Below, in pieces: positions 1 to 44,966 of a DNA stretch of 44,966 bases. The stretch comes from Pirellulaceae bacterium (lineage in GTDB: Bacteria > Planctomycetota > Planctomycetia > Pirellulales > Pirellulaceae). How positions within the stretch are numbered: position 1 is the stretch's first letter; the number at the start of each line of letters is the position of its first letter. The notes below the pieces were generated by a model. The model worked only from the letters and a program-made list of their open reading frames with translations, was not told the DNA's origin and ran no database searches. The stretch is from positions 1 to 44,966 of the forward strand of contig JAUXWY010000494.1 of assembly GCA_030681235.1 (NCBI GenBank). The letters run 5' to 3'. Both the position numbers and the translations under genes were made by a program.

Positions 1-58
1 TGGGGACACCCATAGTTTTGTGTGCCGCTGGGTGGGCGATGATGGGCGGCTCAGTTAC

Positions 59-224
59 AGAATTCGGCTTCGTGCTTGCCGAAAATTTAAGCAAGTTTCG
101 ATGTGATGGCTGAGCCAATCGTCCAAGATCGTTGGGACGGGAGAATTCGGCTTCGTGTTTACCGAAACTTGAAGCAGGTTTCGATGCGATGACTGAGCCG
201 ATCGTCCAAGATCTTTGGGACGGG
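59..224. repeat. 83-bp imperfect tandem duplication
   Basis: Two adjacent copies of the same 83-bp unit lie at 59-141 and 142-224; both begin AGAATTCGGCTTCGTG and end TTGGGACGGG, with a small number of substitutions between them. Each unit contains two short hairpins: TTCGG...CCGAA near its start and CGTCC...GGACG near its end. The stem bases are kept while loop bases vary. The unit is non-coding as far as can be seen. It may be a local slippage product or part of a dispersed palindromic family whose other members lie outside the window. Confidence 0.8.
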
Positions 225-912
225 GCGTGAGAGGCGCGTGATAGTGGCAAGAGAGAGGGGCGAGAGAGAGGGGTGAAAAAATAAGTGGGCCGGGTAGTTG
301 GCGGCGAGGTTGCTGAGCAGTGGCAATGTGATGCCGAGCGTGGTTGAAGTTGCGATTCTATGACGGTTCGATTTGGTCGATTTGGTATTTGTCAGCTGGA
401 TAATAGCTGGCGAGTCTTGGCAGGGATGTTGTAACGCTGGCCTCGTTTTCGACTGCGAGTGTCGTCGATCACCGTCGGCTTGCCAGCCACCGAACTAAAC
501 AAGCGACCAAAGATGAGTAGAAGCCCGAGCTAGGACCTGTCCAGATCCCTGCGATGGAATCATTTGGGGGGAAGAGAAGGCCCGTGTCAAAAACGGTGGG
601 CGAATATTTTCACAGCATTTCCGAAAATATTTTTGGGGTCGGGAAACGGGAAAATCGAGCCACGGCTGAACACGGATTGGCACGGATTGGGGGGGCGGAA
701 GCCGGATTTCAGATCGTAGAGTTCAGATTTGAGATTTCAAAGCGCAGATTTCAAAGTGCAGATTTCAATGTTCAGACGGCCTGGTTCTCATCGGAGGGGC
801 CCGTCGCGAATCTCGCCAAGAATTTCGGCTGTTGCCCGAGTTGGCGCCGTGGGAAAATTGAATGTTTGGCTGACGAAACTCTTGGCGAGTTTCGCTCTGT
901 TGCTAGAGGCGC
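225..912. other. Gene-free stretch at the left edge
   Basis: No convincing gene was found. Open frames here (for example one running from 554 into ppdK on the opposite strand) have no recognisable protein character. The stretch contains low-complexity purine runs around 250-275, two CACGGATTGG copies at 671-690, and a 14-bp triplication at 731-772. It looks like decayed intergenic DNA. Confidence 0.5.
731..772. repeat. 14-bp unit repeated three times
   Basis: Units at 731-744, 745-758 and 759-772 follow the pattern SAGATTTCAAWGYK (GAGATTTCAAAGCG, CAGATTTCAAAGTG, CAGATTTCAATGTT), and a partial unit CAGATTT precedes them at 724-730. This looks like simple slippage-type repetition in non-coding DNA. 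Confidence 0.7.
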
Positions 913-947
913 AAAAAAAACCTGCCTTCGTTTTGGACGAGGGCAGG
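913..947 (-). terminator. Rho-independent terminator of ppdK
   Basis: Read on the minus strand, CCTGCC-C-TCG pairs with CGA-A-GGCAGG around a 7-base loop (one mismatch), followed directly by a run of eight T. It begins 36 bases after the ppdK stop codon and is correctly oriented to end that transcript. Confidence 0.85.
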
Positions 948-982
948 GATTCGGAGTTGGTTTGTGCGGCGGAAACGCAAGC

Positions 983-3640
983 TTAGCCGTGGCGGATTGC
1001 GGCTTGGGCGGCGGCCAGGCGAGCGATGGGCACGCGGAATGGCGAGCAGCTGACGTAGTCCAAACCGGCCCGGTGACAGAAGTCCACCGATTCCGGATCG
1101 CCACCGTGTTCACCACAAATCCCGAGCTTGATGTCCTTCCGAGCAGCGCGGCCTTTGGTCACGGCCATCTGCACCAATTGACCGACACCCGTTTGGTCCA
1201 ACGACACAAACGGATCGATCGGCATCAGCTCCTTCGACAAGTATTCGGGCAAGAACGTCCCGATATCGTCGCGGCTAAATCCGAAAGTCATTTGCGTCAG
1301 GTCGTTCGTTCCGAAGCTGAAGAATTCGGCCTCGGCGGCAATCAGATCGGCGGTTAGAGCGGCCCGAGGAATTTCGATCATCGTCCCGATCATGATGGCC
1401 AACTTGTCGGTGAACTTCTTGGCGGCTTTCACGGCTTCGATCGTTTCAACAACCTTGGCCCGGAGCATCCGTAGCTCTTCCACCATGCCCACCAATGGGA
1501 TCATGATCTCAGGCTTGGCCACGATGCGCTTCTTCTGGCAGTTGATCGCCGCTTCGACAATGGCGGTCACTTGCATCTCCAGAATTTCGGGGTAGGTCAC
1601 GCACAAGCGGCAACCGCGATGACCCAACATCGGGTTCATTTCGTGCAATTGATCCACGCGAGCCTTGACGTCCGCTGGCTTGACGCCCAACATGTCGGCC
1701 ATTTCTTTTTGGGCCTTTGGTTCGTTCGGCAAGAATTCGTGGAGAGGTGGATCCAACAAGCGGACGGTGACTGGCAGCCCGTCCATCGCTTTGAAGATGC
1801 CCTCGAAGTCTTTGCGTTGATATGGCAATAGCTTTGCCAACGCAATGCGGCGATCTTCTTCTTTGTCCGCCAAGATCATTTCCCGCATGGCGGCAATGCG
1901 ATCTTCCTCAAAGAACATGTGCTCGGTTCGGCACAAACCGATCCCTTGCGCACCGAACGATCGAGCCTTCTTGGCGTCGTTCGGTGAATCAGCGTTCGTG
2001 CGGACGCCCAAGCGGCGATACTTGTCGGCCCATTCCATCAGCGTGGAAAAATTGCCCGACAGCGTTGGCGTTTGGGTTTCCACCGAACCGACCATGACTT
2101 CGCCGGTGGTGCCGTCGATGCTCAAGATGTCCTTTTGGCCAAAGGTCTTGCCATTGACCGTGATCTTGCCGGCCTTTTCATTGATTTGGATTTCGCCGGC
2201 TCCGACGACGCAGCAACGACCCCAACCGCGAGCGACCACCGCCGCGTGGCTAGTCATGCCACCGGTGCTGGTCAAAATCCCAGCGGCCTTGTGCATGCCG
2301 TCCACGTCTTCGGGGCTGGTTTCTTTGCGAACCAATAAGACCTTTTCGCCAGCTTCAGCGCGGCGCACGGCTTCTTCGGCAGTGAACGCCAAGGCGCCCA
2401 CAGCAGCACCCGGCGATGCCGGCAAACCCTTCGTCAAGACGGTTGCGGACTTGCGGGCGGCAGGATTAAAGCTGGGCAACAACAACTGGTTCAAGTCGTT
2501 GGCTGGGACGCGAAGTACGGCCTTCTTTTCGTCGATCAGCTTCTCGGTGACCATTTCGCAGGCGATCCGCACCGCAGCGGCACCGGTTCGCTTGCCCGTT
2601 CGAGTTTGCAGCATGTACAACTTGCCACGTTCGATCGTGAACTCGATGTCTTGCATTTCTTTGTAGTGGGCTTCCAAGATATCCTTGATCTTCATCAATT
2701 CTTCGTAAACATCTTTGTTCCACTTCTTCATTTCGGCGGTTGGTTGTGGGGTACGAATACCAGCCACCACGTCTTCGCCCTGAGCATTGATCAAGAACTC
2801 GCCGTAGAACTTGTTCTCGCCGGTCGATGGATTGCGAGTGAAGGCCACGCCTGTGCCCGAATCGGATCCCATGTTGCCATAGACCATCGATTGGACGTTG
2901 ACCGCCGTGCCCAACAAGCCGCGAATGTTTTCGATCTCGCGATACTTGACGGCTTTGTCCGAATCCCAGCTCTTGAACACGGCTTCGATTGCTAGTTCCA
3001 ATTGCACGGTTGGATCTTGCGGGAACGCCTTGCCGGTGTGCTTCTTGTACACGTCTTTATAGGCTTGGACCAATTCTTGGAGACCCTCGGCCGGCACATC
3101 CGTGTCTTGGCTGACCTTGTACTTCTTCTTGACCTGGTCAAAAGCGTGTTCGAAGTGCTCGTGGTCGACGCCCATCACCACGTCACCGAACATGTTGATT
3201 ACCCGGCGATACGCGTCGTAAGCAAACCGAGCGTTTCCGGTCGCCTTCGTCAAGCCTTGAACCGATAGGTCGGTCAAACCCAGGTTCAGAATCGTATTCA
3301 TCATGCCCGGCATGCTGACGGCAGCACCCGAACGGACCGACACCAACAGAGGGTCATTATTGTCGCCGAACTTCTTGCCCAGCTCTTTTTCCAGTGCCTT
3401 GATGTGTTTGCCGACTTCGTCCATCAAGCCTTCAGGCAGCTTGTGTTTGGCTTTGACGTACGAGTCGCAGCATTCGGTTGTGATCGTGAAACCGGGAGGA
3501 ACCGGCAGACCAATTGCGGTCATTTCGGCCAAGTTGACGCCCTTACCACCCAGCAAGGCTTTGGTCAAACCCCTGCCTTCCGTCTTGGTGGCTCCGAAGT
3601 AGTAGACCATTTTGCCTGGTTTGGCCGCCGCTTTTGCCAT
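983..3640 (-). CDS. ppdK: Pyruvate, phosphate dikinase
   Basis: This 885-residue protein has the length and full domain order of bacterial pyruvate phosphate dikinase, which interconverts pyruvate, ATP and phosphate with phosphoenolpyruvate, AMP and pyrophosphate in the cytoplasm. The N-terminal ATP-grasp nucleotide-binding part (about 1-350) carries GGKGVNLAEM and the SVRSGAAVSMPGMM segment. The central swivelling domain has GGMTSHAAVVARGWG with catalytic His465 and the adjacent Thr463 that a regulatory kinase can phosphorylate. The C-terminal PEP/pyruvate barrel has GLCRTEHMFF, FGTNDLTQ and GICGEHGGDP with acid/base Cys842. The start ATG lies about 60 bases downstream of a good promoter and the gene ends at a terminator, so it is probably monocistronic. 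No regulatory kinase/phosphatase gene (DUF299) is nearby. Confidence 0.97.
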   Translation of the reverse strand: MAKAAAKPGKMVYYFGATKTEGRGLTKALLGGKGVNLAEMTAIGLPVPPGFTITTECCDSYVKAKHKLPEGLMDEVGKHIKALEKELGKKFGDNNDPLLVSVRSGAAVSMPGMMNTILNLGLTDLSVQGLTKATGNARFAYDAYRRVINMFGDVVMGVDHEHFEHAFDQVKKKYKVSQDTDVPAEGLQELVQAYKDVYKKHTGKAFPQDPTVQLELAIEAVFKSWDSDKAVKYREIENIRGLLGTAVNVQSMVYGNMGSDSGTGVAFTRNPSTGENKFYGEFLINAQGEDVVAGIRTPQPTAEMKKWNKDVYEELMKIKDILEAHYKEMQDIEFTIERGKLYMLQTRTGKRTGAAAVRIACEMVTEKLIDEKKAVLRVPANDLNQLLLPSFNPAARKSATVLTKGLPASPGAAVGALAFTAEEAVRRAEAGEKVLLVRKETSPEDVDGMHKAAGILTSTGGMTSHAAVVARGWGRCCVVGAGEIQINEKAGKITVNGKTFGQKDILSIDGTTGEVMVGSVETQTPTLSGNFSTLMEWADKYRRLGVRTNADSPNDAKKARSFGAQGIGLCRTEHMFFEEDRIAAMREMILADKEEDRRIALAKLLPYQRKDFEGIFKAMDGLPVTVRLLDPPLHEFLPNEPKAQKEMADMLGVKPADVKARVDQLHEMNPMLGHRGCRLCVTYPEILEMQVTAIVEAAINCQKKRIVAKPEIMIPLVGMVEELRMLRAKVVETIEAVKAAKKFTDKLAIMIGTMIEIPRAALTADLIAAEAEFFSFGTNDLTQMTFGFSRDDIGTFLPEYLSKELMPIDPFVSLDQTGVGQLVQMAVTKGRAARKDIKLGICGEHGGDPESVDFCHRAGLDYVSCSPFRVPIARLAAAQAAIRHG

Positions 3641-3699
3641 TCGTCGATAACCTCAAAAGAGTGAGAATTGCTGGGGAAGGAAATCTTGCCCAGCCCCGA

Positions 3700-3728
3700 A
3701 ATGTAGCAATGCGCAGCAAAATCGTCAA
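3700..3728 (-). promoter_or_regulatory. Predicted sigma-70-type promoter of ppdK
   Basis: On the minus strand TTGACG (3728-3723) and TACATT (3705-3700) are separated by exactly 17 bases. This is close to the bacterial housekeeping consensus and is placed 60 bases upstream of the ppdK start. Between them and the gene, GCTGGG...CCCAGC can form a small leader hairpin. Confidence 0.6.
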
Positions 3729-3789
3729 TGACTTCGCCACTCCAACAGCCGTTCGAATTGGGACGAGAAGTCCGCGATAACGAGGCAGG

Positions 3790-4021
3790 GTCTGTCCCCG
3801 CTGGTCGCGCGGTCCGTCGGGCACGGTGTTGAAGGGCAGAGGAGCTTGGCTCGGATACGGATACTGACGCGGCGTCAGTCCCCGCGATCCCCCGGAGGCC
3901 AAGTCAGTCCCCGCTGCTCACGCGGCGCGATGGGGACGGCGGTTAACGCCTGCGTCTGGCTCGGGGGCTGATGTGGAGTCTGTCCCCGGTGCTCGCGCGG
4001 CCCGATGGGCACGACGGTTAA
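3790..4021. repeat. Three 44-nt palindrome-like repeats
   Basis: Imperfect copies of one 44-nt unit lie at 3790-3833, 3903-3946 and 3978-4021, all in the same orientation, with consensus GTCTGTCCCCGSTGCTCGCG followed by CGGCSCGATGGGSACGRCGGTTAA. In copy two GTCCCC pairs with GGGGAC, and copies one and three keep weaker versions of that stem. A separate 17-nt palindrome ACTGACGCGGCGTCAGT sits at 3863-3879 between copies one and two. The block fills the gap between the 3' end of the YbjQ-type gene and the ppdK promoter and contains no gene. Confidence 0.7.
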
Positions 4022-4057
4022 ATGGAGCGGTACAGGGTTGCTCGAGGGGATAGGCGG

Positions 4058-4375
4058 CTAAACGATCACGGCGGTGCCGGAGACGGCGACCATCATCATG
4101 CCATTGGCTTGGCCCAAGACTTCATAGTCAATGTCGACGCCAACCACCGCATTCGCACCGCGTTCGGCGGCCCGCTGCTCCATTTCAGAGATCGCGGCCA
4201 TCCGGGCATCGTTCAAAACCTTTTCGTAACTGGCCGTGCGGCCACCGACGATATCCCGAATGCCGGCAAAAAAGTCGCGGAACAGATTCGCGCCCATGAT
4301 CGCTTCGCCCGTCACGATTCCCAAATACTGTTTGATCGGGTGACCTTCAATCGTCGGGGTGGTCGTTGTCAACAT
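4058..4375 (-). CDS. YbjQ/DUF74 family protein
   Basis: This 105-residue cytoplasmic protein covers the complete YbjQ (DUF74) domain, a small pentamer-forming family often labelled heavy-metal-binding although its cellular role is not established. The features seen are the N-terminal [16 protein letters not shown] segment, the central arginine/glutamate-rich helix with [11 protein letters not shown], and the strongly conserved [13 protein letters not shown] block, ending in the strand pair around [11 protein letters not shown]. It starts 12 bases after the stop codon of the MutS-like gene and is very likely co-transcribed with it. No signal peptide or membrane segment is visible. Confidence 0.9.
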
Positions 4376-4387
4376 GAATGGGGTTCC

Positions 4388-6346
4388 TCAAGTTATCTTA
4401 TTCGGTCGCATCCAGTCCAGTCCCACCAACGCCAACAACTTCAGGGCGTTGGTGGTCGGGGTAATGCCGGGCCGCAGCAGATAATCAAAGGTCATCGTCT
4501 GCTTGCCATCGATCTCGACGAACGACTCTTTGAAGTGTACGACGTCCAGATTTCCAGCCAACTCTGTCACGTCGGGCAACTGCAAGTCGTGCGTCGAGAT
4601 GGCTCCAATCGCTTTTCTCGCCAGCAGCTGTTGGATCACTCGCGTGACTGCAATTTGTCGCTCTTGCGAATTGGTGCCCTGGAGGATTTCGTCCAACAGG
4701 TACACATATTGGATACCAACTCCGGTGGAAAAATCTCGGGAGCGATCCACGATCTGTTTCAGTCGCCGCAGTTCCGACATGAAGAAGCTCACGCCATCGG
4801 CCAACGAATCGGCCACGCGCATGCTGGTGCCAATTTCGACGGCCGGCATCCGAAACGCTGCGGCGTCGACCGGCCCACCCATTCGTCCCAAGATCAGGTT
4901 CGCGCCGATCGCGCGTAAGTAGGTGCTCTTGCCGGACATGTTCGAGCCGGTCACGACCAATGACTTGCTCCACGGTCCCAAAGACACGGGATTGGCCACC
5001 GCTCCTGGACCCAATAATGGGTGGCCAACCCGTTGGCCCATGACTGCCGGTTGTCCTTCACTCGCTGGAACCAGCTCGGGGAATACCCAAGTCGGATGAT
5101 CGAAGCGACACTGGGCTAGCACGGCCAGCGCTTCCAATTCGCCCAACGAATCGAACCAGCCAAAGAGCTGTTGCCCCCAACGCAGTCGCCACTTTTCGAG
5201 CGCTGCCAAAACATGCAGGTCCCACAAGAACGCAAATTGGACCACGACATAAAAAATAAACGTGACGCCGCTGCGAAGATTCCCCAACATGCTGCACAGC
5301 AACAATTGCTTCATCGCGGCTCGATGAGCAGACGTGCCGTTGGAGGGGTTGGCTTGAGCGGTCACGCGGCGTTGCAAGTCATCGATCATGTCGGTGCGAA
5401 TCGGAATCGACGCAATCATCTCCAGCAATTGCTGGTATTGCCGGACGTCTTCCGCACGGGAGGAGACCTGCCGAAAAATCTCGTGGATCGGTGCCGCCGT
5501 CACAACACTAAGCAAGAAATTGACCAGCACCAACCCGAACAGACTCGTCCCGAACCACGACGCCGAGATCCATCCAAAAGCTCCAGCGGTCAAAATCAGG
5601 ACCAACAACACGGCCGACACGCGAGCCACGGTGATCATCGTTCCTAGCCACGGCGACAACGGAGGACCGGCGGCCCAGGCCATGATCGTCGCGGGGCTAG
5701 AGACAGGACTGACACTGCCCCAACAGCTCAGCAAAAACTCGTGCCGCCATTGGTCGGCATCGGCCAAGGCCTTGACGCTTTCCTGTCGTTTTCGAGTTTC
5801 CTCCAATGAGGTCGCTTGTAGCATCCATTGGTGCAGCATCGCTTGCCCCGACGGCGTCCGAGCCAAATTCAGCAACCGCCACAGCGACTTTTCACCCTCC
5901 AAGTCCAGGTCGGTGATGGTGACTCGGTCCAATTTCGGATGGCCAGCTTCTTCGGCGCGTTTCGAAAGCCCAGGGACTTTGAGCGCGTCATCAGCCCAGG
6001 TCAATGGATTCGAGATATTGGGCCAATCTCGCTTGATTCGGGCCAGACCCTGGCGAAAGAAAGCCAATTGCAAAGCGACTTGCAAGCGTCGATTGTCGAA
6101 AATGCCGTGATAGATCACAAAGAACAGAAATACGGTCGCGACCACCGCAAACGAACTCCACCACATCTGGGGCGTATCGCGGTACTGGAAGAACGCGGCA
6201 AAAAAACAAAACGCCGCGGCTAAAAAGGTCAGCCCACGAGCCAACCCGCTCCAACCACAACGTTGGTTCAGGCTCGCCAATTCGGTTTGGTGGCGAGAAA
6301 CTTGTTCTTGATAAAAAGCAACGGGATCAGGAACCAAGGTCGTCAT
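4388..6346 (-). CDS. Membrane-anchored MutS-like ATPase
   Basis: The C-terminal third of this 652-residue protein is a MutS ATPase core: Walker A GSNMSGKST (467-475), Walker B LLDEI with the following LQGTNSQER signature loop (about 550-563), and the STHD switch with His586. A MutS lever/clamp-like helical region precedes it. The DNA mismatch-binding domain I of true MutS is absent. Instead hydrophobic segments near 36-53, 63-80, 241-259, 265-284 and 359-377 indicate several membrane spans. Such MutS-related membrane proteins are known in bacteria, but their function is unsettled; a role in mismatch repair is not supported by this architecture. The gene precedes the YbjQ-type gene by 12 bases. 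Confidence 0.88.
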   Translation of the reverse strand: MTTLVPDPVAFYQEQVSRHQTELASLNQRCGWSGLARGLTFLAAAFCFFAAFFQYRDTPQMWWSSFAVVATVFLFFVIYHGIFDNRRLQVALQLAFFRQGLARIKRDWPNISNPLTWADDALKVPGLSKRAEEAGHPKLDRVTITDLDLEGEKSLWRLLNLARTPSGQAMLHQWMLQATSLEETRKRQESVKALADADQWRHEFLLSCWGSVSPVSSPATIMAWAAGPPLSPWLGTMITVARVSAVLLVLILTAGAFGWISASWFGTSLFGLVLVNFLLSVVTAAPIHEIFRQVSSRAEDVRQYQQLLEMIASIPIRTDMIDDLQRRVTAQANPSNGTSAHRAAMKQLLLCSMLGNLRSGVTFIFYVVVQFAFLWDLHVLAALEKWRLRWGQQLFGWFDSLGELEALAVLAQCRFDHPTWVFPELVPASEGQPAVMGQRVGHPLLGPGAVANPVSLGPWSKSLVVTGSNMSGKSTYLRAIGANLILGRMGGPVDAAAFRMPAVEIGTSMRVADSLADGVSFFMSELRRLKQIVDRSRDFSTGVGIQYVYLLDEILQGTNSQERQIAVTRVIQQLLARKAIGAISTHDLQLPDVTELAGNLDVVHFKESFVEIDGKQTMTFDYLLRPGITPTTNALKLLALVGLDWMRPNKIT

Positions 6347-6448
6347 CCTTCGGCGATCGCAGGCCGCCCGAGGAGAACCGCTCCGCTCCGACTGATTCCT
6401 AGCACCATTCGCCGTTTGCTCAGAGTTTATACCCCAACGAGGCCGACG

Positions 6449-7678
6449 CTAATAGCCGGATAGTTCGGTTGCTCGGCGGACCCGGTCGATCCCGATCATG
6501 AAGGCGGCCGTCCGCAGCGAGACCTTGTGCTCGGTACTCATTTGCCACACGTCTTCAAACGCCGACGACAGCACATTGTCCAAGTTTTGGCGAACTCGAT
6601 TGAGGTCCCAAACGTAGTACTGGCGGTTCTGGACCCATTCGAAATAGCTGACGGTGACACCGCCGGCGTTGGCCAAAATATCGGGCAAAACCAAGACCCT
6701 GTTGGCCTCGAAGATGTCGTCCGCTTCGGGAGCCACCGGTCCGTTGGCACCCTCGACAATGATTTGGGCCTTGATCGTGTGGACGTTTGAGGCATTGATC
6801 ACATTCCCCAACGCCGCCGGGACCAACATCTCGACGTCCAACGCCAATAATTCTTCGTTCGAAATGATCTCGGCATTGCCAAAGCCCTTGAGCGTGTGAT
6901 GCTGCAGGACATGTTTCAAGGCCGCCGGAATATCGAGCCCGTTGGGGTTGTAGTAGGCGCCGGACAAGTCGCTGATGGCCACGACATTAAAATCGGACTC
7001 GTGCAGCAACTTCGCGGCATGTGTCCCCACGTTCCCGAACCCTTGAATCGCCACCCGAGTTTCTTTGGGAAAGCGACCCAGTCGTTGTAAAACCTTAAAT
7101 GCCAAAATTCCCAAGCCGCGTCCGGTCGCTTCTTCACGACCTTTCGAACCATAGTGTTCGACCGGTTTGCCTGTAATCACTGCCGGATTGAAGCCGTGGT
7201 ACTTTTCCCACTGATTGCGAATCCAGGACATCACGGTTGAATTGGTGCCCATGTCAGGAGCCGGAATATCCACGTCGGGGCCGATGATCTCGTGAATCTG
7301 ATCGATGAACTTGCGAGTGATTCGTTCCAGCTCTTTGATGCTAAGCTTGCGAGGATCAACACAAATGCCACCCTTCGCGCCGCCGTACGGAAGGTTGACG
7401 ACCGCCGTCTTCCAAGTCATCAACGAAGCCAGAGCCCGGACTTCGTCCAGATCCACTTCCCAGTGATACCGCAAACCGCCCTTCATGGGCCCTCGAGCAT
7501 TATTGTGCTGGACCCGAAACCCAATCAGCGTCTCCAATCGGCCATCGTCCATTTCCACGGGGACTTCAACTTGCACTTCGCGTTTGCAGGTGACGAGCAA
7601 CCGGCGCATGGAGTCGGCCAGTTCCAAGTGATCCGCTGCTTTGTTGAAATACTTCTCGACCGCCTCAAAAGCCTTCAT
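6449..7678 (-). CDS. gdhA: Glutamate dehydrogenase
   Basis: This 409-residue enzyme of the hexameric Glu/Leu/Phe/Val dehydrogenase family oxidatively deaminates glutamate to 2-oxoglutarate or runs in reverse to assimilate ammonium. The substrate-binding domain has PMKGGLRYH (Lys66), MTWKTAV (Lys90) and the catalytic-lysine segment PYGGAKGG (Lys102), followed by PAPDMGT. The Rossmann domain has GFGNVG for NAD(P). A longer frame extends upstream to 7723, but I chose the ATG at 7678 because an AGAGGA Shine-Dalgarno sits just upstream and the shorter protein matches the family's N-terminus. Cofactor preference cannot be told from the sequence alone. Confidence 0.96.
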   Translation of the reverse strand: MKAFEAVEKYFNKAADHLELADSMRRLLVTCKREVQVEVPVEMDDGRLETLIGFRVQHNNARGPMKGGLRYHWEVDLDEVRALASLMTWKTAVVNLPYGGAKGGICVDPRKLSIKELERITRKFIDQIHEIIGPDVDIPAPDMGTNSTVMSWIRNQWEKYHGFNPAVITGKPVEHYGSKGREEATGRGLGILAFKVLQRLGRFPKETRVAIQGFGNVGTHAAKLLHESDFNVVAISDLSGAYYNPNGLDIPAALKHVLQHHTLKGFGNAEIISNEELLALDVEMLVPAALGNVINASNVHTIKAQIIVEGANGPVAPEADDIFEANRVLVLPDILANAGGVTVSYFEWVQNRQYYVWDLNRVRQNLDNVLSSAFEDVWQMSTEHKVSLRTAAFMIGIDRVRRATELSGY

Positions 7679-7837
7679 GGAGTGTCCTCTGGAACCTGTG
7701 CGCCTTAGGGAACTTTCGACCACAACAAAATATCGCTAGGGAGCAGACTCGTACATACGGGGTCCCCTCGCGCCAAAAGCGTGGTTTGTGTCGGTGCGCG
7801 TCCGCGTTCTGCCGAACGTCGCTACGCTCGCCAGGGT

Positions 7838-10081
7838 TTAAAGCTTGAAATTGAATGTGTGAGCCAAATAACGAATCAAGCGATTTCCCACCGTTCGATA
7901 GCCTACGTGAATTCGGGCGATTCCAGTCAAATCCTTGGCCATCAGATTGTCCGGATTTTCCAAGGGAGCCACGACGAGGTATTGGGCGGAAGCCGCTTTG
8001 AACCGACCGCCTTCAGTCGCGGTCGTTTCGATCGGACCGCCCTTCAACGAGGCCAATTGCGCTGGAATCACTCGCAGCGGATCGACCGACACTTCGTCGA
8101 TTTTCGTTCGAAACACTTGATTGGGAAATTGGGCTAGCCATACTTTGACGCCTTGTCCCACCCGAGTGAACTCGACTTCTTCCTGGTCGACCAAAATCAT
8201 CGCCTGCCATTTTTGTCGATCGGGAGCGACGTGAGCCACCAACGTTTGCTCGGCCAAGACGGCCTGTCCGTTACCTGGGTCCAGTGGATCGCCCACAAGC
8301 ATGGGCAATCGTTCCGCGCCCGGAGCAGGAGGTTCGATGCGAGCTGCTGGGATGAGCCAACCCGCAACGGGAGCCTTCACTTCGAGCGATTCAATTCGCC
8401 GATTGTAGTCGGCCAGTTGTTGTTGGTTGTTTTGCCGCTGAACTTCCGAACTCTCACGCGCCAGGCTGGCGAGTGGATCGCCGGTAACTTCACGCTGCCG
8501 AAGCTCTTGTTCGCGGTGTACGCTTCGCGTCAATTCGTTGGCGGCAATCAAACGTTGTCGCTCCAAATCGATGTTTGTCAACCGCACGATCGGATCACCG
8601 GCTTGGACAAGTTGATACTTTTGGACCGCCACCTCCTGCAGTTGTCCGGGGGTTTCCACATAGATGTTGACCATGTTGGCCGGCTGAACGAACAGCGGCA
8701 TGTCCACGTAATGCGGAATTGGAATCAGCATCACTCCAACGAGCCCAGTCATCAATCCGCCCAAAGTCATCGTCACGCGCCAAGGTTTCACGGTCTCGAC
8801 CTTTCCGGGAGTCTTAAAGAAACGCATCATCTGGATTGCTGGGAATACCACCAATCCTACCAACGAAAACGCCGCCAACAATTGGCTCAGGATTTTTAAA
8901 CCATATGGTTCCAACAGGTTGTACAAGAACCAGAACACAGTGAACGTCAACACCCAACGGTAAACTCCCGCCGCCACACTGTACAAGACAAACCAAGCGA
9001 CATGACGCTGTGGCAAGAACGGGTCGCGTGGCACAGGAAGTCCAAGACACCATTTGTTGACGACCACTTGCAGTAGTTTGCTAGACTTTTGACGCAGGTT
9101 GGGGATTTCCAACCAATCGGCCAAGATGTAGTAGCCATCAAAGCGGAGCAACGGATTGAGATTGAACAGCAGCGTGCTAACGCCGCAAACAAAGATTAGA
9201 TTTAAAGCCATCGAGTTGATAAAGCCGGGCTGTGAAGAACTCCACACCAGCATCGCAACGGCCGCCAGAGCCAATTCGACGTACATTCCGGCTGCGGAAA
9301 TGAAGATCCGCTTCCATTTGGATGGAATCATCCACGCATCCGAGACGTTGCAATACAAACACGGTGAGAGCACCAAGAGCATCACGCCCATCTCGTGACA
9401 TTGGCCACCAAACCGGCGACAGGCCAAGCCATGTCCCAACTCGTGAAGCACTTTGGTGATCGCGAGAGTCACCGCCAATGGAACCCAATTCTGAACCGCA
9501 AAGAACTGCTCAAAACTCGGGAGTCGCTGTTGCAGGTGCTCGAACTGAACCAGCCCGATGATCGCCGCAACACAACTCAACAACAACACCGCGAACATCG
9601 CGGTGGGCGAGAAGAACCAATCCGTCCACGGAGCCAAGCGACTCAAGATTCGTCCCGGATCAAAGCCGGGGAAACGATAGGACAACAGATTGACCAGTTG
9701 CCCCCAACGCTCCTGCTGTTCCTGTTTCTGTCGCCGCTGCCAAAGCTGGCGACCTTGCTCGGGACTATCCGCAATGACCAACCCACTGCGAAACAGCAGG
9801 CCCAAGAATTGCTGTAGTTCGCCAGACAAAATCTTCTGAGGGGCAAAGCGACGCTGGAACTCTTGCTGGAGTCCTTCAATCGTGGCCTCGCCGGTTAAAG
9901 ACTGCAGGAGCCAGTACTCTTCTTCTTGAAACCGAAAGTACTGGAGCGTCAGCGGATCTTTGACCAGCCAATAGTCGCCACCCTGGTAGCGATGCCGCGC
10001 GCAGATCAGATCTCGCCGCACACGGACGCGCAACGGCCGTTGGGCGGCGGAAGCATCGTCGGGAAATGTGGCGCGAGGCAT
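7838..10081 (-). CDS. PqqD-like / M50 metalloprotease / HlyD fusion
   Basis: Three parts are visible in this 747-residue membrane protein. Residues about 20-105 resemble a PqqD-like winged helix that in other systems binds peptide substrates. Residues about 155-440 are an M50 (site-2-like) intramembrane metalloprotease with zinc-binding HELGH (213-217), partner motif NLNPLLRFDGYY (Asp315) and several membrane helices. Residues about 455-747 form a HlyD-type periplasmic adaptor with two lipoyl-like halves separated by a coiled coil. The fusion suggests a protein that captures, possibly cleaves, and helps export a peptide across the envelope. The next gene (DUF481-type outer-membrane protein) lies immediately upstream in the same operon. 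No ABC or RND transporter is adjacent, so the exported substrate is unknown. Confidence 0.85.
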   Translation of the reverse strand: MPRATFPDDASAAQRPLRVRVRRDLICARHRYQGGDYWLVKDPLTLQYFRFQEEEYWLLQSLTGEATIEGLQQEFQRRFAPQKILSGELQQFLGLLFRSGLVIADSPEQGRQLWQRRQKQEQQERWGQLVNLLSYRFPGFDPGRILSRLAPWTDWFFSPTAMFAVLLLSCVAAIIGLVQFEHLQQRLPSFEQFFAVQNWVPLAVTLAITKVLHELGHGLACRRFGGQCHEMGVMLLVLSPCLYCNVSDAWMIPSKWKRIFISAAGMYVELALAAVAMLVWSSSQPGFINSMALNLIFVCGVSTLLFNLNPLLRFDGYYILADWLEIPNLRQKSSKLLQVVVNKWCLGLPVPRDPFLPQRHVAWFVLYSVAAGVYRWVLTFTVFWFLYNLLEPYGLKILSQLLAAFSLVGLVVFPAIQMMRFFKTPGKVETVKPWRVTMTLGGLMTGLVGVMLIPIPHYVDMPLFVQPANMVNIYVETPGQLQEVAVQKYQLVQAGDPIVRLTNIDLERQRLIAANELTRSVHREQELRQREVTGDPLASLARESSEVQRQNNQQQLADYNRRIESLEVKAPVAGWLIPAARIEPPAPGAERLPMLVGDPLDPGNGQAVLAEQTLVAHVAPDRQKWQAMILVDQEEVEFTRVGQGVKVWLAQFPNQVFRTKIDEVSVDPLRVIPAQLASLKGGPIETTATEGGRFKAASAQYLVVAPLENPDNLMAKDLTGIARIHVGYRTVGNRLIRYLAHTFNFKL

Positions 10082-10082
10082 C

Positions 10083-10895
10083 TTATTTCGTGTTCCACAT
10101 CAACAGCACGGAATAGTTCAAGTCGTTTGCTTTTTGTCCTTGGGGCGTGCTGTCGTGACGATTGATCACGCCGACTTTCAGACTGGTTCGCGTCGCTTCG
10201 TCAATCAGTAGTTGCCAACCAGCGTCGGTGATCATGCGGAAGTCGCTAAAGTCGGTCCAATTGGGATACAGATCGTTGGTGACGTACAAGCCTTGGTGGT
10301 TCGTCAGTTTGTGTTTGAAATCGAGGCCCAATGCCAATTCAGGTTTCCATTCGTCGCTAGGCCCACCAAACTCGCGCGAGGTGCCCAAACCGGTTCGGGT
10401 TTTCAACGTGGTGGTTTCATTGTCGATAAAGCGATATCCAAGACCGGAGGCTGTGGTCAAGCGAAAATCGAATGCTTGAAACCGGTCGTATTCCAGCGTG
10501 CCTTCGGTGAAAATCGACCAGCGAGAATCACCGAGCAAATACTCGTTGCGAAGGCGAAATAACGCAAAGTCGCGAATCACGACGCTGTCGTTGGACGCTT
10601 GAGCATAGTTCAAATCCAGGTTCGTGATGCGACTGTTCAAGGTCCGTGTCATTTTGAGCGCGGTCGACATGTTGAAGTTCGTCGCATTACCACTGGCTCC
10701 GTTGAGTCCCAATTCGTAGCTAGCACCCCAGCCCGAGTTCCAGGGGCTGGACCACATTTCCACTTCGCTTTCGTACAATTCGCTCACCAGCGGAATGGCG
10801 GGAAAGATGGTCTCGGTTCGAGCCTGAACGGTCGCGGAAAGACTGACCGTGATCATGTGGCAAACGACAGCCAACCACACCAAATTCGTTTTCAT
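10083..10895 (-). CDS. DUF481/YdiY-like outer-membrane protein
   Basis: The 270-residue product has an N-terminal signal peptide (roughly 1-25, ending near QA-R) followed by alternating amphipathic strands typical of a small beta-barrel: WGASYELGLNGASGN, DFALFRLRNEYLLGD, LGYRFIDN and a C-terminal strand ending in a hydrophobic/aromatic residue. This matches the DUF481 (YdiY) family, a poorly understood group of putative salt-induced outer-membrane proteins. Its stop is separated by one base from the start of the M50/HlyD fusion, so the two are almost certainly translationally coupled and may form an inner-to-outer-membrane unit. The assignment to DUF481 is from strand patterns and typical motifs; the coupling to export is inference. 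Confidence 0.75.
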   Translation of the reverse strand: MKTNLVWLAVVCHMITVSLSATVQARTETIFPAIPLVSELYESEVEMWSSPWNSGWGASYELGLNGASGNATNFNMSTALKMTRTLNSRITNLDLNYAQASNDSVVIRDFALFRLRNEYLLGDSRWSIFTEGTLEYDRFQAFDFRLTTASGLGYRFIDNETTTLKTRTGLGTSREFGGPSDEWKPELALGLDFKHKLTNHQGLYVTNDLYPNWTDFSDFRMITDAGWQLLIDEATRTSLKVGVINRHDSTPQGQKANDLNYSVLLMWNTK

Positions 10896-10986
10896 GAACG
10901 ATCGACCTTTTTGCCCAAGTGGATCCTGGATTCCCGTCCGAGGAACCGTAGCAAGCCAGCTTCAATATCGCAAGAGAGAAATTGAC

Positions 10987-11015
10987 GTGGACGCATCCGA
11001 CGAGGCCCATATAAT
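10987..11015 (+). promoter_or_regulatory. Possible promoter of the glycosyltransferase gene
   Basis: A perfect TATAAT lies at 11010-11015 with a poor -35 match GTGGAC 17 bases upstream; a better TTGACG at 10982-10987 is 22 bases away, which is too far for a standard promoter. Transcription from here would begin about 10 bases before the chosen start codon, implying a very short leader. Confidence 0.3.
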
Positions 11016-11031
11016 CCTGGCACGCAACAGG

Positions 11032-12129
11032 ATGGCGAGTCCTGTTTCCACGAAGACGGCACATGGACCGGTGTTGTCACCGTTTCTTGCCATCACCGCG
11101 ACTTCACAAGGATGTGCCGCTTTGAAAACACGGACGCCAGACGTTTCGATCGTTGTTCCGATCCACAATGAGTTCGAAAACTTGCCGCAACTTCACGCCG
11201 AAGTTTGTCAGGCGTTAGAGGGTCGAGCGTCTTCTTTTGAATTGATTTTGGTTGATGATGGATCGACCGATGGCTCCATCCAAGTCATCAAGGAATTGGC
11301 CGCCAAGGATGCACGCGTCAAATCGGTCGTGTTGCGGCGAAATTTTGGGCAAACGGCCGCGATGCAAGCCGGTATCGATCACGCCCAGGGCCAAGTTCTG
11401 GTCACCCTGGATGGAGACCTGCAGAATGATCCCGCCGACATTCCGATGATGCTGGAAACCATCGATCAAGGCTACGACCTCGTTCACGGATGGAGAAAGC
11501 AACGGCAAGATCGGTTGCTCAGCCGTCGTTTGCCCTCTCGCATAGCGAATTGGCTCATCTCGCGCGCCACCAAGTTCCCGATCCACGACTTGGGGTGCAC
11601 GCTCAAAGCGATTCGGCGTGAAATTGCCAGCGAACTGAATCTCTATGGTGAAATGCATCGCTTCATCCCCATCTTGGCCCATTTACGTGGCGCCCGCTGC
11701 TGCGAAGTCGTCACTCATCATCGGCCGCGTATTTTCGGGAAAACGAAGTATGGATTGGACCGCACGTTTCGCGTTGTATTGGACTTGCTGACCGTTTGGT
11801 ACATGCAACGGTTTTTGGTGTCGCCGATGAAACTTTTCGGCGGGATTGGGATCGTCACGCTCCTGACCAGCCTGTTGTCCTGTTTCGCCTGTGTGGCCAT
11901 GAAACTGTGGGGGGGATTCGATATCACTGGTAACCCTCTCTTCATGCTGTCCGCCATTAGTGGTCTCGCCAGTGTTCAGTTCTTTAGCCTGGGGCTGTTG
12001 GGCGAAGTCGGTACGCGAACGTACTTTCACGCGGCTTCGCAAACCAGTTACGCCGTCCGCGAAACCATGGGTTGGGAAGTTGATTCCGATACGACCATCA
12101 AGATTCGATCGCGTTCGAGTGCTGCCTAG
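11032..12129 (+). CDS. Family 2 glycosyltransferase (DPM1/ArnC-like) with membrane tail
   Basis: With the ATG at 11032 the protein has 365 residues. It begins its GT-A fold at VSIVVPIHNE (38-47), with DDGSTD (75-80), RRNFGQTAAM and the metal-binding DGDLQNDP (Asp127/Asp129), all typical of dolichol-phosphate-mannose-synthase-like enzymes that charge a polyprenyl phosphate with a sugar. FPIHDLGCTLKAIRRE is the usual second motif. Two hydrophobic segments near 260-325 anchor it in the inner membrane. A longer frame reaches back to 10849 but would overlap the divergent outer-membrane protein gene and adds sequence unlike the family. There is no clear Shine-Dalgarno, so the exact start is uncertain. 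It converges on the PilZ gene with a 19-base gap. Confidence 0.9.
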   Translation: MASPVSTKTAHGPVLSPFLAITATSQGCAALKTRTPDVSIVVPIHNEFENLPQLHAEVCQALEGRASSFELILVDDGSTDGSIQVIKELAAKDARVKSVVLRRNFGQTAAMQAGIDHAQGQVLVTLDGDLQNDPADIPMMLETIDQGYDLVHGWRKQRQDRLLSRRLPSRIANWLISRATKFPIHDLGCTLKAIRREIASELNLYGEMHRFIPILAHLRGARCCEVVTHHRPRIFGKTKYGLDRTFRVVLDLLTVWYMQRFLVSPMKLFGGIGIVTLLTSLLSCFACVAMKLWGGFDITGNPLFMLSAISGLASVQFFSLGLLGEVGTRTYFHAASQTSYAVRETMGWEVDSDTTIKIRSRSSAA

Positions 12130-12148
12130 ACATGGTCAGCGATGAGAG

Positions 12149-12517
12149 TTAATTCAACTTTCGCACGAACTGGCACCCGATCAACCAGCGACCATCTTCG
12201 ACTTGCTTGGAATGGCGCACGGTGGCCAAAAGAAATTTTAGAGGTACGGTGCCAATGGCCACGGTGATGTGGGAGCACGCGGGTTGGTGAGGGCTAAAGT
12301 AGGCGATCCCGTTCGAACTAATGTCGAAGCACTCGCGTTTTTCGAAATCGTTCGAAGTGAGGCGACTGGGATCTTCCCCACATTCGGCCACCAATTGAGT
12401 GGTCTGAAATGCTTTTCGTTCCAACCTGCGCCGTTCAAACGACTCGGCCCGTCCTTGCTCATCAAGCAAGAAATGCAGGTGCTCGAATACAACGGTGTCG
12501 TTACCTTGCAGGCTCAT
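12149..12517 (-). CDS. PilZ domain protein
   Basis: The 122-residue protein is essentially one PilZ domain, the family of cyclic-di-GMP receptors. The arginine motif appears in ERRRLERKAF (about 28-37), the second motif as FDISSNGIAYF (equivalent of D/NxSxxG), and the C-terminal barrel strand as LLATVRHSKQVEDGRWLIGCQF. Together they suggest a functional ligand site. It has no membrane segment or second domain. The gene lies tail-to-tail with the glycosyltransferase gene, and control of polysaccharide synthesis by c-di-GMP is an attractive but unproven link. Confidence 0.85.
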   Translation of the reverse strand: MSLQGNDTVVFEHLHFLLDEQGRAESFERRRLERKAFQTTQLVAECGEDPSRLTSNDFEKRECFDISSNGIAYFSPHQPACSHITVAIGTVPLKFLLATVRHSKQVEDGRWLIGCQFVRKLN

Positions 12518-12672
12518 CTATTTTTCCATTCGTGGAAGGGCCGTCTGCGGCTATCCATGATACAAAGATGGGTCAAACTTGACCGCTCAACGAACGGCGA
12601 TTGGCGGTCGGAATGAGAATGTTAAGAAAACTTGCCGGAAGATTCCGATTGTAGCGAGTGCAACGGCCAACC

Positions 12673-12889
12673 CAGATCGGCGCATCCAAAGGCAATTTAG
12701 CAAGCGCTGGTGTACCGGCTTCAGCCGGCGGGGAGCTGTGAAAACGCTCTTTTTAGCAACCCGCCCGGATCGGCCCGTACAAAGGCAATTTAGCAAGCGC
12801 TGGTGTACCGGCTTCAGCCGGCGGGGAGCTGTGAAAACGCTCTTTTTAGCAACCCGCCGGCTGAAGCCGGTACACCAGCGCTTGCTAAA
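12673..12889. repeat. Long-stem palindromic element with tandem partial duplication
   Basis: A 93-bp unit occurs at 12673-12765 and again at 12766-12858; the 78-bp core (12688-12765 and 12781-12858) is identical. The second unit continues into an inverted arm, giving a perfect 34-bp stem (12789-12822 with 12856-12889, containing CTGGTGTACCGGCTTCAGCC) around a 33-base loop. A related element is at 19511-19650. The gap between the PilZ gene and the lipoprotein gene (12518-12935) holds this element and no recognisable gene. Confidence 0.92.
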
Positions 12890-12935
12890 CCGATACCGCT
12901 CCGGGTTCTCGTATTTTTCTTAAGTGGGGAATTCC

Positions 12936-14288
12936 TTAACGAACGACACATTGTTCGCCGTCGCAAACGACTTGGCCCGGAGCTGGCCCGGAAACAGGAA
13001 ACGACGGCAACGCCGAGCTGCCACTGGTCGGCCGTTGGTTAATATTTTGCATCGAAGTTGGATGGAGCGACGTGCTATTGTGCGAGGTTGTCGGGGCCGA
13101 CGGCAGCGATTGATTGAGACCAGCGGGAGCAACAGGCGCTGCTGATGGCGGCGCGCCGTTCGAACCGGGCCATGCGGGTAGTCCTGGGTAGGCCCCATGT
13201 TGAGTTTGTCGGTAAGTCGGTGCGGCCGTCGGTCCGGGTTGGCCGCTCCCGACCGAACCTGGTAGGAAACCACCACGTGCTGGAGCAGGGTTCGTCGGTG
13301 GGGCCTCCAATGCGGTTCCGTTGGATGCGACTGGACTGGCGGGAGCTGGGTTGGCTGGGGCTAGATTGGGAGGAATTGCCGGTGCCAAGTTTGGCAGTCG
13401 GGCTGAACCCAGCGAGGGTTGAACCGCGGGGGGCAACGACTGACCGTATGTGCTGGCTGGCGCAGGCAATCCCGGTGAGGCATTTGGCAAGGGCAGGGTG
13501 CTTCGCGGCGGACTGAAGCTGCCAGCCGATGGCAGACCCGACATCGACGATGTTGGCGCAGAGGGTGAAGTTGCCATCGGCGACGGAGGCAAACTCGGGA
13601 GCCCAGAAGGTGATGATGGATTGGGGTCTTGTACGCTCGTGTTGTAGCTTGATGTGTTGCCCGCGCTACTGCCCAGTGGATTGCCTAAACTGCCGCCGGG
13701 GATGCCACGGATTTCACGTTGAGACGATGGATTCTGGCCGGATGGCAACAACGGTGAGTTGACGACGCTATTGCCTAGTCCACCCAGGGGCGAGCCGACA
13801 TCGGACCGAGGCGTATCGAGGCGGTCGTATCCAACTTGGCCAACGCCACCGGGACTTGGTGGCAGTTGCCCCAACGCGGAAGCGGGCGGATTTGGATTCG
13901 AGCCGGTGGATGGTCGCGTGTCCGGCAAACGCGACGCCGTCGAATTTGAATCGCGTTCTCTGGGATTGCTTGATTCTTGAAAAGAATACGGAGCTCGCGG
14001 CGTGACCTGGCCGGGACCCGATCCACTGGCCGCGGCGTTTCCGGCCAGTTGTGTGTTGTTTCGATTGGAGGCCGGTGTGTTGAATTCACTCGGCTTGAAG
14101 CTCAGCGCGGGCGGATCAATTTCATCTTTCGGTTTTGCCCCAAAGACCAAGCCAGAGCCGCCGAAATTCGGCATCTTTGGAGACCAGGACTCGCCGAGAC
14201 GACAACCGCTGGACAACGCCAAGGTTAGCCCAAATCCCACGGCTAAAACCTGGTACAAACTCAAAACGGGGCGATCGATTCCGTGCAT
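12936..14288 (-). CDS. Pro/Ser/Gly-rich lipoprotein of unknown function
   Basis: Starting at the ATG at 14288 (preceded by AGGAAGG), the 450-residue protein has a hydrophobic N-terminus ending in LALSSGC, a good lipobox for cleavage and lipidation at the Cys. The remainder is low-complexity, dominated by Pro, Ser, Gly, Asn and Ala (short runs such as PNLAPAIPPNLAPANPAPA), and is predicted to be disordered. Only the extreme C-terminus (CDGEQCVVR, with two Cys) is non-repetitive. An open frame extends further upstream to 14381 without support. No enzymatic domain is recognised; an envelope-anchored spacer or surface-layer linker is possible. Confidence 0.75.
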   Translation of the reverse strand: MHGIDRPVLSLYQVLAVGFGLTLALSSGCRLGESWSPKMPNFGGSGLVFGAKPKDEIDPPALSFKPSEFNTPASNRNNTQLAGNAAASGSGPGQVTPRAPYSFQESSNPRERDSNSTASRLPDTRPSTGSNPNPPASALGQLPPSPGGVGQVGYDRLDTPRSDVGSPLGGLGNSVVNSPLLPSGQNPSSQREIRGIPGGSLGNPLGSSAGNTSSYNTSVQDPNPSSPSGLPSLPPSPMATSPSAPTSSMSGLPSAGSFSPPRSTLPLPNASPGLPAPASTYGQSLPPAVQPSLGSARLPNLAPAIPPNLAPANPAPASPVASNGTALEAPPTNPAPARGGFLPGSVGSGQPGPTAAPTYRQTQHGAYPGLPAWPGSNGAPPSAAPVAPAGLNQSLPSAPTTSHNSTSLHPTSMQNINQRPTSGSSALPSFPVSGPAPGQVVCDGEQCVVR

Positions 14289-14394
14289 CGCTATAGGCCT
14301 TCCTGGCTTTGCTTCGCTGTGAAGCGGATGTATCCATCCATCCGTCCGGCGGACCTTAGAAAAGTCCGCCCATTCTGTCAATTGAAGTTCTGGC

Positions 14395-15210
14395 TCACCC
14401 GCTAGTCACCGAATCCATAACCCATCGGTTGACATCGCGAAATACCTGATCGCAGCCGATGTCATCACAAGGGTACTGCCGCATCGTTACCGAAAACCCT
14501 GCGGAGTGCAGCAAAATCAAGTTCTCGCACAAGCGTTGCTCCGAAAAGTCGCGGGAGTTGCGGTAATGAGCTAACAGGATCGGAATCTGGCGTGCCGCCT
14601 TCAATCTCGACAGCCAAGGTCCAGTGTTCGGCAGTTCGCCATTGAGGGAAATCACACCCGCGATCCGCTCCTGACACAAGAATGCCAATCGCATGGCCAT
14701 GCATCCACCGAGCCCGGAGCCCATCAAAAAGATCTTCCGTTGATTGATATTCAATCTGGATTGAGCGTTCTGGATCGTCTGGGCCAACGCATCCAGTGAC
14801 GCATGAACCATCGTGTCATGCTGTTGCCATGCTCGCTGGTGCTTGAGTTGGGAGGGTGAGGTGAATGCGCAGCCTACGTAGTTTTGTAAGCTGATCTGCG
14901 GCATGAGTCGATGTAATTGGCCGGCATCTTGTTGCGCATCATGCAGATAGACCAACAACGGGTATGCATAATTTCGTTCGTAACCTGCCGGAATAAATAG
15001 CCGATGGTTTGGCCGAGCCGCGGACAACTGCGGATCTTGGCCGGTTTCCCATTGGTTTGCCGGTCCTACGTTTATCGAATCTGTGTTTGCCGAATTGGTT
15101 TGGTGGGAAGGTATTTCATTGGTAGCCATTTCCATCATGGCTAACGGTCCAAACTGCAATCGGTTCATACGATAGATTCTCGGTGAATGGATCGTCTTGC
15201 AAAACATCAC
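14395..15210 (-). CDS. Alpha/beta-hydrolase-fold protein, probably catalytically inactive
   Basis: The 271-residue product resembles predicted esterases of the carboxylesterase/PHB-depolymerase type: RLFIPAGYERNYAYPLLVYLHDAQQDA is the first strand and oxyanion region, NINQRKIFLMGSGLGGCMAMRLAF the nucleophile elbow, and IPILLAHYRNSRDFSEQRLCENL the acid-loop region. In the elbow GSGLG (164-168) the usual serine position is Gly166, and the region where the catalytic His normally follows (YPCDDIGCDQVF) has no His. The triad therefore seems lost. The start is uncertain: ATGs at 15210, 15168, 15138 and 15129 are in frame and none has a strong Shine-Dalgarno. The role is unknown. Confidence 0.72.
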   Translation of the reverse strand: MMFCKTIHSPRIYRMNRLQFGPLAMMEMATNEIPSHQTNSANTDSINVGPANQWETGQDPQLSAARPNHRLFIPAGYERNYAYPLLVYLHDAQQDAGQLHRLMPQISLQNYVGCAFTSPSQLKHQRAWQQHDTMVHASLDALAQTIQNAQSRLNINQRKIFLMGSGLGGCMAMRLAFLCQERIAGVISLNGELPNTGPWLSRLKAARQIPILLAHYRNSRDFSEQRLCENLILLHSAGFSVTMRQYPCDDIGCDQVFRDVNRWVMDSVTSG

Positions 15211-15412
15211 ACGACCAACGAGTCGACGAGCGAAGTGTTCTGCTGAAGGGTGTGGTTTTAAGAGACGATGCGAGCTCCGTCAACGTCAGGCACTGGAAGA
15301 AATCAGCCGTTAACGCTAGCGAATCAGCTCCCCTATTGCTTATTGGCGCGCCGATGACTAGTAACTCGGTCGACGCCACGCGAGAACCTTCGAGCAGGGA
15401 GATCTGGGATTG

Positions 15413-15769
15413 ATGTATCACTATTACACGACCGTTTTCTTGTTACTACTCAGCAATGCCTTCATGACTTTTGCCTGGTATGGTCACTTGAAAAACATGT
15501 CCGCGAAACCTTGGATCATTGCAGCACTTGTAAGTTGGGGGATTGCGTTTTTCGAATACATGATCCAGGTGCCTGCCAATCGAATTGGTCATCAAGTGAT
15601 GAACATCGGGCAACTCAAGATTTTGCAGGAAGTATTGGCGTTGGCGGTATTTGCCCCGTTTGCAGTTTGGTATCTCAAAGAGAAGTTGACGCTGGACTAT
15701 CTTTGGGCCGGGCTATGTTTGGTCGGTGCGGCGTATTTTATCTTCCGGAAGGATTTGAGCGGCGGTTGA
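15413..15769 (+). CDS. DUF486 family small membrane protein
   Basis: This 118-residue protein has four hydrophobic segments and the characteristic features of the DUF486 family, a small relative of the drug/metabolite transporter superfamily: an NAFMTFAWYGHLK segment, EYMIQVPANRIGH, the QLKILQE motif and a final helix ending FIFRKD. An AGGGAG Shine-Dalgarno precedes the ATG at 15413 (a TTG directly before it is in frame). The last 57 bases overlap the 3' end of the convergent CbiX-like gene. Substrate and function are unknown for the family. Confidence 0.9.
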   Translation: MYHYYTTVFLLLLSNAFMTFAWYGHLKNMSAKPWIIAALVSWGIAFFEYMIQVPANRIGHQVMNIGQLKILQEVLALAVFAPFAVWYLKEKLTLDYLWAGLCLVGAAYFIFRKDLSGG

Positions 15770-16216
15770 TCGTTGCCAACAGGTCGGGCCGGGTTGGCAA
15801 ACATCGCAGGCATTGCCCTTTGTTTCTGCGGCACCTAAACAATTTGACATCCGGCCGATCAAGACATCCACGACGCCCTGAGCATCGCCAAGCGGGGCCG
15901 TGACAAGGAACGGCAAGTTAGTATGTCGCGCACAAGCCATTTGTGTGAGATGTGGAATATCTTTCCGCCAATGTCTTCCCGGGAGCAAGAAGAAGGGGAC
16001 CACGACAATCCTGTTTGCACCTTGAGCCACACAGCGATCGACGGCCGTGTCGATCGACGGTTCGGCCAATTCCATGTGAGCCGGTTCAACGAGAGCGTGT
16101 TGCAGTGTTGCTTGGAACCGCTTCGCGACCAATAGCAGTGCGTCGTTGCTTTCCGCGACCCGTGAACCATGGTCCACCAAGATCACGCCATCCGTTGCCG
16201 CCAGTCCCAAGTTCAC
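15713..16216 (-). CDS. CbiX/SirB-type sirohydrochlorin chelatase-like protein
   Basis: The 167-residue protein is a single-domain chelatase of the CbiX/SirB type that inserts metal (cobalt or iron) into sirohydrochlorin. The motifs seen are VDHGSR with metal-binding His16, EPAHMELAEPSI, the strand VVVPFFLLPGRHWRKDIP with His82, and the following ACARHTNLPFLVTAPLG. The C-terminal tail has Cys137, Cys140 and Cys146 (CDVC...C), recalling the Fe-S-binding tail of some CbiX proteins. Its start is one base after the ferrochelatase stop, so the two are translationally coupled in a tetrapyrrole operon. The final 57 bases overlap the DUF486 gene on the other strand. Which metal it uses cannot be told. 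Confidence 0.87.
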   Translation of the reverse strand: MNLGLAATDGVILVDHGSRVAESNDALLLVAKRFQATLQHALVEPAHMELAEPSIDTAVDRCVAQGANRIVVVPFFLLPGRHWRKDIPHLTQMACARHTNLPFLVTAPLGDAQGVVDVLIGRMSNCLGAAETKGNACDVCQPGPTCWQRSTAAQILPEDKIRRTDQT

Positions 16217-16217
16217 A

Positions 16218-17273
16218 TCAAGATCCTATTTGATCGACGCCGGCGACCGTTGGCAGGGGAGCGGCACCTGGCCGCCCGCTGAGGCAACAGTCCATCGGAC
16301 AAAAGTCATGATTGGCCGGGAGATTTCCCACAGCCAATCGCGGAGCCGTGTTTGTTCGCTCGCGAATCAAATCGCCTAAGGCCGCGACAAACTCGGGGTC
16401 GCTGCCGACGGTTGCAACACGTTGAAAGCCGACGCCTAACTCCTCGCACAGAGTCTTGGCTTCCGTATCCAAGTCATAGAGGACTTCCAAGTGATCCGAG
16501 ACAAACCCAATCGGAACGACCAACACTTGCTGAAGTTGGTCGTTCGTGTGCAATTGGCGGATTCGCTCGGAGATATCGGGTTCCAGCCAAGGCTGAGACG
16601 GCGGGCCACTGCGGCTCTGATAGACCAATTCCCAATGAGTCGGTGGCACGCCCACTTGTTCCGCCACCAAGCGACTGGCTTCTCGCAATTGCGCTACGTA
16701 AGCCGAGTTCGCCGCCATCGCGTTGGGGATACTATGTGCACAGAACAAGACTCGTCCGTTGCCGCGCTGTTCCGGTGCCCACGATTGGTAGAATTCCGCC
16801 GTGCGACGCGAGATCGGTTGGATGAAACCTGGATGATTGTAGAAAACTCGCAACTTGTGAATGACCAAACCTCCGCCGACTTGCTCCAGTGCTCTCGCCA
16901 AGTCCTCCCGATATTGCCGACATCCGGAATAACAACTGAAGGCACTTGTCATCAGCGCCAAGCATCGCTGCACTCCGTTGGCTTTCATCTCGCGGAGCGT
17001 ATCGGCCAGCAGCGGGTGCCAATTCCGATTTCCCCAATAGATCGGCAAATTTGGGCCAGCTGATTGCAAGTGCGATTCAAGCGCCGTTTTCAAGCCGAGG
17101 TTTTGTTGGTTGATCGGGCTGACGCCGCCAAAATGGTTGTAGTGTTCGGCGACTTCCAGTATCCGCTCGTGAGGCACGTTTTTGCCACGCAAAACGTTTT
17201 CTAGAAACGGAATCACGTCTGCCGGGCCGTTGGGGCCACCAAAGGAGACCAGGAGAACTGCATCGTAACTCAA
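16218..17273 (-). CDS. hemH: Ferrochelatase
   Basis: This 351-residue enzyme inserts ferrous iron into a porphyrin in haem synthesis. Family signatures are LLVSFGGPNGPADVIPFLENV at the start, the TSAFSCYSGCRQYREDL porphyrin-lip region, the catalytic-histidine motif FCAHSIP (His180), and GFVSDHLEVLYDLD (Glu263). It belongs to the monofunctional, soluble bacterial type; there is no membrane-anchoring tail. Near the C-terminus CPMDCC (Cys325, Cys329, Cys330) recalls the cluster-ligating cysteines of iron-sulphur ferrochelatases, though spacing differs. It lies between the halogenase-like gene (21-base gap) and the CbiX-like gene. Whether it acts on protoporphyrin or coproporphyrin is not resolved. 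Confidence 0.95.
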   Translation of the reverse strand: MSYDAVLLVSFGGPNGPADVIPFLENVLRGKNVPHERILEVAEHYNHFGGVSPINQQNLGLKTALESHLQSAGPNLPIYWGNRNWHPLLADTLREMKANGVQRCLALMTSAFSCYSGCRQYREDLARALEQVGGGLVIHKLRVFYNHPGFIQPISRRTAEFYQSWAPEQRGNGRVLFCAHSIPNAMAANSAYVAQLREASRLVAEQVGVPPTHWELVYQSRSGPPSQPWLEPDISERIRQLHTNDQLQQVLVVPIGFVSDHLEVLYDLDTEAKTLCEELGVGFQRVATVGSDPEFVAALGDLIRERTNTAPRLAVGNLPANHDFCPMDCCLSGRPGAAPLPTVAGVDQIGS

Positions 17274-17294
17274 AGACGACTCTCTATAAATAAA

Positions 17295-18653
17295 TTAGCA
17301 CAGGAAGGCGTTTGGCACGTTTTCGTCCGGCGCGGACATCGGATCGGACATCGAGCAGTCGCGACCCATCGCCCGGGACTTCTCGATCCATGGATCTAGG
17401 TCATCGAAGATTCGTCCTGGTTCGCCCTCGAACACTTTTCCGATCAACAGATCGGTCAAGTTTTGTCCATAATGCGGATACTGTTTCATGAACGCACCGA
17501 AGCTGAACTCGTTGCAATAAAACGCATGAACCAGTTTGCGAATCCAGTGCACCCCCTGATCAAACTGTGGCGTCCATCGTCCGAGTTGTTTCGCCGACAC
17601 GTCGTTGTTCCTTAGCCCTTCAATAATCGCGTCGGCCGCCCATTCTCCGCTCTTGAGCGCCAAATACACGCCGGACGAATAAACCGGGTCGATAAACCCA
17701 TACGCATCGCCGACCAACACCCACCCGTCACCTGCCCGTTGTGTCGTGGTGTAGGAAAACTCTTTAGCCACACGCAGTGTCGTCGTCAGCGTCGCATTTT
17801 CGAGGCGTTTCTTCACGCCGGGGCAGCGTTCGCGTAACCATTCGAACCGTACCTCCGGTGACATGCCCACTTTTAAAAGATAATCGTTGTCGCCAACCGC
17901 TCCGACACTGACCCGTCCGTCGCTCAGCGGGATGTACCAGAACCAAGCCTGCTTGTCTTCCGTATGCAGAATGCACGTGACTTCTGGTTCATCAATGGCG
18001 TTCCGTTCAGCGTCCGAGAAGTAACCCCAGATGGCCGCTTTCTTCAGCTTCGGATCGACGTTGATCAGTCCAAGTCGATTCGCGATCAAAGCTTGCTGGC
18101 CGGAAGCGTCGACCAAGACCTTTGTCCGTACAACGTGTCGAGAGCCGTCCGGTGATTGCAACGTCACTTCGTGCCATTCTTCGCCGTAGGGGTGCAAGCG
18201 AAAGTCGATGACCCGGGTCATATCGCGGCAGTCCGTCCCGTGTTTCGCGGCCGTGTCGAACAGCAAACAATCCAGTTCGGCTCGTTCTACGTGCCAAGTC
18301 ATCGCGGACGACCGTGGTTCGTGTTCGGCAAAAATAAAGGCTCGAGATTCTTTGCCATCGCCGTTTACAAATTGAACGCCGTACTTTCGGGTGAAGGCAA
18401 TTCGACGAAAGTCCTCCAAAACCCCGAGCCGCTCGAATGTCCAGTAGGTTTCCGGCATCAAGCTCTCGCCGACGTGAAATCGGGGCATCGGATCGCGATC
18501 GACCAACAAAGTCTTCCAACCTTGTTGAGCAACGAGCGCTGCGGCCGTCCCACCACCCGGACCAGAACCGATCACGACACAATCATAGGACTCATTAATG
18601 GGACCAGAACTTCGAGGTTGACTTTTAGGCTCCTGGCCAGGATCAAGGACCAT
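17295..18653 (-). CDS. Flavin-dependent halogenase-like oxidoreductase
   Basis: The 452-residue protein binds FAD through GSGPGGG (30-36 region) and the GDAYGFIDPVYSSG motif (315-328). PRFHVGESLMP (57-67) and the WFWYIP motif (237-242, i.e. WxWxIP) are those of flavin-dependent halogenases and their relatives; Lys90 in TRKYG is a candidate for the conserved catalytic lysine. It could halogenate an unknown substrate or act as a halogenase-fold oxidoreductase/reductase (geranylgeranyl-reductase relatives share the fold). It is followed 21 bases later by hemH, so a tetrapyrrole or quinone-related role is also possible. No flavin reductase or biosynthetic cluster is adjacent. Confidence 0.8.
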   Translation of the reverse strand: MVLDPGQEPKSQPRSSGPINESYDCVVIGSGPGGGTAAALVAQQGWKTLLVDRDPMPRFHVGESLMPETYWTFERLGVLEDFRRIAFTRKYGVQFVNGDGKESRAFIFAEHEPRSSAMTWHVERAELDCLLFDTAAKHGTDCRDMTRVIDFRLHPYGEEWHEVTLQSPDGSRHVVRTKVLVDASGQQALIANRLGLINVDPKLKKAAIWGYFSDAERNAIDEPEVTCILHTEDKQAWFWYIPLSDGRVSVGAVGDNDYLLKVGMSPEVRFEWLRERCPGVKKRLENATLTTTLRVAKEFSYTTTQRAGDGWVLVGDAYGFIDPVYSSGVYLALKSGEWAADAIIEGLRNNDVSAKQLGRWTPQFDQGVHWIRKLVHAFYCNEFSFGAFMKQYPHYGQNLTDLLIGKVFEGEPGRIFDDLDPWIEKSRAMGRDCSMSDPMSAPDENVPNAFLC

Positions 18654-18900
18654 CAGACTCGTTCTCCAAAAAACATCTTTTTCGCACGGCTACTTGTTGG
18701 CGAAAAATGGGCCGCTAGAACACCTGCAGCTCGCAGGAAAGTGTTGCCGACCGCTCCTTGATCTTACCTGCAACTCCGTCAGGTGACAAATCACGCATCC
18801 ACCGGCGAGACGATAAAGACCGTAATGCGAACAGAAAATTCACTTCCCCGCTGGAGAGACGGGAAATCGGTGGGGCAATCAAGCTCGTGGCAAAGGCCGT

Positions 18901-19248
18901 TTAGCTCTTGGCGTAAGCTTTGCGCGGGGGGGAAATAACACCCAGCGACGCGCCGCTGACTTTGGCGTAGCGTTCTTTCGAGCCATCTTCCAAGTAGCGG
19001 AAGCCGACGCGGGTCGGTTTGCGAGTTTGGGGGCAAATCACCATGACATTCGACGCGTCGACGGGCATTTCCATGTGCAAACGACCACCTTGTGGGTTGC
19101 GTTGGCTCTTGCGGACATGCTTGTAAACCATGTTCACGCCTTCCACGACAATCCGTCCGTTTTCGTGGTTGACCGACGAAACGCGAGCCACTTTCCCAGC
19201 AGCTTCGCCACAAATCACTTTAACAGTATCGCCGGTATGAATCTTCAT
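18901..19248 (-). CDS. rplX: Ribosomal protein L24
   Basis: The 115-residue protein has the KOW fold of bacterial L24/uL24: IHTGDTVKVICGEAAGKVARV (KOW), NRIVVEGVN-like NGRIVVEGVNMVYKHVR and the conserved GGRLHMEMPVDASNVMVI block, followed by PTRVGFRYLEDGSKERYAK. L24 binds near the 5' end of 23S rRNA and initiates large-subunit assembly. In most bacteria the gene sits between rplN and rplE in the spc operon, but here it stands alone between the halogenase-like gene and mdh, with no other ribosomal gene in the window. Confidence 0.95.
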   Translation of the reverse strand: MKIHTGDTVKVICGEAAGKVARVSSVNHENGRIVVEGVNMVYKHVRKSQRNPQGGRLHMEMPVDASNVMVICPQTRKPTRVGFRYLEDGSKERYAKVSGASLGVISPPRKAYAKS

Positions 19249-19510
19249 TACGAAACTCGCTGGAAAACATTTGTGCTGGAAAACACGTGTCGGGCGGGAA
19301 AACGCCCCAAAAACCTTCGAAAGTCAGCCATTTCCCGTGTTTGTTAGGATTGACCGACCGAAACATCGATCAACAAAAACTGGAAACCACACGTTCCCTG
19401 TGCCTTCGAAAATCGGCCTCGTATGATCCCCAACCATTGCCAGATTGTCAAGTGGCAGTTTTCTGAGTTCCGCGGCGTTCCGATTTGGGCGAGTCTGGCT
19501 TTGTAAAATC
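19249..19510. other. Leader region upstream of rplX
   Basis: No gene is seen. On the minus strand a GGGGCGTTTTCCCGCCC segment near 19290-19307 could form a small hairpin in the rplX leader. A second, unrelated element follows at 19511. No clear -10/-35 pair was assigned. Confidence 0.35.
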
Positions 19511-19650
19511 CGAGAACTCGTAACGATATCGGTTTAGCAGGCGCTGGTGTACCGGCTTCAGCCGGCGGGAGGCGTGAAAACGCTCTTTTCAGCTCCCGGC
19601 CGGCTGAAGCCGGTACACCAGCGCCCGCTCAATTGCCTTTGTACGCTAAG
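19511..19650. repeat. Second copy of the long-stem palindromic element
   Basis: A perfect 26-bp stem (19541-19566 with 19599-19624, containing GCTGGTGTACCGGCTTCAGC) surrounds a 32-base loop. The outer flanks (CGAGAAC...ATCGGTTTAGCA on the left, CAATTGCCTTTGTACG on the right) match the flanks of the 12673-12889 element in inverted orientation, while the loop TGAAAACGCTCTTTT keeps the same orientation as there. It is therefore the same element, with its loop flipped relative to the flanks. Confidence 0.9.
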
Positions 19651-19659
19651 TCCAATAGG

Positions 19660-19689
19660 GCAGGCACTCGCGTTTCGGCAAGTGCCTGC
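19660..19689 (-). terminator. Inverted repeat downstream of mdh, possible terminator
   Basis: GCAGGCACT (19660-19668) and AGTGCCTGC (19681-19689) form a perfect 9-bp stem with a 12-base loop, starting 36 bases after the mdh stop codon. No T-run follows on the minus strand, so termination would have to be factor-assisted; it may only stabilise the mRNA. Confidence 0.35.
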
Positions 19690-19725
19690 ATGTTGGAGGT
19701 GTAGCTGGAGTAAAAATCCGAGAGA

Positions 19726-20751
<1,026 letters not shown>

Positions 20752-20760
20752 GGTGACGAT

Positions 20761-22299
20761 TCAACTTCTCCGACCGACCCCGCGGAGGCCAAAAATCAGT
20801 AGAAACAACAGGCCCGCCCCCACTGGGATCAGCAATAATCCGCTGATGGGCCAGGTTGTGGAAGGCTCGGCGGGTGGACCGGACAGCTGCACATTGCTGG
20901 AAACGAGCAGCGGAGCCCATTGGTCCACGCCGGCCTCTTGGCTACGAAGTGATTGGTAGCTCCATAGTTTGAACAACAGCCCGTCGCCGTTGACCCATTG
21001 TCGAACATCGTCGCCGACCGCGAGGCCCTCGGGTAGCTTGGTCGTGGCAATCACAATTGGAAAATGTTGTTGATACGTAATTTGGCGTTTTTCGTCGAAC
21101 TTCAACCGCAGCGGTCGCGGCAATTGGATCACGCCGTGCAACAGAAAATACTCGGTGATGCCCAATTGAGTGGCGCGGTCGTCTGCTTCGCTGGGGACTC
21201 TCGTGACCTGTTTGATCGTGGCGTGAATTCGAAACGATTGACCGACGAGTTGCTGCGGTTGGCGAATCAAGTCAGTCAGCGGCAGTTCGGTTGCTGCGGG
21301 CGGCGAGAATTTTGAACTGGCTCGAAGCAGTTGATAAAACGGCTCGTTGTCGCTTGCCAGCAGCGGTCGCCGTTGGCTCTTTGCCAACGAGTCCCACAAA
21401 CCAAGGTCAAAACCTTCGCTACCGAGCATCGCCCATGTTTGGGCCGTGCTTTGCCGCGAACGGGTGCGCTCGGTCGGTTGCGGAGTTGGAGCCGGCGAGG
21501 AAGAACGGGATTCGGAGAGCTCCAATAGCCAAAGCAGTGAGTGAATGTTTTTCTCGGGCCACTCGATTCGCTTCGTGATACCCGTTGGCAATGGAGCTTC
21601 GGCCGAAGTATCGGGCGATGGTTCGTTGACGAGCGCTTCAGCTGCCGTCACTTCCAACCGTTTTTCGCCCAATCCAAAGACGAGGGCCGACGCGTGCAGT
21701 GTCGGTCCCGCAGCGTCAGGCTGCCATTCCATTCGACCGTCTTCCAACGTTTGCCAAGGCAAGTTGGTCCAAAGGGCCGGCACATTTTGCGTCAAGATTC
21801 GGACCGATCGAGCGGACGATGTTGCTTCTGCTTCATCCGGTCGAACCAGGCATTCGTAGATCGAAAGAAGATGGACGTCGCCGGGACCTTCGTTTGGTTC
21901 TGACGATGGGATACCCAGGTCGGCGGTTGAATTCGGAAGTGTGTGCTGAACGATTCGTTCGACGGTTCCCGAAATTCGGGCAACGCGGAGCGAGGGACGT
22001 TGCGGCAGCAGCCGAAAGGGACGATCACTGACTTGGTGGAGAGCCAATTGCAAATCCGAGTCTCTCACAAACAAACGATTTTCCGCGAGCAAGCGCCCGT
22101 ACTCGCTGGGTTCCAAGCCCAGCAGATCCGCAACGCGATCGTCGTCGACTTGAGCATGGCGTTCGCTCGCAGCGAAGGCACCGACCCAGGCGACCCCCAA
22201 GAGCAGCGTCATAAGCAGAACGACGGGGGCGCGACGGACGGCCTTGAGTTTGTTTGCTTTTGTCGGCCTTGAGTTTGGCGAAAGACTAGGATTGCTCAT
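20761..22299 (-). CDS. Membrane-anchored protein with OB-like modules, unknown function (A)
   Basis: The ATG at 22299 with an AGGAGA Shine-Dalgarno gives 512 residues; the start overlaps the upstream gene's end by 14 bases, implying translational coupling. One hydrophobic segment near 24-44 (VVLLMTLLLGVAWVGAF) and one at the C-terminus (SGLLLIPVGAGLLFLLIFGL) would place the bulk outside the cytoplasm. Two regions (about 105-175 and 375-480) look like small beta modules beginning RISGTVERIV and RIHATIKQVTRV; the latter block, with EYFL and LLFKLWSYQS...APLLVSSNVQL, resembles the C-terminal module of the neighbouring protein (B). No known domain is recognised; function unknown. A longer frame to 22377 is not supported. 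Confidence 0.8.
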   Translation of the reverse strand: MSNPSLSPNSRPTKANKLKAVRRAPVVLLMTLLLGVAWVGAFAASERHAQVDDDRVADLLGLEPSEYGRLLAENRLFVRDSDLQLALHQVSDRPFRLLPQRPSLRVARISGTVERIVQHTLPNSTADLGIPSSEPNEGPGDVHLLSIYECLVRPDEAEATSSARSVRILTQNVPALWTNLPWQTLEDGRMEWQPDAAGPTLHASALVFGLGEKRLEVTAAEALVNEPSPDTSAEAPLPTGITKRIEWPEKNIHSLLWLLELSESRSSSPAPTPQPTERTRSRQSTAQTWAMLGSEGFDLGLWDSLAKSQRRPLLASDNEPFYQLLRASSKFSPPAATELPLTDLIRQPQQLVGQSFRIHATIKQVTRVPSEADDRATQLGITEYFLLHGVIQLPRPLRLKFDEKRQITYQQHFPIVIATTKLPEGLAVGDDVRQWVNGDGLLFKLWSYQSLRSQEAGVDQWAPLLVSSNVQLSGPPAEPSTTWPISGLLLIPVGAGLLFLLIFGLRGVGRRS

Positions 22300-23938
22300 G
22301 TGACTTCTCCTGCAACTGTTGCTGGGAGGCAAGTTCACGCAGCGACTCTCCGGTGCTGGGGACCTGAGTCCGATCAAGCCAATCGACTTGAGCAGACTCG
22401 CGTTTACGTGCTCCCAGCGGATTGGCGGAGCGATAGCGGGTCGAGTACCAACCGGCCGTTGCCAATCCTACGGCCAACAGCGAGATGCCAGCGATCACCA
22501 TGATCCATTGGCTGGAGTCCAGTGTGGTTTGGGGGGTATCCGGTCGCAGTTCCGTCAATTCCACGGTATCGGTCACGAGCAACGGACAGACGGCGGTCTT
22601 CCCACTGTTGGTCGTGTAGGGGTAGAGCTTGAAGAACAATGCCTCGACGGACGCCATTCGCCGGGGATCCGGAGTTGATTCTGCCATCTGTTTCAGTGTC
22701 GCATCGGAAGTGCAGTAAATGCAGTACGGCCCTTGGCCGCTAACAGCCGGTTGTAGCCACACCACAGCGTATTCGTCTGCGGCCATGGACTTCGCAACAA
22801 CGGGGTCGGACTGTCGAACCAATTCGACGCGGCGAATGGTACCAGTCAGTCGAACACGGTGGCCGCGAAACGCGTTGGGCTGTCCCAGCAAGTTTTGTCG
22901 AGTGATCAGCTCGGCTTTTTCAGGACGCGGCTCGTTGGACGAACGCGGTCGAGCGTTTTGCACGAATCGCAACCATGCGGCACGCTCTTCCGGACGGCCC
23001 AAGCGACTACCGTCGGCGATGGTGCTCAACAGATGCGGGTCCAGAAACTTCTCGCCGAGTAGTTTCCAATGATTGCGGTTGGCGACGGCCTCCGACAGCC
23101 GCAACGATTGGATCGTCGGTGTGGGCGCTTCGGGCGACTCCGCATAGTCGCCCGATTGAATCCGTGGATTCCAAAAAATCGCCAGCCAACGCGAGTGGTC
23201 CGTGATGGCCTGGGCATCGGCGATACTGATCGCTGTGGGCAAATCAAACAGCGGCCGAGTCATGGCGGATGGATTGAGGCTTGGCAGTCCCTCTTCCGGT
23301 CCCTCTTCCGCGATTTCGGTTTCCGCGATTGCGTCTGTACCGAGATCGGAATTCGAACCGTCAACATCCAGAGGATCGGCGTTTCCAGATCCCATTTCGG
23401 GACCGTCGCGGAGAGCAATCGCGTTGAGTTGTTGATCGAGACGTTGGCGAAGGTTCGTTAACTTGGTCAGTGCCGAACGCAAGATGGGTTCCGCCGCGAC
23501 GTTTGGGACGAGGTCCGTGGACCATTGATGGACCGCGTCGACGAAGGCAAATTTCTGTTCGGGCGTCAAACGGTCCAATGCCGTTTTCCAATACACGGCT
23601 TCCAGCGAGAGTGGCAACCTGGGCAATGTTTCGGCGGCTGCCATGGGATTGGGCCAGATCGGATTGAAATCATGTGGCTCGGTCACTGCGGGAAGCGGCT
23701 GCGGCTGATCCGTTTCTGGAGCCGAGTCGTCGCCCGATGGAAGATCGTTTTGTTGGGCCTCATCCATGGCAAAGAGCCACCGCCACGTCTCGGGTCGGCC
23801 CGCGTATTGCATGCACCACACCACTGCAAAAAGCGACCCCACCAACATCATGAGCTTGATCTGCACCTTCCGCGAACCATAATTTGGGGCACGACGCGGG
23901 GAGTCAGGGTCCAGGAAACGGAACGACTGCTGTGGCAT
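22286..23938 (-). CDS. Membrane-anchored protein with OB-like module, unknown function (B)
   Basis: Starting at the ATG at 23938, the 550-residue protein has a membrane segment near 25-44 (LMMLVGSLFAVVWCMQYA), a long acidic, Pro-rich middle and a C-terminal membrane segment (WIMVIAGISLLAVGLATAGWY) followed by a short basic tail. Before the last segment a module RVRLTGTIRRVELV...EYAVVWLQP...FFKLYPYTTNSGK...CPLLVTDTVELTEL parallels protein A, so the two look like diverged tandem paralogues in one operon. The GPYCIYCTSD motif has two Cys that may be disulphide-bonded outside the cytoplasm. It faces away from the ExbB/ExbD operon across a 413-base gap. Function unknown. Confidence 0.8.
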   Translation of the reverse strand: MPQQSFRFLDPDSPRRAPNYGSRKVQIKLMMLVGSLFAVVWCMQYAGRPETWRWLFAMDEAQQNDLPSGDDSAPETDQPQPLPAVTEPHDFNPIWPNPMAAAETLPRLPLSLEAVYWKTALDRLTPEQKFAFVDAVHQWSTDLVPNVAAEPILRSALTKLTNLRQRLDQQLNAIALRDGPEMGSGNADPLDVDGSNSDLGTDAIAETEIAEEGPEEGLPSLNPSAMTRPLFDLPTAISIADAQAITDHSRWLAIFWNPRIQSGDYAESPEAPTPTIQSLRLSEAVANRNHWKLLGEKFLDPHLLSTIADGSRLGRPEERAAWLRFVQNARPRSSNEPRPEKAELITRQNLLGQPNAFRGHRVRLTGTIRRVELVRQSDPVVAKSMAADEYAVVWLQPAVSGQGPYCIYCTSDATLKQMAESTPDPRRMASVEALFFKLYPYTTNSGKTAVCPLLVTDTVELTELRPDTPQTTLDSSQWIMVIAGISLLAVGLATAGWYSTRYRSANPLGARKRESAQVDWLDRTQVPSTGESLRELASQQQLQEKSHEQS

Positions 23939-24351
23939 GGAGACACTCGACCAAAGAACGCAACCCTGCATTAGCAGGATTGGGTCGTGAACAGAAACCG
24001 AGAAAACGTGCGGAAGCCGCCGTGGGTAGTGTACCAAACTTCCGCCTAGTTGATAGAATTGATACGAGCGATGCAGTCGCACCTGTCGCCCTGGGCGGCC
24101 TTTTCCAAGTGTGATTGCAACCGAATTGGTTCATGTTTTGGTTATGATGTGCGAAAGCGAATACCAGCCAGGGAACTGTTTGCTGACCGAGGAGCCGGGA
24201 ATTGCCGCGAAATGCTATAAGCCAACTACAAACGGGTTCGAACCTTGGCGGTCTTTCGGAAGGTCTTCCCGGGTTGCAGTTGGGCTCCACTCGGGCGACT
24301 TTGATCCATGTCGTCGGTGATAAGACAGTCGGGTGGTGGATTTTTCGGCCA
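23939..24351. other. Divergent intergenic region between the protein A/B operon and the ExbB/ExbD operon
   Basis: No gene is supported, although an open frame runs through from 24202 into the downstream gene. A small perfect hairpin CCTGCattaGCAGG is at 23965-23978. TTGCAA at 24115 and TATGAT at 24143 are 22 bases apart, too far for a standard promoter. This region must contain the promoters for both divergent operons, so shared control is possible. Confidence 0.45.
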
Positions 24352-27300
24352 ATGGTGTGGCTGGGACTGGCTTTAGCGGTCGTTTGGATTGGTTCGGGAC
24401 GCTTGTATGGACAGGTGACGGCAGTCCGAGTGGATCAGTTCTTGCAGGCTGCTCGGGAACGCGGTTTCTTTGATGCCGCCGAGTATTATCTGGAGAAGTT
24501 GGCGGCGGACCCGTCGGTGCCGGACGCTCTCAAGAAGGAGATTCCGTTTCGCCGCGCTCAGTTGTTGTTTGAGAAGACTCGGACGTTGAATAACGTGACC
24601 GAATTGAAGCAGGCTTGGGGCGAAGCGGTCGAGATCGCGAATCAGCAATTGTCGAGTTCGTCGGATTTGAATCGTCGATTGCAGGCGATTCAGTTGATCA
24701 CGCAAGTTCATCTCGGTTTGGCGGAATTCCAACGGCGTCAGGCCAAGTTGCCTTGGGAGCGTTTGGCGGAGAGCCCTGTTCATGCCGAAGAGGCTCGGAA
24801 GGAACTAACCAAAGCCGTGGCGGCGTTTTCTCAAGGCAGTTCCTTGTTGTTGGAAGAGTTGCGTGACGCGAGGCGAAGCACCGATCCGGCTCGTCGGGCC
24901 ACTTTTGATGAAAACACCCATCGATTTCTGAACCATTTGGTTTCCAAGATGCTGAACTCGGACCGCGTCGCGTCGACTTACCCGAAGTCGAGCCCCGAGT
25001 TCAAGGAGATGATGGAGAAGTTGGTTGCGGAAAATGCCGAGTATGCCGGCAAGTACAAGAATCCACCTCCGTACGACATGTATTTTCAAATGTACCGCGT
25101 GAAGGCTTTGTTGCAGCTGGGCAAGTGGCAGGAAGCAGCACCGGTCATCGACGACATTTTGTTGCTGGACGCCAGTTATTATCGGCCTCTGAAACGTGAA
25201 GTCGTATTGTTGGGGTTTGACGTTTGGTTTCGCGAGGCTCCTTTCAAGATCGAGTTGGCGCTAGCTCAGTTGGAAAAAATTGCCGGCGAGTTGACCGAGG
25301 CCGAAATGAGCAACGAAATGAGCCAACGAATCAAGTTGGCTCTGGCGAAAGCCCATCATCAGCGGAGGGTCTTCACAGATTCCCTCGACGTGCCGACCCC
25401 CGAACAACGGGTGGCCGCGAATGTGTCGTCGCGTCTGCGAAGCGACATCGCTCGGCAATTGGCCAAGCTCAACTCGCCGGTCGCGGACGAAGCACGTGAG
25501 TTGTTGAAAGAATGGGGAATGAGGGGCCCGGCCGAAAACGTGAAGGAAGTCAGTACTTTTGGCGAGGCCAAGCAAGCGGGCTTGGACCTGTTACTCCAAG
25601 CCATCGAATTGCAATCGCAATTGGCGAAACTTTCGGAAAGCGATTCGCAACTGCCCGAGAATCAAGCGCTGCGCGATGAAATGTTGGCTCAGGCGAATCA
25701 GACGCTGAGTTGGTTGGATCGCAGTCTCGAGTTGGCAACGAGCGAAACCCGACGCGTGGATTTGAACATGGTTCGATTGTATCAATGTCAAGCGTATTGG
25801 GTCAAAGGCTACTATCTGGAGACGGCGTTGATTGGCCAGTTTCTGTTGGATCGCTTTCCCGCAGAGTTGGGAACGGCGGAGGCAGCTGCCTTGGCAGCTC
25901 AAAGCTTGAATCGACTCGTGTTGGCGCGAAAAGCGGAAGGCGTCTCCGTGGATGTCGAGCAGCGACAAATGGTCCATATCTGTCAACTGGTTTTGAAACG
26001 CTGGCCCGAACGCAAGGAAACTGGCGACGTGGCATTTATGTTGATCACGACCGAATTGGATCGCAAGAATTTTTCGGCCGCGCAAGCAGTCCTCACGCAA
26101 CTCTCGACCGACAATCCTCGGCGACCTTTGGCGGAACTGCGGATGGGGATCGCATCATTGCAAGAGGCCGATGTGATTGGGCGGTTGGAGGCGGCGACAC
26201 CAGAACAATTGCAACAGCTCGATGAGCGGCGGCGCCAGGCTCAGGAGTGGTTGACCTCGGCGTTGGCGGCATCCAAGAGCGAATTCACATCGCTGCATTT
26301 TGTGGGCGCGGCGGCTTTGGCGCAAGTGTTGAATGACCAGAGGCGTTTTGCCGACACTTTGCAATTGCTGGAACAACCGCCCTTGGCCGGTTTGCCGCGT
26401 GTGGAACAAAACGATCCCTTGGTTGCCGATGTCAACGTACAGACCAACATGATTCAAAGCGCCGTGATTGCGTACATGGGACGGATGAGCGAAGGGGGCG
26501 ATGTCGCAGCGACCACGGATCGAGTGGCCGGGCTGTTGGCCTTGTTGCAATCGCGACTGCAAAACCATCCCCGAGCCGTGCCGATCTTGCAGTCCTATTA
26601 TTCGTTGACGCTCCGGAAACTGCGGGAGCAGGTCGCGGGCGATCTCAGCGACGAAGCACGTAGAAATTTGACCAACGCCACGGTGAAAATCTTCGATCCG
26701 ATCATCGGGCCGTCGGATGATTGGCGTTTGGTATCGATCTTGGGCGAGACCATGCTGGGAATGGCGGAGTCGCTCCCGGCGTCGCAGCAGGCATTGCGAA
26801 CGCAGACGCTGGAATCCGCCACCCGCTGTTACGACCAAGCGTTGAAGTTGACGGCCGACCAGGCTCAGGACGCGGAAGTCGCGAAGTTCCGTTTGATGTT
26901 TCAGGTCAAGTCGGCGACCGCGCTGCGCGGCCAAGGTAAATTCGAACCAGCCAGGACGCAGTTGACGAATCTGTTGAAAGCCAATCCCAAAAATCCTTTG
27001 ATACAGATTGAACTGTGCGAACTGTACCAACAGTGGGGGATTGCCTCAAAAGATCGGGCCCATTTGCGGACGGCGTTGATGGGGCAGGGTAAGGGAACCG
27101 AGGCCGAGATCTGGGGGTGGCAAAAATTGGCCCAGGCGACCATCGCCGATACGAAAAATCGCAACACGTTTTATCAATCGCTGTACGGAATGGTCACGTG
27201 CCGATTTCAATTCGGCAAATTGGCCGGCGATGAAAAGTACATCGAAGCCGCGCTGAAGGCTGTCAAGGATCAAGTCGAGCGAGACAAGACCTTGGGTGGG

Positions 27301-27387
27301 GCGGAATGGTTCGGACGCTTCGACCGGTTGGTCAAAGAAATTCAACAGCATGCCAAGAAGACAGCCAATGGAATCCAGGGTTTATAG
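24352..27387 (+). CDS. Large exported helical-repeat (TPR-like) protein
   Basis: With the ATG at 24352 the protein has 1011 residues and begins with a signal peptide (MVWLGLALAVVWIGSGRLYGQ) ending in a likely cleavage site after Gly-Gln. The rest is almost entirely alpha-helical, with many helix pairs of TPR character (AEYYLEKLAAD, YYLETALIGQFLLDRFP, FADTLQLLEQ, AQLTNLLKANPKNPLIQIELCELYQQWG), and no catalytic motif. A frame continues upstream to 24202 but would hide the signal peptide. It is the first gene of the ExbB/ExbD operon; the next gene starts 16 bases later. A periplasmic scaffold driven by, or delivering cargo to, the ExbB/ExbD motor is a reasonable inference. Confidence 0.85.
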   Translation: MVWLGLALAVVWIGSGRLYGQVTAVRVDQFLQAARERGFFDAAEYYLEKLAADPSVPDALKKEIPFRRAQLLFEKTRTLNNVTELKQAWGEAVEIANQQLSSSSDLNRRLQAIQLITQVHLGLAEFQRRQAKLPWERLAESPVHAEEARKELTKAVAAFSQGSSLLLEELRDARRSTDPARRATFDENTHRFLNHLVSKMLNSDRVASTYPKSSPEFKEMMEKLVAENAEYAGKYKNPPPYDMYFQMYRVKALLQLGKWQEAAPVIDDILLLDASYYRPLKREVVLLGFDVWFREAPFKIELALAQLEKIAGELTEAEMSNEMSQRIKLALAKAHHQRRVFTDSLDVPTPEQRVAANVSSRLRSDIARQLAKLNSPVADEARELLKEWGMRGPAENVKEVSTFGEAKQAGLDLLLQAIELQSQLAKLSESDSQLPENQALRDEMLAQANQTLSWLDRSLELATSETRRVDLNMVRLYQCQAYWVKGYYLETALIGQFLLDRFPAELGTAEAAALAAQSLNRLVLARKAEGVSVDVEQRQMVHICQLVLKRWPERKETGDVAFMLITTELDRKNFSAAQAVLTQLSTDNPRRPLAELRMGIASLQEADVIGRLEAATPEQLQQLDERRRQAQEWLTSALAASKSEFTSLHFVGAAALAQVLNDQRRFADTLQLLEQPPLAGLPRVEQNDPLVADVNVQTNMIQSAVIAYMGRMSEGGDVAATTDRVAGLLALLQSRLQNHPRAVPILQSYYSLTLRKLREQVAGDLSDEARRNLTNATVKIFDPIIGPSDDWRLVSILGETMLGMAESLPASQQALRTQTLESATRCYDQALKLTADQAQDAEVAKFRLMFQVKSATALRGQGKFEPARTQLTNLLKANPKNPLIQIELCELYQQWGIASKDRAHLRTALMGQGKGTEAEIWGWQKLAQATIADTKNRNTFYQSLYGMVTCRFQFGKLAGDEKYIEAALKAVKDQVERDKTLGGAEWFGRFDRLVKEIQQHAKKTANGIQGL

Positions 27388-27403
27388 ATCCACTAGGAAG
27401 ACG

Positions 27404-28456
27404 ATGACGATGATGTTGATGAGAATCGTATTTGCGGTCGGTGCGTTCGCCTGCCTGACTGGCGGTATCACTTGGGCCCAACTTGAAACCGTTGTGAAGT
27501 TGGATGGATCGCGAGTTACCGGGAAGATGCTCGAGATGTCGGCGGCCGAGGTCAGCATCGAACGCAACCGTCAAACGACGAAGATCCCTGTCCAAGAGAT
27601 CGATCATATTCGTTTCTCGGACGAACCGACCCGAATGAATCAAGTGCGGGAGCGGATTAGCAATCGGCAGTTCGAGCAAGCCGCGAAGGAACTGACCGGT
27701 ATGAGTTGGGAAGGCTTACGTCCGGAAACCGTGTTGGATGGAATGTACTATTCGGCACTGGTGAAAGCCGAGTTGGCATTGACAGGCGTCCCAGGCAACT
27801 CGTTGGCGGATGCCGTGGGGTTGTTGCGGCGATTCCAGGAAAACGGGAAGAATCATTTTCAGTACAATCGGGGCACGCTCCTCTACGGGCAATTGGCGTT
27901 CTCCGCGGATCGGTTGCCTTTGGCGATTGAGACGTTTCAATCATTGACGGGTGTGCCCGATAAAGTGACGGCATTGCAGGCTCATTTGGAATTGGGCAAC
28001 GCTCTGTTGCTTGATAAGAAATATTCCGACGCTGCCCAAGCCTACAAAAAGGCTGCGGAGTTCGACCTTGCCGATGCCCAAAGTTTGCGGCTCAAGCAAA
28101 CGGCTCGCATCATGGGACATGTGGCGGACGCCGGAGCCGGGAGCATCGATGCGGCAGTGACGGCGATACAGGCGATTATCGCCAACGAAAGTCCGGACGA
28201 TGTGTATTTGAACGCGATGGCTTACAACGCCTTGGGCAGGTTGCAGTTTCAAGCCAACCAACCTCGGGATGCGGAGTTGTCGTACTTGCACACGGAACTG
28301 TTATTCGCGGCAAATTCTCAAGCTCATCCGGAGGCGTTGTTCTATTTGATCAAAATCTGGTCGGATACAGGCAAGACCGATCGGGCGACCGAGGCGCGCG
28401 AGAAGCTGAAAGGTCGGTACGGCGGAACGTATTGGGCCACGAAAATAACCAACTGA
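27404..28456 (+). CDS. Exported SH3-like/TPR protein
   Basis: The ATG at 27404, after TAGGAAG, gives 350 residues with a signal peptide ending around ITWAQ (residue 22). A short beta domain follows (VVKLDGSRVTGKMLEMSAAE...IPVQEIDHIRFS), like the small SH3/LSm-like modules found before TPRs in planctomycete proteins. The rest is TPR-like (AHLELGNALLLDKKYSDAAQAYKKA is a canonical helix pair; AYNALGRLQFQANQPRDAELSYLHTE another). Position two of a five-gene operon and export signal suggest a periplasmic partner of the upstream 1011-residue protein. No enzymatic motif is visible. Confidence 0.82.
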   Translation: MTMMLMRIVFAVGAFACLTGGITWAQLETVVKLDGSRVTGKMLEMSAAEVSIERNRQTTKIPVQEIDHIRFSDEPTRMNQVRERISNRQFEQAAKELTGMSWEGLRPETVLDGMYYSALVKAELALTGVPGNSLADAVGLLRRFQENGKNHFQYNRGTLLYGQLAFSADRLPLAIETFQSLTGVPDKVTALQAHLELGNALLLDKKYSDAAQAYKKAAEFDLADAQSLRLKQTARIMGHVADAGAGSIDAAVTAIQAIIANESPDDVYLNAMAYNALGRLQFQANQPRDAELSYLHTELLFAANSQAHPEALFYLIKIWSDTGKTDRATEAREKLKGRYGGTYWATKITN

Positions 28457-28594
28457 TCGCCCCGTTTGCCGGCTGGGAGGGTGAGCTTTTGGTCCGACAG
28501 GGGATCGTCAGGCAAACTCCGCTTCATTATTATCTGGGACAGTCACAGGCAGAATGGGAATCGAAAGTCTCCTTCAGACAAGGTTGAATCGCAA

Positions 28595-29422
28595 ATGATT
28601 TGTTTGGGAAATAAGCGCGAATATACGCAATGGCTGGCCATTGCGGGGTTGGCTCTGGGGATTGCCATGGCTGCGTCGTGGGGTGTGTCGTGGTTCGAGA
28701 CTGGCGCAACCGTATGGGCGCAGGATGCTGCCGCGAATCCTGCCCCGCCCGCGGGTGGCGCGGATCCGGCGACCGGCGGCAAGCGAGTGTACCTGTTGCA
28801 GTGGATCTACGAAGCGCTTGGGATCACGTACATCTTGGTGTTCATGATCTTGAGCTTTACTTTGGGCGCGTTCTTCGTAATGAACTTTTTGTCATCGCGC
28901 CGCGGAACGATCTGTCCACCTCAATTGGCCGAACAGTTCGAACAGCAACTGGATGCAAAACAGTATCAAGAAGCTTATGAAACGGCCAAAGCCGACGAAT
29001 CGTTCTTGGGCCAAGTCTTGGCGGCGGGCATGGCACGTTTGCAGTCGGGATATGCGAAGTCCATCGAGGCGATGCAGGAAGTTGGCGAAGACGAGGCCAT
29101 GAAGTTGGAGCATCGACTCAGCTACATGGACCTGATCGCGAGGATTGCCCCAATGGTCGGCTTGTTTGGGACGGTTGATGGGATGATTCGGGCGTTTCAA
29201 AAGATTTCGGAATCGGGTGGTACGCCCGACCCAACCCGGTTGGCCATGGATATCGCGACGGCACTGGTGACCACATTGTTGGGATTGGCGATTGCGATTC
29301 CGGCGATGGTGGCGTACACCGTTTTGCGAAATCACGTTCATCGATTGGTGCTCGAGGTTGGTATGACTGCCCAAGAATTGATGAATCGCTTTGAGAGCGT
29401 GTCGACGGAAAAACGTTCGTAG
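28595..29422 (+). CDS. ExbB/TolQ/MotA-type proton-channel protein
   Basis: The 275-residue product has a long N-terminal extension with a signal-peptide-like or membrane segment (about 12-32) and a Pro/Ala-rich linker, then the ExbB/TolQ core: membrane helix at 78-99, a cytoplasmic helical part, and the paired helices around IAPMVGLFGTVDGMIRAF and IATALVTTLLGLAIAIPAMVAY. Such proteins form pentamers that with ExbD dimers use the proton gradient to drive envelope processes. The N-terminal extension ending in WAQDAA suggests cleavage by signal peptidase, as in other planctomycete ExbB relatives. Start at 28595 is chosen as the first ATG that gives a signal-like N-terminus; upstream codons to 28466 are in frame but unsupported. 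Confidence 0.9.
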   Translation: MICLGNKREYTQWLAIAGLALGIAMAASWGVSWFETGATVWAQDAAANPAPPAGGADPATGGKRVYLLQWIYEALGITYILVFMILSFTLGAFFVMNFLSSRRGTICPPQLAEQFEQQLDAKQYQEAYETAKADESFLGQVLAAGMARLQSGYAKSIEAMQEVGEDEAMKLEHRLSYMDLIARIAPMVGLFGTVDGMIRAFQKISESGGTPDPTRLAMDIATALVTTLLGLAIAIPAMVAYTVLRNHVHRLVLEVGMTAQELMNRFESVSTEKRS

Positions 29423-29481
29423 GTTCCGTGGGCGTGTCGTTCAGCTGTGTGGCGGGGAAGCGGATTTAGGAGAGCAGTTCG

Positions 29482-29931
29482 ATGAAACTGAACCGGCGGA
29501 AGTCCGAACCCGAGAAGGTCGACCTTACGGCCATGATCGACATGACGTTCCAGTTGATCGCGTTTTTTATGATCTTGATCAACTTCTCCGAAGTGGACCG
29601 CAGCGAAGATATTGAATTGCCGTTGAGCGAGTTGGCCAAACCGCCGCGCGAGGCTGCTGCCCACGAAATGGTGTTGAACCTCTTGCCGGATGGGGGTGTG
29701 ATTTACTCCAGTCATCAGTTGGCTCGTGGCGATCTCCTCAAGCCGTATTTCGAACGAAAAATTCGGGACGCCAAACGAGAAGGCCAAGAACCGTCGGACA
29801 TTCGGATCGTGATTCGGGCTCATGAAGACACGCCGACTGGGAAAGTTCAAGAGCTGATGGCCGAATGCGAAAAAGCGAGTTTATCGAATTTCGCATTGCG
29901 GGTCAAAGAACGAGTGTTGGGAACCCAGTAG
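29482..29931 (+). CDS. ExbD/TolR-type protein (first copy)
   Basis: The 149-residue protein is a bitopic ExbD/TolR subunit: a basic N-terminus (MKLNRRKSEPEKVDL), the conserved TAMIDMTFQLIAFFMILINF helix with the proton-carrying Asp20, and a periplasmic domain. AGGAGA precedes the ATG. It follows the ExbB-like gene by 59 bases and precedes a second ExbD by 22 bases. Two different ExbD copies suggest a heterodimeric stator rod rather than the usual homodimer. Confidence 0.92.
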   Translation: MKLNRRKSEPEKVDLTAMIDMTFQLIAFFMILINFSEVDRSEDIELPLSELAKPPREAAAHEMVLNLLPDGGVIYSSHQLARGDLLKPYFERKIRDAKREGQEPSDIRIVIRAHEDTPTGKVQELMAECEKASLSNFALRVKERVLGTQ

Positions 29932-29953
29932 AAGAATCTTAGAGAAGGTCGAC

Positions 29954-30454
29954 ATGTTTACGAAGTCGCTCAAAGGAACGACCAAAGCGCCCGAACTGGA
30001 AATGACACCGATGATCGACATCGTGTTTCAGTTGTTGGCGTTTTTCGTCATGACATTCCGCATAACGGCATTGGAAGGCGACTTCAATATCCAAATGCCG
30101 ATCCAAACGCAGGCTCAGTCGGAATTAGAGGACCTGGATCGTCCGGTCGTGGTGACCCTGCGATCAGGTGTCAACCGCCGTTTGGCTGGGATCAAGGTCG
30201 ACGACCTGCCCGAATACGTGGGGCAGGACATGTTCCGGCAATTGGCCACGGAAATTCAACAAAGGGCCGAGCGCCAGCGCGATCCAGCCTCCGACACCAA
30301 GTTGATTGTCGAGTTTGTGATCGACTACGATTTGCGATATTCGGAGACGATTTCCGCAGTGACCGCTGTGACAGGTCGCAAGCTGCCCTCCGGGGAAACG
30401 CAGCAGTTGGTCGATTCGATCAAGTTCCGTGATCAAGGCGCAAGATTGGATTGA
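29954..30454 (+). CDS. ExbD/TolR-type protein (second copy)
   Basis: A 166-residue ExbD/TolR subunit with the canonical LEMTPMIDIVFQLLAFFVMTFRI helix (proton-carrying Asp22) and a periplasmic domain about 120 residues long. GAGAAGG lies upstream of the ATG. It differs from the first copy in its periplasmic part, arguing for division of labour rather than simple redundancy. The 3' end overlaps the convergent sigma-factor-like gene by 22 bases. It is the last gene of the operon; no TonB, TolA or TolB gene follows. Confidence 0.92.
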   Translation: MFTKSLKGTTKAPELEMTPMIDIVFQLLAFFVMTFRITALEGDFNIQMPIQTQAQSELEDLDRPVVVTLRSGVNRRLAGIKVDDLPEYVGQDMFRQLATEIQQRAERQRDPASDTKLIVEFVIDYDLRYSETISAVTAVTGRKLPSGETQQLVDSIKFRDQGARLD

Positions 30455-31806
30455 TCGTCGGGCTCGGAGAACTTTCGGACGGCAAGTTCAATTTCGCGAC
30501 TGACGCGGTCCGGTAGCCAAGCATAACGAGCGGCAAACGCCAGCGAGTGATGGCGTTGTTCGGCAGGCAATGACGTGATCGTGAGATCTAAAGCGTTCTT
30601 GGCCCGCGCGATGACCAATGCGTAGAGCGCGTGGTAGATTTCTTGCAGGAGCTTGTGCTCGCGCTGCCCATTTTCCCGGGCCAACTTCTTGATGGACTGC
30701 AAGTCTTGGACCGATGGCGAAGGTGCAAAGATGAGTCCTTCAATGGAACTTGGCCTCGTCCTGTCGGTGCCACTTTGACTGCCGGGATGCGGTTGATATT
30801 CCCGTCGCATCAACAGTTGCCATAGTTCTCTTGTTTCCCGTTCGTCGAAATCGGTGGTGGGGGCTGTCAATAGATCAATCACTTCATCGCGCGGTAAGTC
30901 GTCGGGGGACGCCAAGGAAAACACGTTGCAGGTGTCCAAAGTTGATTCAGCGAAAAAGTCCGGCAGATCGGCCAATAAGTCTGGCAGTGAAACATTGCCC
31001 AAGACCAGGATCGATCGCAGGTCCTGAAACAGAACTTCCGGATCGGCACCGGGGCTCGAGTCGGCCAAAGCCTGTCGCAAATGACAGGCAAACAACTCTC
31101 GGACTTGCTGGGCTCGATACAATACCTGATCGCGACTGAGGCCCAACCGAGCGGCAATTTCTGCGGCTGTGAATTTCCGCCCGCGAACCACGTGCCGCAC
31201 CGAAGGAGATACAAACTTTTCTACAAAGACCTGCCAAGTGAGCAAGCGTGATTCTCGATCGGAACGAGCGTTCTTGTCTTCGCGGTTCGGGGTGGCTTGA
31301 TCGCCGATCAGGGAAGTCTTCAGGTCGTGAATCGCGATTTGGAGCACCGAAACGGCCCAAGCATAGTCGACGGGATCGAGTGGAGGCATTGAAACCGATT
31401 GCTCGTGAGGTGTCGTTTCTCGCAGCTCTTGCATGAATTGTTCGGGACGTCGTCGTCGCCGCGCATCGATAAAATGATGGAGAACACAGGCTTTGAGGAA
31501 CCCAAAAGCTCGGTGCGGTGTGCGGGATACATTGAGCCAATGATGAAGCCGCGAGAAAGCGGTCCGTTTCTGGAACTGCTTGACAAAAAAATCTTGAACA
31601 ACCTCTTCGCTCTCTAGCCGCGTCGCTCCGCGATGAAATAGATATTCCTCTAGATCGGAACGAAAGGTACTCATGATTCTGGAGAAGAAGTGGTTGAATT
31701 CCGCTTCCGTTCCCTGAAAGTCTCCATAGATTGACGCGCTGGAAAGCGAGTCATCATGCGCTCCGCCGGAGTCACCATGCGCTCCGCTGGAGTCATCAAG
31801 CAGCAT
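30433..31806 (-). CDS. ECF-sigma-factor-like protein with long C-terminal extension
   Basis: The 457-residue protein begins with an acidic repeat (three 7-residue units), followed by a sigma region 2-like helix bundle (about 48-118: DLEEYLFHRG...SEEVVQDFFVKQF...AFGFLKACVLHHFIDARRRRR) and a region 4-like helix-turn-helix (about 211-238: FTAAEIAARLGLSRDQVLYRAQQVRELF). The remaining ~215 residues have no recognised domain. A role as an extracytoplasmic-function sigma factor is inferred from these features only; planctomycetes have many such proteins with extensions that may sense signals. AAAGG upstream supports the ATG at 31806, although an internal ATG at 31674 would remove the acidic repeat. 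No anti-sigma factor is adjacent; it overlaps exbD by 22 bases. Confidence 0.7.
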   Translation of the reverse strand: MLLDDSSGAHGDSGGAHDDSLSSASIYGDFQGTEAEFNHFFSRIMSTFRSDLEEYLFHRGATRLESEEVVQDFFVKQFQKRTAFSRLHHWLNVSRTPHRAFGFLKACVLHHFIDARRRRRPEQFMQELRETTPHEQSVSMPPLDPVDYAWAVSVLQIAIHDLKTSLIGDQATPNREDKNARSDRESRLLTWQVFVEKFVSPSVRHVVRGRKFTAAEIAARLGLSRDQVLYRAQQVRELFACHLRQALADSSPGADPEVLFQDLRSILVLGNVSLPDLLADLPDFFAESTLDTCNVFSLASPDDLPRDEVIDLLTAPTTDFDERETRELWQLLMRREYQPHPGSQSGTDRTRPSSIEGLIFAPSPSVQDLQSIKKLARENGQREHKLLQEIYHALYALVIARAKNALDLTITSLPAEQRHHSLAFAARYAWLPDRVSREIELAVRKFSEPDDQSNLAP

Positions 31807-31810
31807 TTGG
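31748..31810 (-). repeat. 21-bp tandem repeat encoding the sigma-like protein N-terminus
   Basis: Units at 31748-31768 and 31769-31789 differ at two bases, and a third diverged unit occupies 31790-31810. The 21-bp length keeps the reading frame and encodes the heptads giving SSGAHGD/SGGAHDD-like residues at the start of the sigma-like protein. Unit number could change the tail length without a frameshift. Confidence 0.75.
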
Positions 31811-32164
31811 CCAGCCTTTCGAGGGGATTGATTGGCGAGTGGGAGTTGGGCTCGGCATTGATCATTCTACAGTTTGGACGCCCAAGTATGGGATGCCAGC
31901 GTGGGAATTTCAACCGTTGTCGCCGCGGCCGGCCGCAAAATGGGGCCATTTCTCCCACCTTCGGCTTTCGGGCGGCCTTGTCCAACGCAAAAGCCAGCCA
32001 ATTTTTCCGCAAGACGAAGAGCCAAACGTCAACAATACTAGTGGTTTCCGACTTGGTTTTACGGTAAACTAGTCGAGTTCCTCCCGGAAACTGTGGTGCG
32101 GAAGTGCCGCTTTATCGTTCACCGGGAACTCATGTTGCTACTTGTAAGTTCGAGGAGAACTCTG
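31811..32164. other. Intergenic region upstream of the double-TRASH gene
   Basis: No gene seen. Two identical ACTAGT palindromes lie at 32037-32042 and 32068-32073, 31 bases apart (about three helical turns), followed by TTCCtcccGGAA and then the GAGGAG Shine-Dalgarno of the next gene. They could be a regulator site, but no protein partner is apparent. Confidence 0.4.
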
Positions 32165-32635
32165 ATGGTATTGAAATCGATGGTTGTGTTCGCTGCTTTG
32201 ACGTGCGCTCTATTTGCTCCAACCGCACACGTCGATGATGAAGTGAAGCCAGAGTTGACGGGTGTAAAGTGCCCGTTGATGCCCAAGAAGGAAGTCAAAG
32301 AGACATTTGCAGTGGACTATGCTGGCACGAAGGTCTACTTCTGCTGCAAGGGCTGCGCTGGGAAGTTCACCAAGGAGCCGGAAAAGTACACTGCGGTTGC
32401 CAACAAGCAGTTGGTCGACACCAAGCTATTCCAGCAAACCGCTTGCCCAATCTCCGGTGGCAAATTGAATGATTCGACTGAAGTCGAAGTTGGTGGAACG
32501 AAAGTAAAGTTCTGCTGCAACAATTGCAAAGGTAAAGTCGAAGGCGAAAAAGACGCCGCAGCTCAATTGGAAATCGTGTTTGCCAAAGATGCGTTTGCCA
32601 AGGGTTTTGCCAAAGTTGAACCGAAGAAAGACTAG
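32165..32635 (+). CDS. Exported double-TRASH (Cys-rich) protein
   Basis: The ATG at 32165, preceded by GAGGAG, gives 156 residues with a signal peptide (VFAALTCALFAPTAH). Two similar units follow: Cys-Pro...FCCKGC and CPISGG...FCCNNC, each with paired cysteines about 28-33 residues apart as in TRASH/YHS-type metal-binding domains. Their cysteines could bind copper, zinc or iron in the envelope. A Lys-rich tail follows. A strong terminator directly downstream indicates a monocistronic transcript. The metal and role are unknown; the assignment is from the motif pattern only. Confidence 0.8.
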   Translation: MVLKSMVVFAALTCALFAPTAHVDDEVKPELTGVKCPLMPKKEVKETFAVDYAGTKVYFCCKGCAGKFTKEPEKYTAVANKQLVDTKLFQQTACPISGGKLNDSTEVEVGGTKVKFCCNNCKGKVEGEKDAAAQLEIVFAKDAFAKGFAKVEPKKD

Positions 32636-32675
32636 TCAACGCGATTATTGGCGTTTTCTCAATCAAACTGCTATC

Positions 32676-32712
32676 AACGGCTCGCTGACAGTGTTCAGCG
32701 AGCCGTTTTTTT
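32676..32712 (+). terminator. Strong Rho-independent terminator
   Basis: A perfect 13-bp stem, AACGGCTCGCTGA (32676-32688) with TCAGCGAGCCGTT (32695-32707), closes a 6-base loop and runs into seven T (32706-32712). It lies 40 bases after the double-TRASH gene and is correctly oriented. Confidence 0.95.
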
Positions 32713-32826
32713 GTGCTTTCATCTTTCGCGGATTGATGAATCCTGGTACTGATAACTCAATCTCCGCCCCACTTCGATTCGATAATTAGGATTGTGGGGT
32801 GGAAGGGATACGAAAGGACTCGGAGG

Positions 32827-33456
32827 ATGAACGGTAAGTTTGGTTGGATCGCGGTTGTGACCCTGTTGATGTGTCCGCAATTGACGGAAGCGCAATGGTC
32901 GACGTCCGAAAAGGGGACGCTCCTGGGCGCTGTCGCGGGCGGCGGCGCGGGTGCAGCCATCGGCAAGAAGTCGGGAAATCCAATCGTGGGGGCGGTGGTC
33001 GGTAGCTTGGGTGGAGCAATCGTCGGAAATGTTATTGGCGATCGAGTCGAACAGCGGCGGGCAGCCGAAGCGTATTACCAACCACGTTACCAACAGAGCT
33101 ATCAAACGTACTATCAACAGCCACCGCAACCGGTGTACCGGAATCCTGGGGTGACGTTGGACCAGGTGATTCAATTGACCCACAGCGGTGTGGGCGATGA
33201 GTTGATTATCTCCCATGTGCAGCAAAACGGCTTTCATCAAGCGTTGACGACCAATGATTTGATCCTGCTCAAGAACCAAGGTGTCAGCGACCGGGTCATC
33301 TTCGCTTTGCAACGTCCGACGACGTATGCGGCACCGGCTGCTCCGCCGATCCGTTACGCGCCGCCGGTGACAGTGGTCGAGGAAGTGCATGTTTTGCCTG
33401 CGCCGACCTACTACTACGCTCGACCGGTACCGGCCTATGGTCATTACTACCGATAG
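32827..33456 (+). CDS. Exported glycine-zipper protein
   Basis: The 209-residue product has a signal peptide ending near LTEAQ, then a glycine-zipper segment (GTLLGAVAGGGAGAAIGKKSGNP and GAVVGSLGGAIVGNVIG) like those of outer-membrane-associated glycine-zipper proteins. A Tyr/Gln/Pro-rich linker (QQSYQTYYQQPPQPVY) and a short helical module (DQVIQLTHSGVGDELIISHVQQNG...LLKNQGVSDRVI) follow, then a Pro/Tyr-rich tail. AAAGGA/GGAGG precedes the ATG at 32827. It may associate with the outer membrane; the precise role is unknown. It is followed 39 bases later by lpxB. Confidence 0.78.
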   Translation: MNGKFGWIAVVTLLMCPQLTEAQWSTSEKGTLLGAVAGGGAGAAIGKKSGNPIVGAVVGSLGGAIVGNVIGDRVEQRRAAEAYYQPRYQQSYQTYYQQPPQPVYRNPGVTLDQVIQLTHSGVGDELIISHVQQNGFHQALTTNDLILLKNQGVSDRVIFALQRPTTYAAPAAPPIRYAPPVTVVEEVHVLPAPTYYYARPVPAYGHYYR

Positions 33457-33495
33457 TCCAGCAGCTACTTCCCTCTGAAACTTGCGGTTCTGTCG

Positions 33496-34794
33496 ATGAG
33501 AGTGTTCATTTCTGCGGGCGAGCCGAGCGGTGACCTACACGGGGCAAATCTCGTCCACGAGTTGCAAGCTGAGGGAGTTCAGTGCGTTGGTTTTGGCGGT
33601 CCGCGGATGCAGGAAGCGGGCTGCCAACTTTATCATGACATGACGCAATATGCCGTGATGTTCTTGCAGGCCTTGAAGTATCTGCCTCAGATTTGGGCCC
33701 AGTATCGGCACGCCGATCGAATTTTTGCCACCGGGCAAATCGACGCCGTCGTCCTGATCGATTTTCCGGGATTCAATTGGTGGGTCGCAAAAGCGGCCAA
33801 ACGCCATCGCGTCCCCGTGTTCTATTATGGCGTGCCCCAAATGTGGGGTTGGTTGCCCTGGCGAGTTCACAAGCTTCGCCGGTTGGTCGATCATGTCCTG
33901 TGCAAGTTGCCATTTGAAGTTCCCTGGTTTGCGGATCGGGGCGTTACGGCTCACTACGTTGGGCATCCGTATTTTGACGAACTTCATCAACGGCAACTGG
34001 ATACAGAGTTTTTGCAGGAGTATGGGGACCCGCGAAGTCCATTGATTACGTTGCTCCCTGGTTCTCGAAACCAGGAGGTCGATGCCAACCTGGAGTGTCT
34101 GCTAGAAACCGCGGTGCGGATCAAGCAGGAAATGCCGCAGGCTAGTTTTGCGGTGGCCTGTTTTCATCCCGCTCAAGCCGAATTCGTACGCCAAGTGGTG
34201 GCCAGTAGCCAATTGCCGATCGATGTATTTGTGAAGCGGACACCGGAGCTCATCGAATTGTCGACCTTGTGCCTCGCTTGTTCCGGGTCGGTGTCGTTGG
34301 AGTTGATGTACCACGAGAAGCCGTCCATCATCGTGTATCGTTTGAAAAGGCTGCAAGCCATAGGCAAGTGGTTTCTGATGACCTGCCGTTTCGTTACCCT
34401 CGTGAATCTGTTGGCGACCGACGACATTAGCCGCAGGGCAGGTCGTCCCGGTGAAGCGACCGGAGGAGATCCCCATGTTCCATTCCCGGAGTTTGCTTGG
34501 TTGAGAAACCCAGCCAAAGAGATGGCTGCCTTGGCCATCGAATGGTTGCGTGACCCACGAGAACTGCAGCGACGTCGACAGCAATTGATCGAACTGAAAG
34601 CCAAATACGCCCGTCCGGGCGCCACGGCGCGGGCCGCTCAGTACCTCGTGGATCAATTTCAAGTGCCTGCCGCTGTCGACGAAATCGCCGACGTGGATCT
34701 CCCGGCATCGATTTCGGGGGCCGCCGCCGCAGCGGCTCGCAAAGCCCAACAACCCGTCGGCAGCCAAGTTTCAAGTAGCCGCCGAGCAGCTTGA
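33496..34794 (+). CDS. lpxB: Lipid-A-disaccharide synthase
   Basis: The 432-residue protein is a GT-B glycosyltransferase (family 19) that joins UDP-2,3-diacylglucosamine to lipid X, making the lipid A disaccharide at the inner membrane. Motifs are FISAGEPSGDLHGANL at the start, FGGPRMQEAGC, DFPGFNWWVAKAAK, YYGVPQMWGWLPWRVHKL, LPGSRNQEVDAN and, near the C-terminus, SGSVSLELMYHEKPSIIVY. The last ~35 residues are an Ala/Ser-rich extension (ISGAAAAAARKAQQ) not usual in the family. Its presence implies a Gram-negative-type lipid A pathway, as in other planctomycetes; other lpx genes are not in the window. Confidence 0.95.
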   Translation: MRVFISAGEPSGDLHGANLVHELQAEGVQCVGFGGPRMQEAGCQLYHDMTQYAVMFLQALKYLPQIWAQYRHADRIFATGQIDAVVLIDFPGFNWWVAKAAKRHRVPVFYYGVPQMWGWLPWRVHKLRRLVDHVLCKLPFEVPWFADRGVTAHYVGHPYFDELHQRQLDTEFLQEYGDPRSPLITLLPGSRNQEVDANLECLLETAVRIKQEMPQASFAVACFHPAQAEFVRQVVASSQLPIDVFVKRTPELIELSTLCLACSGSVSLELMYHEKPSIIVYRLKRLQAIGKWFLMTCRFVTLVNLLATDDISRRAGRPGEATGGDPHVPFPEFAWLRNPAKEMAALAIEWLRDPRELQRRRQQLIELKAKYARPGATARAAQYLVDQFQVPAAVDEIADVDLPASISGAAAAAARKAQQPVGSQVSSSRRAA

Positions 34795-34971
34795 TTCCCT
34801 GAGCCGACGGTTTTGGCGACTTCCGCTACGTTGATCCGTGCGGCAGTCATCGTTCGACCGGTGGTGCGATGCTAACGGCTTCTGTGTTATCATTTCGTCC
34901 TCCTGCCATTGGAATGATGTAAAAGGGTCGCTTGGTTGGCGATGCCTGCGGTTTGGTAGATATTGGGCCGG

Positions 34972-35700
34972 ATGCAAACGCCGGGTTTTTCTATGTTCAT
35001 GCCAGTCAATGAAACGGGCTACGAGATTCGGTTTCGAATCTTTGGCGTTCCTGTCATGGTCCATCCGTTCTTTTGGTTGATGGCGTTGATCTTGTTCGGC
35101 AATGGGGTGGTTTCGTTTCAAGATGGACATCCGGTGCTCAATTTGGTGGGCATGATGGCCATTGTCTTTGCGTCGATTTTGGTCCACGAACTGGGGCATT
35201 CGGCAATGATGGCCCGGTACCGCATCCGCTCAGAGATCGTCTTGTATGGAATGGGTGGTTATGCCCGATCCACGGGCGGCCGAGGGTTGAGTCGGGGGCT
35301 CTGGGATCAGGTTTTGATCGCGTTTGCGGGGCCTTTGGCCCAATTTATCTTGTACGGACTGGTGTGGTCGCTAGATAGATTTGCACCACCGCTGCCACCG
35401 AACAGCTTCTTGTCTTACGGCGTTCTGGTTGACGTGGCACTTTATTGTAATTTGGTGTGGCCCCTCCTCAACTTGCTCCCAATCTTGCCGCTGGATGGAG
35501 GCCAAATCTGCCAAGGATTCGCCAGAATGTTTCAGGGGCACTATCAAGGCGACGTCACCGCGTTGTGGATCAGTATTATCACCGGTGGTGTGTTGGCTGT
35601 GTTGGCGTTTCAATACGGAATCTTCTTCGGTGGTGTCTTCTTGATCTACATCACAATTCAGAACTTTCAATCGCTGCAACAACATTCGAGTCGATGGTAA
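34972..35700 (+). CDS. Site-2 protease family (M50) intramembrane metalloprotease
   Basis: The 242-residue membrane protein has the zinc-binding HELGHSAMMARY motif in a membrane helix and the second motif NLLPILPLDGGQ with its Asp, plus the AFAGPLAQ segment of compact S2P-like M50 proteases. About six hydrophobic segments are visible. It has no PDZ or CBS domain, so it is of the short, rhomboid-sized class. The ATG at 34972 is chosen; an in-frame TTG lies three codons upstream and the next ATG is at 34993. Substrate unknown; regulated intramembrane proteolysis is typical for the family. Confidence 0.88.
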   Translation: MQTPGFSMFMPVNETGYEIRFRIFGVPVMVHPFFWLMALILFGNGVVSFQDGHPVLNLVGMMAIVFASILVHELGHSAMMARYRIRSEIVLYGMGGYARSTGGRGLSRGLWDQVLIAFAGPLAQFILYGLVWSLDRFAPPLPPNSFLSYGVLVDVALYCNLVWPLLNLLPILPLDGGQICQGFARMFQGHYQGDVTALWISIITGGVLAVLAFQYGIFFGGVFLIYITIQNFQSLQQHSSRW

Positions 35701-36228
35701 TGTTGATGCTCGTGTGTGGTTGGCGCTGCAATTTTCTGTCGTAATGAATCCGATTTATGTGTGATTCAAGAGTTGCTTTGATTGACGAGCGACCGGAGCC
35801 AGAAAAAAAATTTTGATAAAAATTGCGTTCAAGTGGAAAAAACATGTTGAAAAAAAGTCAAACGCTCCGTACAACTATGTCGTGGATCCGATGGGATGTG
35901 GATCGGAGTCATCTACCAAGCGATGAATTGAGACGACAATGATGTCGTCAAAGTTCATTTCGAGGACGGACGAGATGATTCCCAAGATCACAAAATCAAG
36001 GTTGGATTCGCTGCAAGTTGCTTTCAAAAGTTGTCCCTGACAGCGAATGAAAAAAACGGCGGTGAGTCAAGCTTCGATCGAGTGGTTGGTGAACACTGAC
36101 ATCGGAATGGTTTTGGAAACCGGTGACCGATAGTTTTGCAATTCGATTTGGTTTGACGAAAGTTGAAGCGAATCGCTATTCGACAGGATGGTCGGATTGC
36201 CAAGTTTGTTTTTATGGAGGACGTTATC
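35701..36228. other. Intergenic region upstream of the histone-like gene
   Basis: The stretch is AT-rich, with several A-tracts between 35803 and 35856 that may bend DNA, a hairpin TCCGAT...ATCGGA (35887-35907), and an inverted repeat GACGACaatgatGTCGTC (35932-35949). Two very short open frames (33 codons from 35939 and 28 codons from 36047) lack a Shine-Dalgarno and are not called as genes. Confidence 0.5.
36153..36182 (+). promoter_or_regulatory. Weak predicted promoter of the histone-like gene
   Basis: TTGACG (36153-36158) is followed after an 18-base spacer by TATTCG (36177-36182), a good -35 with a poor -10. It lies about 45 bases upstream of the small basic gene and is the best candidate seen there. 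Confidence 0.3.
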
Positions 36229-36336
36229 ATGGCTAAGAAGAAAGCCGCTGCACCGAAGAAGGCCGCTGCCCCAAAGAAGGCTGCTAAGAAAGCCGCTCCT
36301 AAGGCTGCTAAGAAGGCTGTTAAGAAGAAGAAGTAG
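36229..36336 (+). CDS. 35-residue Lys/Ala/Pro-rich histone-H1-tail-like protein
   Basis: GGAGG, spaced eight bases, precedes the ATG at 36229. The frame encodes 35 residues made only of Met, Ala, Lys, Pro and one Val, with repeated PKKAA and AKKA units and a C-terminal run of four Lys. This is the composition of the tails of histone H1 and of bacterial H1-like/AlgP-type proteins, which bind DNA by charge. An in-frame ATG at 36214 would add five residues but ignores the Shine-Dalgarno. It has no folded domain. A role in nucleoid compaction is suggested by the well-known condensed nucleoids of planctomycetes, but no function is demonstrated. A terminator lies 175 bases downstream. Confidence 0.8.
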   Translation: MAKKKAAAPKKAAAPKKAAKKAAPKAAKKAVKKKK

Positions 36337-36511
36337 TCTTGGTTTTGAAGTTGGTTCAGGGATGACCATCCAGATTTAAGTCTTAGGGCTCTAAAGCTTT
36401 TGGTCTCTCAACTCCCGTCTTAGACACGTGCCACGTTCATTTCTTGACTTGGTTCGATTCTCGGGTCCCCGAACGGCTTTTTAACAGACGCTTCGTCTTG
36501 AAACAACGAGA
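36337..36511. other. 3' region of the histone-like gene
   Basis: No gene is seen. A small hairpin AGACGcttCGTCT lies at 36486-36498, shortly before the main terminator. The long untranslated stretch between stop codon and terminator is unusual for such a tiny gene. Confidence 0.4.
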
Positions 36512-36549
36512 AGAGCCCCCCATTTTTTGGGGAGGCTCTGTTTTTTTTT
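36512..36549 (+). terminator. Rho-independent terminator with long T-run
   Basis: AGAGCC plus CCCC pairs with GGGG plus GGCTCT (one bulged A) around a T-rich loop, followed by nine T. It ends plus-strand transcription from the histone-like gene, before the 9-bp repeat array. Confidence 0.9.
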
Positions 36550-36560
36550 GCTGCTGGTCT

Positions 36561-36677
36561 GATCCGTCCGATCCGTCTGATCCGTCTGATCTGACTGATC
36601 TGACTGATCTGACTGATCTGACTGATCTGACTGATCCGTCTGATCTGACTGATCTGACTGATCTGACTGATCCGTCC
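36561..36677. repeat. 9-bp GATC repeat array (13 units)
   Basis: Thirteen head-to-tail 9-bp units run without interruption from 36561 to 36677. All begin GATC and fall into three types: GATCTGACT (eight), GATCCGTCT (three) and GATCCGTCC (two, at the two ends). The array starts 12 bases after the terminator T-run and ends nine bases before the mrp stop codon. It is too short-period and spacer-free for CRISPR. Its 9-bp period keeps a reading frame, but no gene covers it. Confidence 0.95.
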
Positions 36678-36686
36678 GATCGATTC

Positions 36687-37757
36687 TTAGCCCAAGACCG
36701 GCAGTTGTGGTGTTGCCGGGGCCAATCGCGTTTGATCCGCGATGCGGCGGGCGACTTGATAAGCGATCCGATCGATGTACGGCGCGATTTGTGGGTCTTG
36801 GAGGTTCTCGCCGGTCGTACCTTCGTCACCGCGTTCTCGCATTTGAATGGTGATTGGCAGCTCGCCCAGGAATGGAATATTGGCATCCTCGGCCATTTGC
36901 CGAGCTCCACCGGACCCGAAGATGTCGTAGCGTTTGTGATTGTCGGGACAGAGAAACCCGCTCATGTTTTCCACGACGCCGATCAATGGAATCTTGACTT
37001 TGCGGAACATCGCCACCGCTTTGACGGCGTCCAAGAGAGCAACTTTTTGCGGAGTACAAACGACAACGGCTCCGGAAATCGGCAGTAGTTGTGACAAAGT
37101 AAGCGCCACATCGCCCGTTCCGGGTGGCATGTCGATGATCAAGTAATCCAATTCTCCCCACGCGGTGTCGCGAATGAACTGGGTAATGGCTGAATGAAGC
37201 ATCGGGCCTCGCCAAATGATGGCCTGATCGGCGGGCACCATGAAGCCAATGCTAACGATGGGCATTCCATCTTGCAGCATGGGTTTGATTTTTCCGTCCT
37301 CTTGTTGCAAATGACCTGCGGTACCCGTCAATTGCGGGATGCTAGGGCCGTAGACATCAGCATCCATCAATCCGACGCGGCAGCCCATTTTCTTCAAGCT
37401 GTAGGCCAAGTTCGTCGCGACCGTGCTCTTGCCGACGCCGCCTTTGCCCGACCCGACGGCGATCACGCTTCGGCATCGGAGTCCGACTTGTCCGATTTGT
37501 GGCACGATCCGTTGATGAGCCACTATTTGAACCGAAATCGTTGCCACGTCGGGAAACGCTAGTCGCAAACGCTCGGTTGCTTGTTCTTGAACATCTTGCT
37601 TGAGCGGGGCTGAATGGGAGGTCAATCCGATGGAGACTCGAACTTGGTCGGCGTCACATGTGATTTCTTGGACTTGATTGGATTGGGTAATCGGGCGACC
37701 TGTTTCTGGATCCAGGACGGCTTTGAGCACGGATTGGACACTGGCTTGGTCGATCAT
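36687..37757 (-). CDS. mrp: Mrp/ApbC family Fe-S carrier ATPase
   Basis: The 356-residue protein has an N-terminal DUF59-like domain (about 1-85; LDPETGRPI) and a deviant Walker A P-loop GKGGVGKST (104-112), followed by MDADVYGPSIPQL and IIDMPPGTGD, the signature of Mrp/NBP35/ApbC proteins that ferry iron-sulphur clusters to apoproteins. In most Mrp proteins a CxxC pair holds the cluster; here only one Cys is seen (FLCPDNHKRYDIFGSGG, Cys270), the second position being Asn. The gene's stop is nine bases from the GATC repeat array. It probably forms its own transcript, facing away from ruvB. Confidence 0.92.
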   Translation of the reverse strand: MIDQASVQSVLKAVLDPETGRPITQSNQVQEITCDADQVRVSIGLTSHSAPLKQDVQEQATERLRLAFPDVATISVQIVAHQRIVPQIGQVGLRCRSVIAVGSGKGGVGKSTVATNLAYSLKKMGCRVGLMDADVYGPSIPQLTGTAGHLQQEDGKIKPMLQDGMPIVSIGFMVPADQAIIWRGPMLHSAITQFIRDTAWGELDYLIIDMPPGTGDVALTLSQLLPISGAVVVCTPQKVALLDAVKAVAMFRKVKIPLIGVVENMSGFLCPDNHKRYDIFGSGGARQMAEDANIPFLGELPITIQMRERGDEGTTGENLQDPQIAPYIDRIAYQVARRIADQTRLAPATPQLPVLG

Positions 37758-37895
37758 TTGTCTGGCCTTTTAGGTATTCTCTCGATTTGGTTCCAATTGC
37801 ACAAAATACCTTGTCGGGTTTGGTTCGGAAACCGCCTGTAGGTTTCAAGTGCACTGCGGGGGAGTCCGTTGCTGCATAAAACCGTGATTCCTAGG

Positions 37896-37925
37896 TTTTC
37901 TCCGCAGGTTCTTTTTTGGTATAGT
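37896..37925 (+). promoter_or_regulatory. Weak predicted promoter of ruvB
   Basis: TATAGT (37920-37925) is a good -10; the region 17-18 bases upstream (TTTTCT) is only a weak -35. It lies about 55 bases upstream of the ruvB ATG. Confidence 0.35.
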
Positions 37926-37978
37926 TGCCTCGGGCCTGAAAGGGCCATCCATCCGGGGCATTTTATGACGAATCCAGC

Positions 37979-39073
37979 ATGGCACGCGAAAAGATCATCA
38001 ACAGCGACGATTCTCCTTGGGAAGACGAGCCGAGCTCGGCGGAGGTGTCGTTGGGGCCCGAATCGGATTTGGCGTCGGCCGCTTCGGCCGAAGACAGCAA
38101 TTTGCGACCGAGTCGAATGGCGGAAATGATTGGCCAGATGGACGTCAAGGAACGTCTGCAAATTGCGATCGATGCCGCGAAACGCCGTGGCGAGTCGCTT
38201 GGGCACATCTTGTTCGACGGACCACCGGGCTTGGGCAAGACTACCTTTGCCACTGTAATTCCTCAAGAGATGAACGTGCCGGTGGAGTTCTTGTCGGGTC
38301 CGGTTTTGAAGGCTCCGAAAGATCTGATTCCCTGTTTGACGAATCTGGTGGCTCACCAAGTTTTGTTTATTGATGAGATTCACCGAATTCCCAAAGCGGT
38401 CGAAGAGTATTTGTACACCGCGATGGAAGACTTTCGGATCGATATGGTCATCGGCGAGGGAATCAACGCGCGGACACATTCCTTCCAGCTCCGGCCGTTT
38501 ACTTTAATTGGCGCGACCACTCGAGCCGGAATGTTGTCCGGGCCGCTGCGTGATCGGTTCCAGATCCGCGAGCATTTGGGCTACTACAGCCATCTGGAAT
38601 TGCAGCAGATCATTCATCGCAACGCTGCGATCCTGAAAGTTGTGGTCGAGGCCCAAGCGGCGGCGGAAATTGCCAGTCGCAGTCGCGGCACTCCGCGGGT
38701 GGCCAATAACCGACTGCGTTGGATTCGCGACTATGCGCAAAGTCGGGCCGACGGTCTGGTGTCGTTGGAAGTGGCTCGGGAAGCCATGCGAATGGTCAAG
38801 ATCGATGAATTGGGTCTCGATCACCAAGATCGCAGTTATTTGGAGGTCCTGATTCGAATCTGCGGTGGCGGGCCAACGGGGATCGAGACCATCGCGGCGA
38901 CGATGAATGTCGCCACGGACACGTTGACCGACGACGTCGAACCGTTTTTGCTCCGTTCCGAGTTGATTTTGCGGACGCCGCGTGGACGTGTGGCGACGCC
39001 AAAAGCGTTTTCGCATCTCAAGTTGCCCATGGCCCCGGCTCCGGGCGCCGCCCCAAGAACTTTATTTGACTAG
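37979..39073 (+). CDS. ruvB: Holliday junction branch-migration helicase RuvB
   Basis: The 364-residue protein is the AAA+ motor that with RuvA migrates Holliday junctions. After an acidic extension of about 45 residues, it shows the Walker A DGPPGLGKTT, Walker B LFIDEIHRIPK, the RuvB-specific beta-hairpin region (MEDFRIDMVIGEG), sensor GATTRAGMLSGPLRDRF with the arginine finger, and the winged-helix GGGPTGIETIAATMN. The N-terminal extension is longer than in Escherichia coli. ruvA and ruvC are not in the window. Confidence 0.97.
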   Translation: MAREKIINSDDSPWEDEPSSAEVSLGPESDLASAASAEDSNLRPSRMAEMIGQMDVKERLQIAIDAAKRRGESLGHILFDGPPGLGKTTFATVIPQEMNVPVEFLSGPVLKAPKDLIPCLTNLVAHQVLFIDEIHRIPKAVEEYLYTAMEDFRIDMVIGEGINARTHSFQLRPFTLIGATTRAGMLSGPLRDRFQIREHLGYYSHLELQQIIHRNAAILKVVVEAQAAAEIASRSRGTPRVANNRLRWIRDYAQSRADGLVSLEVAREAMRMVKIDELGLDHQDRSYLEVLIRICGGGPTGIETIAATMNVATDTLTDDVEPFLLRSELILRTPRGRVATPKAFSHLKLPMAPAPGAAPRTLFD

Positions 39074-39179
39074 TTGGTTCAAGTGCCCGATCTTCCCCAA
39101 TGGACCGGGGCGTTTTATAACTTTGGCTCAAATTTGGGGTGGTCGGATGATCGCAGGGATTTCAAGGTAGGTTGGTTCT

Positions 39180-40091
39180 GTGTCAAAAATTGCATTCTTA
39201 TTCCCAGGGCAAGGCGCCCAATCGGTTGGCATGGCTGCGCCCTTCGTGGACGCTGTTCCGCAGGCTCGTGAGTTGTTCGAACGAGCGACTCGGGTTCTCG
39301 GTTATGACCTGTTGTCGATCTGCCAAGACGGTCCAGCGGAGCGGTTGGATTCGACCGAGGTCAGCCAACCGGCTTTGTTCGTGACAAGCTTGGCGGCACT
39401 GGAAGTTTTGCGACACAAGGAGCCGGAAGCGGTTCTGAGTTGTCAAGCGGCGGCTGGGCTAAGTCTCGGTGAATACTCCGCTTTGGTCTTTGCCGGTGCG
39501 ATGAGTTTTGAAGACGGGCTGCGAGTGGTTCAGGAACGTGGTCGAGCGATGCAGGCGGCTGCCGACGCCAACCCCAGCGGGATGGTCAGCGTGTTGGGAC
39601 TGGAGCGACAACAGGTCGAACAGATTTGTCAGCAGGCGCGTGACGCCGGGCAAGTTCTGGAGGTGGCCAATCTTTTGTGTCCGGGGAACATTGCGATTTC
39701 TGGCCATACTGACGCCTGTGAGCGAGCGGCACAATTGGCCATGCAAGCCGGCGCAATGAAAACGGTGCCGTTGGCCGTTGCAGGCGCGTTTCATACTTCC
39801 TTGATGGCGAGTGCCGTGGAGCGATTGACCCAAGTGTTGGCAAACGTTGCGTTGCGCCGCCCCGAGATCGTGGTGGTCTCCAATGTGGATGCTCAGCCCC
39901 ATCCCGAACCGGACGAGATTCGTCAGCTCTTGATCCAACAAGTCTGCGCGCGGGTTTATTGGGAAGACTCGATTCGGTTTCTGATTGCCCAGGGATTCGA
40001 TTGCTTTTACGAGATCGGTCCGGGCCGAGTGTTGCGGGGGTTGATGAAACGCACGGATCGCAAGATCCCGTGTCGGGGTGTGGTGGATTAG
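39180..40091 (+). CDS. fabD: Malonyl-CoA:ACP transacylase
   Basis: The 303-residue enzyme transfers malonyl groups from CoA to ACP. It has the family start IAFLFPGQGAQ, the active-site serine in AGLSLGEYSAL (Ser95), and the partner histidine in AGAFHTSLM. It starts with GTG at 39180, preceded by AAGGT. It opens the fatty-acid cluster fabD-fabG-acpP-fabF; fabH and fabZ are not present here. Confidence 0.96.
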   Translation: MSKIAFLFPGQGAQSVGMAAPFVDAVPQARELFERATRVLGYDLLSICQDGPAERLDSTEVSQPALFVTSLAALEVLRHKEPEAVLSCQAAAGLSLGEYSALVFAGAMSFEDGLRVVQERGRAMQAAADANPSGMVSVLGLERQQVEQICQQARDAGQVLEVANLLCPGNIAISGHTDACERAAQLAMQAGAMKTVPLAVAGAFHTSLMASAVERLTQVLANVALRRPEIVVVSNVDAQPHPEPDEIRQLLIQQVCARVYWEDSIRFLIAQGFDCFYEIGPGRVLRGLMKRTDRKIPCRGVVD

Positions 40092-40175
40092 TTTACGGCT
40101 TTGTCGGAATTGCAGGAGCGGAGTGTCCGCTGCAACGTGTCAGAGCCTTCATGTTTTCGTTGGACAGGTGAACAA

Positions 40176-40937
40176 ATGAGTATTTATGGATTGACGGTGG
40201 ACCTCACGGGACAAGTGGCCGTTGTGACAGGTGCATCGCAGGGTCTGGGTCGTGCGATGGCCATGGCGTTGGCCGCCAGCGGGGCTCAAGTGATTTGTGT
40301 GGCCCGGAACGAAGCCAAGTTGATGGAAACCCAGGCCGCGATTGTGGAAGCCGGCGGACAAGCGGAGATCCGTCCCTGTGATGTCAGTCAACGAGAATCG
40401 GTCGATGCCTTGATCGATTCGGTGGTCGAAAAGTACGGCAAGCTCAGTATCTTGGTGAATAACGCCGGGATCACTCGGGATACGTTGCTTCCGAGCATGA
40501 GCGACGATCAGTGGGATGACGTGATTCAGACCAATTTGCGCGGGGCGTTTTTGTTCGCGCGGGCCGCTTCCCGGATCATGATGCGGGCTCGGTACGGACG
40601 AATCATCAACATCGCCAGCGTCTCCGGGCTGATTGGCAACGCGGGTCAGTGCAATTATTCGGCTTCTAAGGCTGGCTTGATCGGCTTGACGCGATCGTTG
40701 AGCAAAGAACTGGGCAAGCGCAACGTCACGGTGAATGCGGTCGCGCCGGGTTTTATCGAAAGCGATATGACCAAAGTCCTGGGTCCCGCGATTTTGGACG
40801 AGGTCAAAAAGCGAATTCCGGCGGCTCGGATCGGGAAACCCGAGGAAGTTGCGGCCTGCGTCTTGTTCTTGGCTAGTTCCGGGGCCGCCTACGTGACCGG
40901 TCAAGTGCTGACCGTCGACGGCGGAATGATTGCCTGA
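40176..40937 (+). CDS. fabG: 3-oxoacyl-ACP reductase
   Basis: A 253-residue short-chain dehydrogenase that reduces 3-oxoacyl-ACP with NADPH. It shows VTGASQGLGRAMA for the cofactor, LVNNAG, the Ser...Tyr-x-x-x-Lys catalytic set in INIASVSG and NYSASKAG, and the C-terminal GQVLTVDGGM that closes the FabG active site. The ATG at 40176 with AGGTG upstream is preferred over an in-frame ATG at 40101. It follows fabD by 84 bases. Confidence 0.95.
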   Translation: MSIYGLTVDLTGQVAVVTGASQGLGRAMAMALAASGAQVICVARNEAKLMETQAAIVEAGGQAEIRPCDVSQRESVDALIDSVVEKYGKLSILVNNAGITRDTLLPSMSDDQWDDVIQTNLRGAFLFARAASRIMMRARYGRIINIASVSGLIGNAGQCNYSASKAGLIGLTRSLSKELGKRNVTVNAVAPGFIESDMTKVLGPAILDEVKKRIPAARIGKPEEVAACVLFLASSGAAYVTGQVLTVDGGMIA

Positions 40938-41081
40938 TCGCAAGTTGCGAGGACGTCCGGGCCTTCAAGCGTCTGTTTGGGGTTCGATCGAGGGCTGTTT
41001 GCAGCTTGATGACGCGAGGTAGCCTTGACCACCCTCCTAAAAATCCGATATCTTGGGTCGTTCGTCCAAGCTTGACGGTTT

Positions 41082-41110
41082 TTGGCTTGGGCTCGTTTTG
41101 TTGATAGATT
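41082..41110 (+). promoter_or_regulatory. Possible promoter of acpP
   Basis: TTGGCT (41082-41087) and TAGATT (41105-41110), each four or five of six to consensus, are separated by 17 bases and lie about 40 bases upstream of acpP. A separate promoter would fit the known need for abundant ACP. Confidence 0.35.
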
Positions 41111-41150
41111 GGTCCATTTTTTCACACAAAAGATAAGGAGGGCGAAGCAC

Positions 41151-41390
41151 ATGGCCTCGACCCAAGACAAAGTTGTTGATATCGTCGCCGAACAATTGGG
41201 CGTTGACAAAGACAAAATCACTCGCGAATCCAACTTTATCAACGATTTGGGTGCCGATTCGTTGGACTTGGTCGAAATGGTGATGGAGTTTGAATCACAG
41301 TTCGGAATCCGAATCCCGGAAGATCAAACGGACAAAATTCAGACCGTTGGTGAAGCAATCGAAGCGATCGACAAGGCTATTGCTGCCTAA
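41151..41390 (+). CDS. acpP: Acyl carrier protein
   Basis: The 79-residue acidic protein is the carrier of growing acyl chains; the 4'-phosphopantetheine arm attaches to the Ser of GADSLDLVEMVM. AAGGAGG lies nine bases upstream of the ATG at 41151, a very strong Shine-Dalgarno. An in-frame frame to 41082 is not supported. It is followed by a hairpin with a T-rich tail before fabF. Confidence 0.97.
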   Translation: MASTQDKVVDIVAEQLGVDKDKITRESNFINDLGADSLDLVEMVMEFESQFGIRIPEDQTDKIQTVGEAIEAIDKAIAA

Positions 41391-41407
41391 CTGAATAGTC
41401 GGGAAAA

Positions 41408-41455
41408 ACCGGCCGATGTAGGACACTTTCTAAGTGTTGCCTGGGCCGGTGTTTT
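41408..41455 (+). terminator. Terminator/attenuator hairpin between acpP and fabF
   Basis: ACCGGCC (41408-41414) pairs with GGCCGGT (41444-41450), and inside it ACACTT pairs with AAGTGT around a 3-base loop; GTTTTTG follows. It lies 17 bases after the acpP stop and 20 bases before the fabF start, so it may partially terminate and so lower fabF relative to acpP, or stabilise the acpP message. Confidence 0.65.
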
Positions 41456-41475
41456 TGTTGCGGGAAGGCCCCATC

Positions 41476-42717
41476 ATGAGACGTCGCGTTGTCATAACTG
41501 GTCTGGGATTGATTTCACCGTTGAGCAATCAGGTGAACGATTGCTGGACGAGAATGCTCAATGGCGAAAGCGGTATCCATCCGATTCGATTGTTCGACGT
41601 TTCGGACATGCGAATCAACTTTGGTGGTGACGTCTACGACTTTGACTCGTCGAACTACATCGACCGGAAAGATGAGAAGCGAGTCGATCGTTTCTCTCAA
41701 TTTGCGATGGTTGCGGGCGTTGATGCGGTGGTTGACTCGGGGTTTGACTTCTCACAAATAAATCCCTATCGGGCTGGGGTGGTGTTGGGGTCTGGGATTG
41801 GTGGGCTGCAGACGATCGAGGAACAGATCGCCAAGCTGATTAAGGAAGGCCCACATCGCGTCTCGCCAATGACGGTCCCCCGAATGATGTTGAATGCAGC
41901 GGGGGCCTGCTTGTCGATCCGCTACGGACTCAAAGGCCCTAATTTCTCGACAGCGACGGCGTGTGCCAGCGCCACCAACGCCATGGGCGAAGCCTTGCGT
42001 TTGATTCAGTATGGCGCGGCCGACGTGATTCTTACCGGTGGCGCCGAAGCCGCGATGACACGCATGGGTTTGTCGGCCTTCCAAAACATGAAGGCGCTCT
42101 CCGGTCGCGTGGATGATCCACAACGCGCCAGTCGCCCGTTTGATAAAGATCGTGACGGGTTTGTCCTGAGCGAAGGCGCCGGGATTCTAGTGTTCGAAGA
42201 ATTGGAATTGGCCAAGTCCCGTGGAGCCAGGATCTATGCAGAAGTCGTTGGGTTCGCGACGACTGCTGACGGAAACCATATCACGCAGCCGGATTTGGAA
42301 GGTACCGGAGCGGCTGAATCCATGCGTCAAGCGCTGGACGATGCACAACTGGCTCCTGACAAGATCGATTACATCAATGCTCATGGAACCAGTACTCCGT
42401 TGGGTGACAAAGCCGAGACCGTAGCGATCAAAAAAGTCTTTGGATCGCATGCCTACAAATTGAGTGTCAGTAGCACCAAAAGTCAGTTGGGCCATTCTTT
42501 GGGCGCCAGCGGCGGAATTGAATTGGCTGTTTGCTGCAAGAGCATCGAACATTCGCTGGTCCCGCCGACCATCAACTTGAACACGCCGGATCCCGATTGC
42601 GATTTGGATTACACGCCCAATGAACCCAAACCGCGGACGATCGAGTACGCGATGAGCAACAGTTTCGGCTTCGGCGGACACGATGCTTCGATTATTATCC
42701 GCAAGTATCACGATTAG
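41476..42717 (+). CDS. fabF: 3-oxoacyl-ACP synthase II
   Basis: The 413-residue condensing enzyme extends acyl-ACP with malonyl-ACP. The Cys-His-His triad is visible as Cys163 (TACASATNAMGEA), His in INAHGTSTPLGDK and His in KSQLGHSLGASGG. The start is the ATG at 41476, preceded by GGGAAGG; an in-frame ATG at 41434 lies within the hairpin and is rejected. Confidence 0.97.
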   Translation: MRRRVVITGLGLISPLSNQVNDCWTRMLNGESGIHPIRLFDVSDMRINFGGDVYDFDSSNYIDRKDEKRVDRFSQFAMVAGVDAVVDSGFDFSQINPYRAGVVLGSGIGGLQTIEEQIAKLIKEGPHRVSPMTVPRMMLNAAGACLSIRYGLKGPNFSTATACASATNAMGEALRLIQYGAADVILTGGAEAAMTRMGLSAFQNMKALSGRVDDPQRASRPFDKDRDGFVLSEGAGILVFEELELAKSRGARIYAEVVGFATTADGNHITQPDLEGTGAAESMRQALDDAQLAPDKIDYINAHGTSTPLGDKAETVAIKKVFGSHAYKLSVSSTKSQLGHSLGASGGIELAVCCKSIEHSLVPPTINLNTPDPDCDLDYTPNEPKPRTIEYAMSNSFGFGGHDASIIIRKYHD

Positions 42718-42942
42718 TCGTGTGTGGAAGCTTGACTCGGAGGTAGCGCAGTCCCGCAACCGCCAATGGACCGTGTAGTCACGCCGGCCTCAGTGCGGCG
42801 GTACCATGATCGTAGTAACCGTCGGTAACAACGCCGAGCCGTCCGTGATCGTCGTCACGCCGGTCATAACAAGTGTCGCAGATTCCTTTTTTCCCACAAT
42901 TCTTCTGTCTTGCGCGTTGGAAAAATGGGGAGGGGCTAACTC

Positions 42943-44454
42943 ATGAACCGATTTCTGTACAGCTTGATAATGTGGCTCGGGATATTGGCAGTGTTTGGCC
43001 TGTCTTTGGTGTTGAACTTGACCAATCATGACTTTCCCTTAGGTTATCACTTTGACGAGCCCAAGAAAGTGATGTTCGTCCTAACGGGTGAACAAGACTT
43101 TCATCACCCGATTCTGATGCTGGAGTTGGTGCGTTCGGCGAACCAGTGGGGGACCAGTCGCACGCCGCAAGAGGTCGTGGAGCTAGGCCGGACGATCATG
43201 GCCGTCGTTGGGGCATTGATTCCCGTGGTCATGATCTTGGTGGCGATGCCGTATTTGGGACGTGGGGCGGCGGTGCTTGTGGGAGCCGTTTTGGCGGTCA
43301 CTCCAACGATGGTCCTGCATTCCCATTACCTAAAAGAAGATATTCTGTTGGTCCTGTTGTCCTGGGCGGCACTGGGTGGGTTTTCGCAATACTTTCGAAC
43401 GCGAAATGAAGCGTGGTTGTTGGTCGCGGGCCTTTGTTGGGGCTTCGCAATGGGCAGTCACTACAAAGGGCTATTGGTTGGAGTGGTGACGGTACCTTTC
43501 TTGCTGTTCGACCGTGCCTTCACTTGGAAGATGCGTGGGGTCTGGTTGCTGCTGATCAGCGGATTGGCGGTGCTGGGGTTCCTGCTTACAAACGCCGTGA
43601 TTCTGGACAAATGGGAAGTTTTCGTCAGTGGTTTTAATCACGAACGGAACCATGCCTTGAATGGTCATTTCGTGCCGATCTATTGGAGCGATTTTTATCT
43701 GACCTACCATTTGCAATACAGTTTGTTGCCGGGACTGACTTATGGTTTGGGGGTTGCTGCGGTGGGCAGTTGTCTATGGTGGACAGTACGGGTCCGGAGC
43801 TTGCAGCTGGGCGAGCGGTTGTGGTTAACCTTTGTGTGGGTCTCGTATTTGGTGCCCGAGATTTCGCCCTTGAAGCCCAACCCAGACGAGGCACGGTACA
43901 TTCTGCCAATGGTCCCGGGCCTGATGTTCTTTTTGGTCAAAAGTTGGCAGTCGCTGTGGTTGGTTCGGTGGCAAACGTTTGCTGAGGCGAGAACAGCTAC
44001 TTCGGCAACCGGACGTCATTGGCCGCAACCCGTTTGGCGAGGGTCGTTGGTTTTGATTGGCGTGATGATGGTTGGTTTGGCAGCTTACGACACCGTGCAG
44101 TTGAACCACTATTTGAACCGTGACACGCGAGCAGAGTTAGCGACATGGGCGGAGAGTCCAGGCATCAAGTTATTCGGTGAACCGATGACCGGTACCGATA
44201 TCGATGTCCAATACGCGTATGACGTGGACATGCAGCGACTGCGGCAGGACGGCTACACGCATTTTGCCCTGAGCAGTTTTGCCTACGACCCGTACCTAGT
44301 GACCGCCCATCTGGCCGGTCAATCGCCAGCAGTTCAAGCCCGCCGTTCTGCCTACCTGGCTTTGTTGCAACAAGGCGAAATCAAGTTCGAACCCAAGCAT
44401 CGCAGTTTCGGCTTTTCAAACCCCACATTGGCGGTTGTGGAACTGCAGCAATGA
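42943..44454 (+). CDS. Family-39-like polytopic glycosyltransferase
   Basis: The 503-residue protein has about ten hydrophobic segments and a large extracytoplasmic loop typical of the PMT/ArnT (GT39/GT83) superfamily. Near the N-terminus YHFDEPKK is the likely catalytic acidic loop (DE pair), and HSHYLKEDILLVLL is a common second motif. Such enzymes use polyprenyl-phosphate sugars to modify proteins or lipids outside the membrane. GGAGG lies upstream of the ATG. Substrates are unknown. It is separated from fabF by 225 bases and ends before a gene-free stretch. Confidence 0.8.
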   Translation: MNRFLYSLIMWLGILAVFGLSLVLNLTNHDFPLGYHFDEPKKVMFVLTGEQDFHHPILMLELVRSANQWGTSRTPQEVVELGRTIMAVVGALIPVVMILVAMPYLGRGAAVLVGAVLAVTPTMVLHSHYLKEDILLVLLSWAALGGFSQYFRTRNEAWLLVAGLCWGFAMGSHYKGLLVGVVTVPFLLFDRAFTWKMRGVWLLLISGLAVLGFLLTNAVILDKWEVFVSGFNHERNHALNGHFVPIYWSDFYLTYHLQYSLLPGLTYGLGVAAVGSCLWWTVRVRSLQLGERLWLTFVWVSYLVPEISPLKPNPDEARYILPMVPGLMFFLVKSWQSLWLVRWQTFAEARTATSATGRHWPQPVWRGSLVLIGVMMVGLAAYDTVQLNHYLNRDTRAELATWAESPGIKLFGEPMTGTDIDVQYAYDVDMQRLRQDGYTHFALSSFAYDPYLVTAHLAGQSPAVQARRSAYLALLQQGEIKFEPKHRSFGFSNPTLAVVELQQ

Positions 44455-44875
44455 AGTGTGAGAATTCCCCGGCGCGATAAAAGTATCGTGGTTTTTGGGT
44501 TTGCGAACTTGTACTCGCATTTGCTTTTCGAGGTTGGAGTGAAGGACGTTGTTGACCTAGGCGGCTTGGAAGCCACAAAATAGTAAATAAAAATGGCGCA
44601 TACCATGTTCGACCACGAGTTCGGCGTCAAGTGTTGGCGATGCGGGCTGCTGCACAGACATTATCACGTTGTCCAAAGGCTGTTTTTAAAGCCAAGCCCA
44701 CGGGCCAGTAGGTTAGAGAAATATTTCGAAATAATGTCGGTCGTCTCTCGGAAACCAAGTGTTCAGTTCCCTTGCTTGTAAAACTCGAGAATATTCCGAA
44801 CCTTCTTTACGGCAATCGAATGTCCAGATAATGCAACCCTGTTTCTGTAAATTCGGTTTAGATCGGTAATCCTTT
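44455..44875. other. Gene-free region before the transposase fragment
   Basis: No gene is supported. A 62-codon frame at 44593 has no Shine-Dalgarno and no family resemblance. The sequence is AT-rich in places (AATAGTAAATAAAA near 44578). The terminal inverted repeat of the adjacent insertion sequence may lie within its right part, but the other end is outside the window so it cannot be located. Confidence 0.4.
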
Positions 44876-44966
44876 CTACTGTTGTTCTTTGAATGTGAGG
44901 TAGCTCATTGGTCCGGTCTCCCAGTCGTCGCTGACCTCAACGAGGACGGCGGTCACGAGTCGCAGC
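44876..44966 (-). CDS. C-terminal fragment of a probable IS256-type transposase
   Basis: On the minus strand an open frame enters from the right edge and encodes 29 residues ending TAG at 44876. The segments LRLVTAVLVEVSDDWETG and SYLTF resemble the C-terminus of IS256/Mutator-family transposases (LL-x-E-x-EEW-x-x-G-RRY-type). The rest of the gene is outside the window. The family assignment rests on these few residues. Confidence 0.5.
   Translation of the reverse strand, partial: LRLVTAVLVEVSDDWETGPMSYLTFKEQQ

Follow-up and report, generated by a model that had tools for sequence, protein, structure and literature searches.

Five adjoining genes of a Pirellulaceae bacterium encode two repeat proteins, an ExbB/TolQ-family protein and two different ExbD proteins. 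The content and order of this operon are conserved among relatives, its genome has no TonB_C match, and in deep planctomycete lineages a secretin gene adjoins the operon. The presence of a secretin beside the operon in distant relatives suggests a distinct envelope machine of predicted function. Judged from sequence, the operon would encode a TonB-independent proton motor with a periplasmic TPR scaffold, probably acting on a secretin-type pore, a reading to which we give roughly even chances.

The five-gene operon and its conservation

We checked the open reading frames of the window (the whole stretch of DNA analysed, 44,966 nucleotides) and found five plus-strand genes, one after another, at 24352-30454, in agreement with the coordinates of the first reading. 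With the chosen starts, the intergenic gaps from P1 to ExbD2 are 16, 138, 59 and 22 bases. The five tightly spaced genes of the preliminary description are therefore real ORFs at matching coordinates, and Pfam supports the assignment of ExbB, both ExbDs and the TPRs of P2. The genes are as follows, with Pfam matches in brackets.

24352..27387, plus strand: P1, 1011 aa, apparently exported TPR-like alpha-helical repeat protein, class-wide (TPR_14, 3.9e-5)
27404..28456, plus strand: P2, 350 aa, apparently exported TPR protein whose N-terminus was judged SH3-like by eye alone (TPR_16, 1.2e-8)
28595..29422, plus strand: ExbB/TolQ-family proton-channel subunit, 275 aa, signal peptide looks cleavable (MotA_ExbB, 5.7e-29)
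29482..29931, plus strand: ExbD1, TolR/ExbD family, 149 aa, transmembrane Asp kept, TAMIDMTFQL (ExbD, 4.4e-16)
29954..30454, plus strand: ExbD2, second, different ExbD, 166 aa, transmembrane Asp kept, TPMIDIVFQL (ExbD, 9.7e-12)

P1 was matched in all 60 genomes of the window's order and in 194/198 genomes of its class (E 0.001; some of these matches are weak). The complete five-gene order was observed in 49 of the 58 order-level loci, and this identity argues that the order is not due to chance. It was also present in 4/5 loci of family f21 (L102 is incomplete) and in 15/35 loci from outside the class, 28 of which have ExbB. These 35 were hand-picked among the stronger matches of 107 outside-class genomes with a P1 match, many of them weak and TPR-like, and some matches of like strength were left out (e.g. 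G092, G088, G189 and G075); family f112 was left out of the P1 locus comparison. Among the nine order-level loci that miss the strict five, L057, L076, L092 and L098 run into contig ends, the second ExbD of L066 lies within a long open ORF, L056 and L093 are extra copies in genomes that also hold a complete operon (G009 and G041), and L073 (G054) and L075 (G053) have P1-P2 alone.

The P1-ExbB linkage is not universal. P1 was accompanied by ExbB in none of the 18 loci of f111, f113, f114 and f115, four further families of the class, the genomes of which carry ExbB elsewhere, mostly with ExbD. G053, a genome 97% complete, has P1-P2 but yielded no high-scoring ExbB of the operon type, and the outside-class loci L104-L106 and L110 have P1 without ExbB. 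The proposed co-occurrence of the repeat genes with ExbB/ExbD accordingly stands for the window's order, for f21 and for many outside-class loci, and fails in the four families and in G053.

ExbB exceeds the cut-off of PF01618 (MotA/TolQ/ExbB; 100.9 bits versus 22.9), as do both ExbDs that of PF02472 (59.6 and 45.5 bits versus 25.4). A loose pattern for the Asp motif matched both ExbDs in 64 of the 67 two-ExbD loci. The N-terminal extension of ExbB, earlier called signal-like, does resemble a signal peptide; its A-Q site is nearly invariant (A42 and Q43 in at least 90% of 20 sequences).

Export of P1 and P2 was judged by eye from their N-termini. The sole Pfam match of P1 over the cut-off, TPR_14, lies near its C terminus, so most of this protein is without a domain call. 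TPR_16 was found in 20 of the 24 P2 family members, although TPR matches may be non-specific. P2 had been described as an SH3-like/TPR protein; the TPR part was upheld, while the SH3-like part is a sequence impression, with no Pfam match at the P2 N-terminus and an AlphaFold model, built from three close sequences, too poor to judge it (mean pLDDT 56.3; residues 10-71 below 50). P1 and P2 may be the mechanical or cargo partner of the motor. A defence or phage origin was considered and rejected, as it gave weak matches only (PADLOC OloA to P2, 1.8e-4; PHROG 21194, of unknown function, to ExbB, 2e-4).

TonB domains in the genome and its relatives

The operon was originally described as lacking TonB, and this extends to the genome: TonB_C (PF03544) matched nothing in the window genome, which is 92% complete, nor in three congeners. 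Among the 60 relatives, 30 have TonB_C, at 42 places in all; it shares a contig with P1 in 7 of these 30 and is on other contigs in 23. On one contig, none lay within ∼65 kb of P1, the nearest being ∼70 kb away (G048), as compared by eye on draft assemblies whose contig ends may conceal a neighbour. In at least four relatives (G004, G005, G036 and G044), TonB lies within 2 kb of another, different ExbB. The suggestion of a distinct TonB-less motor is thus favoured in that the operon ExbB/ExbD was not seen beside tonB in the relatives, and weakened in that part of the class has the repeat genes without ExbB.

A secretin gene adjoins many of the loci outside the class

A TPR-secretin gene was observed in 21 of the 35 outside-class loci, which had been chosen by P1 match and not by secretin; two secretins were present in 11 of the 35. 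In all 21, a secretin lies upstream on the same strand, of P1 in 19 (P1 profile matches) and of ExbB in L124 and L132. By rough arithmetic (5 secretins across the 6.4 Mb of the own genome, loci of ∼12 kb), well under one secretin is expected by chance, an estimate from own-genome density from which outside-class density may differ. Of the aligned upstream secretins, 19/19 match Pfam Secretin, 18/19 TPR_2, 2/19 STN and 1/19 GspD N0. They have a near-invariant, lipoprotein-like Cys close to the N terminus, and their profile matches the solved PilQ and GspD.

Within the window's class, P1 loci contained no secretin (0/58 in the order, 0/5 in f21), and there is none in the window. A similar secretin is encoded in the own genome away from the operon (G000:C26:14446-16839); the upstream-secretin profile gave one clear best protein in this genome (2e-61; next 4e-16) and, in 57 of the 60 relatives, a best match at least as strong as 1.4e-58. 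A quick tree placed 21 stand-alone secretins in one clade, but it has long branches that meet and does not establish strict orthology. Among the neighbours of these secretins, no family was common to more than 4 of 21 loci.

Most of the 11 second secretins, which lie downstream, are truncated where the locus ends; the L111 copy is weak (37 bits), and the Pfam scan covered the L120 copy. An fn3-type gene also occurs upstream; of three well-formed members that were scanned, the one from L120 matched Pfam fn3, and those from L118 and L119 did not.

A literature search found no report linking secretins to TPR-ExbB-ExbD-ExbD clusters. A secretin, which the first reading could not see, would be a more natural outer-membrane end for the motor than the repeat proteins alone.

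Alternative explanations

The operon could instead encode an ordinary Tol-Pal-like motor for outer-membrane maintenance, in which P2 would be a TPR coordinator of the CpoB/YbgF kind and P1 an accessory, and TolA, TolB and Pal would be encoded elsewhere. Near-universal presence is compatible with such housekeeping, tolQ is the best NCBIfam match of ExbB, and YbgF is a weak match of P2 (6.5e-7), the profile of which matches numerous TPR proteins, CpoB (6g5s) and YbgF (2xev) included. We nevertheless consider it unlikely. The tolQ score of 81.2 bits is below the cut-off of 221, that of YbgF is 30 bits against 90.1, the two ExbDs score 25.4 and 22.9 bits against 127.3 for TolR, and none of the NCBIfam Tol and TonB equivalog cut-offs listed was reached by the operon proteins. 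Moreover, the operon has no TolA or TonB gene and two ExbDs, and it is linked to a secretin outside the class.

The same TPR-TolQ-TolR-TolR order has been described in PVC bacteria for a motor of the type TPR-tolQ-tolR-tolR-vWA (PMC12204202), and the force transducer here could likewise be a vWA protein, its gene lying upstream or elsewhere. In 16/58 order loci, P1 does have a vWA-family gene upstream and on its own strand (Pfam VWA for L090), and an ECF sigma-factor gene cluster is present in 17 loci of the order and one of f21. However, the SHLS string given for many transducers in PMC12204202 occurs in 0/16 of these upstream vWA proteins. They have LRDVPVP-type repeats before the TM helix, often behind the ECF sigma-factor gene, and by sequence appear more like a membrane anti-sigma factor than a transducer. 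The window neighbours scanned gave no vWA match, including the downstream neighbour, a converging minus-strand gene, and the vWA cluster has no outside-class locus, where neighbours were scanned in part. A vWA transducer is thus quite improbable. An Agl/Glt-like machine that would carry cargo along the envelope, for gliding or surface-polymer assembly, appears very unlikely; to our knowledge, gliding is not a trait of these bacteria. In AglR-AglQ-AglS, a TolQ homologue is indeed combined with two of TolR, and exported TPR proteins are among the partners, but GltG is described with a TonB domain (PMC3169522), which has no TonB_C counterpart in the window genome.

Proposed machine and comparison with known systems

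In the TonB-independent motor that we favour, an ExbB pentamer and two different ExbDs, probably as a heterodimer, would assemble into a 5:2 inner-membrane motor driven by the proton-motive force independently of TonB. P1 and P2, if exported, would form a periplasmic scaffold that replaces TonB/TolA as the partner of the motor, presumably through coupling to ExbD. The outer-membrane end would probably be the TPR-secretin, the gene of which belongs to the cluster in many outside-class planctomycetes and stands apart from it in the window's class; the motor may act on this secretin, with the direction of transport likewise conjectural.

Crateriform structures join the two membranes and carry polysaccharide-binding fibres. 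Rather speculatively, the operon could belong to a planctomycete secretin machine in which the ExbB-ExbD-ExbD proton motor replaces a cytoplasmic ATPase, P1/P2 couple it to an outer-membrane TPR-secretin lipoprotein, and, in the window's class, the whole is part of these structures. Planctopirus and Gemmata are described as having them (PMC5394234) and Phycisphaeraceae as being without them (PMC8882080). Such a distribution would fit the class-wide P1, and any class-specific gene fits it equally.

Motors of the 5:2 ExbB/ExbD type are known to work through TonB, TolA, Glt/Gld parts or, according to a proposal, vWA proteins, and most secretins belong to systems driven by ATPases. A conserved cluster combining such a motor with two TPR scaffolds and a secretin would unite these two machine classes. 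Its genes could also be tested by name for a part in macromolecule handling in planctomycetes, the uptake system of which has been called still to be characterized (PMC5394234).

With TonB-ExbB-ExbD, the operon shares the ExbB and ExbD families and the proton-binding Asp; it differs in its two ExbDs, in the absence of a TonB_C match from its genome and in the TM3 position of ExbB, which is mostly Thr. This position we take to be Glu176 of E. coli ExbB. AglR-AglQ-AglS/Glt of Myxococcus xanthus likewise has one TolQ, two different TolRs and large exported TPR partners (GltD, 1191 aa; GltE, 471 aa), but the Glt set includes the TonB-domain GltG and outer-membrane barrel candidates (PMC3169522), whereas the outer-membrane protein linked to the operon outside the class is a secretin. 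TonB-less TPR-TolQ-TolR-TolR motors are already partly in print, as PVC bacteria are described with clusters of a TPR gene, a TolQ-like gene and a pair of heterologous TolRs (PMC12204202, Mol Biol Evol 2025). The window operon has the same order; unlike those clusters, it has no adjoining vWA gene and has two TPR genes, with P1 of ∼1000 aa. The secretin link appears to be new, and the word 'secretin' is absent from the main text of PMC12204202. The cluster secretins, finally, share the Secretin domain with GspD and PilQ of type II secretion and type IV pili, and differ from these in their N-terminal TPRs, in the rarity of STN and GspD N0 and in having ExbB-ExbD genes as neighbours.

Composition of the operon

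The preliminary description named five plus-strand genes, among them an ExbB and two ExbDs, and the open reading frames and domain scans agree with it. The window genome is 6.4 Mb in size and 92% complete. The features discussed here are as follows.

24352 to 30454, plus strand: five-gene operon P1-P2-ExbB-ExbD1-ExbD2, gene gaps of 16, 138, 59 and 22 bases
20761 to 24082, minus strand: tandem pair of genes diverging from P1 and encoding proteins of 538 and 598 aa
30433 to 31806, minus strand: gene converging on ExbD2, with weak similarity to the sigma-70 family

Domain scans gave a weak TPR for P1 (1011 aa), TPR for P2 (350 aa), MotA_ExbB for the third gene and ExbD for each of the last two. 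P1 is 87 and 79% identical to its counterparts in close-relative MAGs (Planctomycetaceae bacterium). Eight places in the genome match MotA_ExbB, including that of the operon. The N-terminus of this ExbB family is signal-peptide-like, and a near-invariant A-Q site precedes the first retained TM helix. At one TM3 position, which we take to be that of Glu176 in E. coli ExbB, 49 of 64 pattern-fitting ExbBs have Thr, and the other 15 differ, one of them having Glu; 19 of 83 sequences were outside the pattern. Judged by eye, ExbB of the outside-class locus L120 has Glu at this presumed position.

Spread of P1 and of the gene order

A single-sequence search matched P1 in 55 of the 60 genomes of the order. 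The P1 profile recovered it in the remaining five (in G051 weakly), giving matches in all 60. In the class, matches at E 0.001 were obtained in 194/198 genomes (175/177 good genomes), some of them weak (e.g. G383, 3.7e-4); in the phylum, 128/294 genomes matched, weak TPR-like matches included. We fetched loci by P1 match: 58 from the order (54 genomes), 5 from family f21 of the same class and 35 from outside the class. The strict five-gene order was found in 49, 4 and 15 of these, respectively. Outside the class, ExbB was present in 28 loci and at least one ExbD was recognised in 21. P1 and P2 are adjacent nearly always (exceptions include L108, L112, L191 and L196).

The expected co-occurrence of the repeat genes with ExbB/ExbD largely held in the order and in f21, and held in many loci outside the class, but failed in four other families of the class (f111, f113, f114 and f115), where none of 18 P1 loci had ExbB. 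P2 follows P1 in 16 of these 18; of the other two, L177 ends at a contig end and L191 has P1 without P2. The same fetch gave two complete loci from the window's own family (L194, L195), not counted among the 18. In the four families, ExbB of the operon subfamily is located elsewhere in the genome and scores lower than in the order. Among 20 such ExbB loci (one from the order, G054), 17 had at least one ExbD. In L196 and L198, a second P1-like gene lies directly 5' of this ExbB. G053 has P1-P2, and a high-scoring ExbB of the operon type was not found in this genome. As some P1-P2 loci lack ExbB, which is placed elsewhere, P1-P2 and ExbB-ExbD-ExbD look like two modules, joined often but not always.

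TonB

TonB (PF03544) had no match in the window genome or in G001-G003, and had matches at 42 places in 30 of the 60 relatives. TonB and P1 were on separate contigs in 23 genomes and shared a contig in seven (G009, G021, G022, G031, G041, G042 and G048), where the smallest distance, with places compared by eye, was roughly 70 kb. Among these 30 relatives, the operon's ExbB/ExbD was not seen beside tonB, in line with the earlier reading of an operon without TonB. In at least four genomes (G004, G005, G036 and G044), a different ExbB lies within 2 kb of TonB.

Secretin genes

Outside the class, genes upstream of P1 encode proteins of about 850-1000 aa with a Pfam Secretin domain and N-terminal TPRs, most having a lipobox-like Cys. 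A secretin gene was found in 21 of the 35 loci, and in all 21 the first one is upstream on the same strand: of P1 in 19, and of ExbB in the other two (L124 and L132), in which the P1 profile had no hit. A second, downstream secretin-like gene was observed in 11 of the 35 (L107, L111, L113, L115, L117, L118, L120, L124, L125, L137 and L138), most cut by the locus end and that of L111 weak; two secretins may flank one motor in these loci. In 10 loci, an additional alignable gene stands 5' of the upstream secretin. Members that include the start encode an N-terminal TM segment, and a Pfam scan of three members detected fn3 in one. L125, L126, L127 and L138 were dropped from this set, as their candidates looked like wrong-frame ORFs.

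In the window genome, the top match of the secretin profile, at 2e-61 (next, 4e-16), is a protein of 1180 aa encoded on a different contig. Its domains are a single Secretin and, both weak, a single Secretin_N and a single STN. Its gene stands alone among unrelated neighbours. The best match was 1.4e-58 or better in 57/60 relatives (weaker in G002, G046 and G049), and all 18 further class genomes matched at 8.6e-36 or better. No neighbour family was common to more than 4 of the 21 stand-alone secretin loci read; three congeneric loci have neighbours in common. In one f21 genome (contig G314:C33), the secretin (11868-14429) is about 16 kb from P1 (30727-33777).

Neighbouring genes and possible regulation

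Of the 58 order loci, 16 (L045, L047, L057, L061, L062, L064, L065, L069, L070, L071, L076, L077, L090, L094, L095 and L096) have a vWA-family gene upstream of P1 and in the same orientation, at gaps of 10 to 437 bases (1491 in L095). This gene often follows an ECF sigma-factor gene, whose cluster occurs in 17 loci of the order and one of f21. The vWA proteins contain a TM helix and repeats resembling LRDVPVP, and are possibly membrane anti-sigma factors. The SHLS string, given by PMC12204202 for many vWA transducers, is in none of the 16. The vWA/ECF pair is absent upstream of P1 in the window, where the two divergent minus-strand genes stand in its place.

The 538- and 598-aa proteins had no Pfam match over the cut-off, and each has a C-terminal TM-like stretch. 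Both belong to a single neighbour family, which occurs in 31 loci (29 fetched order-level loci, the window and L104). The gene converging on ExbD2 matched TIGR02985 below the cut-off (5.1e-4), and similar genes occupy the same position in L039 and L040.

A proposed envelope machine and its known counterparts

The motor part of the proposed machine is well founded at the level of sequence, with profile matches of ExbB to solved TolQ and ExbB. Since P1 and P2 appear by eye to be exported and are adjacent in nearly all loci, we suggest that they would form a periplasmic scaffold. From the linkage outside the class we infer that a secretin would be the output of the motor, a role extended to the window by similarity only. 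Searches of open-licence papers showed no secretin-ExbB-ExbD link in planctomycetes, and absence from such a set is weak evidence.

PMC12204202 describes gene clusters of the order TPR-tolQ-tolR-tolR in the PVC group; a vWA transducer is often part of them. The two unlike ExbDs may form a heterodimer, as suggested by analogy with AglQ and AglS (PMC3169522).
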